From the NCBI GenBank assembly GCA_035461765.1, contig DATHUY010000056.1, positions 1 through 46,745 on the forward strand: a stretch of DNA of 46,745 bases. The letters run 5' to 3'. The notes under the pieces were generated by a model that was not told where the DNA came from, did not search any database, and saw nothing but the letters and a program-made list of their open reading frames with translations. Source of the stretch: Longimicrobiales bacterium (GTDB lineage Bacteria > Gemmatimonadota > Gemmatimonadetes > Longimicrobiales > RSA9). Positions 1 through 46,745 of the stretch are shown one piece after another (within the stretch, counting starts at the first letter, position 1; each line of letters begins with the position of its first letter). The position numbers and the translations under genes are program-made.

Positions 1-2835
1 TTCCGCTTCGTGCATCGCACGGCGTTCGATCCGCGTAGCCTGCTGCCGCGCCGGTTCACTTCGAGGCGGGCCGTACCGGACGATGCTGCGCGCGGACGGA
101 CGGCCATCGCGGTGCCGGCTGTCCGTCAATCGTTCGGCACGGCTGTACGGGTCCGCCAGACGCTCGCCATCGCGGGATCGTCGTTCCGCATGATCGCCGT
201 GAATCCCGCGGGCCTCTTCCTCCTGGCTGTGTTCCCGCTGTTCATCGTGCTTGTGCTCGTGATGGAAGCGGTGCACTGGGGCGTGCCGCTGCTGCTCCGG
301 ACCGGCAACGTCCTGAACGACATCACGGCACCGCTGACGCACGCGTCCGACTTCCGGGTCATCGTGCCGCTCCTCATCGTGTACTTCGCCGGTGAGCTGG
401 TGTGGCGCGAGCGCGATGCCGGACTCAGCGAGAACATTGATGCGACGTCGGTGCCGGAGTGGGTTCTCTTCGCAGGCAAGTATGTCGGCCTCGCCCTCGT
501 GCTCACGGCATACGTCGCGAGCATGACTGCGGCGGGCATTCTCGCGCAGGTGATCACGGGCTTCCACGACTTCCAGGTCGGGCTCTACATCCAGGTGCTG
601 TTCGGGTTGCAGCTCCCGGAGTACCTGCTGTTTGCGGTACTCGCGATTCTGATCCACGTGGTGGTGAACCACAAGCACGTCGGTCTGCTGGTCGCACTGC
701 TGGCGTATTTCCTGACGATCTTTGCGCCGCGTCTCGGCATCGAGCACAGCCTGCTCGTCTACACCGCGGGTCCCGAGTGGTCCTACACGGACATCCGCGG
801 TTTCGGCTCGTCCATCGGGCCGTGGCTGTGGTTCAAGCTGTACTGGGCGGCGTGGGCACTGCTGCTGGCCGTCGCCGCGAGGCTGCTGTGGGTGCGCGGC
901 CGGGAGTCCGCCTTCCTCATGCGACTCCTGATTGCGCGGCGTCGCTTCACCCGTGCGACTTCACGTGCATTCGCCCTGGCCGTGGGGCTCGTCCTCGTGC
1001 TGGGAGGGTTCATCTTCTACAACACGAATGTTCTGAACGAGTACCGCACGACTGACGAGCTGACGGAGCGCGCCGCGGAATACGAGCGACGTTACGGCAG
1101 GTACGAGCGCATTCCGCAGCCGCGCCGCGAGGCCACGCAGCTGCACATTGAGATCTATCCCGATCGTGGAGCGGCGACGATCCGGGGCAGCTATCTGCTG
1201 GTAAATCGCGACGCCCTGCCGATCGACTCCGTTCACCTCGAGACGCTTCATGGCGCCGAGACGCGTATCGCATTCGATCGCCCCGCTACAGCCGTGCTCG
1301 AGGACCGCACGCTCGATCATTCCATCTACGCGCTTCGCGAGCCGCTGCAGCCGGGTGAATCGATGATGCTCGAGTTCGAGATCGACGTGGAGCCGCGCGG
1401 ATTCCGCCATGGCGGAGCCGGTACGCCGATCGTCCCGAACGGCACGCACTTCACGGGACGCGCGCTGCCCGTCATCGGCTACCAGCCGGGTCGCGAGCTG
1501 ATGAGCGCCGTCGACCGACGCGAGCACGGGCTGCCGCGGCAGGTCACACTGCCGACGCCGGATGATGTGAACCCGGACGTCGCGTCGGGGACGAGCGCCA
1601 CGTTCGACGCGGTCGTGGGCACGGCCGAAGATCAGGTGGCCGTCGCGCCGGGTATGCTGCGGCGCACGTGGACGGAAGATGGACGCCGCTACTTCCACTA
1701 CTCCAGTGATGTCCCCATCAGCGGCGAGTTCATGTTCTTCTCCGCCGATTATGACGTGCACCGCGAGCGATGGAAGGATGTCGAGATCCAGGTCTACAAC
1801 GACCCCCGACACACAAGGAATCGCGACCGCCTGCTGCGGAGTGTGCGCGCCTCGCTGGATTACTTCTCCGCGGAGTTCGGCCCCTATCCGTACCCGTTCC
1901 TGCAGATCATTGAGCAGCCCGCCATCGGTATGGGGATGGGCGTGGATGGCAGCGGCGTCGTCACGGGCCTGGAGGGGTTCTTCCGCCTGGATCCGGAGGG
2001 CGACGACTTCGACGCGATATTCCAGATCACGGCGCACGAGATGGCCCACCAGTGGTGGGGCGTACAGCTGAGGCATGCGTTCGCCGAGGGAGCCATCGTC
2101 CTGTCGGAGAGCCTCGCCTGGTATTCCGCGATGCAGCTGATGAAGAACGTGAACGGCCCGGACCAGCTGCGCCAGTTCATGTCGTTCATGCGCCAGCCCG
2201 ACCCGTGGCCGCCGATCCGCACGGGGCTGCCCCTCCTGCGCGCAATGGATCCGTGGGCCGGCTATCGCAAGGGCCCGTACGCGCTGTACGCGCTCAGTGA
2301 ATACATGGGTGAGGAACGCGTGAACGGGGCATTGCGGAACCTGCTGCAGAACATGGCGGGTGAAGAAGCGACCACGCTCGATCTCTATCGCGAGCTGGAG
2401 GCGGTGACGCCCGACTCGCTGCACTACCTCCTGCACGACCTGTTCGCGACGAACACGTTCTGGGAGCTCGATGCAGAGCGCGCGACTGCAGAGCAGACGG
2501 ATGCGGGAACCTGGCAGGTGACGCTCGATGTGAGCGCGCGCAAGGTCGTCGCCGACAGCGCCGGCGCCGAAACCGAGCTGGCCATGGACGAATGGATTCC
2601 GATCGGCGTGTTCGCACGCGCCGAGGCGGGCGGTGAGCTGAGCGCACCGCTCTACCTGAGGATGCATCGCATCCGCTCGGGCGATCAGACGATTACGGTG
2701 ACGGTTGCGCGGGAGCCAGTGCTGGCCGGCATCGATCCGCACCATCTGCTCGACTGGGTGGAGGACGGCGACGACGACAACATCGAGGTCGTGACGATCC
2801 AGTCTTCCACGACGCCGGGAGGCGACGGGACATGA
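1..2835 (+). CDS. ABC-2 permease fused to M1 family metallopeptidase (5' partial)
   Basis: The frame is open at the left window edge (codons precede the GTG at 10), so the true start probably lies outside. The first ~310 residues carry several hydrophobic helices of ABC-2 permease type. The C-terminal half is an M1 aminopeptidase-like domain with the zinc motif HEMAH at nt 2035-2049, followed by QWWG and then LSESLAWYSA. The third ligand Glu comes 19 residues after HEXXH, one more than in classical M1 enzymes, which I recall as normal for the permease-fused branch. The canonical GAMEN exopeptidase motif is replaced by GMGMGVDGSG. The partner ATPase would be expected upstream, outside the window. 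The protein probably sits in the inner membrane with the peptidase facing the periplasm; the substrate is unknown. The stop overlaps the next start by ATGA. Confidence 0.9.
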   Translation, partial: FRFVHRTAFDPRSLLPRRFTSRRAVPDDAARGRTAIAVPAVRQSFGTAVRVRQTLAIAGSSFRMIAVNPAGLFLLAVFPLFIVLVLVMEAVHWGVPLLLRTGNVLNDITAPLTHASDFRVIVPLLIVYFAGELVWRERDAGLSENIDATSVPEWVLFAGKYVGLALVLTAYVASMTAAGILAQVITGFHDFQVGLYIQVLFGLQLPEYLLFAVLAILIHVVVNHKHVGLLVALLAYFLTIFAPRLGIEHSLLVYTAGPEWSYTDIRGFGSSIGPWLWFKLYWAAWALLLAVAARLLWVRGRESAFLMRLLIARRRFTRATSRAFALAVGLVLVLGGFIFYNTNVLNEYRTTDELTERAAEYERRYGRYERIPQPRREATQLHIEIYPDRGAATIRGSYLLVNRDALPIDSVHLETLHGAETRIAFDRPATAVLEDRTLDHSIYALREPLQPGESMMLEFEIDVEPRGFRHGGAGTPIVPNGTHFTGRALPVIGYQPGRELMSAVDRREHGLPRQVTLPTPDDVNPDVASGTSATFDAVVGTAEDQVAVAPGMLRRTWTEDGRRYFHYSSDVPISGEFMFFSADYDVHRERWKDVEIQVYNDPRHTRNRDRLLRSVRASLDYFSAEFGPYPYPFLQIIEQPAIGMGMGVDGSGVVTGLEGFFRLDPEGDDFDAIFQITAHEMAHQWWGVQLRHAFAEGAIVLSESLAWYSAMQLMKNVNGPDQLRQFMSFMRQPDPWPPIRTGLPLLRAMDPWAGYRKGPYALYALSEYMGEERVNGALRNLLQNMAGEEATTLDLYRELEAVTPDSLHYLLHDLFATNTFWELDAERATAEQTDAGTWQVTLDVSARKVVADSAGAETELAMDEWIPIGVFARAEAGGELSAPLYLRMHRIRSGDQTITVTVAREPVLAGIDPHHLLDWVEDGDDDNIEVVTIQSSTTPGGDGT

Positions 2836-3842
2836 TCGGCGACGAGCGGAACGCCAGTGTGGCCGGAGTGGTCGCAATCGAGCGGGTACGCCGCGCCGCG
2901 CGATCCGGTGAGCTCGTACGCGACGCCGTACCGTGCCAGCGCGAACCTGGCGCCGTGCCGTCGTGCGAGCGCGTTCCTGACACCGCACCGCCGGGTGGGC
3001 GTGCGCCTGACGATACCGGGCTCTGCGCGGCGGTCCCGGCGGCGGCCACCGACCCGGACCGCGGCGACTTCGTGGCGTCCGGATCCATCGTGCGCAGGAT
3101 CTGGGGCGACGGCGACATGGTGCTGATGGTGTTCGCGGGCGCTGCCGCGGAGTTTGCGCTCAACCGCGCCGTCGACTGGCTGTTCTTCACAGGGAAGCTG
3201 CCGGCCGATCCCATCAACCGGCTCTTCTCCACGGCAGGATATTCGCAGCATATTGTCTTCGCCGACAGAGCGACTGCTGCGCGCACGCTCGATCGCATCA
3301 ATGCGGTGCATCAGGCCGTCGAGCGCGAGCGGGGTGAGAAGATCCCCGACTGGGCTCACCGCGACGTCCTCTACATGCTCATCGACTATTCCGTGAAGGC
3401 GCATGAGCTGTTCGCGAGGCCGCTGACCGCGGACGAGCAGCGCGATCTCTACGACGTGTTCTACCGCGTGGGAACGGGACTGCGGATCCCTGACCTGCCG
3501 CCGACGTATGATGATTGGAAAGCGGATCGCGAGCGTCACCTGCGTCGCGACCTGGTAAATGGCAGCGGCACACACGCGCTGTATGCGCAGTACCGAAAGC
3601 ACCTCGGCCCGTGGCGCTACAGGCTGCTGCTGCGCGTACAGGCGATGCTGGTCCCCGCGCATGTCCGGCACCTGCTGGGACTGAAGGCTGCGGCATGGCT
3701 GCGTCCGATCGCGCGCTGCTACCCGCTTCTCGTGCGTGCCGGATTGCGCCCGGTCATCCAGTGGCTGCTCATGCCCGCGGAGCATCTGCCTGCCGTGCGG
3801 CGCCTGGATCGGGCCCGCTCCAGCAGAGATGAAGAATCATGA
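2832..3842 (+). CDS. DUF2236 / MpaB-type oxygenase-like protein
   Basis: A 336-residue protein whose conserved part begins near residue 78 (GSIVRRIWGDGDMVLMVFAG) and continues with WLFFTGKLPADPINRLFST, DVLYMLIDYSVKAHELF and LGPWRYRLLLRVQ. This is the pattern of the DUF2236 family (ER-bound oxygenase MpaB / rubber oxygenase latex-clearing superfamily, in which some members are haem enzymes). The substrate cannot be told. The first ~75 residues are Arg/Pro/Ala-rich with no recognisable domain. The start was chosen because ATG overlaps the upstream TGA (ATGA), implying translational coupling; a start nearer the domain remains possible. The stop overlaps the kinase start by another ATGA. Confidence 0.8.
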   Translation: MIGDERNASVAGVVAIERVRRAARSGELVRDAVPCQREPGAVPSCERVPDTAPPGGRAPDDTGLCAAVPAAATDPDRGDFVASGSIVRRIWGDGDMVLMVFAGAAAEFALNRAVDWLFFTGKLPADPINRLFSTAGYSQHIVFADRATAARTLDRINAVHQAVERERGEKIPDWAHRDVLYMLIDYSVKAHELFARPLTADEQRDLYDVFYRVGTGLRIPDLPPTYDDWKADRERHLRRDLVNGSGTHALYAQYRKHLGPWRYRLLLRVQAMLVPAHVRHLLGLKAAAWLRPIARCYPLLVRAGLRPVIQWLLMPAEHLPAVRRLDRARSSRDEES

Positions 3843-5785
3843 AGAAAGCGTCGACGGAATTCCTCGATGTACAGGCAGCGCTCGCCGGTGAGTACTCGCT
3901 CCAGCGCGAGCTTGGCCGCGGCGGGATGGGCGTCGTCTACCTCGCGCGCGACGTGCAACTGGACCGGGACGTCGCCATCAAGGTTCTGCCGACGGACCTC
4001 GCCAGTGACGTGGCCGCCCGCGAGCGATTCATACGCGAGGCCCGCACAGCGGCCGGACTCTCGCATCCTCACATCGTGCCGATCCATCGCGTAGGCGAGG
4101 CGGACGGCATCGTCTTCTTTGTAATGAGCTACGTGGAGGGTGAGACCCTGGGCGCACGATTGCGCGCGCGCGGTCCGCTTCCTCCCAACGATGCGGCTCG
4201 CGTGCTGCGCGAGGTCGCGTGGGCGCTCGCCTATGCTCATGGGCGCGGCATCGTGCACGGCGACGTGAAGCCGGACAACATCCTGCTCGAGGCGGGGACG
4301 GGTCGCGCTCTGGTGACCGACTTCGGCATCGCCCACCGTGGCGCGGACACGGCTCCCGCGAGTGATCCCGGCAACGTCATGGGCACGGCTCACTTCATGA
4401 GCCCGGAGCAGGCGGCGAACGAGCACGTGGACGGTCGCAGCGACCTCTATGCGCTCGGCGTCGTCGGCTACCTGGCCGTCAGCGGTCGGCTTCCCTTCGA
4501 CGAGCCGCAGCTGCCGGCGCTGCTCCTGCGCCAGGCCACCGAGGCACCTCCCGGAGTGGTCAGCGTTGCGCCCGGCCTGCCTCCTGCACTGGCTGCAGCG
4601 ATCGACCGATGTCTCGCCCGCGACCCGGGGGACCGCTTCCAGGACGGCGAGGCGCTGGCCGCAGCACTCGCCGCCGCACCCGATACGCGGCCGGTCCTGC
4701 CGCCCAGACTGCGCGCCTGGCTCAGCGCCCAGAACAAGCTCCTGCTCCCCTACCTCGGGTGGTCGACCGGCTTTGCCGCGCTCACCGTGGGGAATTTCAT
4801 CGCCTGGCTCAGCGGCAATCCCGGCTCATCACCGATCGACTTCCTGCTCCTCACCGGTCTCACCGTGGCCCCGCTCCTGCCGATCCTCGGGTTCCATCTC
4901 GACCAGGCGCGCCGGCAGTTCAAGGCCGGGCACAGCCTGTCCGATCTGCGCTCGGCACTCGACATCGCTGAACGCGAACGCGCCGAGGCCGAAGCCGTCA
5001 CAAGGGAGGACGAGGAGAGTCTGCCACGTCAGGCGCTGCGTCTCGGCACGATCGGATCCGCAGGCTGGCTCGTAATCACCGTCGGACTGCTCATACAGGG
5101 TGTGATCAATGAGAACCAGACTGCGGCGATCCTGCTTTTCGCGCCCCTGTTCAGCACTATGCTGCTCGGGGCCGTGAGCAACGCGCTCGACGTTCAGTTC
5201 ATTCCCACCGGCATCCGCAAATGGTGGCAGACGGGCATCCGAGATCGCCTCTGGAACAGCCGCGCGGGCGAATGGCTCGCTCGCCGGCTGGGCGCACCCG
5301 AGCGCTCGAACGTTGCCGGCGAGCTGGCGTTCCGGGCGACGGAGTCCGCGCTCGGTATCGCCGCGTCCGAGCTCTTCGCGCTGCTGCCGAAGACCTACCG
5401 CGATCAGCTCGCCGAGCTGCCCGCCGCCGTCGCGGCACTCGAGGCGCACGCAGCCGAAGCGCGCGCGGAGCTGGATGTGATCGCCGCCCTCGCGTCCCCC
5501 GGACCGGACGACACCGAAATCCTCGCCGCGCGGCGGGACAGGGCGAAGGCGCACCTCGCCGACAGCGTCGCCGCGCTCGAAAGCATCCGCCTCGATCTCC
5601 TCCGGCTGCACTCCAACGCGCACGATCTCGCGCCGCTCACCACGCTGCTGGACGCCGCGCTCGTCGCTGCGGCGGATGTCAATCTGCTGGCAGATGCCAA
5701 GCGTGAGGTCGAGGACGTCATCGCGCGACGAGCGCCAGCTCCGACGGCTTCGCATGACGAGGCAGCACCGCGGAAGGAGGCGTAG
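3839..5785 (+). CDS. Membrane Ser/Thr protein kinase (PknB/Hanks type)
   Basis: 648 residues. The kinase domain covers ~20-280, with glycine loop GRGGMG (26-31), VAIK lysine K48, catalytic loop HGDVKPDN (H140, D142), DFG at D161 and MSPEQ. The catalytic loop reads HGD instead of HRD, so this is a non-RD kinase, possibly not needing activation-loop phosphorylation. Four hydrophobic segments follow between ~300 and 455, then an Ala/Glu-rich, probably coiled-coil tail (~500-648). No extracellular PASTA or sensor domain is visible. It is the third gene of an ATGA-coupled trio with the peptidase/permease and the DUF2236 protein, so it may respond to envelope state or phosphorylate those partners (inference). 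A 62-bp-unit hairpin array starts just after the stop. Confidence 0.9.
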   Translation: MKKASTEFLDVQAALAGEYSLQRELGRGGMGVVYLARDVQLDRDVAIKVLPTDLASDVAARERFIREARTAAGLSHPHIVPIHRVGEADGIVFFVMSYVEGETLGARLRARGPLPPNDAARVLREVAWALAYAHGRGIVHGDVKPDNILLEAGTGRALVTDFGIAHRGADTAPASDPGNVMGTAHFMSPEQAANEHVDGRSDLYALGVVGYLAVSGRLPFDEPQLPALLLRQATEAPPGVVSVAPGLPPALAAAIDRCLARDPGDRFQDGEALAAALAAAPDTRPVLPPRLRAWLSAQNKLLLPYLGWSTGFAALTVGNFIAWLSGNPGSSPIDFLLLTGLTVAPLLPILGFHLDQARRQFKAGHSLSDLRSALDIAERERAEAEAVTREDEESLPRQALRLGTIGSAGWLVITVGLLIQGVINENQTAAILLFAPLFSTMLLGAVSNALDVQFIPTGIRKWWQTGIRDRLWNSRAGEWLARRLGAPERSNVAGELAFRATESALGIAASELFALLPKTYRDQLAELPAAVAALEAHAAEARAELDVIAALASPGPDDTEILAARRDRAKAHLADSVAALESIRLDLLRLHSNAHDLAPLTTLLDAALVAAADVNLLADAKREVEDVIARRAPAPTASHDEAAPRKEA

Positions 5786-5804
5786 GCGGCGTCGTTGGCG
5801 GGTT

Positions 5805-6200
5805 GCGCCGGAACGTGAAGGCTGCCCCAGGCTTCGGTGCGGCGGGCGATGGGGTCGATTCGACGTCGCCGGGGAGGGGTGAGTTTGCCTCGGTTGGCGT
5901 CGCGCGGGGGTTGGGGTAAGCGCGATGTCGCGCCGAGACGTGGAGTTCGCCCCGGCCGCGGTTGCGCGGGGGTTGGGGTCGATTCGACGTCGGCCCGGAA
6001 CGTAAAGTTTGCCCCGACGGCCTGGAGCGCCGACCCGGTGTAATCTCGCCGTCGCCCCGAGACGTGAATCTTGCCCCCACCGCCCTTGCACAGCCCGCGG
6101 AGCAATCCCGACGTCGCCCAGCAACGTGAATCATGCCCCAGCCGCCCCCGCAGCATCCCCCTGGGGCAATTCCGACGTCAGCTCCACGATCGCCCCTCAC
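5805..6200. repeat. Hairpin-repeat array 1 (62-bp units, about 6.5 copies)
   Basis: Units begin with GGGG or a variant at 5851, 5913, 5975, 6037, 6099 and 6163: four exact 62-bp steps and one of 64. Each has a ~43-bp semi-conserved core, roughly GGGGCAATTCGACGTCG, a few bases, then GACGTGAATCTTGCCCC, followed by ~19 variable bases. The two halves are complementary (GGGGCAA with TTGCCCC; CGACGTC with GACGTG), so each unit can fold as a hairpin. A half unit (GGAACGTGAAGGCTGCCCC) precedes the first. The array fills the gap between the converging kinase genes. All frames across it look like shadow translation. Confidence 0.8.
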
Positions 6201-6245
6201 CGCATCCACGTCGATCGACCGCGTCCCGGACGTCCAGTCGGCCCG

Positions 6246-7016
6246 TCACGCGACGCGCGCCGTCAACAGACGACGGATCTCGCGATACCGCTCGAGCGAC
6301 AGACCCGCCTGTCCGAGATGGAAGACGAGCGGGCGCTGCCAGACCGAGCCGAAGCTCGCGGCGACGAGCCGTGCGACGTCTTCGTCCGCGTAGACATCCA
6401 GGACGTGATGCAGCGTGCGGGCGAGCTCCGCGCGGGCAGTCCGGAGAAGACATGTCGCGAGCAGCGCGCGTACGTCGTCGGCGCGACGCCATACCATCGC
6501 GCGACGCGGATCGTGAACGGTCTCGAAGTCGAACCACTGCGCGGCTCCTGCCGCGCCGTCGATCATCACGTTCTCGGCCATCGCGTCGCCGTGTGTGAAG
6601 CCGCGATGATGGAACTCGGCGAGCGCGACGACCGCGCGTTCGATGGTGAGCAGGCGATTGGACTCGTCCAGCTGCTCATTCTCCAGCACCGTCGCGAGCG
6701 GAATGCCGGGAAGAAATGGCAGAACGAGCGTGCCGTCGCTCTCAATGCGGATCGAATCATTATGCAGCTCGCGGTACATTCCAAGCTCGCGTTCATGCCA
6801 CTCACTGTGCGGCAGTATGCGCACACCGGCATTCAGCAACCGCAGCAGTGGATTGCCCATCGCCACCAGGACCGGCGCGTAGAAGCGACGTCGCTTCAGC
6901 ACCACATGCATGCCGTCGAGGTCGCTGATGCGAACGTGCGCGTACCGCGCGGAGCGGAGCATGCGCCCGAGCGTGAGGCCGAGGAGGAACCAGGCGTCTT
7001 CGGCGAGCCGTCGCAA
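6246..7016 (-). CDS. LPS/Kdo-kinase-like small-molecule kinase
   Basis: 256 residues from a TTG at 7016; an in-frame ATG lies at 6962. Contains a kinase-like Brenner motif HGDAMAEN (H142, D144, N149) and a DFE-type metal site (D163), plus VVLKRRR upstream as the probable ATP-lysine region. This resembles the lipopolysaccharide kinase / RIO-like / APH fold rather than Hanks kinases. It starts 5 bp after the stop of the SMR-type gene and is the last gene of the minus-strand cassette. The context (glycosyltransferase, deacetylase, methyltransferase, flippase) suggests phosphorylation of an envelope sugar or lipid. The same frame is open up to 7412, but that part is a shadow of the SMR gene. Confidence 0.75.
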   Translation of the reverse strand: MRRLAEDAWFLLGLTLGRMLRSARYAHVRISDLDGMHVVLKRRRFYAPVLVAMGNPLLRLLNAGVRILPHSEWHERELGMYRELHNDSIRIESDGTLVLPFLPGIPLATVLENEQLDESNRLLTIERAVVALAEFHHRGFTHGDAMAENVMIDGAAGAAQWFDFETVHDPRRAMVWRRADDVRALLATCLLRTARAELARTLHHVLDVYADEDVARLVAASFGSVWQRPLVFHLGQAGLSLERYREIRRLLTARVA

Positions 7017-7021
7017 CGGCG

Positions 7022-7384
7022 CTAGTCCCCGGACAGCAGGCAGGCGATGCCGATGACGATCAGGACGGTCCCCAGCACATGGATGCGCCGGACCTGTTCG
7101 CCATACAGGTAGACGCTGGCGAGGAGGATGAGCACGTACGTGAGGCTGGTCAGCCCGTACGCCCGCGACAGCGGGGCTACGCGCAGGACATAGAGCCAGC
7201 ATATCGTTGACGCGGCCCAGGCCGCGAGTCCGGAGACGACATGCACGTTGCGGAACGCGGCGAGCAGAAACTGCATGCGGCCGTGGGCCGCCAGTTGCTC
7301 GGCGCCGGACTTCAGGAAGAGCTGACCGACGACCGAGAACAGGACCGCAGACAGCACCAGCGATAACGTCCTTGCCTGCATCAT
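7022..7384 (-). CDS. Small four-helix DMT/SMR-type membrane protein (ArnE/ArnF-like)
   Basis: 120 residues with four hydrophobic segments, beginning MMQARTLSLVLSAVLFSVVG and ending IVIGIACLLSGD. Size and topology match SMR/EamA half-size transporters, including ArnE/ArnF, which flip undecaprenyl-phosphate-aminoarabinose. LFLKSGAEQL in helix 1 and the PLSRAYGLTSLTYV segment are typical of this superfamily. The first of two ATGs overlaps the glycosyltransferase stop (sequence ccATGATG). The neighbouring glycosyltransferase and deacetylase favour export of a lipid-linked sugar over multidrug export, but that is inference. Such proteins usually work as dimers, and no second SMR gene is visible here. 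Confidence 0.8.
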   Translation of the reverse strand: MMQARTLSLVLSAVLFSVVGQLFLKSGAEQLAAHGRMQFLLAAFRNVHVVSGLAAWAASTICWLYVLRVAPLSRAYGLTSLTYVLILLASVYLYGEQVRRIHVLGTVLIVIGIACLLSGD

Positions 7385-8142
7385 GGTGTGCCGTGTCGAA
7401 TGCGGTCGACATACGAGGTGCGCGCCGATGGCAGCAGCACGACCGCGACCCATTTCACGAACGTCCGCACATAGCCGAACGGACGCAGCTCCATCCGCCG
7501 GCTGGAGGTGAGCGCGGTGAGACTCCGATCGTAGAGGAACCGGCCGTACCGGTATGCGGCGCCGGTGAGAGGCCATTCCTCGGCGATGGTACACGACTCA
7601 TCGAAGGGGCCGTAGCTCTCGAAGTGCGCGCGGCTGCAGCTCATGAACGCGGGCATCGACTTCGCGCGCGCCAGCGGGAGGTGACGCGCGAGTCCCCAGA
7701 ACCGCCACCAGAGCCACGCGCGCATCCCCGGTTCCCGGGAAGCGAGCCGGTAGAGAACGAGGCACCGGCCGTCATCCTCGTGGAGCTCCAGGATGCGGTC
7801 GATGGCCCGGTCCGGAATGATCGTGTCCGCGTCGACGAAGCAGAGCAGCTGTCCGGAGCTGGCGGCGGTACCGGCGTTGCGTGCCGCAGCACACGTACCG
7901 CCCGCGCACGTGACCAGTCGCACGCCGACGTCATCGGCGAAGCGCCCAACGATCGTGGCCGTCGCATCCTCGCTCGCGTCATCGACCACAACGACTTCGA
8001 AGCACGTATCCGGAAGCCAGAGATCCTGCCGTAGGACGCCCGCTGCGTCTGCGACGTTCGTGAGGATCGCCTCGAGCACCTCGCCGATCAGCGCCTCCTC
8101 GTTGCGGGCGGGAATCACGAACGACAGGCGGATGTCAGTCAT
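7381..8142 (-). CDS. GT2 family glycosyltransferase
   Basis: 253 residues. The N-terminus RLSFVIPARNEEALIGEVLE is the GT-A nucleotide-binding start of family 2. It is followed by VVVDDASED (D54-D55) and the metal-binding DxD motif as VDADTII (D104/D106). A hydrophobic segment near the C-terminus (FVKWVAVVLLPS) may anchor it to the membrane, but the paired C-terminal helices of ArnC are not seen. The start overlaps the methyltransferase stop by 8 bp and the stop overlaps the flippase start. It probably transfers a sugar to a lipid or polyprenyl acceptor; donor and acceptor are unknown. Confidence 0.88.
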   Translation of the reverse strand: MTDIRLSFVIPARNEEALIGEVLEAILTNVADAAGVLRQDLWLPDTCFEVVVVDDASEDATATIVGRFADDVGVRLVTCAGGTCAAARNAGTAASSGQLLCFVDADTIIPDRAIDRILELHEDDGRCLVLYRLASREPGMRAWLWWRFWGLARHLPLARAKSMPAFMSCSRAHFESYGPFDESCTIAEEWPLTGAAYRYGRFLYDRSLTALTSSRRMELRPFGYVRTFVKWVAVVLLPSARTSYVDRIRHGTP

Positions 8143-8752
8143 CGCGTTCCAGCATCCACGCCGCGACCACGAGAGCGCGGCCGGGCAGCACCGGCCGCTC
8201 GCGTCGCGATCGCACGCGCAGTCCCGCCGCGACGACTTCGCGCTCGAGCTCCGGCGCCGTGTAGAAGCGACGCGTGCTCATCGTGAACTTCGCACTCCGC
8301 GGCACGTAGCCGATGAGCTTCGACACGTGGAACGCGACGATCGTCCAGACGAACTCGCGGCCGCGATGCCACATGTGACCGAGCCGACCCGAATAGAGCG
8401 ATTGCACGACGATGACCGGGCCGCGGCTGACGCGAGCTGCTTCCGCCAGGACAGCCGCGGGGTCCTTCGGGTACGCGAGCATGAAGAACAGAAACACCGC
8501 GTGGAACGTTCCGCTCTCGAACGGAACGGCTCCATCGGCGACGATCACAGGCGGCCGCCCCGTGACATGCATGTCCGTCACGTCCGCGGTGACGACTTCG
8601 AGGCTCAACTCCCGCTCCAGCCGTGCAGGGAAGTGTCCGGTTCCCGAGCCCAGGTCCAGCAGCGGCCCCTCCGGCGGCACCCAGTCGCGCACCTGTTCCA
8701 TGAGCTGATCGGCACGCCGCTCCATGACGCCGTCAAATACGGACTTCAGCAT
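8135..8752 (-). CDS. SAM-dependent class I methyltransferase
   Basis: 205 residues from ATG 8752. Motif I is LLDLGSGTGHFP (residues 32-43); VVTADVTDMHV provides the acidic ribose-binding residue, and DGAVPFESGTFHAVFLFFML matches the ubiE/Methyltransf_11 pattern. It overlaps the end of the deacetylase by 20 bp and the glycosyltransferase start by 8 bp, so the cassette is very probably co-translated. The same frame extends upstream to 8920 but reads as a shadow of the deacetylase. The substrate is unknown; the cassette suggests a lipid, quinone-like or sugar acceptor. Confidence 0.85.
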   Translation of the reverse strand: MLKSVFDGVMERRADQLMEQVRDWVPPEGPLLDLGSGTGHFPARLERELSLEVVTADVTDMHVTGRPPVIVADGAVPFESGTFHAVFLFFMLAYPKDPAAVLAEAARVSRGPVIVVQSLYSGRLGHMWHRGREFVWTIVAFHVSKLIGYVPRSAKFTMSTRRFYTAPELEREVVAAGLRVRSRRERPVLPGRALVVAAWMLERDD

Positions 8753-9464
8753 CGCTCGCCTCGAGCAGATCCGTCGGCGTAGCCGGTTCATATCCGGCTT
8801 CGAGGAGGTCCTGCGTGAGTCGGAGGATGCGCGGCCAGAAGCCGCGCTCCAGATCCGCGGGGTGGAGGGCGAGCGTCGGCACACCAACATCCAGGTGGTG
8901 GAGCAGCTGTCCAATGCCATGACCGACGTGGCCGAGCCAGCCCCAGCGCCCGCAATCCCACGTCCATGTCGCCAGCGGTACGGTTCGGCCGGACGACGAG
9001 GAGAGCGAGAAGAAGCCGAGCACGTGTTCGAGGCCCGCGATGGGTTCCGCGCGCATGTGGCCTGTCTGCCACGCCGGTGCGAGGAAGCCGCGTGCCGGCG
9101 CGCCGAATGCTTCGGTGAATACGCGTTGCCCGCGCTCGATCGTACGCAACGTCGCAGTGGGATCGAGGCCGTTCATCTCGTCGCTGCCGCCGGTCAGCAA
9201 CGTCGCAGGACCGCGGCCGCGGCGACGCTGATGGAAGTATCCGTGGAGGAGAGTCTCCCCGGCGTGCTCCATGATCAGCCGGCAGTAGTCGGGGTGCGCC
9301 GCGAGCGGCCACCTGCCGTGCCAGTCGGGAACCACTCCCATGACGAGACGACGTCCTGCGAGCGGCGCGAGGTCGCGCAGCATCATCCGTGTCTCGCGCG
9401 CCCACGCCGGAGTCACGTCGTGGAGGCAGATGATGAAGCGTCGCGCGGATCGTGGTCTCGTCAT
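8733..9464 (-). CDS. DUF2334-type polysaccharide deacetylase
   Basis: 243 residues from ATG 9464; a GTG at 9509, just after the upstream stop, is the alternative. FIICLHDVTPAW (H15, D16) and HGYFH (H74, H78) give the Asp and HxxxH metal-binding pattern of the carbohydrate esterase 4 superfamily, closest to DUF2334. No signal peptide is evident, so it probably acts in the cytoplasm or at the inner membrane face. ArnD of the aminoarabinose pathway belongs to the same superfamily. Position beside GT2, methyltransferase and SMR genes suggests it deacylates a lipid-linked sugar (inference). Confidence 0.85.
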   Translation of the reverse strand: MTRPRSARRFIICLHDVTPAWARETRMMLRDLAPLAGRRLVMGVVPDWHGRWPLAAHPDYCRLIMEHAGETLLHGYFHQRRRGRGPATLLTGGSDEMNGLDPTATLRTIERGQRVFTEAFGAPARGFLAPAWQTGHMRAEPIAGLEHVLGFFSLSSSSGRTVPLATWTWDCGRWGWLGHVGHGIGQLLHHLDVGVPTLALHPADLERGFWPRILRLTQDLLEAGYEPATPTDLLEASDAEVRI

Positions 9465-9513
9465 CGAGCGACTCGCTCGCGCGCGTGCGACGCACGACCC
9501 TGCGTGCACTGCA

Positions 9514-12072
9514 TCAGACTTCCGCCTTCAGTGCCTCCGTCGGCTGGATCCTGAGCGCGCGTCGCAGCGGCACGGCGCACGCCGTCAGTCCGACGACGAG
9601 CATGATTGCGTCCGCCCCCAGCAGGAGCATCACTTCCTTTGTCGATTGCAGGCCTATCAGCCAGGCCAGCGCACTGCCCGCGAGGATGCCCGCAGTGATC
9701 TGGAGGAACGCGCGCGAGAAGACGCCGGCGACAATGCGGCGCGGGCGCGCACCGAGCGCGGCGCGAATGCCGATCTCGCGCGTACGTCGTGCCACGGTGA
9801 ACGACATCAGCGCATGGATGCCGGTCGCCGACAACAACAGAACGATGAAGGCGATCAGCCACGCGACGGACGTCAGCGCCCAGTTCGCAGTCGCCTCACC
9901 GCCTCCGACGCTCGTGAGCGGCTGGACCTCGGTAAGCCGGATGGTTGGATCGACGCTCGCAGCGATAGCGCGCAGACGCGGCCCGAACGTCTGCGGATCG
10001 TCTACGAGCGCGGCGAGGTTGAGGCCGGCGGCCGCTGTGGGGCGGCGCGGGAGATACATGGCGGACTGCTCGTGCGGCAGCGGCAGCTGCCAGCCGAAGT
10101 CCTCGACCATGCCGATGATCTCGTACCATTCCTCGCCTGCGAGACTGCCGACCTCACCGCTCACGATGCGGATGCGCTGCCCGATCACGTTCCGGCCCCC
10201 GAAAATGTGGCGTGCAAACGACTCGTTCACGATCATGGCGTTGCCCGTCTCGAAGTCGATCGGCGCGAAGTCACGCCCTGCAGCGAGCGACGAGCCGAAC
10301 GCATCGAAGAACCCGTCCGACACCCGCACCAGCGTGCTTGTGCGCAGCGTCGTCGGCGGAGCTCCGGCGAGCGTATCGATCTCGATCTGATACTTGAACT
10401 GATCCATCACCGGCAGGCGGTCTGCGAATGCGACCTGCTGGACCCCCGGCTCGGCGCGCAGCCTTCGCTCCAGCTCATCGAAGCTCACTCGTGCGCGTGC
10501 TGCAAACGCCGCGGAGTCGAGAGCGAAATCCTCGCGATCGATGCCGACGCTCGCAGTCAGGTATCTTTCCGCACGGATGCCTTCGGCTCTCTGCATGAAG
10601 CGGTTGGACTCGTATACGCCTGCCGCGGCGAGCGGCAGGAGTGCAACCGTGAGCGCGACCTGCACGACGATCACCGTCGTCCAGAACCCGCCGAACTTCA
10701 TGCCGGAGCTCGCCGCACTCGCGTTGCGCAGCGCATCCTGCACGTTCATGCGGGTCGCCCGGAGCGCGGGCAGGATCCCGACGATGGCCGCGCCGAACAG
10801 CGTGAGCAGCGCCGTGCCCAGCACGGTCGTCCACGACAGGCTGTCGTCGATCCAGAACGGCATCCCTTCGCTGCCGGCCAGCAGACTCAGCCCCCAGGTC
10901 AGGGCAACCTTCGCGATGACGAGCCCGATCAGTGCGGCGACGCCAGCCAGCACCAGAGCCTCGATGAACAGCTGCGAGATGATACGGCCGCGGCTTGCGC
11001 CGAGTGCGCTTCGGACCGTGATCTCCCACCCGCGCGTCGCCGTCCGCGCGAACACGAGCGTGGCCACGTTCACACACACGACAGTCAGCAGCATCAGAAA
11101 TATGCCGGCGACTACCGACAGCATCCCCGTGATCAACATCCCCTGGCTTCCGCCCATGAGCGGCTTCGCGTACGACGTGATGCGCGGACTCAGGTTCCTG
11201 TGCGTCTCGGGGTGGTCCGCCGTAATGCGAGCACCGATGCCCTGCAGCTCCGCCTGCGCCGCGTCCATGGATGCGCCGGGAGCGAGGCGGCCGAAGATCG
11301 ACACCGGTGGACCGGTGCGCGGCGTCAGCAGCGCTTCCTCCAACTGGAGCGGCATCCAGATCCTCTCGGCCGTCGGGAACGCGAATCCTTCCGGCATCAC
11401 GCCGACCACGGTGGCGGTCACAGTGCCCAGCTTCACCGTCTGGCCGACGACGCCTGCATCGCTCGCGAACCGCGACTTCCACAGCGCATGGCTGAGCACG
11501 ACGACCGGCGGCTCCGTCGGATTCTCATCCTGCTCCGTGAGCGTGCGGCCCAGCAGCGGTGCCGTCCCCATCAGTCGGAACGCGTTGGCCGTGATCTCGG
11601 CTCCACGCACGGGCTCGATCCGACCGTCCGCGGTCGCCAGGTTGCGCGCGAACATCATCGCCGCGCCCAGGTTCTCGACCGTTCGCGCCTGCTCGCGCCA
11701 TATCGTGAAGTCGTACAGCGAGCGAGGTTCCGTTCCGAGCTCGCTCGCATCCCAGTTGCGGATCGTCACGACGCGGTCGCCGTCCGGGATCGGCAGCCGC
11801 GGGTTCTGCCACTTGTTGATCGCCTCGACGTAGATCGTGCCCAGCGCAATCGCGACCGCGATCGCCAGCGTGCCGACCGCCGTGATGCCCGGGTACCGCG
11901 CCAGCATGCGGAACCCCACCTTGAAGTCCAGCCAGGAAACGCCGGTTCGGCCGCGCCGGTCCGGCTCGCTCGACATGGCGATGTCGTCGGCGCCGCCCGG
12001 CCCGGAGCCGACATCGGAGTCGTGACGCGGGGACCGAAGGAGCGAGCGGATGCGGGCGATGATGCTGTTCAT
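9514..12072 (-). CDS. ADOP-type duplicated FtsX/MacB permease
   Basis: 852 residues with two MacB-type periplasmic domain plus FtsX permease modules, the acidobacterial duplicated orphan permease layout. The N-terminal TM segment is near residues 62-82. The first FtsX block (three helices) includes TRGWEITVRSALGASRGRII; the second, at the C-terminus, carries the signature RRTREIGIRAALGARPRRIV and ends RIQPTEALKAEV. No ABC ATPase is nearby, as is usual for this family; the transported substrate is unknown. It ends 4 bp before the alternative GTG of the deacetylase, so it may head the cassette transcript. A low-GC patch with TATAAA-like hexamers lies upstream at 12200-12235. Confidence 0.93.
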   Translation of the reverse strand: MNSIIARIRSLLRSPRHDSDVGSGPGGADDIAMSSEPDRRGRTGVSWLDFKVGFRMLARYPGITAVGTLAIAVAIALGTIYVEAINKWQNPRLPIPDGDRVVTIRNWDASELGTEPRSLYDFTIWREQARTVENLGAAMMFARNLATADGRIEPVRGAEITANAFRLMGTAPLLGRTLTEQDENPTEPPVVVLSHALWKSRFASDAGVVGQTVKLGTVTATVVGVMPEGFAFPTAERIWMPLQLEEALLTPRTGPPVSIFGRLAPGASMDAAQAELQGIGARITADHPETHRNLSPRITSYAKPLMGGSQGMLITGMLSVVAGIFLMLLTVVCVNVATLVFARTATRGWEITVRSALGASRGRIISQLFIEALVLAGVAALIGLVIAKVALTWGLSLLAGSEGMPFWIDDSLSWTTVLGTALLTLFGAAIVGILPALRATRMNVQDALRNASAASSGMKFGGFWTTVIVVQVALTVALLPLAAAGVYESNRFMQRAEGIRAERYLTASVGIDREDFALDSAAFAARARVSFDELERRLRAEPGVQQVAFADRLPVMDQFKYQIEIDTLAGAPPTTLRTSTLVRVSDGFFDAFGSSLAAGRDFAPIDFETGNAMIVNESFARHIFGGRNVIGQRIRIVSGEVGSLAGEEWYEIIGMVEDFGWQLPLPHEQSAMYLPRRPTAAAGLNLAALVDDPQTFGPRLRAIAASVDPTIRLTEVQPLTSVGGGEATANWALTSVAWLIAFIVLLLSATGIHALMSFTVARRTREIGIRAALGARPRRIVAGVFSRAFLQITAGILAGSALAWLIGLQSTKEVMLLLGADAIMLVVGLTACAVPLRRALRIQPTEALKAEV

Positions 12073-12189
12073 GATCGACTGCTTTCAAGCGGTGAAATCG
12101 TGAGCGGAACTCGCGGGTCCCGAGTCCGGCGTGTTCGAGGTGCGGCGTGTTGTCGGTCTGCCTGTTCGAGTGGTCGGGCATGGAGGCGT

Positions 12190-12236
12190 TCACAGCCAGT
12201 CACTTTATAATGCAAAGTGCCGCTGCAGTATAAAGA
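12190..12236 (-). promoter_or_regulatory. AT-rich patch, possible promoter of the ADOP/cassette operon
   Basis: In otherwise very GC-rich DNA this stretch carries two TATA-like hexamers (CATTATAAAG and TTTATACTG on the minus strand) about 120-160 bp upstream of the permease start. One contains a TATAAT-like core. It also shows a short palindromic arrangement (ACTTTATAATGCAAAGT). No convincing -35 box could be placed, so this is only a candidate. The rest of the 12073-12251 gap shows nothing clear. Confidence 0.3.
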
Positions 12237-12253
12237 CGGTGCCAGGCACCGTC
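12235..12253. repeat. 19-bp perfect palindrome at the esterase stop codon
   Basis: GACGGTGCC-A-GGCACCGTC: nine-base arms around a single central base. The esterase stop codon (TGA at 12254-12252 on the minus strand) overlaps its end. It looks like a REP-type palindrome or a compact terminator stem without a U-tract. Confidence 0.7.
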
Positions 12254-13172
12254 AATGGTCCTCCTCTCCCACCGGTGAACTGCTGCCGTGCCTGGCCTCG
12301 AAGAAGTGGTCGCCATCGTGCGACAGCTTCCGGTCCAGGAAACGATGGATCGCGCTTCGCGCTTCGGGGACTCTCCAGCAGTCGGCGTGGCAGTTTCCCT
12401 CTCTGCCCTCGATCCGCACGTATTCGGTCTCCGCGCCGGCCGACCGGAGCGCGGCAGTGATGCGGTCGCCCTGCGTGACATACACGTTGTCGTCCCCGGC
12501 GCCGTGCACGGTGAGAACCGACACATCCGGCCGGGCGAACGTCACCGTGGAGATATCGCGAAGCTCGGCGTCCGACCACGGCGCAGGGTGACCCATGACG
12601 GCGGTAAGAATGTCTGCGAAATTGTCCATCACCTGTCCGGGAGGCATCGTCATGTCGTGCTCCCCATCGAGGTTGACGGCGGTGCTCACTCTCCCGTCCG
12701 GGCTTTCAGGATCGTCACGAAGGGCGACCATCGTCGCCAGATGACCGCCCGCGGACATGCCGAGCGAGGCAATGCGGTCGGGGTCGACTCCGTACTGACG
12801 GGCATTCGTACGTATGTGTTTCAAGGCGTTCTGAACGTCCTCGATCTGTGCGGGCCACGTGCCGCCCGGACGACCGGCGAGTCTGTAGTTGATCGCAAAC
12901 ACGACGTACCCGTACGGGCAGAACTCCTCCGCGATCTGGCTGCCCCAGGCCTTGTCGCCACCCTTCCATGCCCCGCCGTGGATGGCCAGGATCGCGGGGC
13001 GGCCGGCGCGGCCGGTGTCGGCTTCAGGCTCGTAGAAATCGAAGGTTCCATAGATGCCGATGGCCGTGTCATAGGCCAGGTTTCGTGTGACATCGTAGGT
13101 GTGCGTGTCACATCCGGCGGCGGCTGCGGCGAACAGGGCGAGGAGCGCAATTGCGCTGTCTGGATCGCGCAT
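12252..13172 (-). CDS. Lipoprotein alpha/beta-hydrolase (BD-FAE / esterase-lipase type)
   Basis: 306 residues from ATG 13172. The N-terminus has a hydrophobic stretch ending AAAAAGC, a lipobox with Cys21, so it is probably a membrane-anchored lipoprotein. Hydrolase signatures: oxyanion-hole HGGAW (65-69), nucleophile elbow GMSAGG (Ser140), acid at GAGDDN (D227 or D228) and catalytic His in GNCHAD (H262). Together these match the carboxylesterase/BD-FAE group that cleaves small or carbohydrate-linked esters. The frame runs upstream to 13526, but that part is a shadow of the DUF559 gene. It lies 17 bp after that gene and may share its transcript. Confidence 0.85.
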   Translation of the reverse strand: MRDPDSAIALLALFAAAAAGCDTHTYDVTRNLAYDTAIGIYGTFDFYEPEADTGRAGRPAILAIHGGAWKGGDKAWGSQIAEEFCPYGYVVFAINYRLAGRPGGTWPAQIEDVQNALKHIRTNARQYGVDPDRIASLGMSAGGHLATMVALRDDPESPDGRVSTAVNLDGEHDMTMPPGQVMDNFADILTAVMGHPAPWSDAELRDISTVTFARPDVSVLTVHGAGDDNVYVTQGDRITAALRSAGAETEYVRIEGREGNCHADCWRVPEARSAIHRFLDRKLSHDGDHFFEARHGSSSPVGEEDH

Positions 13173-13189
13173 GCGAAGCACCTTAACGC

Positions 13190-14089
13190 TCACCGCGACA
13201 GTGCCTGAGCCAGGCGCACGATCGTCGCGAACCGACCCTCGCCCAGATCGGACCAGGTGAATCGCAGGACGCGGTAACCGGCCGCGGTCAACTCCGCGTC
13301 GCGCCTGCGGTCCGCACCGAACGAATGGGCCGAGGCGTGAAATGCGTACCCGTCGACCTCGACGATCACGCGCGCGTCCCGCCACACGAAATCGACTTCG
13401 TGGCCGAGGACCTGGACGTTCAGTTCCGGGCGCGGGAGTCCGGCCTTCTGTGTGAGCGCGAGCAGATTCTCCGCCCGGGAGCGGGTGAACGGCGGCGCAT
13501 CGTGTTCCGCCAGAAGTCGCCGCCACAGCGGGGCTCCCCGGTGGGTCGGATGTCGCTCCACCATGGCGCGCATCTCATCGGAAGTAACGAGCCGCTTGCG
13601 CAATGAAGTGGCATACGCCTGCTCGACCACGCGGCCCGTTTCCGTTTCCGCGAGGTCGAGGAGCGTGCGCGCCGGCGTGGTGACCGGAATGCCATCCAGC
13701 ACCGCGACTTCATCCGCTCGGAGATCGCGCACCCGGTGGATCCGGACTCCATCGATCTGACGACGCCTGCGCCGCGGCATTGTCACCTCCACTGTGTCGA
13801 CATGACGATCGTTCTCGACGATGCCCGCGAGGCGTGCCGCGCTCAGATGACTGGCGCGCGCGTCACAGCCGCCGGCGAGGACTGCCGCCTTCTCGGCCGA
13901 TCGCGGGAGCGGGAGCGGACCGATCTGGTAGACGCCGCGCTGCACGACCACGAGCCGCCGGACGCGCACCAGCCGATCCACGGTATGCACGGAGAGGCCG
14001 CGGTCGATCAGCTGCGCGCGCGCTACGACACCGTGCTGTGCAGTGCCCAGGTCGCGGAGGATGAGCTCGGTGTCACGGCGCGTCGCCAT
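13190..14089 (-). CDS. AbiEi-like N-terminal domain fused to DUF559 endonuclease-like domain
   Basis: 299 residues. The N-terminal part (LDLGTA-type winged helix, RGVYQIGPLPL, then a middle domain with VTTPARTLLDLAE) resembles the AbiEi antitoxin / type IV TA family regulator. The C-terminal ~90 residues (ELNVQVLGHEVDFVWRDARV, then IVEVDGYAFH and YRVLRFTW) match DUF559, a Vsr-like PD-(D/E)XK fold. Such fusions are common in high-GC bacteria and often stand alone; no AbiEii nucleotidyltransferase partner is present. Whether it cleaves DNA is unknown. Its first codons (MATRRDT) lie inside the sequence shared by arrays 2 and 3. Confidence 0.8.
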   Translation of the reverse strand: MATRRDTELILRDLGTAQHGVVARAQLIDRGLSVHTVDRLVRVRRLVVVQRGVYQIGPLPLPRSAEKAAVLAGGCDARASHLSAARLAGIVENDRHVDTVEVTMPRRRRRQIDGVRIHRVRDLRADEVAVLDGIPVTTPARTLLDLAETETGRVVEQAYATSLRKRLVTSDEMRAMVERHPTHRGAPLWRRLLAEHDAPPFTRSRAENLLALTQKAGLPRPELNVQVLGHEVDFVWRDARVIVEVDGYAFHASAHSFGADRRRDAELTAAGYRVLRFTWSDLGEGRFATIVRLAQALSR

Positions 14090-14290
14090 CCTGCCTTCCC
14101 CACGTCAATCGTAACCCACCCGCGCCCAGGTCGAGCGCGGTGATGCTATCACGGCGTCTGGCGCTGTCGAATGGTGCCCGCGCCGCGATTTCGTCGCCAC
14201 GGGGCAAGCCCGACGTCGCTCCGCGACGTGAATCGTGCTCCGCCCGGCTCCCGCAGAGACCTGGGGCACGTCCGACGTATCGCGGGACCG
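14070..14290. repeat. Hairpin-repeat array 2 (62-bp period), upstream of the DUF559 gene
   Basis: Three degenerate units: the GTCAATCG / GTCGAATGG / GTGAATCG positions fall at about 14104, 14166 and 14229, spaced 62-63 bp. The best hairpin is ACGTCGC-TCC-GCGACGT at about 14214-14230, flanked by GGGGCAAG and the CTCCG/GCCCC side. The whole block is nearly the same as 15965-16185. It overlaps the first ~20 bp of the DUF559 gene. Confidence 0.75.
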
Positions 14291-14315
14291 CCCGCATGCA
14301 GGACCCGGCCCTCCC

Positions 14316-14333
14316 GCCCGGGCGCGCCCGGGC
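14316..14333. terminator. 18-bp GC-only perfect palindrome downstream of the amidohydrolase
   Basis: GCCCGGGCGCGCCCGGGC is self-complementary over all 18 bases. It lies 175 bp downstream of the minus-strand amidohydrolase stop and upstream of array 2. It could act as a rho-assisted terminator or a protein-binding palindrome; there is no U-tract. I see nothing else in 14334-14508. Confidence 0.3.
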
Positions 14334-14508
14334 GGCCAGGGCGCCGGCCTTCCCTCCCTGCGAGCGCCGTCACGCGGGATCGATTCGAGCACGCACGAGA
14401 GTACCGCCTGTCGATGGGCGTTTCCATGGCGGTTGGGGCCGACTTCGAGCAGGAAGCTGCAAGCGGGCGTGGGGAAGGGCCGAGTTTCGGCCGGCAGTGC
14501 GAGATCTG

Positions 14509-15903
14509 TCAGCGTACGCGCACGCCACCCTTCATGACGAAGACGACGTCGCGCAGCGCGTGCACGTCCCGGCCGGGATCGCCGCTCACGGCGACGAGGT
14601 CGGCGAGCAGCCCGGCGCGGATCCGGCCGCGATCGGCGAGGCCGAAGATGTCGGCATTGCCGGCTGTCATGCCGCGTACGACGGCGAGCGGCGACATGCC
14701 GTAATCGACGAGCAGCTCTGCCTCGAGGGCATTCTCACCGTGCGAGAACACGCCGGCATCGCCGCCGACGCAGATCGTCGTGCCGGCATCGAGCGCAGCG
14801 CGCACGCTCGCGCGCTTGGCCGCAACGCGCGCCGGTTCGGGATCGACGTCAGGGCGCCAGCCTCCGTAACGCGAGATCGACCAGCCCGCCGCCACGGTCG
14901 GACAGAGCGCCACACCACGCTCGGCCATTTGCCGGAACACGGCGGGAGTGCCGCCATCACCGTGCTCGATGGTCGCGACGCCGGCGGCGATCGCCCGGCT
15001 CATGCCCTCCGCCGTGCTCGCGTGCGCCACGACTCGCCGGCCGGACGACGCCGCCGCTTCCACGATCCGCTCCAGCTCCGCCTGCGTGAACGTCGGGCGG
15101 GCTTCACCGTCCGGCCCCCAGCGATAATCGGCGTACACCTTGATCCAGTCTGCGCCGTGGCCGATCTGGTCGCGCACCACCTTCAGGAGCGACTCGCCGT
15201 CCGCCTCCTCCGCACCCTGCGGCACCGTGAACTCCGGCGCAAATCCCCTCGGTCCATAGCTGCCGGTCGCTACGATCGCACGCCCGCTCGTGATGACGCG
15301 CGGACCGCGTATCGCGCCCTTGTCGATAGCCGTGCGCAGACCCACGTCGGCGTAGCCGGCGCCCTCCGTCCCGAGATCACGAACGGTCGTGAAGCCTGCG
15401 TCGAGCGTGGCGCCCGCATGCATGACGGCCCGCGCGACGCGTTCCGCATACGACTCGCGCAGCACCTGGTCGTTCCAGCTCGTCTCGTCGTAAGGATGCA
15501 GCAGCAGATGGGAGTGGCCCTCGATGAAGCCGGGCAGCAGCGTGGCACCGGGGAGGTCGATGGCGACGGCGCCGGCCGATGCGACGTCGCGCTCCGCGCC
15601 GACCGCCGCGATGCGCTCGCCGCGGACGAGCACGACCCAGCCCTCGTGGCGGTCCTGCCCGTCGAACACCGCCGCAGGCCGCAACACATACGTCGTGTCC
15701 TGCGCCGCAAGCGCCGCCGGCGCGAGCAGCAGTGCGGCCGGAGCGAGCCGTAGTGCGGCTGCGGCCGGTGCGAGCCGGAGTGCGGCCGCGGCGGGAGCGA
15801 GCAGCAGTCCCGCCGCAGCGAGCCGCAGTGCTGCCACGATCGAGCGCCAGTGCATTCGCGCTGCCCCCGCGGCCATCGTTCGCGGCGATTCCATCCCGGT
15901 CAT
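14509..15903 (-). CDS. Secreted amidohydrolase-superfamily metal-dependent hydrolase (imidazolonepropionase/prolidase-like)
   Basis: 464 residues from ATG 15903. A long signal peptide has a repetitive hydrophobic core (repeats of ALRLAPAAA) ending near LAAQD. The amidohydrolase barrel follows: LPGFIEGHSHLLLH (metal-binding HxH), FTTVRDLGTEG, DWIKVYADYRWGPDG (metal Lys), VVAHASTAEGM, TIEHGDG and VGGDAGVF (final Asp region). This is the secreted imidazolonepropionase-like group whose better-known members cut Xaa-Pro or cyclic amides. The frame is open to 15987, where it would start MATRPDT, but that stretch belongs to array 3 and lacks signal-peptide character. Codon-level repeats in the signal region are unusual. 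Confidence 0.88.
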   Translation of the reverse strand: MTGMESPRTMAAGAARMHWRSIVAALRLAAAGLLLAPAAAALRLAPAAAALRLAPAALLLAPAALAAQDTTYVLRPAAVFDGQDRHEGWVVLVRGERIAAVGAERDVASAGAVAIDLPGATLLPGFIEGHSHLLLHPYDETSWNDQVLRESYAERVARAVMHAGATLDAGFTTVRDLGTEGAGYADVGLRTAIDKGAIRGPRVITSGRAIVATGSYGPRGFAPEFTVPQGAEEADGESLLKVVRDQIGHGADWIKVYADYRWGPDGEARPTFTQAELERIVEAAASSGRRVVAHASTAEGMSRAIAAGVATIEHGDGGTPAVFRQMAERGVALCPTVAAGWSISRYGGWRPDVDPEPARVAAKRASVRAALDAGTTICVGGDAGVFSHGENALEAELLVDYGMSPLAVVRGMTAGNADIFGLADRGRIRAGLLADLVAVSGDPGRDVHALRDVVFVMKGGVRVR

Positions 15904-15964
15904 GCGATTCCCCCTGTCATGGAGCACGTCGGCATCGGGGCCAAAGATAGGGGTTCCGGAGGGC

Positions 15965-16190
15965 CCTGTGTCAGGTCGCGTCGCCATGCTGCCTGCGCGA
16001 CGTCAATCCTGCCCCGCCTGCGCTCAGATCCGGCGCGGTGACAGCATGACGTCGTATGTCGCTGTCGAATGGTGCCCGCGCCGCGATTCTGGCGCCTCGG
16101 GGTAGGTCGGACGTCGCTCCGCGACGTGAATCGCGCTCCGGCCGGACGACAGCGCGCCCTGGGGCGCATCCGACGTATCTCCGACCGGCT
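15965..16190. repeat. Hairpin-repeat array 3 (62-bp period), near-duplicate of array 2
   Basis: Conserved positions (GTCAATCCTGCCCC at ~16001, GTCGAATGGTGCCCG at ~16064, GTGAATCGCGCTCCG at ~16127) are spaced about 62 bp. The central hairpin ACGTCGC-TCC-GCGACGT is at ~16111-16127. Long identical stretches shared with array 2 include CGCGTCGCCAT, GCTGTCGAATGGTGCCCGCG and the hairpin. It lies just upstream of the minus-strand amidohydrolase and downstream of the small gene at 16275. The rest of the 15904-16274 gap holds no gene I can support. Confidence 0.78.
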
Positions 16191-16274
16191 CCACGCGCAC
16201 GAACTGACAAGGGTGGGGTGGCGGGCCCGAGGGCGCGCGCGTGGACGGTGCCGCCGCCGCGCCCCCGAAAGCGC

Positions 16275-16580
16275 TCAGCCGCGGGCCGCAGTTCCGACGC
16301 GGGAGGAGTCCAGCCCGCGTCGCCGGCGGAGCGGCATGCGCTCGCGCCCCATCACCAGCATGCCGCCGGGTACGTCACCGTCGTGCGTATCGAAGTGGAC
16401 CATGAAGTCGACGCAGAAGGAGACGCCGAAGCGGGCGTCGCTCATCTGGCGCAGGGGGAAGAAGCCGGCATCGGCGAGCTGGATGGAGAGGTGTCCGCCG
16501 ATCACGCGGAAGCGCGCGGTGTGCCCGTCGCTCGTCGCGTAGTCCCCCGTGAACGGCGCGAGGTGGTGGGCTCGGTCCAT
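16275..16580 (-). CDS. Small protein resembling a stand-alone DUF3471-like domain
   Basis: 101 residues. LAPFTGDYATSDGHTARFRV followed by IGGHLSIQLADAGFFPLRQM and SFCVDFMVHFDTHDGDVPGG resembles the small beta domain usually found at the C-terminus of serine-hydrolase (beta-lactamase-like) or TPR proteins. Here it has its own ATG with GGGAG 8 bp upstream (16589-16593 on the minus strand), so it is probably expressed. No catalytic domain precedes it. It follows the response regulator by 144 bp on the same strand. It may be a relic of a longer gene; function unknown. Confidence 0.55.
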   Translation of the reverse strand: MDRAHHLAPFTGDYATSDGHTARFRVIGGHLSIQLADAGFFPLRQMSDARFGVSFCVDFMVHFDTHDGDVPGGMLVMGRERMPLRRRRGLDSSRVGTAARG

Positions 16581-16724
16581 CGTCGCGTCTCCCGGCGGCG
16601 GTCGTGGCGCTGAGTGTGTCGGGGCAGGCGTCGTCCGGAGAATGGCGCGGGGGCGGCCGCGTGTCTATCGCACATTCATGTGAGACTGGTGCGCGCGAGT
16701 CGCCGGCACCGCTGGCGGGAGCGG

Positions 16725-17552
16725 CTACACGATGCCTTCGCGCAGTGCGCGGCTGACGGCTTCGGCCACGCTGTGCACCTGGAGCTTCGAGTATACGCTG
16801 CGGATGTGGCTGCGTACGGTATCGAGGCTGATGTCGAGCTGCTGCGCGGTGCGCTTGTAGGACATGCCCTGCACGAGGCAGCGGAGCACATCGAGCTCGC
16901 GCTCGGTGAGCTCGAACGAGCCGGCGCGCGCGGCGCCGTTGCCGGGCACGGGCGGGCCGAGGCGGCGGACCAGGTCCAGCACGGTGCGGGCGACGCCGGC
17001 CGAAATCGGTGCGCCGCCCTGGGCGATCGCGCGCAGCTGCGACAGCAGCTCGGCCGCCGTGGTGCGCTTGAGGAGGTAGCCGTCGGCGCCGGCGCAGATC
17101 GCCTCCACGATGGTCGCGCGCTCCTCGAACACGGTGAGCACGACCACCGCTGTGTTCGGCCTGCGCTGCTTGATCTGGCGCGTGCATGCGATGCCGTTCA
17201 TGCCCGGGAGATCGATGTCCATCAGCACCAGATCCCAGCCGGCCGCCGCAGCGCCCGCCGTGCCGGACACTGCACCGCCGCCGTCCGGCTGCCCTGCGGA
17301 CGCAGTACCGCGCCCGCTGTCCGACTGCCTTGCGGGCGCAGTACCGCCCCCGCCGTCCGGTTGCGCCGCGGACACCGGCTGCGCATCCGCGCCGTCGAGC
17401 GCCGCCAGTGCGGCTGCGGGCGAGCCGAAGCTGGCCACGAGCTCGAAATCGCCGGTGCGCCGGAAGAGCAGTTCCAGGCTGGACCGGTACTGCGGGTCGT
17501 CCTCGATGGTGACGACGCGGATCGACGATGTATGCCTTTCGTTCTGAGCCAT
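16725..17552 (-). CDS. NarL/FixJ-type response regulator with interrupted receiver domain
   Basis: 275 residues. Receiver residues: acidic pocket EDD (17-19), phosphoacceptor Asp112 in LVLMDIDLPG, Thr140 and Lys162 (LLKR). The LuxR-type HTH covers ~212-275 (ELTERELDVLRCLVQGMSYK, then SLDTVRSHIRSVYSKLQVHS). Residues ~55-104, between helix 2 and strand 3, form a low-complexity Gly/Ala/Gln-rich insertion (repeated QPDGGG / GTA) coded by degenerate ~36-bp DNA repeats; ordinary receivers have no such segment. The start lies 3 bp after the sensor kinase stop, so the two are one operon and very probably a cognate pair. Likely target: its own operon or the neighbouring haloperoxidase-like gene (inference). 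Confidence 0.9.
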   Translation of the reverse strand: MAQNERHTSSIRVVTIEDDPQYRSSLELLFRRTGDFELVASFGSPAAALAALDGADAQPVSAAQPDGGGGTAPARQSDSGRGTASAGQPDGGGAVSGTAGAAAAGWDLVLMDIDLPGMNGIACTRQIKQRRPNTAVVVLTVFEERATIVEAICAGADGYLLKRTTAAELLSQLRAIAQGGAPISAGVARTVLDLVRRLGPPVPGNGAARAGSFELTERELDVLRCLVQGMSYKRTAQQLDISLDTVRSHIRSVYSKLQVHSVAEAVSRALREGIV

Positions 17553-17555
17553 CCA

Positions 17556-20500
17556 CTAACGATGCACAGGCCGCGCGACGGACGCACCCGCATGTTCATG
17601 CGGGTCAGTGTGCGACGCAGCAGGGCGCACCCGCCCGTGGAGCAGCCAGTGGGCGAGGCGGTTGCGCGCGGGCCAGGGATCGAAGCGCAGGCGCACTTCG
17701 GTGCCGGACCGCGCGGGTGTGCGCCAGGAGATCTCGCCGCCGATCTCGTCGGCGCGCCGGCGCATGCCGCGCAGTCCGCGACCCGACCCGCGCGGCGCGG
17801 TGTTCTCCGTCATCCCGATCCCGTCGTCGCATACGGTGAGCAGCCAGGCCGCTCCGTCGGGTTGCAGTGACAGGGTCACGTGACGGGCGCAGGCATGTCG
17901 GGCGGCGTTGTGAAGCGCCTCGAGGCCGATCAGCAGCACGTTCCGCAGGACGGGCAGCGGCAGCGGGTCGGCGGGCCAGTGTCCGGGAAACGAGGTGTCG
18001 AGCTGGACATCGTCGGCGAACAGGCGGCTCCCGTTTTCGGCCATGCGGGCGGCGAGTACATCGAGTGTCGCGCTCTGCGGATCGAGCGACCAGACGATGT
18101 CGGAGAGTGCGGTGCCCAGCTCCTCGGCCGTAGCGGCGACCTCGCGCGCGATCTCGTTGCCGCTGCCGGAATGGGAGGACAGGACGTCGGCGAGGATGCC
18201 GATACTGGCGAGGCCGGAACCCATCTCGTCGTGCAGGTCGAGCGCGATGCGGGTGCGTTGCCGTTCGAGCCCGAGGAGATACGCGATGCGGGCGCGATAG
18301 ATCGCGAACAGCAACGCGGCACCGAGCAGCAGGAACGCGGAGATCGCCCATGCCGTGCGGTACCACGGGGGCAGCACACGGAACGCGACGCCGGCGGGTA
18401 CGGGCGACCATTGTTCGCCGTCGAGCGAGGCGCGTACCTCCGGCTGATGACGACCGGGCGGGAGGTCGACCCAGTTGAAGAACGGCTGGCCATCGGTATC
18501 GGCCCATGGCTCGTCGGGCGACAGCCGCACCTGGTAACGGATTCGCCCGGGATCACGGAAGGACAGGGCAGCGAAGCGCAGCTCGAGGCGGTTCCGGTCG
18601 GCCGGCAGCACCATGGGCTCGCGCAGCGGCACCCGGCGCCCGTCCACGCGGGCTTCGACAACGGCCATGGCGGGCGGCTGCGGATGGGCGAGCCGGACCT
18701 CCGCCGGGACCAGGATCACACCCTCGGCCGTCGTGATCCACAGCGTGCCGTCCTCCTCCTCCAGCAGGTCGCCGCCGCCGACAGTGGGCAGGCCATGCCA
18801 GGCGCCGAGCCGCTCCAGCACTTCCCAGCCCTCATCTTCTTCCTCCTCCTCGACACGGATCACCATGCCGGTGCCGACCAGCCAGGTGCCGCCCCGCGGT
18901 GACGGCACGAGGTTCAGCACGGAACGGGTGGGCAGATCGCGGTTGCCCGGGAGTGGCTCCCAGCCGGCCGCCGTATGGTGCATGACGCCGAGGCGGCTGT
19001 TCGCCGCCCAGATCGCGCCGCTCGGCATCTCCGCGAATGCGTTCAGATGCACCGCGCCGGGTGGCAGCCGTTCGCACGACCACGCCGCTACGCGGTCCGC
19101 GAGCACATCCGCGGCAGCGGCGTGGCAGGCCTGCTCGCGGTTGCCGATCCAGAGCCTTCCGGTCCGGTCCTCGAGCACGGCCTCGACCACGGTGTCGCCG
19201 GACAGGTAGGGCGCGTTTTCGATGTGCCTGATCCGGCGGCCATCGCCGCTCATGTGGTGGAGTCCGGCATGTGACGAGATCCAGAAACCCCCGTCGGATG
19301 CCGGTCGGCACGAGCCGATCTCCAGATCGGTGCCGCTGTTGACGAGGCGCGCCTCCCGACCGCGCAGATGTCGGAGGCCATCGGCGGACGACATCCACAC
19401 CCCGCCCGCGCCGTCGGCGCACGGCTGACCGCGTGCGAACCAGTCTCTCAGCGTGCCGGCCTGCCAGCTGCCGTCGTTCCGCTCGAGGAACCCCGTTCCG
19501 CGCCAGGTGGTGACCCACACGACGTCGCCCGTCCGTGCGACAAATCGGGTATGCGCCGATGGCAGGCCGTGCCGCTCCTCCCATACCCGGGTGCCGGGCT
19601 CCGGATAGTGCGACACGACCGTGAACCCGGCGTGCCAGAGGCTGCCCTCACGGTCGATGAGCAGCGGTCCGCCGCCGGCCACACCGTGCGTCGGTCCCAG
19701 CACCTCCGCGGTGCCGGACCGGTCCAGCGCGATGAGGTCGCGGTCGGTCGCCATCCAGATCGTGCCGGCCCGGTCGGCCAGCGAGATCGCACGCGACATC
19801 GGGATGTCCGCGTCCTGCGTCAGAACGCGAGTCCTGCCGTCCGGCCGGATCTCGAAGACCAGCCGACCGGAGGAGAGAACCAGAATGCGCCCGTCCGGCA
19901 GCGCCGTGGCGTCCACGATGAGAGCGGTCGTTTCGAGAAGGGGTTCCCCGGGGGCCTGTCCCGTCACGCGCCACAGCCCCGCGCGCCCCGCGACCAGAAC
20001 GCCGCCGCCCGGACCGCCTGCAAGCACCTTCCGCACCGTGTCGACCTGCAGCTGCGCGGGCGACCGCGCGTGCCACTCGCCCCGATCGTCCAGCCACGCC
20101 AGCCCACCATCGAGCGTGGCGACCCATAGCCGGCCGCCTTCGTCGAACGCCGCGACCTGCGTGTGATCGGGCGAGCGCAGTGCCGCGCCCGGCAGCTCAC
20201 GCGCACCCGCCGGCGTCAACTCCACGATCCGGCCGCTCGCATCCACCACGACCACTCGCTCCGGCGAAATCGCGATGGAGCCGACCGCGTTCGGCAGCAC
20301 ATCGGCCGCCCACCGCTGGAACTGATGACCGTCATAGCGGAAGAGTCCGGCGCGCGATCCGGCCCACAGAAAGCCGACACTGTCCTGCGCCAGCGCCACC
20401 ACCGACGGCTGCAGCCCGGCCTCGCCGCCATACCGGCGCACCAGCCGGTCCTGCGCTTCCAGCGGGGCGGGCGCCGCGAAACACGTGAACACCGCCAGGG

Positions 20501-20573
20501 CGAGAAGTACGCGGGCAGGCGCGGTCAGCGTCGGATTCGTGGCGGGCGACGGTCGAAACGTGCGGCGGATCAT
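17556..20573 (-). CDS. Two-component sensor kinase with periplasmic beta-propeller (Reg_prop/Y_Y_Y) domain
   Basis: 1005 residues. Signal peptide (LLALAVFTCFAAPAPLEAQ), then about 600 residues of propeller repeats (GFLWAGSRAGLFRYDG, GTIWMATDRDLIALDRSG, GRLWIGNREQ), a Y_Y_Y-like Ig domain (~620-720), one TM segment (TAWAISAFLLLGAALLFAIY), a HisKA_3 dimerisation domain with phospho-His H781 (LDLHDEMGSGL) and a HATPase domain (DDGIGM, GRGLRGMRRRADEIGG). No fused receiver, so it needs the separate regulator next door. The ATG overlaps the TetR stop (ATGA), giving direct coupling. An acidic run (VEEEEEDEGWEV) interrupts one propeller repeat. Relatives sense extracellular carbohydrates in Bacteroidota; the ligand here is unknown. 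Confidence 0.92.
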   Translation of the reverse strand: MIRRTFRPSPATNPTLTAPARVLLALAVFTCFAAPAPLEAQDRLVRRYGGEAGLQPSVVALAQDSVGFLWAGSRAGLFRYDGHQFQRWAADVLPNAVGSIAISPERVVVVDASGRIVELTPAGARELPGAALRSPDHTQVAAFDEGGRLWVATLDGGLAWLDDRGEWHARSPAQLQVDTVRKVLAGGPGGGVLVAGRAGLWRVTGQAPGEPLLETTALIVDATALPDGRILVLSSGRLVFEIRPDGRTRVLTQDADIPMSRAISLADRAGTIWMATDRDLIALDRSGTAEVLGPTHGVAGGGPLLIDREGSLWHAGFTVVSHYPEPGTRVWEERHGLPSAHTRFVARTGDVVWVTTWRGTGFLERNDGSWQAGTLRDWFARGQPCADGAGGVWMSSADGLRHLRGREARLVNSGTDLEIGSCRPASDGGFWISSHAGLHHMSGDGRRIRHIENAPYLSGDTVVEAVLEDRTGRLWIGNREQACHAAAADVLADRVAAWSCERLPPGAVHLNAFAEMPSGAIWAANSRLGVMHHTAAGWEPLPGNRDLPTRSVLNLVPSPRGGTWLVGTGMVIRVEEEEEDEGWEVLERLGAWHGLPTVGGGDLLEEEDGTLWITTAEGVILVPAEVRLAHPQPPAMAVVEARVDGRRVPLREPMVLPADRNRLELRFAALSFRDPGRIRYQVRLSPDEPWADTDGQPFFNWVDLPPGRHQPEVRASLDGEQWSPVPAGVAFRVLPPWYRTAWAISAFLLLGAALLFAIYRARIAYLLGLERQRTRIALDLHDEMGSGLASIGILADVLSSHSGSGNEIAREVAATAEELGTALSDIVWSLDPQSATLDVLAARMAENGSRLFADDVQLDTSFPGHWPADPLPLPVLRNVLLIGLEALHNAARHACARHVTLSLQPDGAAWLLTVCDDGIGMTENTAPRGSGRGLRGMRRRADEIGGEISWRTPARSGTEVRLRFDPWPARNRLAHWLLHGRVRPAASHTDPHEHAGASVARPVHR

Positions 20574-21205
20574 GATCGGAACGCGGCGTGATCCAGGATC
20601 CGATCGACCGCCCGCCGGCCACGCTCCAGCACCGCGGGATCCCGGAACAATACGAAGTGGTAGTTCGCCAGCTCCATGCACGCGTACAGCTCGAAGACCA
20701 GCTGCTCCACGTCCGCGTCCGCGTCGAGCTCCCCGAGTCGCTGCGCGCCGGCCACGTACTCCCGGAACTCCGCCAGCCACGCCCGCTCCACATCCAGCAC
20801 TTTCTCATGCACGGACCCCGGACGCGCGTCCATCTCCGCCAGCAGTGACCCGAAGAAACACCCGCCGGGAAAGACCCACCGCTCCAGGTACGAAAAATAG
20901 GCCGCCACCATCGCCTCGAGGCGCGGCAGGCCTTCGCGCACCTCGTGCGCCGGCGCGATGACCTCCCGCCCGAACACCTCGAGCGCCGCGTCGATCGTCT
21001 CCAGCTGGAGCTGCTCCTTGGATCCGAAATGCGCGTACAGCCCGCTCTTGCTCACCCCCAGCTCGGCCGCCAGCCGGCCGAGGGTCAGCCCCTCGATTCC
21101 CTCCACGGACGCCAGCCGCATGGCGGCGTCGAGGATCGCCGCGCGCGTGCGTTCGCCGTCGCTGCGCTGCTTGCGCGGTCGTGGTGCAGCGGGCTGGGTC
21201 GTCAT
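20570..21205 (-). CDS. TetR/AcrR family transcriptional regulator
   Basis: 211 residues from ATG 21205 (a TTG nine bases upstream is possible). The N-terminal HTH is typical: RAAILDAAMRLASVEGIEGL, LGRLAAELGVSKSGLYAHFG, SKEQL. The ligand-binding part (VFPGGCFFGSLLAEMDARPG, FELYACMELANYHFVLFRD) matches the TetR_C_6-type group. Its stop overlaps the sensor kinase start by ATGA, an uncommon arrangement of a one-component repressor leading a two-component system. A perfect 11-bp-arm palindrome sits 36 bp upstream, in the divergent gap with the haloperoxidase-like gene, and probably serves as its operator for both directions. Confidence 0.92.
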   Translation of the reverse strand: MTTQPAAPRPRKQRSDGERTRAAILDAAMRLASVEGIEGLTLGRLAAELGVSKSGLYAHFGSKEQLQLETIDAALEVFGREVIAPAHEVREGLPRLEAMVAAYFSYLERWVFPGGCFFGSLLAEMDARPGSVHEKVLDVERAWLAEFREYVAGAQRLGELDADADVEQLVFELYACMELANYHFVLFRDPAVLERGRRAVDRILDHAAFRS

Positions 21206-21240
21206 GGTTGACAAAGATAAGGGGTCGCATGCACTCTACA

Positions 21241-21266
21241 AATTAGCACGAACGGTCGTGCTAATT
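21241..21266. promoter_or_regulatory. TetR-type operator palindrome
   Basis: AATTAGCACGA-ACGG-TCGTGCTAATT: 11-base perfect arms around a 4-base centre. Size and the CACGA..TCGTG core fit TetR-family operators. It lies between the divergent TetR operon and the haloperoxidase-like gene, ending 4 bp before the AGGAGG of the latter, so bound repressor would block that gene. Confidence 0.85.
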
Positions 21267-21282
21267 CAACAGGAGGCGACTC

Positions 21283-22725
21283 ATGTCCATTCTCCCCCGC
21301 GCTGCCACTGCCTCATGCACCCTCCTTGCCCTCACCTTCACCCTCGATCCTGCGCTGCCGCGACACAGCGGCGCTGCTGCCCAGGAGCCTGCTGACCTGC
21401 CGCGCGTCGGCCCCGGTGTGGATGCACGCGTCGTGGTCGCATGGAATGAGCTGGCGCACGCGATCGCGTACGAGGAGGACCAGTTCCTGACGTTCAAGGG
21501 CCAGCGTGCGCTGGCGATGATGAACCTCGCGATGCACGACGCGCTGAACACGATCGCGCCGGTCTATGAGCGCTATGCGTACGATGGTGCGGTGGACGGC
21601 GGAGTGGGAGCGGCGTTCGCGAGCGAAGCGGGGCGCGCGACCGAAGCGGCGTCCGCGAGCGAAGCTGAGTCCGCGGGCGAAGCGATGTCCGCGGGCGGCG
21701 CGACAGGCCTTGCGGATTACGCGGAAGGGGCCGCTGCGCGGGCTGCGTACGAGGTCCTGCGTTCGCAGTATCCAAGCGCGCGAGCGCGACTGGACTCGCT
21801 GTGGTCGGCACTGCACGGCGCGCCGGCGCCCGCGCAGCAGGCAGCGAGTATTGCGCTCGGTACGGCGGCCGCGGAAGCGGTTCTGCGGTCGCGCGACGGT
21901 GATGGGTGGGACGGCGCCGGCTCGTACCAGTTCGATGCGGGGCCGGGCCGGTATCAGACGACACCCGACTGGGACGGTTTCGTGCTTCAGCCGGGCTTTC
22001 GAGCGGCGCGGCCGTTTGCGATCGAGTCCGTTGTCGCGTTCCGGCCGCCGCCGCCGCCCGCAGTCACGGACGAGCGATATGCGCGCGACTACGACGAAGT
22101 GAAGGCATACGGCGCGGCCGGGAGCCCTGTCCGGACGGCGGATCAGACGGCGTACGCGATCTGGTGGATGGAGTTTGCGGAGGGGTCGGTGAACCGCCTC
22201 GCGCGGCGACTGGTGATGGACCAGGACGTGGGCCTGTGGGAGGCGGCGCGACTGTTCGCGCACATGCACATGGCGCTGTTCGACGGCTACATCGTGAACT
22301 GGGACTCGAAGTACGAATACGACCACTGGCGTCCGTACACCGCGATCCGCGCTGCGGCGGATGATGGCAACAATGCGACATCGCCGGTCCCCGACTGGCA
22401 GTCGCTCCGGCCGGCTCCGCCGTTCCCGGAATATGCATCCGCCCATGCGACCGGATGCGCGGCGGCGTTCACGGTGCTCGCATCCGCGCTCGATGAGGCA
22501 CCGTTCACGATGACGACCATGACGGCGCCGGAGGGAATGCCGGAGCGCTCGTTTCCGGATTTCGCTGCGGCGGCGCGCGAATGTGCCGATTCGCGGGTTC
22601 AGCTCGGCTGGCACTTCAGGTACTCGACGGACGCGGGCCTGGACACGGGCGAGCGGGTGGCGACTCACGTGCTGAAGACGAAGCTCCGGCCGGTTGCATC
22701 CGCACCGCACGATGCCGCAGAATGA
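21283..22725 (+). CDS. Vanadium-dependent haloperoxidase / PAP2-superfamily secreted enzyme
   Basis: 480 residues with a signal peptide (SCTLLALTFTLDPALPRHSG region). All three motifs of the vanadate/phosphate pocket are present: KX6RP as KYEYDHWRP (K343, R350), the PSGH-equivalent as EYASAHAT (H388), and SRX5H as SRVQLGWH (R438, H444). It may oxidise halides with H2O2 or act as an acid phosphatase; sequence alone does not decide. Residues ~105-142 are an Ala/Glu/Ser low-complexity insertion coded by repeats of GCGAGCGAAGC. The start is fixed by AGGAGG six bases before ATG. The TetR palindrome immediately upstream implies repression by the divergent TetR. Confidence 0.88.
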   Translation: MSILPRAATASCTLLALTFTLDPALPRHSGAAAQEPADLPRVGPGVDARVVVAWNELAHAIAYEEDQFLTFKGQRALAMMNLAMHDALNTIAPVYERYAYDGAVDGGVGAAFASEAGRATEAASASEAESAGEAMSAGGATGLADYAEGAAARAAYEVLRSQYPSARARLDSLWSALHGAPAPAQQAASIALGTAAAEAVLRSRDGDGWDGAGSYQFDAGPGRYQTTPDWDGFVLQPGFRAARPFAIESVVAFRPPPPPAVTDERYARDYDEVKAYGAAGSPVRTADQTAYAIWWMEFAEGSVNRLARRLVMDQDVGLWEAARLFAHMHMALFDGYIVNWDSKYEYDHWRPYTAIRAAADDGNNATSPVPDWQSLRPAPPFPEYASAHATGCAAAFTVLASALDEAPFTMTTMTAPEGMPERSFPDFAAAARECADSRVQLGWHFRYSTDAGLDTGERVATHVLKTKLRPVASAPHDAAE

Positions 22726-22729
22726 GTTC

Positions 22730-22957
22730 ATGGCGAAGAAGAAGAATCGGACGAAGCGGCAGGGAAGTGCGTCACGCGAAGCCGGCACGACGCGCCGGAA
22801 GAAGAAGCGCGGCCTGCTGAGCGGGCCGTCGCTGGTCTTCATCGGGCTGCTCCTGCTCGCCGCTGTGGCGATTGCGATCATGTCGGTAATGGACGGGACG
22901 CGGCCGGAGTGTCCGCCGGGACAGGTGTGGTCGGACGCGCACAACCACTGCCACTGA
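22730..22957 (+). CDS. Small basic single-TM protein with CX(n)C tail
   Basis: 75 residues from ATG 22730, 4 bp after the haloperoxidase-like stop, so co-transcribed. The N-terminal ~30 residues are strongly Lys/Arg-rich (MAKKKNRTKRQG...RRKKKR), then one TM helix (PSLVFIGLLLLAAVAIAIM) and a short tail PECPPGQVWSDAHNHCH with two Cys and three His, a possible metal or disulfide site. I do not recognise a family, though CPPGQVWSDxHxHCH-like tails occur in small proteins of this type. The 131-bp element A begins 3 bp after the stop. Confidence 0.7.
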   Translation: MAKKKNRTKRQGSASREAGTTRRKKKRGLLSGPSLVFIGLLLLAAVAIAIMSVMDGTRPECPPGQVWSDAHNHCH

Positions 22958-22960
22958 AGT

Positions 22961-23091
22961 CGGACGCGGAACCCACTCTGCAGAACGGCTCAGGTCCGCA
23001 TGGCCGTGCCGCGCCGGGACATGCCGGCCGACTATCCTGGTGACATGCGCATGTCCGGATGAGCCGTTCTGCAGAGTGGGTGCCGCGTCCG
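22961..23091. repeat. 131-bp inverted-repeat element, copy A
   Basis: Left arm 22961-22992 (starts CGGACGCGGAACCCACTCTG), right arm 23060-23091; the 32-base arms pair with a single mismatch. The 67-bp interior contains the perfect 14-bp palindrome GACATGCGCATGTC. It begins 3 bp after a stop codon. No target-site duplication is visible. Confidence 0.9.
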
Positions 23092-23139
23092 GGGTCCGGC
23101 GGGCCGCCAGGCGCCACCGCGTTCGGGTCCGGCGCCGCG

Positions 23140-23345
23140 CCAAGCGTCTCAGTGCCGTCAATCGTGCCCCAGCCTCGCCCGGACCGGGGTTGGTGCCGGC
23201 ATCACGGCATCCGGAGACGTCGAAATTTCCCCAGGCCGGCCAGAGCGATCCCTGGGGCACGTCAGGCGCCGCTCCGCGACGGGAATTCTGCCCCGGCCGA
23301 CGCCGCTACGAAGCTGGGTGCACTCCGACGTACGGCTGGACGAGC
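23140..23345. repeat. Hairpin-repeat array 4 (62-bp period)
   Basis: GCCCC/TCCCC blocks at 23166, 23228 and 23290 are exactly 62 bp apart. The units carry the same core as array 1, for example GTCAATCGTGCCCC and CTGGGGCACGTC..GCTCCGCGACGGGAATTCTGCCCC. A further partial unit with CTCCGACGTACG follows. The array lies between element A and the tolC-like gene. Confidence 0.75.
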
Positions 23346-23379
23346 CACAGCGCCGACAAAACTCCAATCGCACGTCTCT

Positions 23380-23407
23380 GTTGCACATGATAACCGCCGT
23401 GTGCAAC
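23380..23407. promoter_or_regulatory. Inverted repeat upstream of the tolC-like gene
   Basis: GTTGCACA-12 bases-TGTGCAAC: perfect 8-base arms with a 20-base centre-to-centre distance, ending 43 bp before the ATG. It suits a dimeric regulator; it is too far from any upstream gene to be its terminator. No regulator gene is adjacent. Confidence 0.5.
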
Positions 23408-23450
23408 TTTGGGTCGTTCCCGTCCTGCAGTAATCCGCCGGAAGATCCCA

Positions 23451-24806
23451 ATGCACAAGTCTGCCTTCAGCCTGGTCCTCCTGGTTCTGTTTGCCATCCC
23501 CGCTGCCGACGCCGTCGGTCAGCAGGCGCCGCGCGCGCTGACGCTCGACCAGGCGAAACGGATCGCCTGGACGAGCAACCCCGGTGTCCGTCGAGCGACG
23601 ACTGACCTGACACTCGCAGAGCTGCGCCAGCGTCAGGCGCGCAACAACGTGTTTATCCCGCAGTTCGGCAGCGGCCTGAGCTTCTCGATCGGTCGGTTCC
23701 GTCGGTATACGGCGGAAGACTTCGCGGGCGAGCCGCTGCCGAACCCCTACTACGCAGAAGCGGTGTCGAGCAGCACGTCGCAGAGCGTGCGCCTGAGCAT
23801 GCAGCTCTTCTCGTTCGGCAGCTGGCTGAACCTGCGCAGTGCGCAGACGAGCGTGCGGCAGTCGGAGCAGGGCATGAGCGTCGAGATGCATCGCGCTGGT
23901 GCCGAGGTGGAGCGGCGTTTCTATCAGGTGCTGCTCGCAGATGACGCCGTGCTGCTGGAGGAGCGCCTGATGAACACGGCGCGTGAGCGGCTGGCGGCGG
24001 AGAAGGGGAAGCTGGCTGCGGGCGTGTCGCTGCCCGCGGACATGCTCGGCGCCGAAATCGAGGTGCTCGATCAGGAGATGCGGCTCGAGCAGTCGCGCGG
24101 TGAGGCGTTGAAGGCGCGGCTGCTGCTGCTCGACGCTCTCGGTATGACGGAGGACGTCGAGCTGCAACCCGTCGGCGCGGTACCCGAGGCATTCGATCCT
24201 GCGATACTCTCCGATGACGCGATCGTCGAGCGCGCGCTTAGTTCCAGTCCCCGGATCCGCCAGGCCGACGTGGCGCTCGAGAACAGCCGGCTCCAGCAGC
24301 GCAATGCGCGCGCGTTCCGCTGGCCGACCGTGAGCGGGTTCGCGTCGTACTCACGTAACCGTTCGACCTCCGGCTCCGAAGCGTTCTGGGAGCTGAACCC
24401 GCAGAACCGCGGCTACGACCTCGGCCTCCAGGTTTCGGTGCCGGTGCCGGTCCTGCGCTTCAACGAGAACCTGAGCATCCGCGCGGCCGACGTGAGCCAT
24501 GCGCAGCTGGTGGAGGAGGATGCGACCTCGCGTGCGACGCTCGAGCGTCAGGTGCGCGCTGCGCTCATCGATCTCGACAATGCATGGCGCGGCATGGAGT
24601 CCGCGCAGCGTCGTGCGGCGCTGAGCACGGAGCGCGCGCGACTCGCCGGCGAGCAACACCGCTACGGCACCATCACGTTCATCGAGTTCCAGCAGATCAA
24701 CGATGCCGAAGCGCAGTCACAGCGTGCACTGCTCAACGCACGCGTGGGCTTCACGAACGCGCGGATCGCGCTGGAGGAGCTGCTCGGCGGCCCGGTTCGG
24801 GAGTGA
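23451..24806 (+). CDS. TolC-family outer membrane efflux protein
   Basis: 451 residues. Signal peptide MHKSAFSLVLLVLFAIPAAD, then two repeated outer-membrane-factor modules rich in long amphipathic helices (LTLDQAKRIAWTSNPGVRRA; RLQQRNARAFRWPTVSGFAS) and the C-terminal EHQRYGTITFIEF-like signature (GEQHRYGTITFIEFQQINDA). The start was chosen for the signal peptide and a GGAAG 8 bases upstream. It probably forms the outer-membrane exit duct for the adaptor and permeases coded convergently at 24885-28467, 78 bp away. Regulation may use the inverted repeat just upstream. Confidence 0.92.
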   Translation: MHKSAFSLVLLVLFAIPAADAVGQQAPRALTLDQAKRIAWTSNPGVRRATTDLTLAELRQRQARNNVFIPQFGSGLSFSIGRFRRYTAEDFAGEPLPNPYYAEAVSSSTSQSVRLSMQLFSFGSWLNLRSAQTSVRQSEQGMSVEMHRAGAEVERRFYQVLLADDAVLLEERLMNTARERLAAEKGKLAAGVSLPADMLGAEIEVLDQEMRLEQSRGEALKARLLLLDALGMTEDVELQPVGAVPEAFDPAILSDDAIVERALSSSPRIRQADVALENSRLQQRNARAFRWPTVSGFASYSRNRSTSGSEAFWELNPQNRGYDLGLQVSVPVPVLRFNENLSIRAADVSHAQLVEEDATSRATLERQVRAALIDLDNAWRGMESAQRRAALSTERARLAGEQHRYGTITFIEFQQINDAEAQSQRALLNARVGFTNARIALEELLGGPVRE

Positions 24807-24884
24807 TGGCAGGTCGATCGGCGGGCGGGTCCGCGGGCGGACGTGCGTGCCACGCATCGTCGCGCTGATCCGAACTCTCGCGCG

Positions 24885-26135
24885 CTACTCGTAACGGAGC
24901 GATTCGACCGGGTCCAGTGCTGCGGCGCGGCGCGCGGGGAAGACGCCTGCCATGAAGCCGATGATCGTGAGGATCGCCACCGTCGCAAATCCGATGTTCC
25001 ACGAGATCACCGGCTTCATCAGGTATTGCAGCGCTTCATTGTCGGGGTTGAGGCCGTTCATGACTGCGACTGCGATCCCGGCAGCGGCAATGCCGGCCAG
25101 GCCACCCGCCAGCGAGAGCAGGACGGCCTCGAAGACGAACTGTGACACGATGTGCCGCGAGCGTGCGCCGAGCGCCAGCTTGATGCCGACCTCCTGCGTA
25201 CGCTCTTTCACTGCGACGTACATGATGTTCGCCACACCGACCGCTGCGACCAGCAGCGTAAGCCCGCCGACCAGTCCCATGAAGACCTGGATGCCCGTCA
25301 GAATGCGGCGCGCCATGCGCGCGTCGGCCGCCCAGTCCTGCACGTAGAGCGCGGACCGGTCCGCGGGATCGAAGCGGTGCCGCTCGGCCAGCACGCGCCT
25401 GAGACCCTCCTGCGCCGCCTCGCTGTTGTGCGGATCGCGCGCACGCAACACGATGCGCGACGGCCGGCGCTGGTTGTACAGCAGCATGAACGTGCTCGCG
25501 GGGATTGTCGCGAGGCTGTGATCGTTGTTGTTCTCGATACCGGTCTGCACGCGGCGCGGCGCGATGCCGATCACCGTGAACGGCTGGTTGTTGAGGCGCA
25601 CGGCGTTGCCGAGCGCGTCACCATCGGGGAACAGCACGCGCGCAAGCGAGTCCGCAAGGAAGACGACACGGCGACGTTCGGTCATGTCGCGCGCGTTCAG
25701 GAAGCGGCCGCCGGGCGCCGGCATCATGTCCTTCATGAGCGCAAACGAAGCGTCCACTCCCTGCACCTGCGCATCCTCGCCGGTGCGGCTGCCCTCGACC
25801 GTGAGCCGGATACCCCAGCGCTGGTACAGGGCGCTCGCTGCTTCGATGTCCGGCACTTCCCTGACAAGTGCAGCGACGTCGTCCTCCTCGAGAGCGATGC
25901 GACGCTGTGAGGGGAGGCCGGCCCAGGGCGTGCGCGTCATCCCGCCGAACACGATGATCGCCTCGTCGTACGATGCGAGCAGCTCGCTCATCACCGCGCG
26001 CTTGATCCCCTCGCCCAGCGCGAGCAGCACGACGACAATGAACGTTCCGCACGCGATGCCGATGCTCGTCAGCAGCACGCGTGTCCGTTGCGCGCGCAGG
26101 TCCTCCCAGAACTCGGAAAGCAGGATTCGCCACAT
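24885..26135 (-). CDS. MacB-type ABC transporter permease (second of pair)
   Basis: 416 residues: N-terminal TM (TRVLLTSIGIACGTFIVVVL), a MacB periplasmic core domain (~45-270), then three C-terminal helices of FtsX type with KERTQEVGIKLALGARSRHI and ending RAAALDPVESLRYE. It lies 9 bp after the first permease, which it resembles, so the two probably form a heterodimer. Family members move substrates from the periplasm or inner leaflet by mechanotransmission and need an ATPase subunit; none is in this operon. Confidence 0.92.
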   Translation of the reverse strand: MWRILLSEFWEDLRAQRTRVLLTSIGIACGTFIVVVLLALGEGIKRAVMSELLASYDEAIIVFGGMTRTPWAGLPSQRRIALEEDDVAALVREVPDIEAASALYQRWGIRLTVEGSRTGEDAQVQGVDASFALMKDMMPAPGGRFLNARDMTERRRVVFLADSLARVLFPDGDALGNAVRLNNQPFTVIGIAPRRVQTGIENNNDHSLATIPASTFMLLYNQRRPSRIVLRARDPHNSEAAQEGLRRVLAERHRFDPADRSALYVQDWAADARMARRILTGIQVFMGLVGGLTLLVAAVGVANIMYVAVKERTQEVGIKLALGARSRHIVSQFVFEAVLLSLAGGLAGIAAAGIAVAVMNGLNPDNEALQYLMKPVISWNIGFATVAILTIIGFMAGVFPARRAAALDPVESLRYE

Positions 26136-26144
26136 GTCAGCTCG

Positions 26145-27362
26145 TCACCCGCGCAGGCATGTGACGGGGTCCAGGCGCGCTGCCTGGCGGGCGGGGAAGA
26201 CGCCGGCGGCAAAGGCAACGACGGCGAGCACCGCTGCGGTGATCGCGGCGACGCCGCCGGAAATGACAGGGTCACCCATGTCCTCGGTCGCGGGGATCAT
26301 CCCGACCAGCTTGACGACGAGCACGGCAAACAGGAATCCGAGCAATGCCCCGAGCCCGACGAGGAGTGCGGCCTCGCTCATGAACTGCACGACGATGTGC
26401 GAGCGTCGCGCGCCGATCGCGCGCTTGACGCCGATCTCCATCCGTCGCTCGCGCACGACGACGAACATGATGTTCGCGACACCGATGCCGCCGACGAGCA
26501 GCGTGAAGCCGCCGACGACGGCGAGGAAGATCTTCAGAGCGAGGAGGAAGAAGCGGATCTCCTGCTCGAACTCGGACGAGTCCCACTGCTGCAGCGCCCA
26601 CCGGTCGGACGGGTCGAAGCGGTGCTTCGCGCCCAGCAGGTCGAACGCGTGCTGCAGCGTTTCCGGCCCGACATCCGGAGACACAGGCGTGTACGCAATG
26701 CTCGAGATTGTCGTTGCGCCCGTGAGGATGCGATACGTGGTCGCGGGGATGAACGCGCGCGCGTCGTTGAGGAATCCCACGGAGCCGTCCCGCGGCTTCA
26801 GCACGCCGACCACCAGGAAGGTGGATCCCTTCATAATGAATTCGCGGCCGAGCGCGTCGCTTTCACCGAACAGCTGCGTGACGAGGCCCGGCCCGATCAC
26901 AGCGACGCGCCGGCGCTCGGCGATGTCGCGCGGATTGATGAAACGGCCGCGCGGGTCGACCTCGAGCTGCTGCAGCTCGGCGTAGACCGGCTCGATGCCG
27001 AACAGTGGGGCCTGTGACATGCGTTCCGCTGCACGCAGAGTCTGGTTTCCGTACGTCACCTCACTCAGCTGTGCGATGCCAGGGACTTCACGGCGCAGGA
27101 GCAGTGCGTCCTCGGGACGGAGTCGGATCGGCCGTCGTTCGGGCAGGCCGCGCCAGGCGTTGCGCGTCATGCCCGAGCCGAGCGTAACGACGCCCGTGCC
27201 GCTCACCATCTCCTCGCTCGCCTTGCGTTCGAGACCGGTGCCGAACGCCAGCAGCACGACCACGGCGAATGTGCCCCAGAAGATGCCGAACAGCGTGAGC
27301 GCCAGCCGCATCTTCTGCGTGCGCAGATCATCCAGGAACGTCACCGGCAGGAGGTGCTTCAC
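26145..27362 (-). CDS. MacB-type ABC transporter permease (first of pair)
   Basis: 405 residues from a GTG at 27362, 4 bp after the adaptor stop; the reading frame upstream of it is a shadow of the adaptor gene. Same layout as its neighbour: N-terminal helix (LALTLFGIFWGTFAVVVLLA), MacB_PCD domain, FtsX domain with VRERRMEIGVKRAIGARRSH and the end RQAARLDPVTCLRG. No fused or adjacent ATP-binding domain. With the HlyD-like adaptor and the convergent TolC-like gene it forms three of the four parts of a MacAB-TolC-type pump. Confidence 0.92.
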   Translation of the reverse strand: MKHLLPVTFLDDLRTQKMRLALTLFGIFWGTFAVVVLLAFGTGLERKASEEMVSGTGVVTLGSGMTRNAWRGLPERRPIRLRPEDALLLRREVPGIAQLSEVTYGNQTLRAAERMSQAPLFGIEPVYAELQQLEVDPRGRFINPRDIAERRRVAVIGPGLVTQLFGESDALGREFIMKGSTFLVVGVLKPRDGSVGFLNDARAFIPATTYRILTGATTISSIAYTPVSPDVGPETLQHAFDLLGAKHRFDPSDRWALQQWDSSEFEQEIRFFLLALKIFLAVVGGFTLLVGGIGVANIMFVVVRERRMEIGVKRAIGARRSHIVVQFMSEAALLVGLGALLGFLFAVLVVKLVGMIPATEDMGDPVISGGVAAITAAVLAVVAFAAGVFPARQAARLDPVTCLRG

Positions 27363-27366
27363 GGGT

Positions 27367-28467
27367 CTATTGCCCGCGCGGTCCGGCAGTGCGCTCCACG
27401 AGCCGGTCGCCCGCGGCGAGGCCGGAGACGACCTGCACATTGACGGCGTCGCTGACGCCGGTCCGGATCACACGGCGTTCCGTCGTGCCATCGGCTTTCT
27501 GCACGGCGACGGTCGCGGTGTCGCGCGCCCAGGTGATCAGCCGTTCCGGGATCAGCAGCGCGTCATCCGCGCGTTGCACGGTGATCTCCGCGCTCGCGGA
27601 GTAGCCCGCGCGCAACACCGCCCCGTCGGCGTCCGTGATCGCGATCTCAACGGGGAACCCGACGCTCTGTTCGTCGCGCTTGCTGCGGAGCGAGATACGA
27701 GTCACGCGACCCGTCATGCGCACGTCGGGAAGCGCACCGATCAGGATAGCAACCTCGGCGCCCGTCTGAAGGCGGCCGACATCGATCTCGTCCACGGTAC
27801 CGCGGAACACGAGGTCGCTCATGTCGGCCATCTTGAACAGCACGGTTCCCGGCTGGAACGAGCTCAGCGGAGACACCATCTCGCCGACCTGCACGATGCG
27901 CTCGAGGATGTAGCCGCTGATCGGTGCGGTGATGACGGACTCGAGCGGGCGATCACCTACGGTGACGCGTCCGCCCTCGAGCAGCGCCAGCTTCTCGCGC
28001 GCGATCGTCACCTGGAGCGCGAGCTCTTCCGCGCGCCGCTCCGACTGTTCGACCTGCAGCTCCGTCACGGCGCCGGTCTGCTGGAGCGAGCGCTGCCGTT
28101 CCAGCTCGCGCACCGCTGTCTCCAGCTCCATCTGCCGCAGCTCGAGTGCGCGGCGCGCATCCACCAGCTCCAGCGGCGTCGGGTCCGGCCGGATCTCGAG
28201 GAGCGGGGTGCCGGCTTCGACGAACTGGCCGGCGTCCTTGTACAGCTGACGGACGACACCCGAGACCTTTGACTTGACCTCGACCTCCGTGCTCGGCTCG
28301 ATCGTGCCGGACGCCATCGCCTTCTCGACGACGGAGCCGCGCGTCACCTCGAACGTCGCAGCCTGCACCAGCGACGTGTCGCCGTCGGGCATCATCGCGA
28401 TCCCGCCGGCGCTCACCGTGCCAATGCCGACGACTGTAAAGAGCAGGAGTTTCGTGCGCCGCTTCAT
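27367..28467 (-). CDS. HlyD/MacA-family periplasmic adaptor protein
   Basis: 366 residues from ATG 28467 (MKRRTKLLLFTVVGIGTVSA); ATGs at 28479 and 28509 would only add residues before the membrane anchor. Single N-terminal TM, a barrel-sandwich lipoyl-like domain split by an alpha-helical hairpin (LVDARRALELRQMELETAVR to VTIAREKLALLEGG, coiled coil), the returning lipoyl half (APISGYILERIVQVGEMVSP), then beta-barrel and membrane-proximal domains. Typical of MacA-type adaptors linking an inner-membrane permease to TolC. First gene of the three-gene operon; element B lies 150 bp upstream. Confidence 0.92.
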   Translation of the reverse strand: MKRRTKLLLFTVVGIGTVSAGGIAMMPDGDTSLVQAATFEVTRGSVVEKAMASGTIEPSTEVEVKSKVSGVVRQLYKDAGQFVEAGTPLLEIRPDPTPLELVDARRALELRQMELETAVRELERQRSLQQTGAVTELQVEQSERRAEELALQVTIAREKLALLEGGRVTVGDRPLESVITAPISGYILERIVQVGEMVSPLSSFQPGTVLFKMADMSDLVFRGTVDEIDVGRLQTGAEVAILIGALPDVRMTGRVTRISLRSKRDEQSVGFPVEIAITDADGAVLRAGYSASAEITVQRADDALLIPERLITWARDTATVAVQKADGTTERRVIRTGVSDAVNVQVVSGLAAGDRLVERTAGPRGQ

Positions 28468-28619
28468 GTGTCGCTCCATGACAGCGCCGCACCACGGGCG
28501 GCGATCCACCGGTGGCCGGCACGGGATCTGTTTGTGAGGTTCACTACGCAGGAATCGGGGGGACGCGGTAGACTCCCTACGTCACGATCAAAGGTGCGCC
28601 CGTCCGGCCGTGGTGTCAA

Positions 28620-28750
28620 CGGACGCGGAACCCACTCTGCAGAACGGCTCAGGCCCGCATGCCCATGGCGCTCCGGGACATTCGGCCTCGCCTTCCCGGG
28701 GACATGCGCATGCCTCCACAGGCCGTTCTGCAGAGTGGGTTCCGCGTCCG
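28620..28750. repeat. 131-bp inverted-repeat element, copy B
   Basis: The left arm 28620-28651 equals that of copy A; the right arm 28719-28750 pairs over its outer 29 bases and loses the last two pairs. The interior is in the same orientation as copy A (GCCCGCATG... GGGGACATGCGCATG). It sits 81 bp downstream of the Spy-like gene and upstream of the adaptor operon. The rest of 28468-28831 shows nothing I can name. Confidence 0.9.
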
Positions 28751-28831
28751 GCTGGGCGTGCCCGGCCACGGCTGGCGTTCACAGCCAGCGCTGGCATTAC
28801 CGGTCACACCTGGCGCCGGCCCTCCTTGCCG

Positions 28832-29425
28832 TCAGCGGATCGGGGCGTGCTGCTGCGCGCCCGCTCCCATCATCATACAGTGCATCATCATCGCACCGGC
28901 ACCCATCTCGTGGCCCGGCCCCGCACCCATCTGGTGCGCGCCCGCAGCCGCACCCATGGGACGGTCCCCGCCGTGCATCATCTGCATCATCGCGGGCATC
29001 AGGGCTTCGAGTCTGGAGCGCTGTTCGGCACTCAACGCCTGCCGCGCGGCGACCGACGCGCGGGCCATTTCGGTGTGCGCCAGGATCATGTGGTCGGCTG
29101 CTTCGCGCAGCTTCGCTTCGTACGCGGCGAAATCCGGTGCATCGGCCTCGAGCACCGCTGCAGCCTCCATGTGTGCCTTCATGGCCGGCTCCATGTGCGG
29201 CATGGCCCTTTCCTGCGCCTGATCGTGCAGCGCTTCGAGACGACTGACCTGGTCTGCCGACAGCGCCAGCGAATCCTGCAGGTGCAGCAGCATCTGCGGC
29301 GGCGGTCCACCCATCATGGCGATGCACCGCTGCATTGCCTCCTGCTGCATGGGCATCGCGGGATCCTGCGCCGCCGCCGGCGCACCGACCAGCGACACAG
29401 TGAGTACTCCGATCCATGCTTTCAT
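28832..29425 (-). CDS. Spy/CpxP-like periplasmic protein with Met-rich tail
   Basis: 197 residues. Signal peptide MKAWIGVLTVSLVGAPAAAQ; the start is fixed by AGGAGG about 7 bases upstream. The body is a helical LTxxQ-like protein (LSADQVSRLEALHDQAQERA ... LSAEQRSRLEALMPAMMQMM), the pattern of Spy/CpxP chaperones and metal-resistance sensors. The C-terminal ~50 residues are extremely Met/His/Gly-rich (MGAGAMMMHCMMMGAGAQQH) and could bind Cu(I)/Ag(I), though no metal transporter gene is adjacent. Function as a periplasmic chaperone or metal buffer is inferred. Confidence 0.8.
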   Translation of the reverse strand: MKAWIGVLTVSLVGAPAAAQDPAMPMQQEAMQRCIAMMGGPPPQMLLHLQDSLALSADQVSRLEALHDQAQERAMPHMEPAMKAHMEAAAVLEADAPDFAAYEAKLREAADHMILAHTEMARASVAARQALSAEQRSRLEALMPAMMQMMHGGDRPMGAAAGAHQMGAGPGHEMGAGAMMMHCMMMGAGAQQHAPIR

Positions 29426-29649
29426 ACTGCCCTCCTGGATCAAGTGTGCTGCAATGAACGCCGTGCTCTTCTCCATGGAACCGGCGGATCGGGCCAGGGA
29501 GACGCACCCTGGCCGCATGGTGTCGGCCTGGGTGGTGGGGTCGGCGTCCGGGCGCGGCGGGACCCGGTGCACGGCGGGGTGCTCCCCGTGTGAGTGGCGC
29601 ACCGCTGGAGATCGCTGCATGAGCCGCGCCGCCGTACGCTGATCGATGC

Positions 29650-30432
29650 TCACGGCGCGTACAGGGGCATGAGCAGCCAGCCGATTCGGGCGAGTCCCAT
29701 TGCCAGCATGTCGCCTGCCGGCGTGGCTCCCAGAAGGAAGGTCCCCGCGATTGTCAGCACCATTCCCGGTATGCCCCATGCGAACGCAGGGTGAATTCGC
29801 GCTGCTCGCCGCCTATCGTTTATCATTGCGATGAGTGGGAAGATCACGGAAGCGAGCATTCCGACGATCGAGACAGACGGACCGGGTCCCGCGATCCTCA
29901 CTGCGATCCGGAACGTCGCCGCTCCGAGTGCGACGGCGCTGGCGAGCAGGATGAGCCGCTTGTGGTCCTCGACGCGCCTGCGTCGCCGCATGGCTTCCAC
30001 GTAAAAGACGGTGAACAGGACCCACGAGCTGAAGATCGGTAGTCCCATGAACCGCCAGAACGGGCTTCCGTCGGGTGCACGTGCGAGGTGGATCTGAACC
30101 ACACTCACGATGAGTCCGACCGCGACCATGACTGCGCCCAGCCCGAGACTGGCCAGGCCGAGGGTACGGTGAATCGCCACGTTCCGCGCGCGAATGAGTG
30201 CCGCCTGCAGGGGCAGGACCATGTACCACGCGAAAAAGGACCAGCCGTGCACGTGCACGACCGGCGAGACGTCCGGGTAGACGCCCCGCGCGATCGGACC
30301 GAAGTACGTGAAGGAGAACCCCACGAACATCGTGCAGGTCATGGCCGCGGTGATCAGGAGGTAAAACGGGCTCCGCGCCGTTGATCGGGCCGCGCCGCCT
30401 CTCGTCAAAGCGTCCATTTGGGCAGTACTCAT
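29650..30432 (-). CDS. Polytopic membrane protein, about seven helices, function unknown
   Basis: 260 residues with about seven hydrophobic segments. Conserved-looking polar positions sit at helix ends: VVHVHGWSFFAWYMVLPLQA, NVAIHRTLGLASLGLG and RRRRVEDHKRLILLASAVAL. Paired His near helix ends recall haem- or quinone-linked membrane proteins such as DUF2306-like ones, but no firm family can be given. It begins 3 bp after the stop of the lipoprotein gene and is therefore co-transcribed with it. The gap 29426-29649 holds nothing recognisable. Confidence 0.7.
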   Translation of the reverse strand: MSTAQMDALTRGGAARSTARSPFYLLITAAMTCTMFVGFSFTYFGPIARGVYPDVSPVVHVHGWSFFAWYMVLPLQAALIRARNVAIHRTLGLASLGLGAVMVAVGLIVSVVQIHLARAPDGSPFWRFMGLPIFSSWVLFTVFYVEAMRRRRRVEDHKRLILLASAVALGAATFRIAVRIAGPGPSVSIVGMLASVIFPLIAMINDRRRAARIHPAFAWGIPGMVLTIAGTFLLGATPAGDMLAMGLARIGWLLMPLYAP

Positions 30433-30435
30433 CCG

Positions 30436-30972
30436 TCAGTGTATGCGGCCGGCGTACGTGTAGGTGGCGAGGCCGCTCATGAGGTCGATCGTCCCGTCGA
30501 TCTCGAGCACGCCGTGCAGGTCGGCGAGGTCGGCGGTCCCGCCCGTGATGACGGCGCGACCTTTGAATGAGGCGACGGTAGGACTGACGAGCTCGCCGGT
30601 GTCGGATGCGACCAGGTCGATGACGCCATACTGGCCCGCCACCATACATTGGCAGCGGATCGTGAAGTGCGCGTTGAAGCGGCCATCGGAGTGAATGACG
30701 ACCTTCAACTCATCGGTGTAACTCCCGGTGAGCGTACCGGTGACCGATCCCGCAGACGTCTGGTCGAGGATCGTGTTGGGCCCTGCCTGGCGGAACTCCA
30801 GACTCGTGATCGTGGTCTGGTCGAACGTACCGGCGGCAGCCATGTGAGGTGCCGCGTCGGCCGGCGTGAGCGTCAGCGCGTCCGTCTGCACCACGTCCGG
30901 CGCTGTCGCGGATTCGCAGGCGCTTACTGCCAGCGCGAGGATCAGCAGGGAAATGCGGGGCATGATCTTCAT
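30436..30972 (-). CDS. Putative lipoprotein of unknown function
   Basis: 178 residues. MKIMPRISLLILALAVSACE is a lipoprotein signal with Cys19. The mature part has alternating beta-strand pattern (TSLEFRQAGPNTILDQTSAG, VTGTLTGSYTDELKVVIHSD, FTIRCQCMVAGQYGVIDLVA), suggesting a small beta-barrel or allene-oxide-cyclase-like fold; a CQC motif is present. The start is fixed by GGAGG about 7 bases upstream. It leads a two-gene unit with the polytopic protein and is divergent from the ECF sigma/kinase pair, so it could be that sigma factor's target (inference). Confidence 0.7.
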   Translation of the reverse strand: MKIMPRISLLILALAVSACESATAPDVVQTDALTLTPADAAPHMAAAGTFDQTTITSLEFRQAGPNTILDQTSAGSVTGTLTGSYTDELKVVIHSDGRFNAHFTIRCQCMVAGQYGVIDLVASDTGELVSPTVASFKGRAVITGGTADLADLHGVLEIDGTIDLMSGLATYTYAGRIH

Positions 30973-31203
30973 GGTGTCCTCCGTGCGCCGGTCGTGCCGG
31001 CAATGAGTGGTGAAATGAGCAACTTCACCCTCGTGTACGCGGTCTGGCTGAAAACCGGGCCATGGAACGGGAGGAAGCGCGGCACAGCGTGGGCCCGCGT
31101 CGTCCGCGGATGTCGTCCACGCGCAGCAACGTGCTTGAAGCGGCTGTCGGCGGGGCGTATGGTTCCCAGATACCCGACGAACCGTCGCACGCGTGGGGGC
31201 GAT

Positions 31204-31800
31204 GTGGTCGAAGCGAAGCAGGTACAGCAGACCGTCGCACGGCTGCTGGATGAGCTCGGCAGTGGTGATCGAGATGCCGTGGACAAGCTCTTCGCCATCC
31301 TGTACGACGAGCTGAAGGAGCTGGCGGCGCGGCAGCGCCGGCGCTGGCACGGCAACTACACGCTCAACACCACGGCGCTGCTGCATGAAGCGTGGCTCAG
31401 GCTCGTCGGTCAGTCCCGCATCGAGGTGGAGGGGCGGGCTCATTTCCGTGCGCTCGCGGCGCGTGCGATGCGTCACATCCTGTGCGACTACGCGAGGGAT
31501 CGCGCGACGTTGAAGCGGGGCGGCCAGTTCGAGAAGCTGCCGTTCGAGGATCTGCTCGCGATCCCTGACCAGGGCGTGCTCAACGAATCACAGTCCCACA
31601 CGCTCCTCGCCCTGGATGAGGCGCTCGAGCGGCTGGCGCAGGTCGATGAGCGGCAGATCAGGGTCGTCGAATGCCGCTTTTTCGGTGGCATGACCATCGA
31701 AGAGACCGCGATCGCGCTCGACATCTCACCCCGCACGGTGAAGCGGGACTGGGCGATGGCCCAGGCCTGGCTGCACCGTGAGATCGGGCATCGCGTGTGA
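31204..31800 (+). CDS. ECF-type RNA polymerase sigma factor paired with a Ser/Thr kinase
   Basis: 198 residues from GTG 31204 (preceded by GGGGGC); an in-frame ATG at 31159 is the alternative. Sigma2 region: [20 protein letters not shown] ... [17 protein letters not shown] ... [20 protein letters not shown]; sigma4: [40 protein letters not shown]. This is the PF07638 ECF type. The usual acidic DAED stretch that binds beta-prime is replaced by NTT (Thr56, Thr57). The stop overlaps the kinase start by 3 bp (GTGTGA), so both are made together. No anti-sigma factor is present, consistent with control by phosphorylation as known for ECF43 EcfP/PknT. Confidence 0.88.
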
Positions 31801-34295
31801 GCGACGCACCTCGGGATTCGCATCGCGAACGGCTCGCCGCGCTTTTTGAAGAAGCGATCGATCTGCCGCCCGCGGAACAGGCGGCATTCGTCGAGGCGGC
31901 GTGCGGCGACGACGAATTACTGCGCGAGGAGTTGAGATCGCTGCTCGCGTCCCACGCGGCTGCGCCGGACTTCCTGGAAGTGATGGGCGCGGAGATCCTC
32001 GGGACCGCGTTCGCTCCCACACCCGGACACACCCTTCACGCCGGTCACGTGGTCGGGCGACGTTACCGCATCGTGGCGCCACTCGGCAGCGGCGGCATGG
32101 GCGTCGTGTACAAGGCGCACGACGCAGTGCTCGATCGCGTCGTCGCCCTGAAGTTCCTGCCCGAACATCTGACCGCGGACGCAGCTGCCCGCGCCCGCCT
32201 CGAAAGCGAAGCGCGCGCGGCGTCAGCGCTGGATCATCCAAACATCGCCGTCGTGTACGATATCGGAACAACGGCACCGTCCACGGGTGATCCGGTGGGC
32301 GGGCGTCTGTTCATCGCGATGGCGTGCTACGACGGTGAGACGATCGAGCAGAAAGTCGCGCGCGGACCTCTGCCGATTGACGACGTGCTCGCCTACGCCA
32401 TCCAGCTGCTGGATGCGTTGTCCCGGGCGCACGCCGCGGGCATCATCCACCGCGACATCAAGCCCGCGAACATCATCGTCACCGATGCCGATCATCTCAG
32501 GATCGTGGACTTCGGCGTTGCAAGAAATGCTCGCTCGAGGCTCACCCGTGAAGGCGTGAGGCTGGGTACCGTCGCATACATGAGTCCGGAGCAGACGCGC
32601 GGCGATGACGTGGACGAGCGAACGGACCTCTGGTCCGCGGGTGTCCTGCTCTACGAGATGCTGACTGGTGTTCGACCTTTCCGTGGCGCTGCGGACCAGC
32701 CGATCATCCACGCTATCCGGAATGATGATCCGGCGCCGGTCGAGTCGCTGCGGCCGGACGTTCCGCCACAGCTGGCGCGTGCGGTGCATCGCTGCCTGGC
32801 CAGAGCACCCGATCGTCGCCACGAGGATGCCGCAGCACTGCTCTCTGATCTGCGGGCGATCGCCACGGAGGGGACGGTCGATGTGCATCAGGCGTCGCGG
32901 CCGTCCATTGTCGTGCTGCCGTTCGTCAACATCAGCCCGGATCCCGGAAATGAGTATCTCAGCGACGGTCTGACCGAGGAGGTCATCGCTGACCTCTCGC
33001 GCATCCGAGCTCTACGGGTGATCTCACGCACATCTGCCATGCGTCTCAAACGGACCGGGAGCGACGTACGGACGATTGCGCGGGAGCTGGGCGTGCGCTA
33101 CGTGCTGGAGGGCGGCGTGCGCAAAGCGGGTGACGCGCTGCGGATCACTGCACAGCTCATCGACGCACACACGGATGACCAGCTCTGGGCACGCAGGTTC
33201 GACGGCACTATGGCCGACGTGTTCGACATGCAGGAGCAGGTCGCACGTGCGGTAGTCGAAGCGTTGAGGCTCCGTCTGTCTGCAGGCGAGGCGCAGGCAC
33301 TGGCGGAGCGACCGATCCGCGATGTGCGCGCGTACGAATCATACCTCCGCGCGCGCTACGAGGCGTGGCGCTTCTCGCACGAGGGGCTCGAGCGGGCTAA
33401 GCGATACATCGAGACCGCGCTCGCGGTGGTAGGTGATAACGAGCTGCTCTTCAGCACGCTGGGTCACATCATCGCGATGCATGTGGAGGCCGGTGCCGAT
33501 CCTGACGCAGGCCTGGAGCGCGTTCACGAGATCGCGGACAAGGTCTTCACGCTGAATGCACATTCCCCGCGCGGCCATTGGCTCGAGGCATGGTGTGCGT
33601 TTGCGCGGGGGGATCTGCGCACTGCGATCCGCGCCGGTGCGAGGGCACATGCACTCGATCCGGACGAGCCTGACACGCTACTGTTGCTCGGTTATGTCCA
33701 CGCACACGCCGGCCGCAATGCAGAAGCGGCCGCGTTCCTCGCGCGCGCGCTCGAGGTGGATCCGCTGACACCGCTGACGCAGGGCGTACAGGGCTTCGTA
33801 CCGGTTCTCGAAGGCAGGTTTGCCGACGCGGTCGCACCATATCGACGGCAGCTGGAGATGGATCCGGAGAGTCCGTTCGCCGCGGTGTTCACCGGCTGGG
33901 CGGTAGCCTATGATAGCCGGCTCGAAGAGGCCGATGCGCTGCTGATCGCCGCGGCGCAGCGTTTCCCGCAATCTGTTTTCGCCTCCTTTGCGCGCTCCCT
34001 GGCGCACGGCCTGCGCGGGGAGCGTGATGAGGCGGTGCGTGCGATTACACCGGCCTTCGTGGCCGCTGCCCGTGCAAGCGAGATGTTCGCGCGCGAGCTC
34101 GCGCACTGCTACGCTCTGGCCGGAGAGAACGCGCGGGCGCTCGACTGGCTGGAGCGCGAGGTCGAGCTCGGCATGGTGAACTACCCCTACCTGGCGGAGC
34201 ACGACTGGTTTCTGGACGGTGTGCGTGGCGAGCCCCGGTTCAGGAAGCTGCTCGAACGTGTGCGTGCTGAGTATAAGGAGCTGGCAGTAGTTTGA
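31797..34295 (+). CDS. Ser/Thr protein kinase with TolB-like and TPR domains
   Basis: 832 residues from an overlapping GTG. Residues 1-85 are an N-terminal segment typical of this family ([33 protein letters not shown]). The kinase domain is ~90-355: GSGGMG (97-102), ALKF Lys119, HRDIKPAN (H218, D220), DFG D238, MSPEQT. It keeps the Arg of HRD, unlike the kinase at 3839. Then a TolB/adenylate-cyclase-associated N-terminal-like domain (~370-500, [20 protein letters not shown]) and TPR-like helices (~520-820). No TM helix is seen, so it is probably soluble. The likely substrate is the overlapping ECF sigma factor (inference from coupling). Confidence 0.92.
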
Positions 34296-34350
34296 TGACA
34301 GCGCCGTCACTGGTATGGGCAGCCGCAGATATGATCGCCGCTTCAGAGGT

Positions 34351-34953
34351 ATGACCATGACGCCCACCACGCACCCGGGCCGGTGTTCGTTTGCGTGCGC
34401 AGTTGCCACGTTCTTCACGCTTGCGGCTGGGCTCGTCTGCGCGCAGACCATACACGCCCAGAGCGATCCCGTACATACGCGGGTGGTGCTCGGAGCCGGC
34501 GCCAGCTGGGCAGGAGGCGGTGTCGAGACGAGTGCCGGTATGGGACTGGCCGGTCACGTCGGAATGAGGCACCAGAGGGGCGCGTACTCAGTATCTCTGC
34601 GAGCCGGAATGAATGGCGGCGGCGGTTCACGGTTCCGTGCCCCTGGCGGCAACCTGCATGACCGCTTCGATGAGCTCGCGTTGCTGGTCGGACGAGACTT
34701 CTACCGGACCGAGGTTGCGCAGGTCACTCTGTCGGCCGGACTCGCGGCAGTCGATGGTGAACGAGTCATCAGCGAGGCCGGCGGCGGCGCCCGGAATGTC
34801 GGGTTCGGTACGAAGATCGGGTTTCCGCTTCAAGTGGCGGTATCGGCGCCCGGCCCGAAATCGGGCTTCGGCCTGACTGTGCACGTCAACCTCAATGCCG
34901 AAGAGGTCTTTGGAGCAGTAACGGCGACCTACCTGATCGGCCTCGATCGATAG
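34351..34953 (+). CDS. Outer-membrane beta-barrel-like protein
   Basis: 200 residues. Signal peptide (SFACAVATFFTLAAGLVCAQ followed by TIHAQ), then short amphipathic beta-strands with Gly-rich turns (TRVVLGAGASWAGGGVETSA, YSVSLRAGMNGGGGSRF, VTLSAGLAAVDGE, GLTVHVNLNAEEVFGAVTAT) ending YLIGLDR, an aromatic/hydrophobic tail suited to barrel insertion. It resembles small OmpA/OmpW-like eight-stranded barrels without a clear family. It lies 55 bp after the TPR kinase on the same strand and may belong to the same transcript. The 34954-35135 gap shows no further feature. Confidence 0.6.
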   Translation: MTMTPTTHPGRCSFACAVATFFTLAAGLVCAQTIHAQSDPVHTRVVLGAGASWAGGGVETSAGMGLAGHVGMRHQRGAYSVSLRAGMNGGGGSRFRAPGGNLHDRFDELALLVGRDFYRTEVAQVTLSAGLAAVDGERVISEAGGGARNVGFGTKIGFPLQVAVSAPGPKSGFGLTVHVNLNAEEVFGAVTATYLIGLDR

Positions 34954-35135
34954 CGTCAGAGCCTCGTTGCCCGTCACGTACAAAAGATTGCCCACGGTCG
35001 TTGCTCCGCAAATTTGGACAATTCTGCCGATTGTCGCCGGCTTCGATACCGATAGGATTCGGAACGCGCCGTCGCTTGACGCCAGCGGTGTTGGCGACGG
35101 GAAGCGCCGAGCTCACCGTGACAGAGGAGCGCGCC

Positions 35136-35435
35136 ATGTACGTCATCCGCGAGGTATTGAACTGCAGGCCGGGGCAGGTCCGACAGATGGTGGAGAAGTT
35201 CAAAGCCATCTCGAACGTCGTCGAAGAGATGGGCCACGAACCGTTTCGTCTGCTGACGGACGCGACGGGGGAGCAGTTCTGGACGCTCATTGCGGAGGCG
35301 AAGACCGAGCGGATCGATGATTTCTTCGCGCTCGAGGAGAAGGTCATGCAGAACGAGGATCTGCGGAAGACGATGGCGGGCTATCACGATCTGGTGGAGA
35401 GTGGGCGGCGGGAGATCTACCGCGTCGAGACCTGA
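35136..35435 (+). CDS. Small NIPSNAP/ABM-like protein
   Basis: 99 residues from ATG 35136, with GAGGAG 8 bases upstream. MYVIREVLNCRPGQVRQMVE and KFKAISNVVEEMGHEPFRLL, then FWTLIAEAKTERIDDFFALE, follow the pattern of dimeric alpha+beta barrel (ferredoxin-like) proteins such as NIPSNAP or antibiotic-biosynthesis monooxygenase-like proteins. No catalytic residues can be assigned. The frame upstream to 35001 shows no coding character. Element C begins 9 bp after the stop. Confidence 0.75.
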   Translation: MYVIREVLNCRPGQVRQMVEKFKAISNVVEEMGHEPFRLLTDATGEQFWTLIAEAKTERIDDFFALEEKVMQNEDLRKTMAGYHDLVESGRREIYRVET

Positions 35436-35444
35436 CAGTCTCTC

Positions 35445-35575
35445 CGGACGCGGAACCCACTCTGCAGAACGGCTCAGGCACGCTCAGCCGTGGCGCGCAC
35501 AGACATGCAGGATCGCGCTTCCGGGGACGTGGGCATGCGCTATTGAGCCGTTCTGCAGAGTGGGTTCCGCGTCCG
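35445..35575. repeat. 131-bp inverted-repeat element, copy C
   Basis: Arms 35445-35476 and 35544-35575 are perfectly complementary over 32 bases. The interior is in the same orientation as copies A and B but more diverged. It fills the gap between two converging genes: 9 bp from the stop of the small + gene and 4 bp from the stop of the DUF4097 gene. Confidence 0.92.
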
Positions 35576-35579
35576 ACTG

Positions 35580-36632
35580 CTATCGCCGGACGATCGTTAC
35601 GCCGCCGCTCCCAGTGTCGATCACAATACGTCCAGCGCCGCTGCCGATCGTGCCGAACAGCGTCGTCCTTGAACGGCGCGTGATCGTCATCGGCATCTCC
35701 GACTCGATCCCGCCACTCCCGGTGTCCACCTCGAGCGACGCGCTGATGTTCGCGGGGACCGCCAGCCGCACGCGCCCGGAACCCGTATCGATCAGCAGGC
35801 TCTCGATCTGCGTGACCAGGTCCAGATCAACGCGACCGCTGCCGGTGTCCAGCACGATGTCGCGCGCGCTCACATCCGCGAGCGTGATGCTGCCGGAACC
35901 GGTATCGACGCCCAGCTCGTTCGCGACGATGCCGGTGCCGCTCACGCGACCGGAGCCGGTGTCCACGGTGAGATCGTCCGCACGGATGCCGTTCACGACG
36001 ACGCTGCCGGAACCGGTGTCGACCAGGATGTTGTCGCCTTCCGCACCTTCCACGGCGACGCTGCCGGAGCCCGTGTCGATGCGCAGCCGGCCCTTCGTGT
36101 TGCGCGTCCGCACTGCGGCCGCAGACACGTCGATGTCCAGTCCGCCCTCGATATCGCTCGCAGTCACCTCGCCTACACCCAGCCGCACGTCCACTCCGCG
36201 ACCCGCAGGCACCAGGATCCGCAGGTCAGCGTGCGCCTGCGTGCCGCGCCCCGAGCGACGGATGCTCACGCGCTCGCCGCGCGGGCCATCGCCGAAGAAC
36301 GTGCCGTCGCGGCGGACGCTGATCTGCGAGCTGCCTCCCGATCCGCTATAAACCACATCGCCATCGGGGTACCGGACGACGAGTGTCGGTCGACCGTTCA
36401 CCTCGGTCCGCTCGACATCCAGCCGTTCGGCATCGCGGCCGCCGCGCGTCACCTCGATCACCACGTTGGCACCGGTGCCTCGCTCGATCGTGACGCTGCC
36501 GGCCAGATTGTAGACCGCGACGGTCTCACCCGGTATCGAATAGCGCTCGGGCGTCTGGGCAAAGGCGCCCGACGCGGCGGCGGTGTGGGCGAGTGCGACA
36601 ACAGTAACCGGAACAAACAGGCAGTTTTTCAA
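35580..36632 (-). CDS. Secreted DUF4097-type repeat protein
   Basis: 350 residues from a TTG at 36632, chosen because it gives a normal signal peptide (M)KNCLFVPVTVVALAHTAAAS and has GGAGG 7 bases upstream; the ATG at 36674 lacks a ribosome site and would hide the signal. After ~140 residues come tandem repeats of about 20 residues with the core (I/V)DTGSG(S/R)V, at least seven copies, the beta-helix-like ladder of DUF4097 proteins. Such proteins are extracytoplasmic; their role is mostly unknown, sometimes adhesin-like. Codons of the repeat core are largely shared between copies, so the gene may be prone to length changes. It is divergent from the ADOP permease across array 5. Confidence 0.85.
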   Translation of the reverse strand: MKNCLFVPVTVVALAHTAAASGAFAQTPERYSIPGETVAVYNLAGSVTIERGTGANVVIEVTRGGRDAERLDVERTEVNGRPTLVVRYPDGDVVYSGSGGSSQISVRRDGTFFGDGPRGERVSIRRSGRGTQAHADLRILVPAGRGVDVRLGVGEVTASDIEGGLDIDVSAAAVRTRNTKGRLRIDTGSGSVAVEGAEGDNILVDTGSGSVVVNGIRADDLTVDTGSGRVSGTGIVANELGVDTGSGSITLADVSARDIVLDTGSGRVDLDLVTQIESLLIDTGSGRVRLAVPANISASLEVDTGSGGIESEMPMTITRRSRTTLFGTIGSGAGRIVIDTGSGGVTIVRR

Positions 36633-36764
36633 CAATCGTCCTCCAGGAATCAGTAATGTGTCCCCTACGGCCATTGTCCGCAGGCAGTTTCCCCCCATCC
36701 GAAATGCGGCGGAGCGGAATGGTGCTGCGGCGTGCGTGACGGCGATGCGGGGGAACGCGGCCGA

Positions 36765-37010
36765 GCGCGATGCACCGTCGGTTCGGCCCCGACCCGCGCT
36801 CGGCGAGCGGCCGGCGGGGAGCCGACGTCCCCAGGCGCCGTCGGTTCGGCCCCTCGCGGCTTCGGTGCCGGTCGGCGCTGAGTCGACGTCGCCGGGCGCC
36901 GTGTAATCCACCCCGACCCGCCCACCGCGCCGGTCGGGGCGGAGTCGACGTCGCCGGGCGCCGTGCAGTCGACCCCGACTCCGCCCCCGACCCGTCCAGG
37001 TACGCTTAGA
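36765..37010. repeat. Hairpin-repeat array 5 (62-bp period)
   Basis: CCCC-ended blocks at 36786-36790, 36849-36853, 36910-36914 and 36972-36976 are 61-63 bp apart. The cores read GAGTCGACGTCGCCGGGCG, CCGTG, then AATCCACCCC or AGTCGACCCC, a diverged form of the GGGG..CGACGTCGC..CGTG..CCCC consensus of array 1. It lies in the 643-bp gap between the divergent DUF4097 and ADOP genes. The rest of that gap (36633-36764, 37011-37275) shows no gene. Confidence 0.7.
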
Positions 37011-37275
37011 CAGCGGAATACGCGGTAAGGTTGTCACCGCGCCGGCGCGAGCCCGGCGTGGGGCAGGTTCGACGCTCGTGACCGCGACCCGCGCCGGCTG
37101 CCGACGTCCTTGCGCACGGGCGGCTCCACCGGCCTACCGACACGGGAGCATCGTCTGACACCTTCCGCCCGCTCGCCGCGTAGGGCGGCTTGACCTCGAA
37201 ACCGGCGCTTCGGAAGCTGTGACAGAGCCACAGTTTCGTCCCGGCACCGGCGTTCCCGCCACAGATGAGGACTTC

Positions 37276-39702
37276 ATGCTCGAGAGCTTCGTCCAGGACG
37301 CACGTCACGCCGTGCGCGGATTCGCGCGCGGTCCGGTGTTCGCCCTCACCGCAATCCTGTCGCTGGCGATCGGAGTCGGTGCGACGACGGCGATCTTCTC
37401 GCTCGTGAACGCGCTGTTGTTGTCGCCGCCGCCGGGAATCGGCGAGCCGGACCGGCTGGTGAGCGTAGGTCGGACGAACGACGGCAGCGGCTTCGACAAC
37501 ATGTCGTACCCGAACTATGTCGATTACCGCGGCGGCACCCGTACGCTTTCGGGTCTGGCGGCGATGCAGTACTCGCCACGCGCGCTGAGTCTCGCCGGAC
37601 CCGACGGCGGCGAAGCGGTGGAAGGCAGCATCGTGAGCGGCAATTTCTTCGACGTGCTCCAGGTGCGACCGGCGCTCGGCCGCTTCTTTCTCGCGGAGGA
37701 GGACCGGACGCCGCGCTCGCATCCGGTCGTCGTGCTGAGCCATAGCTTCTGGCGCGACCGCTTCGAGAGCGACTCGTCGATCATCGGGCGCGGCATCGTG
37801 CTGAACGGCTCCTCGTTCACGGTGGTCGGCGTGGCGGCGGAGGGATTTCGCGGTCCGGTGGTGCTGGCGCCGGACCTGTGGGCACCCGTGATGGCAGCGC
37901 CGCTGCTCGGCATGCAGGACGGAATGCTGACGGGCCGGCGGAACGTGTGGCTCATGGCGATCGGCCGCCTCGCGCCGGACGCGGGCGTCACTCAGGCACA
38001 GGCTGAGCTGAGCACGATCGCGAGCCGGCTCGCGCAGAGCTATCCGGAATCGAATCTCACGCAGGGTGTCGCGGTGATGCCCATGTCACTGTTCCCGGGC
38101 GATTTCCAGGGCGTCGTGAACGCGTTCATGTTCTTCCTCTTCGCGCTGTCCGGCCTTGTACTGCTGGTCGCGGGAACGAACGTGGCGGGGATGCTGCTTG
38201 CACGCGCAGCCGCGCGCCGGCGCGAGATCGCAGTGCGTCTGGCGATCGGTGCATCGCGTGGCAGGCTGCTGCGTCAGCTGCTGACGGAGAGCGTACTGCT
38301 GTTCCTGATCGCGGGTGCGCTCGGTGTGCTGCTCGCGCGCTGGCTGCTGACCGGCCTGATGGCACTGGTGCCGCGTCTACCGATGCAGCTTGCGATCGAC
38401 CCGCAGATCGATGTGCGTGCACTGTCGTTCGCGCTTGCAGTGTCGCTCGTCGCCGGCATACTGGCAGGACTCGCTCCAGCGCTCCAGAGCACGCGACCCT
38501 CGCTCGTGCCGGGACTGCGCGGCGAGGGGAACGGCTCGCGACTGCGCCTGCGAAGCGGATTGCTCGTGGCGCAGATGGCGTTCTCGATGCTGTTGCTGGT
38601 TGTCGGTGGTCTGTTCGGTCGTGCGCTCGTGCAGGCGCGCTCCATCGATCCCGGCTTCGATCCGCGCGGCGTGCAGATCGCGACGCTCGATTTCAGGCTG
38701 ACGAACCACGACTCGACATCTGGACGACAGTTCGCCGACGCCCTGCTCGAGCGCACGCGTACGATACCGGGCGTGCAAATGGCTGCGTTGGCGCGCATGA
38801 TCCCGCTCGATGGCGGCAGCTTCGGCCTGGGCGGCATCGCAGTCGCGGGTCGCGAATCGATGCGTGAGGATGGCCGGTGGGAAGCGGACTGGAACATCGT
38901 GACGCCGGACTATTTCGATGTGATGCGCATCCCGCTCGTCGCGGGCCGCAGCTTCAGCGACGCCGACCGGACCGGTGCGCCGGACGTCGCGATCATCAAT
39001 CAGACGCTGGCGAATCTCATCTGGGATGGTGACGCGGTCGGTCAGACGTTCACGAACGGTGAACGCATTGTCACGGTGATCGGCATTGCGCGCGACGCGA
39101 AGTACCGCACGCTGGGTGAACCGGCACGCGGCTTCATCTACGTGCCGCTGGCGCAACGCTATTTCGCGGAAATGTCACTGCTCGTGCGCGGTGAGCCGGG
39201 TGCCGCGCTCGCCGCACCGATCCGCAACGTGGTCGCGGACCTCGATCCCGCGCTGCCGATCCTCGTCTCGGAAACGATGGAGGAGCACACCGCGATCGGA
39301 CTGTTCCCGCAGCGCATCGCGCTGGTCGTCGCAGCGAGTCTCGGACTGGTGGCCCTGCTGCTTTCGGTGCTCGGCATTTACGGCGTTACCGCATACGGCG
39401 TCGCGCGGCGCACGCGCGAGATCGGCATCCGCCTCGCGCTCGGCTCACCGCGCGAACGTGTGCTCGGTCTCGTGCTCCGGCAGGGTATGGTCCTGGCCGG
39501 AGCCGGTGTCGGGATCGGGTTGCTCATGACGCTCGGCGTCGCGCGACTGCTCGAGAGTCTGCTCTTCGGCGTGCCGGGTACCGATATGGTGGCGCTGGGC
39601 GGCGCCGCGCTGCTGCTGGTGCTCGCGGCACTCGTGGCGAGCTGGGTGCCGGCGCTGCGTGCGTCGCGTGTGGATCCGGCGGTCGCGCTGCGGTCGGACT
39701 AG
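37276..39702 (+). CDS. ADOP-type duplicated FtsX/MacB permease
   Basis: 808 residues from ATG 37276 (MLESFVQDARHAVRGFARGP), with GAGG 5 bases upstream. Two MacB_PCD plus FtsX modules: a first helix (ALTAILSLAIGVGATTAIFS), first permease block with RRREIAVRLAIGASRGRLLR, second N-terminal helix (LRSGLLVAQMAFSMLLLVVG), and the last block with RRTREIGIRLALGSPRERVL and the end RASRVDPAVALRSD. It is a cleaner example of the family than the one at 9514. No ATPase neighbour. Element D begins 5 bp after the stop. Confidence 0.95.
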   Translation: MLESFVQDARHAVRGFARGPVFALTAILSLAIGVGATTAIFSLVNALLLSPPPGIGEPDRLVSVGRTNDGSGFDNMSYPNYVDYRGGTRTLSGLAAMQYSPRALSLAGPDGGEAVEGSIVSGNFFDVLQVRPALGRFFLAEEDRTPRSHPVVVLSHSFWRDRFESDSSIIGRGIVLNGSSFTVVGVAAEGFRGPVVLAPDLWAPVMAAPLLGMQDGMLTGRRNVWLMAIGRLAPDAGVTQAQAELSTIASRLAQSYPESNLTQGVAVMPMSLFPGDFQGVVNAFMFFLFALSGLVLLVAGTNVAGMLLARAAARRREIAVRLAIGASRGRLLRQLLTESVLLFLIAGALGVLLARWLLTGLMALVPRLPMQLAIDPQIDVRALSFALAVSLVAGILAGLAPALQSTRPSLVPGLRGEGNGSRLRLRSGLLVAQMAFSMLLLVVGGLFGRALVQARSIDPGFDPRGVQIATLDFRLTNHDSTSGRQFADALLERTRTIPGVQMAALARMIPLDGGSFGLGGIAVAGRESMREDGRWEADWNIVTPDYFDVMRIPLVAGRSFSDADRTGAPDVAIINQTLANLIWDGDAVGQTFTNGERIVTVIGIARDAKYRTLGEPARGFIYVPLAQRYFAEMSLLVRGEPGAALAAPIRNVVADLDPALPILVSETMEEHTAIGLFPQRIALVVAASLGLVALLLSVLGIYGVTAYGVARRTREIGIRLALGSPRERVLGLVLRQGMVLAGAGVGIGLLMTLGVARLLESLLFGVPGTDMVALGGAALLLVLAALVASWVPALRASRVDPAVALRSD

Positions 39703-39707
39703 CCTGC

Positions 39708-39838
39708 CGGACGCGGAACCCACTATGCAGAACGGCTCACCGGGGCATGCGCATGTCACCGGGAGCGCGGGGCCGCATGTCCCGGCGCGTCACGGCCGTG
39801 TGGGCCTGAGCCATTCTGCAGAGTGGGTTCCGCGTCCG
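39708..39838. repeat. 131-bp inverted-repeat element, copy D (reverse orientation)
   Basis: Arms 39708-39739 and 39807-39838 pair with two non-Watson-Crick positions. The interior is the reverse complement of the type in copy A (GGGCATGCGCATGTCACC at the left, GGCGCGTCACGGCCGTG at the right), so the element is inverted here. It starts 5 bp after the ADOP stop and overlaps the end of the converging amidohydrolase gene. Confidence 0.92.
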
Positions 39839-41525
39839 ACGCCGTCAGCCGCACGTCGTCGATCAGGATCCTGAACGAGCCCTCCGGTGATCCTGCATCG
39901 ATCGATATCGCGTGGACGGCTGATGGATCGAGGCCGTTGAACTGCTGCCAGTCGAAGCGGTACTCGCGCCAGTCCCGCCCGGCGGTGAAGCGCGCGGTGG
40001 CCGGTCCGTCCGGCGCATAGAGCGTGACTTCGTAAATCCTCCCATCACCGCTGGCGGCGAACGCGATGCCGGTCGCGTCGGCGATGCTGGCGACGTCGCC
40101 GGGAGATTCGGTGAACTGGAGCAACGCGCCGGCCCAGGCGATTCGAAGCCTGCCGGGCACGATCCGGCCGATGACCTCGAGCGCGTGCTCGCTGCCGTTG
40201 TGTCCACCACGCACGATGCGAATCTGCGCCGTGGATGCGCCACCGCGCCGCTGATCGCTCGACACGCGCCAGGGAATACCGAGTGATGAAACGAGCGTAC
40301 CCTCCTCGAAATCACTGATCAGGCCGGGCCCATGACGCTCGCGCGCCGCCTCCCGCTCGGCGAGCTCCGCACGCGCAGCGTCGTGCCACGGCTGATGGTC
40401 GAAGCGCACGCCACCCTTCCACACCCCGACGATCGCCCGGGTCGCGTCGATCGACGTCGTGGGATCTCCGTACACCAGGAGCAGGTCCGCGCGTGCACCC
40501 GGCCTGATGCGGCCGCGATCCGTGAGACGGAACGCATCGGCCGGGGCGGACGTCGCCGCCTTCAGCGCTTCCAGGGGCGCGAGACCGGCGTCGGTCAGCA
40601 GCACGAGCTCATCGTGGAGCGATGTGCCGAACGCAGTGCCGGGGTTGGGTGCGTCGCTGCCCGCGAGCAGCGGCACGCCCGCACGCGCGAGCGCGCGAAT
40701 CGCGGCGGACCCGCGGCCGCGCGTCACGGCAAGCGTCGGCACCACGAACACATCGCTTTCGCGCAGCCGCCCCGCGAGTGCGGCGTGATCCGCAGCATCG
40801 AGCCAGACGTGCATCAGCCCGTCCACTCCGGCGCTCACGGCACGTTCCGCCATCTCGACACTCATTGCGTGCGCCACGGCGAGCAGACCGCGCGCGTGGG
40901 CGGCGTGCACCACTGCAGCAATGGTGGCAGAATCGAGCGTCGGGATCTCGCGTCCGATCACCTGTCCATCTTCGACAATGATCTTGATCCATTCCGATCC
41001 TTCAGCCACGCGTGCGGCGACGAAGGTGTCCGCGTCCGCCGCGCTCGACAGCGTCGGGACGCTGAGGGCGTACTGAGTGCCGTGGCCGTCCGGCGCTGTT
41101 GCCACGATGCCGGCGGTCATGAGGGAGGCCCTGGTCGCGGCAGAGCTGGCGTCCTCTTCGCGCAGACTCCGGGCGATCGCGGGATCGCTGAACATGTCGA
41201 GGTGCATCGTGACGCCCCACGCCAGGGCTGCCGCGAGATCTTCGCGCGAACGCGTGTGCGTGTGCGCATCGATCAACCCCGGGAGCAGAGTGCGGCCCGA
41301 GCCTTCTACGACGGCTGCGTCCGCAGGGGTCTCGATGCCGCGGCCGAGGTTCGCGATCCGTCCGTCGCGTACGATGACGGTCGCCGAGTCGAGCACGCGC
41401 TCGCCGTCAAACACGCGAACATTGCGGAAGGCGGTCACCGCACCGGTTGGCGACTGCGCGCGCAACGGGTGCGGCGCGGCGCTGGCGACGGGCAGCAGCA
41501 GGATGATGGCAGTGATGAGTCGCAC
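39756..41525 (-). CDS. Secreted amidohydrolase fused to CIA30-like carbohydrate-binding domain
   Basis: 589 residues from GTG 41525 (GGAAGG 5 bases upstream), giving the signal peptide (M)RLITAIILLLPVASAAP. Amidohydrolase domain ~30-400: LPGLIDAHTHTR (H88, H90), EWIKIIVEDG (metal Lys region), LAVAHAMSVEMAE, LLAGSDAPNPG (Asp). Residues ~415-562 form a CIA30-type jelly-roll (ISDFEEGTLVSSLG, YRFDWQQFNGLDPSAVHAIS, SFRILIDDVRL), often a sugar-binding-like fold on secreted enzymes. The last ~26 residues (SDAEPTLQNGSG onward) are coded by the repeat element D, which also gives the stop codon. The frame continues upstream to 41642 without signal-peptide features. Confidence 0.88.
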   Translation of the reverse strand: MRLITAIILLLPVASAAPHPLRAQSPTGAVTAFRNVRVFDGERVLDSATVIVRDGRIANLGRGIETPADAAVVEGSGRTLLPGLIDAHTHTRSREDLAAALAWGVTMHLDMFSDPAIARSLREEDASSAATRASLMTAGIVATAPDGHGTQYALSVPTLSSAADADTFVAARVAEGSEWIKIIVEDGQVIGREIPTLDSATIAAVVHAAHARGLLAVAHAMSVEMAERAVSAGVDGLMHVWLDAADHAALAGRLRESDVFVVPTLAVTRGRGSAAIRALARAGVPLLAGSDAPNPGTAFGTSLHDELVLLTDAGLAPLEALKAATSAPADAFRLTDRGRIRPGARADLLLVYGDPTTSIDATRAIVGVWKGGVRFDHQPWHDAARAELAEREAARERHGPGLISDFEEGTLVSSLGIPWRVSSDQRRGGASTAQIRIVRGGHNGSEHALEVIGRIVPGRLRIAWAGALLQFTESPGDVASIADATGIAFAASGDGRIYEVTLYAPDGPATARFTAGRDWREYRFDWQQFNGLDPSAVHAISIDAGSPEGSFRILIDDVRLTASDAEPTLQNGSGPHGRDAPGHAAPRSR

Positions 41526-41709
41526 GGGAGCCTTCCAGTGGTAGAGATAGAAGGGTGCGATCGAATCCGTCTTGACATTGGCCCGGCCCCGGCAGACACG
41601 CAAGGATGAACTGGCAGATACGCATGACGCCTCTGGCGCCACACCGTACGTCCTCCCATCATGGCGCGTCAGAATCCCGTGAGCGGACCCGGATCGTCAT
41701 CGCATCGGT

Positions 41710-43287
41710 GTGAACCCGCACCCGACCACGCTCCCGCTCCCGCAATGTGGAAAGCAACGGCAGCATTTGGTCACAGAACACACGGCACACGACGCGCGCC
41801 GCACGCATAGAACACTGGTCCTGACCGCCCTCGTCGTGGCGATGTTCCTGGCCGCCATCGAGGGCACGATCGTCGCCACCGCGATGCCGAGCATCGCTTC
41901 GCGGCTGGGCGGCTTCTCCCTCTACAGCTGGGTCTTCTCGTCGTACCTGCTGATGCAGGCGGTGACGACACCGGTCTTCGGCAAGCTCGCCGACCTCTAC
42001 GGTCGCAAGCCGGTGTTCATCGGCGGTGTGACGATCTTCCTCCTGGGATCGCTGCTGTGCGGCTTCGCGGATTCGATGGGGATGCTCGTCGCGTTCCGCT
42101 TCGTGCAGGGCATCGGTGCGGGTGCGGTTCTGCCGATGAGCGCCACGCTCGCGGGCGACCTCTATTCCATCCGGGAGCGCGGCCGCATCCAGGGATACCT
42201 GGCGAGCGTCTGGGGAATCTCCTCGATCATTGGCCCGCTCGCGGGCGGCGTGATCGTCGAGAACATCGACTGGCACTGGATCTTCTGGCTGAATCTCCCG
42301 TTCGGCGTCATCTCGATCGCGCTCATCTCGCTGTTCCTGCACGAATCCGTGCAGCACCGGGAACGCTCGATCGACTACACGGGCACGGCCCTCCTGCTCG
42401 TCGGTCTGTCCGCGCTGATGCTCGCGCTCACGCAGGCGGGCGAGTGGGGCGGTGCACCGACCCTGGCGCTCGCGCTGATTGCGACGCTCGCACTGATCGC
42501 GTTCGTGCGGCAGCAGCGGAGTGCGCCCGACCCGATCATGCACTTCGAGCTGTGGTCGAATCCGATCATCCGCCGCGGCAACCTCGCAATTCTCTTCGCG
42601 GGAGTCGCGATGATCGGGCTCATCACGTTCCTTCCGACGTTCGTGCAGGGCGTACTGGGCGGCAGCGCACTCGAGGCGGGCTTCACACTGTCGGGCATGT
42701 CGCTCGGCTGGCCGATCGCGTCCGTCTTCGCAGGTCGGACGTTCCTGCGCTTCGGCGTGCGCACGCTCACACGTGCGGGCGGCGTGTTCGTCACGCTGGG
42801 CGGACTGATCGTCGCGTCACTCGCGGGTCAGGGCGCGGTCCCGGCCGCAATCGGCGCGTTCTTCATGGGCATGGGACTGGGCCTCCTGAACACGACGTAC
42901 ATCGTCGCGATCCAGACGAGCGTCTCCTGGCAGCAGCGCGGCGTCGCGACCGCCACGAACATGCTGATGCGCAACCTCGGCAACGCGGTCGGCGCGGCGC
43001 TGCTCGGCGGCGTGCTGAACGCGCGGATCGCGGCGTACATCGACCAGCGTGGCCTCGCGTCGGTGATCTCGCTCGACAGCGTGCGACAGCTGATCGAGCG
43101 CGGCGACGGGGCGGCGGTCTCGATACCGGCCGAAGCGCTCGCGGTGCTGCGCGACGGCCTGTCCGCGAGCCTGATCCTCGTGTTCTGGGCGGTCGCCGCA
43201 TTTGCGGCGGTCGTCCTGCTGATCAGCTGGCGCGTGCCGGACCTGCATCCGGACAGGATTCTGGAGCACGAAGGCACACGCGGCTGA
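41710..43287 (+). CDS. DHA2-family (EmrB/QacA) MFS drug exporter
   Basis: 525 residues from GTG 41710; an in-frame TTG near 41767 is an alternative start just before the first helix. About 14 TM helices. Motif A is GKLADLYGRKPVFIGG and motif C-like GISSIIGPLAGGVIVENIDW, followed by HWIFWLNLPFGVISI, all standard for DHA2 proton-driven exporters. No HlyD-type adaptor is adjacent, so it probably acts alone in the inner membrane. It is divergent from the CIA30 amidohydrolase with a 184-bp shared gap in which I see no clear operator. Confidence 0.92.
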   Translation: MNPHPTTLPLPQCGKQRQHLVTEHTAHDARRTHRTLVLTALVVAMFLAAIEGTIVATAMPSIASRLGGFSLYSWVFSSYLLMQAVTTPVFGKLADLYGRKPVFIGGVTIFLLGSLLCGFADSMGMLVAFRFVQGIGAGAVLPMSATLAGDLYSIRERGRIQGYLASVWGISSIIGPLAGGVIVENIDWHWIFWLNLPFGVISIALISLFLHESVQHRERSIDYTGTALLLVGLSALMLALTQAGEWGGAPTLALALIATLALIAFVRQQRSAPDPIMHFELWSNPIIRRGNLAILFAGVAMIGLITFLPTFVQGVLGGSALEAGFTLSGMSLGWPIASVFAGRTFLRFGVRTLTRAGGVFVTLGGLIVASLAGQGAVPAAIGAFFMGMGLGLLNTTYIVAIQTSVSWQQRGVATATNMLMRNLGNAVGAALLGGVLNARIAAYIDQRGLASVISLDSVRQLIERGDGAAVSIPAEALAVLRDGLSASLILVFWAVAAFAAVVLLISWRVPDLHPDRILEHEGTRG

Positions 43288-43308
43288 CAATTACATCTCC
43301 GAATGCTG

Positions 43309-44691
43309 TCACTGCTGCGGCGGAATGTTCTGGTTGATGCGGAACATGTTATCCGGATCGTACTTCTTCTTCAGCTGCACCAGCCGCTCGTAGTTCGCGC
43401 CGTACGCGGCCGGCACGCGGTCACGCTCATCGGCGGCAAGGAGGTTCACGTAGACTCCGGCCGCTGCATACGGCCGCATCGCATCGTAGAACGCGCGCGT
43501 CCAGCGCATCAGCGCATCGTCGTCCGACGGCTCGGACCAGCCGGCGAGGATGTGAAGCCCGTACGCGGCATCAGTGTGCGGAAACGCAATCGCGTCTGAT
43601 GCAGTGCGCGCGATGGCGCCACCCATCGGCTCGAAGTAGGCCATCGTATACGGACCGGCGAGGTCTTCTGCGTGGCGCACGAACGTGTCGATCGCATCAT
43701 TGCTGAGTGCGTTCATGTACTGCGCGCGTGAGTACCAGCGCAGGCCCGCCGGCATTCCAGCATCGAAGGCCTGCTGCGCGGCGACGTAATGCGTCGTCTG
43801 GGTGGCCGCGAAAAACGGCTCGCCCATTTCTGCCAACGGGGCAAATGCGGTACGTCCGTCTTCGACATCGCCGCAGTGACACGCCACCAGAACGATGGCG
43901 GGCCGGCCGTGCTGCTCCACGGGGAACGGCGCGATCGGCGGAACGCGCAGCGCGAACGCATACGCGCTGATATCGTCGGATGCTCCGCTCGTGAAGTCGC
44001 GAAAGAAGTGCAGCACGTCGCGCGCGTGCTCGATGGGATGGAACGCCTGCGCGGTGACAACATCGGGGCCGACGGGATGCAGCCGGATCTCGAGCGACGT
44101 CACCACACCGAAGTTGCCGCTGCCGCCGCGCAGTCCCCAGAACAGGTCCGCGTTCTCGGATTCCCCCGCACGGAGCACGCGTCCATCGGCCGTGACGACC
44201 TCGAGCGACAGCAGGTTCTGCACACCGAGGCCGTGCTTGCGTGCGAGATAGCCTGAACCGCCGCCGAGTGAAAAGCCGGCGACACCGACGCTCGACACGG
44301 TCGCACCGGTGGTCGCGAGACCGTGCAGCTGCGATTCACGATCGACATCCGCCCACGTCGCGCCCGGCTCCACGATTGCGACGCGTCGATCCGCATCGAT
44401 GGCGACGGCGTTCATGCGCGACAGGTCGAGCGCGAGCGCACCATCCCCGACCGCGAGTCCCGCGTAGCTGTGACCGCCGCTCCGCACCGATACCGGCAGG
44501 CTGAGCTCGCGCGCGACCGACACGGCAGTCGCCACGTCGGCCGTATCCAGGCACCGGACGAGGGCCAGTGGCTGCGGGTCGAAACGGGCATTCCACACCG
44601 CGCGCGCTTCGTCCCAGCCTCCGTCGGACGGCAGGATCAACTCACCGCGCAGGCGGTCGCGAAGCGTCTGGATTATTGTGGAATCAGGCAT
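43309..44691 (-). CDS. FAD-linked oxidase (PCMH/BBE family)
   Basis: 460 residues. PCMH FAD-binding domain with the histidyl-FAD motif SVRSGGHSYAG (His74) and GVAGFSLGGGSGYLARKHGL. The second covalent anchor, a Cys in the VAG region of bicovalent berberine-bridge enzymes, is absent, so flavin is probably mono-covalent. The C-terminal BBE element reads NYERLVQLKKKYDPDNMFRI followed by NQNIPP. No signal peptide, so cytoplasmic. It oxidises sugars, alcohols or other small molecules in known relatives; the substrate is unknown. It converges with the MFS exporter, stops 21 bp apart. The 44692-44937 gap upstream shows nothing clear. Confidence 0.92.
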   Translation of the reverse strand: MPDSTIIQTLRDRLRGELILPSDGGWDEARAVWNARFDPQPLALVRCLDTADVATAVSVARELSLPVSVRSGGHSYAGLAVGDGALALDLSRMNAVAIDADRRVAIVEPGATWADVDRESQLHGLATTGATVSSVGVAGFSLGGGSGYLARKHGLGVQNLLSLEVVTADGRVLRAGESENADLFWGLRGGSGNFGVVTSLEIRLHPVGPDVVTAQAFHPIEHARDVLHFFRDFTSGASDDISAYAFALRVPPIAPFPVEQHGRPAIVLVACHCGDVEDGRTAFAPLAEMGEPFFAATQTTHYVAAQQAFDAGMPAGLRWYSRAQYMNALSNDAIDTFVRHAEDLAGPYTMAYFEPMGGAIARTASDAIAFPHTDAAYGLHILAGWSEPSDDDALMRWTRAFYDAMRPYAAAGVYVNLLAADERDRVPAAYGANYERLVQLKKKYDPDNMFRINQNIPPQQ

Positions 44692-44919
44692 GGCGCGCGT
44701 CGTGGAAGGAATGCCGAGGTTGGCGTGCAGGGCAGCCTAGGACGTATGGCTCGTCGATGCAAGCATGACGTCGAGGGGGATGGAGGGATGGTTGCATCGG
44801 CGACGCGGCCAGCGCGCCTCCGCTGACCGCCACACGAACTGTAGCGCGGCCACGGCGCACGCCAACGGCGCGCGGGCGCCCGATCACAAGGACGCCCGCA
44901 CGCTGCTCAGCGCGATTCA

Positions 44920-44959
44920 CCTCATGCCGCCGCGCGCCTACCTCATGCCGCCGCGCGCC
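44920..44959. repeat. 19-bp tandem direct repeat at the lipoprotein stop
   Basis: CCTCATGCCGCCGCGCGCC occurs at 44920-44938 and 44941-44959, period 21 bp. The inner copy codes the C-terminus (ARGGMR) of the minus-strand lipoprotein and the outer copy lies just beyond the TAG, repeating the same codons followed by TGA. Confidence 0.85.
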
Positions 44960-45978
44960 GAAGGCACTGTGAACGTCTTCAGCATGTTCTTCACTGCGGG
45001 ATCCGGCACCTCGGCGATCCACGCATACGTGCCGGGCGCGAGATTGACCGTGTAGTACGCCGTGTTGCCGGCCGCCATCTCCATCGTGCCGCCGAGGAAC
45101 TCGGCGCCCTCCGGTGCGCGGAATGCGAGCGACCCTTCGGCGCGCCAGTCCATCCAGCTAGCGAGGTCAGCGAGCAGCGCCGGGTCCGTGCTGTCCAGCT
45201 TCACGAGGTGTGCGTTGTGACCCTGCAGATGTTCGTAGACTGCCTGGTCGAGGAACCGGATCGCGATCGTCTGCATGCCCGGACGCATATCCTCAGGCAC
45301 CCGGATCCCGTCGGTCGAAGATAGTTCCAGCACCGCGTTCGCCGATGGCTCGCGTGCGTCCGACGGCTCGTCCGTCACCGTCAGCTGCTGCAGCATACCG
45401 TTGTACGAGTGAAACTGCTCATCCTCGTCCTTCACGTAGCACTCCAGGATGTACGTGCCGGGCTCGAGCAGCACAGTTGTCTGCGACGTCTTTCCCGCCG
45501 CCGTCAGACCGGGACCGCCCGACGCCGGCGCGCCCGGCGAGAAGAACCACGGTGCGGATGCCGAGATGGCGCCCACCAGGTTGCCGACGAAATCGTTATA
45601 GGTGATGTCGCCCGCGACGTACGGGTTGAACTCCTCCTGGAACGGGACCGTGATCGCTTCGTGCCAGTGGTCGAGCAGCGGCTCGCCTGCGCTCGCGGCC
45701 GCATCGATCGCCTCCTGCGGTACCCGGTACAGCAGCACGAAGTGATCGGAATGCGACGCGTTCGCGAACCTGAATGTGGTCCAGCCGCTCGGTACCTGGT
45801 CCGCTGACAGATTGAACAGATGCTGATCGCCGCTGTGCGTCGCGGTCACGTCCACGATGGTCGCGTGGCCGCGCGCCAGGACGTCCGCGCTGGCGGCCAT
45901 GATCGGCTCCGGCGCCGAGTCGGCGCAGGCGAGGACGAGCGCGATGGCGCCCAGGGTCGAGATGGTGCGGTGCTTCAT
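44938..45978 (-). CDS. Lipoprotein with two cupredoxin-like beta domains
   Basis: 346 residues from ATG 45978 (GAGGGG 4-5 bases upstream). MKHRTISTLGAIALVLACAD is a lipoprotein signal (Cys18). Two Ig/cupredoxin-like halves each end in a strand with an xPGTY turn: LEPGTYILECYVKDEDEQFH plus SYNGM, and LAPGTYAWIAEVPDPAVKNM. In the first half, Cys, His and Met of ECY..FHSYNGM, with an upstream His (SHSDHFVLLYR), could form a type 1 copper site; the second half lacks Cys. The Cys-to-His spacing is longer than in plastocyanins, so metal binding is uncertain. The frame upstream to 46227 runs through element E and is not coding. Confidence 0.7.
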   Translation of the reverse strand: MKHRTISTLGAIALVLACADSAPEPIMAASADVLARGHATIVDVTATHSGDQHLFNLSADQVPSGWTTFRFANASHSDHFVLLYRVPQEAIDAAASAGEPLLDHWHEAITVPFQEEFNPYVAGDITYNDFVGNLVGAISASAPWFFSPGAPASGGPGLTAAGKTSQTTVLLEPGTYILECYVKDEDEQFHSYNGMLQQLTVTDEPSDAREPSANAVLELSSTDGIRVPEDMRPGMQTIAIRFLDQAVYEHLQGHNAHLVKLDSTDPALLADLASWMDWRAEGSLAFRAPEGAEFLGGTMEMAAGNTAYYTVNLAPGTYAWIAEVPDPAVKNMLKTFTVPSARGGMR

Positions 45979-46082
45979 GATGCCCCTCGATGAGTCGGGT
46001 GAACTGTGATGGTGAGGGGAGGATAGGCGTGCGCCCTTTGTTGATGGTCCCACGCCCCTTAGAGGCCATCTAAGTGATCTGC

Positions 46083-46213
46083 CGGACGCGGAACCCATTC
46101 TGCAGAATGGCCGGTCCTGACAGCTCAGATGGCTGTTCACCCATGGCAGGCGCCGCACGATCGGCCGCGCCCATGTTACCGCGAGCCATTCTGCAGAACG
46201 GGTTCCGCGTCCG
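46083..46213. repeat. 131-bp inverted-repeat element, copy E (most diverged)
   Basis: Same length and outer arms (CGGACGCGGAACCC...GGGTTCCGCGTCCG) as copies A-D. Inner arm changes are partly compensatory: AACGG/CCGTT became AATGG/CCATT. The left arm itself holds a perfect 16-bp palindrome, CCATTCTGCAGAATGG. The interior barely matches the other copies. It lies between the lipoprotein promoter region and the 180-bp inverted repeat. Confidence 0.85.
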
Positions 46214-46276
46214 AAGCAGCTCCGCACCCCGATTGATCGGACCCTGGGTGGTGGAAGGTCCGCCCCGACTGCCGAC

Positions 46277-46456
46277 CCCCGGACCTGGCTTCACTTTACG
46301 GTTATCGGCGGTCCGGCCATGGGATGTCCCCAGGTTTCGGCCACTGATCAGCGGGTATCCACATTCGGAAGCCTGCCAGCGAAGAAAACCCATACGCGGC
46401 GGTGGCGATTCCGTGCGCGGCGGGGGCGTATCCGTTAAGTGAAGCCAGGTCCGGGG
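46277..46456. repeat. 180-bp element with 25-bp terminal inverted repeats
   Basis: The left arm 46277-46301 (CCCCGGACCTGGCTTCACTT...) and right arm 46432-46456 are inverted copies with one mismatch. The 130-bp interior has no transposase or clear open frame. The right end lies 3 bp from the stop codon of the minus-strand gene at 46460. No target duplication is visible. A different family from the 131-bp elements. Confidence 0.85.
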
Positions 46457-46459
46457 CGT

Positions 46460-46745
46460 TCACTTCGGCCGTGGCACCGTCGGGATCATGATATGCGCGT
46501 ACGGTGTCCCCCTCCACATCACCCATGGCCCGCCGTTGTCCGGATCCACAGAAATGCCCTTCAGCATGTCGTGGTCGGATACCAGCAGCATGATGTGCGG
46601 AACGCCCTCCTGGATCCATTCATTGTCCGGTGTCGGCGCCGTTGCGAACGGGTCAATGTTGCTTACCGGCATGTCACTCTGGAGCATGTACGCGATGCCG
46701 ATACCCTCGTAGTCCGGCTCCCGCCGGTTCTGCCACGCGTCGACT
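46460..46745 (-). CDS. Conserved hypothetical protein, C-terminal part (cut by window end)
   Basis: The frame is open to the right window edge; 94 residues are visible. Recognisable stretches: EPDYEGIGIAYMLQSDMPVS, VPHIMLLVSDHDMLKGISVD, and PDNGGPWVMWRGTPYAHIMI ending PTVPRPK. This resembles uncharacterised proteins found in various proteobacteria-like genomes with a GGPWVMxxGTPYAHxMxP ending; I know no function for them. The start, and any signal peptide, would lie outside the window. The 180-bp inverted repeat follows the stop immediately. Confidence 0.65.
   Translation of the reverse strand, partial: VDAWQNRREPDYEGIGIAYMLQSDMPVSNIDPFATAPTPDNEWIQEGVPHIMLLVSDHDMLKGISVDPDNGGPWVMWRGTPYAHIMIPTVPRPK

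Follow-up and report, generated by a model that had tools for sequence, protein, structure and literature searches.

A putative local TetR repressor beside a haloperoxidase-like gene and a two-component pair in a Longimicrobiales bacterium: probable neighbours rather than a conserved unit

Do a TetR-family repressor, a two-component pair and a divergent haloperoxidase-like gene that adjoin each other in a Longimicrobiales genome form one sensing system, or did they become neighbours by chance? Here we report an analysis of this locus in a window of 46,745 nucleotides (the whole stretch of DNA analysed; contig DATHUY010000056.1 of assembly GCA_035461765.1), with 395 genomes of the phylum as the comparison sample; the gene content points to Gemmatimonadota. 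We favour, with a probability of about 0.8, a local TetR repressor acting on the divergent enzyme gene, with an independent two-component cassette behind the TetR gene. Judged by sequence comparison, the genes that look like a merged sensing system are most likely neighbours by chance and not a conserved unit. The features are as follows.

16725 to 17552, minus strand: NarL-type response regulator, 275 aa, Response_reg and GerE domains (Pfam)
17556 to 20573, minus strand: sensor histidine kinase, 1005 aa, Reg_prop beta-propeller, HisKA_3 (H781) and HATPase_c domains (Pfam)
20570 to 21205, minus strand: TetR-family repressor gene, TetR_N and TetR_C_13 domains (Pfam, 2.9e-15 and 2.6e-32)
21241 to 21266, no strand: candidate TetR operator, near-palindrome AATTAGCACGA-ACGG-TCGTGCTAATT (arms, shuffles, core conservation)
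21283 to 22725, plus strand: vanadium-haloperoxidase/PAP2-like enzyme, 480 aa (PAP2 1.8e-5, below cut-off; 4cit 9.3e-24)
22733 to 22957, plus strand: small basic protein, 74 aa, one predicted membrane stretch (open reading frame)

The ATGA at 20573-20570 is common to the TetR stop and the kinase ATG, and 3 bp (17553-17555) lie between the kinase stop (17556-17558) and the regulator ATG (17552), as the sequence-only reading had described. Such an overlap and such a gap are ordinary bacterial gene spacing, and they carry little weight as evidence of a special system. A TTG at 21214 is an alternative start of the TetR gene. A consensus scan for sigma-70-like promoters found none, and its terminator-like matches were only at chance level. 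A short palindrome with 9-bp arms, ACCCGCATGTTCATGCGGGT, is present at 17586-17605, near the 3' end of the kinase gene and just before the regulator gene.

The domains proposed earlier for the four main proteins agree with Pfam, with the PAP2 match below its cut-off and a structural match to 4cit. Both the TetR_N helix-turn-helix and TetR_C_13 score above the Pfam cut-off and place the repressor in the TetR family; its nearest solved relative is 2hyj from Streptomyces (E 4.6e-41). The best NCBIfam match is the AcuR equivalog with 58.9 bits, far below the cut-off of 247, so the protein is not AcuR. The two-component proteins carry H781, the N-box, the G-box, the LVLMD motif and GerE, with intact catalytic residues.

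The PAP2 match of the enzyme reaches 25.0 bits against a Pfam cut-off of 27.2, and the nearest solved structures are vanadium haloperoxidases (4cit, E 9.3e-24). The site residues K343-x6-RP, S and H at 386-388 (SAH) and SR437-438...GWH are kept in homologues; they lie in the segments KYEYDHWRP (from 343), PEYASAHA (from 382) and SRVQLGWH (from 437), which were aligned with homologues and 4cit. The vanadate-binding residues of PAP2-type motifs (K, R, S, (G), R and two H) are thus present, with the Gly of SGH replaced by Ala. The enzyme shares K-x6-RP, S-x-H and SR-x4-GxH-type residues with vanadium-dependent haloperoxidase/PAP2-like enzymes (4cit from Zobellia; NapH), but its similarity to every one tested is low. 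Read from the residues, the site does not separate haloperoxidase from phosphatase, PAP2 phosphatases having the same site, and activity on halide, peroxide or phosphate esters is not separable by sequence. Its N-terminus suggests that the enzyme is probably exported. Residues about 107-137 form an in-frame low-complexity repeat that is absent in relatives, and two distant paralogues are encoded in the same genome, on contigs C34 (27525-28292; locus L002) and C75 (17068-17913; locus L003).

The closest enzyme relatives found belong to Vicinamibacteria (51%), Rhodothermia (45%) and Flavobacteriaceae (34-37%). Regulators near enzyme relatives are of the winged-helix/AAA (L019), HxlR (L020), AraC (L021) and BTAD (L107-L109) types, which suggests that the haloperoxidase-like gene may repeatedly have been placed beside a regulator, of no fixed kind. 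The small open reading frame begins 7 nt after the enzyme gene. Pfam and NCBIfam searches with its 74-aa product gave no match; weak matches in 10 relatives never adjoined a haloperoxidase match, and a role as haloperoxidase partner was rejected because these matches sit elsewhere.

The divergent gap of 77 bp holds what had been called a perfect 26-bp palindrome. It is a near-palindrome (21241-21266), symmetric at 24 of 26 positions, with arms AATTAGCACGA and TCGTGCTAATT that are exact over 11 bp around the centre ACGG. It is not a product of chance, since no arm longer than 8 bp arose in 3000 dinucleotide shuffles of the gap. On one side 35 nt separate the near-palindrome from the TetR ATG; on the other, 16 nt separate it from the enzyme ATG, and the AGGAGG of the enzyme gene immediately follows it. 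It is the sole site in the 4.68-Mb genome when up to 3 mismatches are allowed, so the TetR regulon looks local; a genome-wide regulon was rejected, there being no second site at this threshold.

Conservation of the site was read in the regions upstream of TetR homologues at 19 loci, the window among them. The core ACGAnCGnTCGT, which was picked after the sites had been looked at, occurs as 16 exact sites in 14 of these 19 regions, a few from loci of one genus, against 0.04 expected at the rate seen in the remainder of these loci, where 223,502 background positions hold 2 exact sites. The full 18-base motif performed unevenly, its spacing and outer bases being variable, and the core was used instead. 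The three closest TetR orthologues (53-55% identity) have an 18-bp palindrome with half-sites alike and a shorter spacing between them, and therefore fit the TetR of the window by half-site, not by exact site. A palindromic operator core before the gene is thus common to the TetR homologues, and the palindrome therefore travels with TetR and follows neither the enzyme nor the kinase. At the four TetR-homologue loci with Pfam annotation, the divergent gene encodes an alpha/beta hydrolase in three cases, an epimerase in one and a haloperoxidase in none; none of the relatives searched has this TetR facing a haloperoxidase.

The 77-bp divergent gap places the candidate operator 16 nt from the enzyme ATG, which argues for repression of the enzyme gene by TetR: a TetR regulator usually represses a divergent neighbour whose gene lies less than 200 bp away (PMC3511530). 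Together with the operator core upstream of homologues, this rule lends good support to the earlier proposal that TetR would control the divergent gap. The layout resembles that of other TetR_C_13 repressors divergent to an enzyme gene, which share the TetR_N and TetR_C_13 domains, a short divergent gap and a palindrome of 22-26 bp. It is also like that of AcuR from Rhodobacter sphaeroides, whose operator TAATAGAC-n6-GTCTATTA is a 22-bp palindrome (PMC3017554); acuR is co-transcribed with its targets, whereas the TetR gene of the window is divergent to the enzyme gene.

The two-component pair resembles NarL/UhpA-class systems, with the same Reg_prop sensor, HisKA_3/HATPase_c domains, an adjoining LuxR-type regulator and conservation as a pair; unlike these, the kinase gene overlaps a TetR gene and the regulator has a low-complexity insertion. 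The kinase has orthologues in 5 other genomes (47-63% identity), in which H781, the N-box and the G-box are conserved. In all four testable relatives, meaning those whose contig goes on beyond the kinase (L066, L067, L103, L104), the regulator follows the kinase and no TetR is present. Ahead of its phosphoacceptor Asp the regulator of the window has about 45-50 additional low-complexity residues that are missing from orthologues; the repeat is in-frame (about residues 58-105).

Within the genus, genome G001 is uninformative on the pair, since its contig stops inside the kinase gene and a regulator search at E <=1e-40 gave no match. An SSF symporter precedes its kinase, which aligns to the window at 69% DNA identity. 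The G001 block up to the symporter matches contig C108 of the window genome at 74-81% DNA identity, and that contig continues after the block with a different gene. With the symporter block on C108 and the kinase in the window, the upstream neighbour of the kinase has changed within one genus. This comparison indicates that the TetR-kinase junction is probably young.

Among the 395 genomes of the phylum, TetR homologues (E <=1e-20) occur in 19 others, kinase orthologues (1e-60) in 5 and enzyme relatives (1e-35) in 10, and a second carrier of the TetR-kinase-regulator-haloperoxidase set was not found. At these strict cut-offs the distributions overlap only in genome G041, where homologues of TetR and of the enzyme sit on separate contigs; at looser ones, G001 and G059 also have distant enzyme relatives, on contigs other than that of the kinase. 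Neither co-occurrence nor gene order is therefore conserved, and a merged conserved unit of TetR, kinase, regulator and enzyme was rejected on this distribution of its parts. The sequence-only reading had taken one- and two-component sensing to be merged next to a haloperoxidase; relatives of the enzyme, the kinase pair and TetR instead lie in different genomes or contigs. It had named two observations in relatives that would tell against it: an enzyme gene that lies elsewhere, which is largely what was found, and loss of the palindrome, which was not, the palindrome being conserved with TetR. A literature search found no paper on a TetR/two-component/haloperoxidase set.

Several other arrangements of control can be considered. 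TetR might repress its own operon including the kinase and regulator genes; the abundance of the two-component proteins would then depend on a cytoplasmic ligand, and the regulator would in turn act on the haloperoxidase gene. A single transcript is favoured by the ATGA overlap and the 3-bp gap, the operator lies upstream of the TetR, kinase and regulator genes as well as of the enzyme gene, and kinase and regulator both retain their catalytic residues; nevertheless, the arrangement is found in no other genome among the 395 of the phylum, the pair does without TetR elsewhere, two genomes of the same genus do not share the TetR-kinase junction and a binding site of the regulator was not identified, which makes this reading improbable. 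Slightly less probable still is a recent hybrid circuit, in which one transcript and translational coupling would make the two-component level ligand-dependent and both inputs would meet at the haloperoxidase promoter.

That TetR acts on itself and the kinase pair only, with the enzyme under its own control and the palindrome incidental to it, would agree with TetR homologues elsewhere being unlinked to haloperoxidase genes. We consider it very unlikely, because a dimer bound 16 nt before the enzyme ATG, ahead of the AGGAGG, would block transcription, and because TetR homologues typically face other enzymes in a like layout.

The preferred reading, a local repressor with an independent cassette behind it, can be sketched around what is directly seen: the gene order, the palindrome, the conservation of the operator with TetR and the independent distribution of the parts. 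A TetR dimer would bind the near-palindrome and repress both its own gene and the divergent enzyme gene with the small open reading frame behind it, and a small ligand would release it. The propeller kinase and the NarL-type regulator would be an independent cassette, placed behind TetR by a rearrangement in the lineage; the ATGA overlap probably puts both on the TetR transcript as a side effect of position. That TetR also sets their transcription is possible, with no support from conservation.

The window also contains a dispersed element of ~132 nt with inverted ends (CGGACGCGGAACCCACTCTGCAGAACGG...), REP- or MITE-like, at 22961-23092, 28620-28751, 35445-35576 and 39708-39839 and in part at 46168-46217; the copies match each other at 66-83% in direct register and at up to 87% when inverted. 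A 217-nt direct repeat (14065-14281 and 15963-16179; 79% identical) flanks an amidohydrolase gene (14509-15987) on both sides, and the N-terminus of the amidohydrolase has an in-frame low-complexity repeat, seen in the translation only.

This locus illustrates how closely packed and overlapping genes may look like a system for which comparison gives no support. Should the young TetR-kinase junction prove functional, it would offer a modest case of a circuit formed through rearrangement. For a TetR_C_13 group, the analysis offers a phylum-wide operator motif, ACGAnCGnTCGT within TAG-ACGA half-sites, which is useful for regulon prediction.

Follow-up and report, generated by a model that had tools for sequence, protein, structure and literature searches.

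Probable derivation of miniature inverted-repeat elements in two Gemmatimonadota genomes from a TIR-flanked RAYT-type transposon, with arms that change in pairs

The closest described systems are the TIRtrons, or TIRYTs, in which a RAYT-like Y1 transposase gene lies between long TIRs unrelated to the GTAG REPs (Di Nocera et al. 2013, PMC3733652; TnpA-Y1 subclass 2.1, PMC6006769). According to the portions of these two papers that concern them, the TIRs recur elsewhere in the genome as a family of moderate abundance, also in pairs, and this holds for some TIRtrons and not for all. The subclass 2.1 proteins are described there with a C-terminal helix-turn-helix domain (PMC6006769), and the roles of the HUH histidines and of the tyrosine are given in section 16 of PMC3733652. 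REPINs, in the relevant portions of Bertels and Rainey (2011, PMC3116915), are inverted doublets of about 100-200 bp that form one long hairpin with a spacer of preserved length and variable sequence; compensatory changes on both sides are common, and the cognate RAYT gene is flanked by the same repeats. Finally, template switching at quasi-palindromes perfects imperfect inverted repeats by arm copying, as outlined for E. coli (PMC7202029), RNA stems (PMC8794818) and yeast (PMC8604942).

The window, which is the whole stretch of 46,745 nucleotides analysed from a Longimicrobiales bacterium, contains five miniature elements, each of 131 nt from CGGACGCGG at the start to CCGCGTCCG at the end. 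Copy A (22961..23091, + strand, 131-bp class) has a single mismatch at stem pair 10. The arms are free of mismatches in copy B (28620..28750, +), where they measure 29 bp, and in copy C (35445..35575, +), which lies between two convergent genes whose stop codons are 9 and 4 bp away. Copy D (39708..39838, - strand) is in inverted orientation and starts 6 bp past the stop of the upstream gene; a convergent amidohydrolase-like ORF (39756-41603, - strand) extends into it. Its 29-bp left arm, in + reading (39708..39736, +), pairs with the right arm (39810..39838, -), with mismatches at pairs 18 and 26. In copy E (46083..46213, +), the left arm (46083..46111, +) pairs with the right arm (46185..46213, -) with one A-C mismatch at pair 15. 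As single strands, B, D and E have folding z-scores of -8.1 to -9.9 against 200 shuffles; like the 13-mer counts given below, these exceed what chance would produce.

The inner arm bases listed in the preliminary description are right on the + strand: AACGG/CCGTT in A to C, AACGG/CCATT in D and AATGG/CCATT in E. The placing of D as an intermediate towards E fails, since D, whose interior is 85% identical to the L012 copy, falls within the A-C subfamily, in inverted orientation and with two changes that each affect a single arm. E comes from a different subfamily, its nearest relative being the L006 copy (84% over the interior). Orientation and subfamily membership thus rule out a line of descent from A-C through D to E.

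A total of 78 copies, comprising several subfamilies, were catalogued in this genome and in one congener, in two length classes of about 130 and 186 bp. They were detected either by an exact outer 13-mer (37 and 34 occurrences in the own genome, none for the reversed control) or by a covariance model, which rewards pairing and with which the best 150 of 8825 candidates were scored; outer-arm conservation is consequently overstated. The first alignments contained only copies with the exact outer 13-mer; model R1 excludes L013 and L024, and alignment A2 the second copy of L032. Before counting, we removed a pseudo-match at 11904-12127 of the window as well as a nested partial start in L019, and the second copy of C149 was left out of the count of arm spacings and neighbouring bases. 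No match to the element model at E 1e-4 was found in any of 39 non-congeneric relatives.

The same arms enclose a gene for a 316-aa Y1/HUH tyrosine transposase, in an element of 1082 bp end to end here and 1081 bp in the congener. A second RAYT-type gene of this genome, in a 1072-bp element, possesses its own arm family and its own miniature copies, and each of the two species has two RAYT-type genes and the elements. H58 and H60, which we take to be the HUH histidines, and Y117, presumably the corresponding tyrosine, are invariant in all four proteins. These score 25.6, 23.2, 20.5 and 22.8 bits with Pfam Y1_Tnp (cut-off 23), two above and two just under; NCBIfam REP_Tyr_transpos gives 65 and 63 bits (E 5e-18 and 3e-17), below its cut-off of 80, a profile matches the TnpA-REP structure 4er8 (E 0.0028), and HTH_23 appears at residues about 271-314 in three of the four (E 0.0003-0.001, all below cut-off). 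The RAYT-type Y1 HUH tyrosine transposase of a TIRtron or TIRYT is present, and the 1082-, 1081- and 1072-bp elements carry at both ends long inverted repeats that bear no relation to GTAG REPs. At E 1e-10, the transposase protein is missing from ten of ten further genomes of the family. Because a RAYT-type gene lies between the same arms in both species and the second transposase is matched by an arm family of its own, copies A to E are probably non-autonomous miniatures derived from the ends of a TIRtron; their arms would be kept paired at the DNA level by way of a hairpin. The RAYT elements themselves are orthologues in single copy and have 5 and 8 mismatches between their arms, so that the transposase gene may now be domesticated and its arms out of use.

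As in TIRtrons, the repeats form a genomic family (the 78 copies of the two genomes, and a second family besides), but here almost all members are complete pairs with one of two set spacings, and the arms co-vary. The motif GGGGWSAS, which the published excerpts assign to many TIRs, is absent from the arms inspected here, and the host phylum, Gemmatimonadota, is named in neither PMC3733652 nor PMC6006769 as far as their accessible text goes; TIR-flanked RAYT systems now extend to two genomes of this phylum, where each of two transposase genes has its own miniature family. The union of two inverted repeats into one hairpin with a cognate RAYT, which would mobilise it, recalls the REPINs. Unlike REPINs and REPs, the elements have no conserved 5' GTAG (or GGAG-like) tetranucleotide: the GTAG tag is absent from the bases next to the arms in both genomes, the 5' neighbours reading approximately C-M-G-Y in this genome and A-M-A-G in that of the congener. 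Moreover, the covarying stem lies between the arms, unlike in a REP, and the arm is not a covarying hairpin itself. Its centre, CTGCAG, is palindromic, and a canonical REP hairpin inside each arm was rejected, within-arm covariation not exceeding expectation except at pair 18-23 (0.62 vs 0.47). The copies resemble MITEs and IS200-IS605 derivatives in being non-autonomous and in carrying the ends of a transposase-bearing element; they differ by their long hairpin-forming arms and by a Y1 HUH enzyme in place of a DDE transposase. The kind of element is therefore already known; the paired changes of its arms are real, and they speak for folded DNA or for copying from arm to arm rather than for a working RNA.

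The covariation that the preliminary description had proposed to seek in a larger set of copies is indeed significant. Inter-arm mismatches total 184, against 395.5 when the arms are re-paired (lowest of 5000 permutations, 337), and 51% of the arm pairs within copies have at most one mismatch, compared with 3.8% between copies. Under a tree-preserving null of 60 null alignments, in our own imitation of R-scape, 7 of the 29 stem pairs reach E < 0.05 in each length class. Owing to the detection bias described above, the inner-arm test was rerun with the 36 copies that the 13-mer alone had retrieved, where 57 of 540 positions are mismatched against 116 expected within length classes. Within each miniature copy the two arms, 29-32 bp long, follow one another at the level of single bases, also at sites that were already occupied before the two species split. 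The further apart the arms, the poorer the match: the mean number of mismatches in 29 pairs rises from 1.8 at 143 bp or less (40 elements) to 2.3 at 176-199 bp (32 elements) and 6.2 at 268 bp or more (5 elements). The case for maintenance of the stem by paired substitution is stronger genome-wide, and the stem is incomplete in the two copies invoked for it, D being mismatched at pairs 18 and 26 and E at pair 15. Pair 26, on which the argument had been built, is its weak part, as it is significant in neither class (E 2.5 and 1.05; p 0.01 without the tree), and D lies off any path to E.

The outer and inner parts of the arm behave differently. The outer bases CGGAC, GG and ACC are conserved in nearly all copies of both species, and the base adjoining the arm is G at 50 of 50 congener arms against 7% of 104 arms here; this species-specific conservation implies recognition by a protein. 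The inner bases are variable yet paired, which fits either selection on a DNA hairpin or copying by template switching. Among the 26 copies with matching inner arms (73 examined), nine have perfectly matching inner arms that are private to one copy, so that neither common descent nor one shared protein specificity can alone explain the match.

Six orthologous sites, three with homology on both flanks and three on one, give the closest view of the process, since the co-evolution of the arms can be followed there base by base. The left and right arms show 37 changes each, and 30 occur in both, where about 8 are expected. At C39/C269, whose interiors are evidently orthologous (79% across the whole element), all six changes are found in both arms, and neither species has a mismatch. 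The C91/C88 interiors are nearer to other copies in their own genome than to each other, and the shared arm changes could partly reflect replacement by another copy; ectopic conversion between copies is possible given that some G001 arm types recur in several copies. Such paired changes at fixed sites may reflect quasi-palindrome correction, which is a mutation mechanism, whereas here an element family is concerned. Spacer inversion, a further hallmark of template switching, was seen at none of the six sites; at C91/C88 the spacer orientation is ambiguous, scoring 35.0 inverted and 27.5 direct, with a maximum of 33.5 among 300 shuffles. For the C39 copy, one species has a perfect inner hairpin and the other an imperfect one, which counts against plain template-switch correction, as this would not predict it. 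The twelve sister pairs yield 11 shared changes, a count that is weak taken alone because 6 come from a single orthologous pair. A 19.7-kb query for the orthologous sites of B to E revealed no copy beside the congener homologues of the genes neighbouring C and D, and these congener stretches are not clean empty sites because the gene beyond differs.

We propose that the transposase would recognise the outer arm (CGGACNNGGNACC and the adjoining base), that the elements would have moved as a single-stranded hairpin built from the two arms, and that the inner bases would be held paired at the DNA level. A mutation in one arm would leave the hairpin mismatched, and a template switch of replication inside the hairpin would later transfer the change to the other arm or undo it; selection for a foldable strand might or might not assist this correction, and D and A would be one-arm stages of the cycle, still standing. 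Arm-to-arm conversion, mentioned in the preliminary description as the alternative to selection, explains the orthologous sites no less well than selection, with conversion from other copies and compensatory selection remaining as alternatives to it. A stronger version, which we put forward as a rather unlikely extension, is that continual hairpin arm-to-arm copying keeps the fixed-site copies matching while their inner bases drift in pairs at the neutral rate, the outer arm and adjoining base being retuned species-wide with the specificity of the domesticated transposase. If this were true, the elements would be living records of bacterial template switching, which covariation statistics would miscall as RNA structures.

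That selection alone is at work, each copy being kept foldable as single-stranded DNA and one-arm mutations being removed or compensated by a second mutation, is a serious possibility, although we would not place it at even chances. Its purpose could be transposition or, in a variant, a host 3'-end or supercoiling element. The conserved outer bases argue for it, as do the compensatory changes common in REPIN hairpins (PMC3116915, in the portion cited) and a non-random placement: with gene neighbours called by our own codon-usage caller rather than taken from annotation, of the 65 gene 3' ends that face a copy, 74% are no more than 15 bp away from it, compared with 17% for the 60 gene 5' ends that face one. 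At C39/C269, however, which is one locus, the paired divergence of the arms (6/29) is as high as that of the interior (about 22%) with no mismatch, whereas compensation through disfavoured intermediates should run slower than neutral change.

The folded form could also be an RNA, as the preliminary description allowed, and it might then act as a 3'-end hairpin, a terminator or an mRNA stabiliser. Copies do abut stop codons, often those of two convergent genes (within 15 bp on both sides in 12 of 17 convergent cases), and the strands fold very stably. An RNA should nevertheless tolerate G-U mismatches over A-C ones, and the two types are about equally common, at 22:20 and 12:20 on the fixed element strand (34 vs 40 in total) and 13 vs 14 on the transcribed strand where the genes on either side of a copy are co-directional; the mismatches are few and the test is weak, and its lack of a G-U excess argues against RNA folding. 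Furthermore, Rfam has no match within the window, and half of the copies are not transcribable from one defined side. A structured RNA family was rejected on the Rfam and G-U results, and selection on a folded RNA is quite improbable. A bacterial intergenic repeat can show significant covariation without there being a functional RNA, because folded DNA or template switching yields the identical signal, and the strand test of G-U against A-C mismatches helps to separate them.

Plain shared ancestry, by which the copies go back to a recent spread of a few founders whose arms already matched and covariation reflects nothing but relatedness, would agree with the existence of subfamilies and with young copy pairs, which differ mostly in one arm. 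Against it stand the pairs that stay significant under the tree-preserving null in each class and the new paired changes at the orthologous sites; it is very unlikely, and rejected unless all six sites are independent re-insertions. The proposal that nothing folds and that both arms change in parallel by following the binding specificity of one transposase accounts for the outer arm and the species-specific adjoining base, but it is very unlikely, and ruled out for the inner arm, because arms that vary among the copies of one genome match within the copy and the nine private variants are impossible under one shared specificity.

Beside copy E, a copy of the second family (46280..46453) has the arms CGGACCTGGCTTCACTT... 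that surround the second RAYT-type gene of the genome.

The two arms of an element, the 29-bp terminal inverted repeats, change together. The family was catalogued with a covariance model of 19 copies and an arm scan, which gave 77 entries (52 in the genome of the window, 25 in its congener, Gemmatimonadetes bacterium SH-MAG3) and 78 copies once one merged pair was split; in the 4.68-Mb own genome there are 37 + 34 occurrences of the outer 13-mer and none of its reversed control, and a search of 39 other relatives, including 10 from the same family, gave no match at E 1e-4. There are two length classes, a short one of 130-131 bp and a long one mostly of 185-191 bp, plus a few outliers, and the identity of their interiors is often only about 50%. 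Mismatches between the arms occupy 184 of the 78 x 29 positions, as against 395.5 when right arms are re-paired within species (sd 14.2; minimum over 5000 draws, 337), and 51% of the copies have at most one mismatch, compared with 3.8% of arm pairs drawn from different copies. The arms match less well in the five long elements (268-1082 bp between ends), with 6.2 mismatches versus 1.8 and 2.3 in the others (p 0.0025). Under a null that keeps the tree, covariation is significant at 7/29 stem pairs in the 40 short copies (6, 7, 10, 15, 16, 18, 23) and at 7/29 in the 33 long copies (6, 7, 16, 17, 18, 20, 23). The covariation predicted by the preliminary description is thus present, but not significantly so at pair 26, from which it had been deduced; among the 36 copies reached by the 13-mer, a set free of model bias, this pair gives p 0.01 taken alone. 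Over positions 15-29 of these copies the inner arms show 57/540 mismatches where 116.3 are expected inside the length classes (the smallest of 20,000 draws gave 86). The inner palindrome within each arm shows no covariation in the 78 copies except at 18-23.

The arms co-evolve at fixed sites. Six sites, recognized by their flanks, are occupied in both species, with homology on both sides at three and on one side at three; they show 37 left-arm and 37 right-arm differences, of which 30 are common to both arms, where independent change would give about 8 (sum of products over 29). In the best case, C39/C269, all six changes per arm are shared, neither species has a mismatch, the interiors are mutual best matches and arms and interior change at similar rates. 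At C91/C88 (G000:C91:9740 and G001:C88:7801) 6/6 changes are also shared, and the interiors are nearer to other copies of their own genome, which may reflect in-place replacement of one copy or repeated insertion at a single address. Template switching in a hairpin, selection for folding, or the two combined would keep the inner arms paired; we rate copying of one arm from the other slightly higher, because at the one clean locus the paired divergence equals that of the interior.

The outer arm is under sequence constraint: ten positions (CGGAC, GG, ACC) are nearly invariant, and the changes at positions 6, 7 and 10 are present in both arms. In the congener the base adjoining the arm is G at 50/50 arms, and 92% of the 104 arms of the own genome have T or C there; this species-wide shift also holds at orthologous sites and points to a protein that differs in specificity from one species to the other. 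The adjoining base is reminiscent of the tetranucleotide directing cleavage in REP and IS200/IS605 systems (PMC8266576). Such specificity does not explain the private inner variants, matching and unique to one copy, of nine copies. RNA was one of the two folded forms initially proposed; selection at that level leaves no sign in numbers that are small: an RNA stem tolerates G-U and not A-C on the transcribed strand, and the counts of G-T versus A-C mismatches are 22:20 in short copies, 12:20 in long copies and, for copies flanked by co-directional genes, 13:14 on the transcribed strand.

Transposase-bearing and miniature elements have arms in common. A 316-aa ORF (C107:99580-100527, own genome) is bounded by a left arm and a right arm in a 1082-bp element, and its congener orthologue, 73% identical, lies in a 1081-bp element; the product is a TnpA-REP-like protein of the Y1/HUH type. 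A 1072-bp element with different arms (CGGACCTGGCTTCAC...) carries a second RAYT-type gene (L128, C107:1806-2738), 49% identical to the first, and about 15 miniature elements of the own genome share those arms. Each transposase gene thus comes with a separate set of arms and miniatures. One second-family miniature, with arms CGGACCTGGCTTCACTT, lies at 46280-46453 of the window, directly beside copy E, and private matching arms also occur in some second-family miniatures, e.g. L132. Neither transposase was detected in 10 other genomes of the same family (E 1e-10). By analogy with TnpA-REP and IS200/IS605 enzymes, the transposase would recognize and cut the single-stranded arms and the elements would move as hairpins. 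Compensatory changes on both hairpin sides have already been reported for REPINs (PMC3116915), and the name TIRtrons was given in 2013 to RAYT genes that lie between TIRs and have associated TIR repeat families (PMC3733652); a literature search covering few subscription papers found no report of such elements in Gemmatimonadota.

All five window copies (22961-23091, 28620-28750, 35445-35575, 39708-39838 and 46083-46213, A to E) are confirmed at 131 nt apiece, with the arm letters first given for them. Copy D, taken at first as an intermediate between A-C and E, is instead a sister of the A-C subfamily in inverted orientation, and E belongs to a different subfamily; one-arm differences lie at pairs 18 and 26 in D, pair 15 in E and pair 10 in A. 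Folding of the single strands of B, D and E gives z-scores between -8.1 and -9.9. An amidohydrolase-like ORF, named by eye (39756-41603, minus strand), terminates at a stop codon within copy D; if the gene truly ends there, its last codons are supplied by the element. With neighbours taken from our own gene caller, the distance to the copy is at most 15 bp for 74% of the 65 gene 3' ends that face one (median 6) and for 17% of the 60 such 5' ends (median 78.5); both stops are within 15 bp in 12/17 convergent pairs. In both genomes a copy often fills the gap between convergent genes exactly. REPs are reported to be situated mostly downstream of genes (PMC3733652).

One right arm is preceded by three consecutive left arms with 40-bp spacing (L063, G000:C61:2722-2931), and two copies of different length classes stand about 0.7 kb apart (L032, G000:C149:60669-61679). 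In both species a small gene that looks like YlxP/DUF503 has an arm on each side (L009, G000:C41:3491-3966; L104, G001:C374:6069-6545), the whole spanning 476 and 477 bp, respectively. In the window, a perfect 20-bp tandem duplication, ACCTCATGCCGCCGCGCGCC, occupies 44919-44959 at the end of an ORF.
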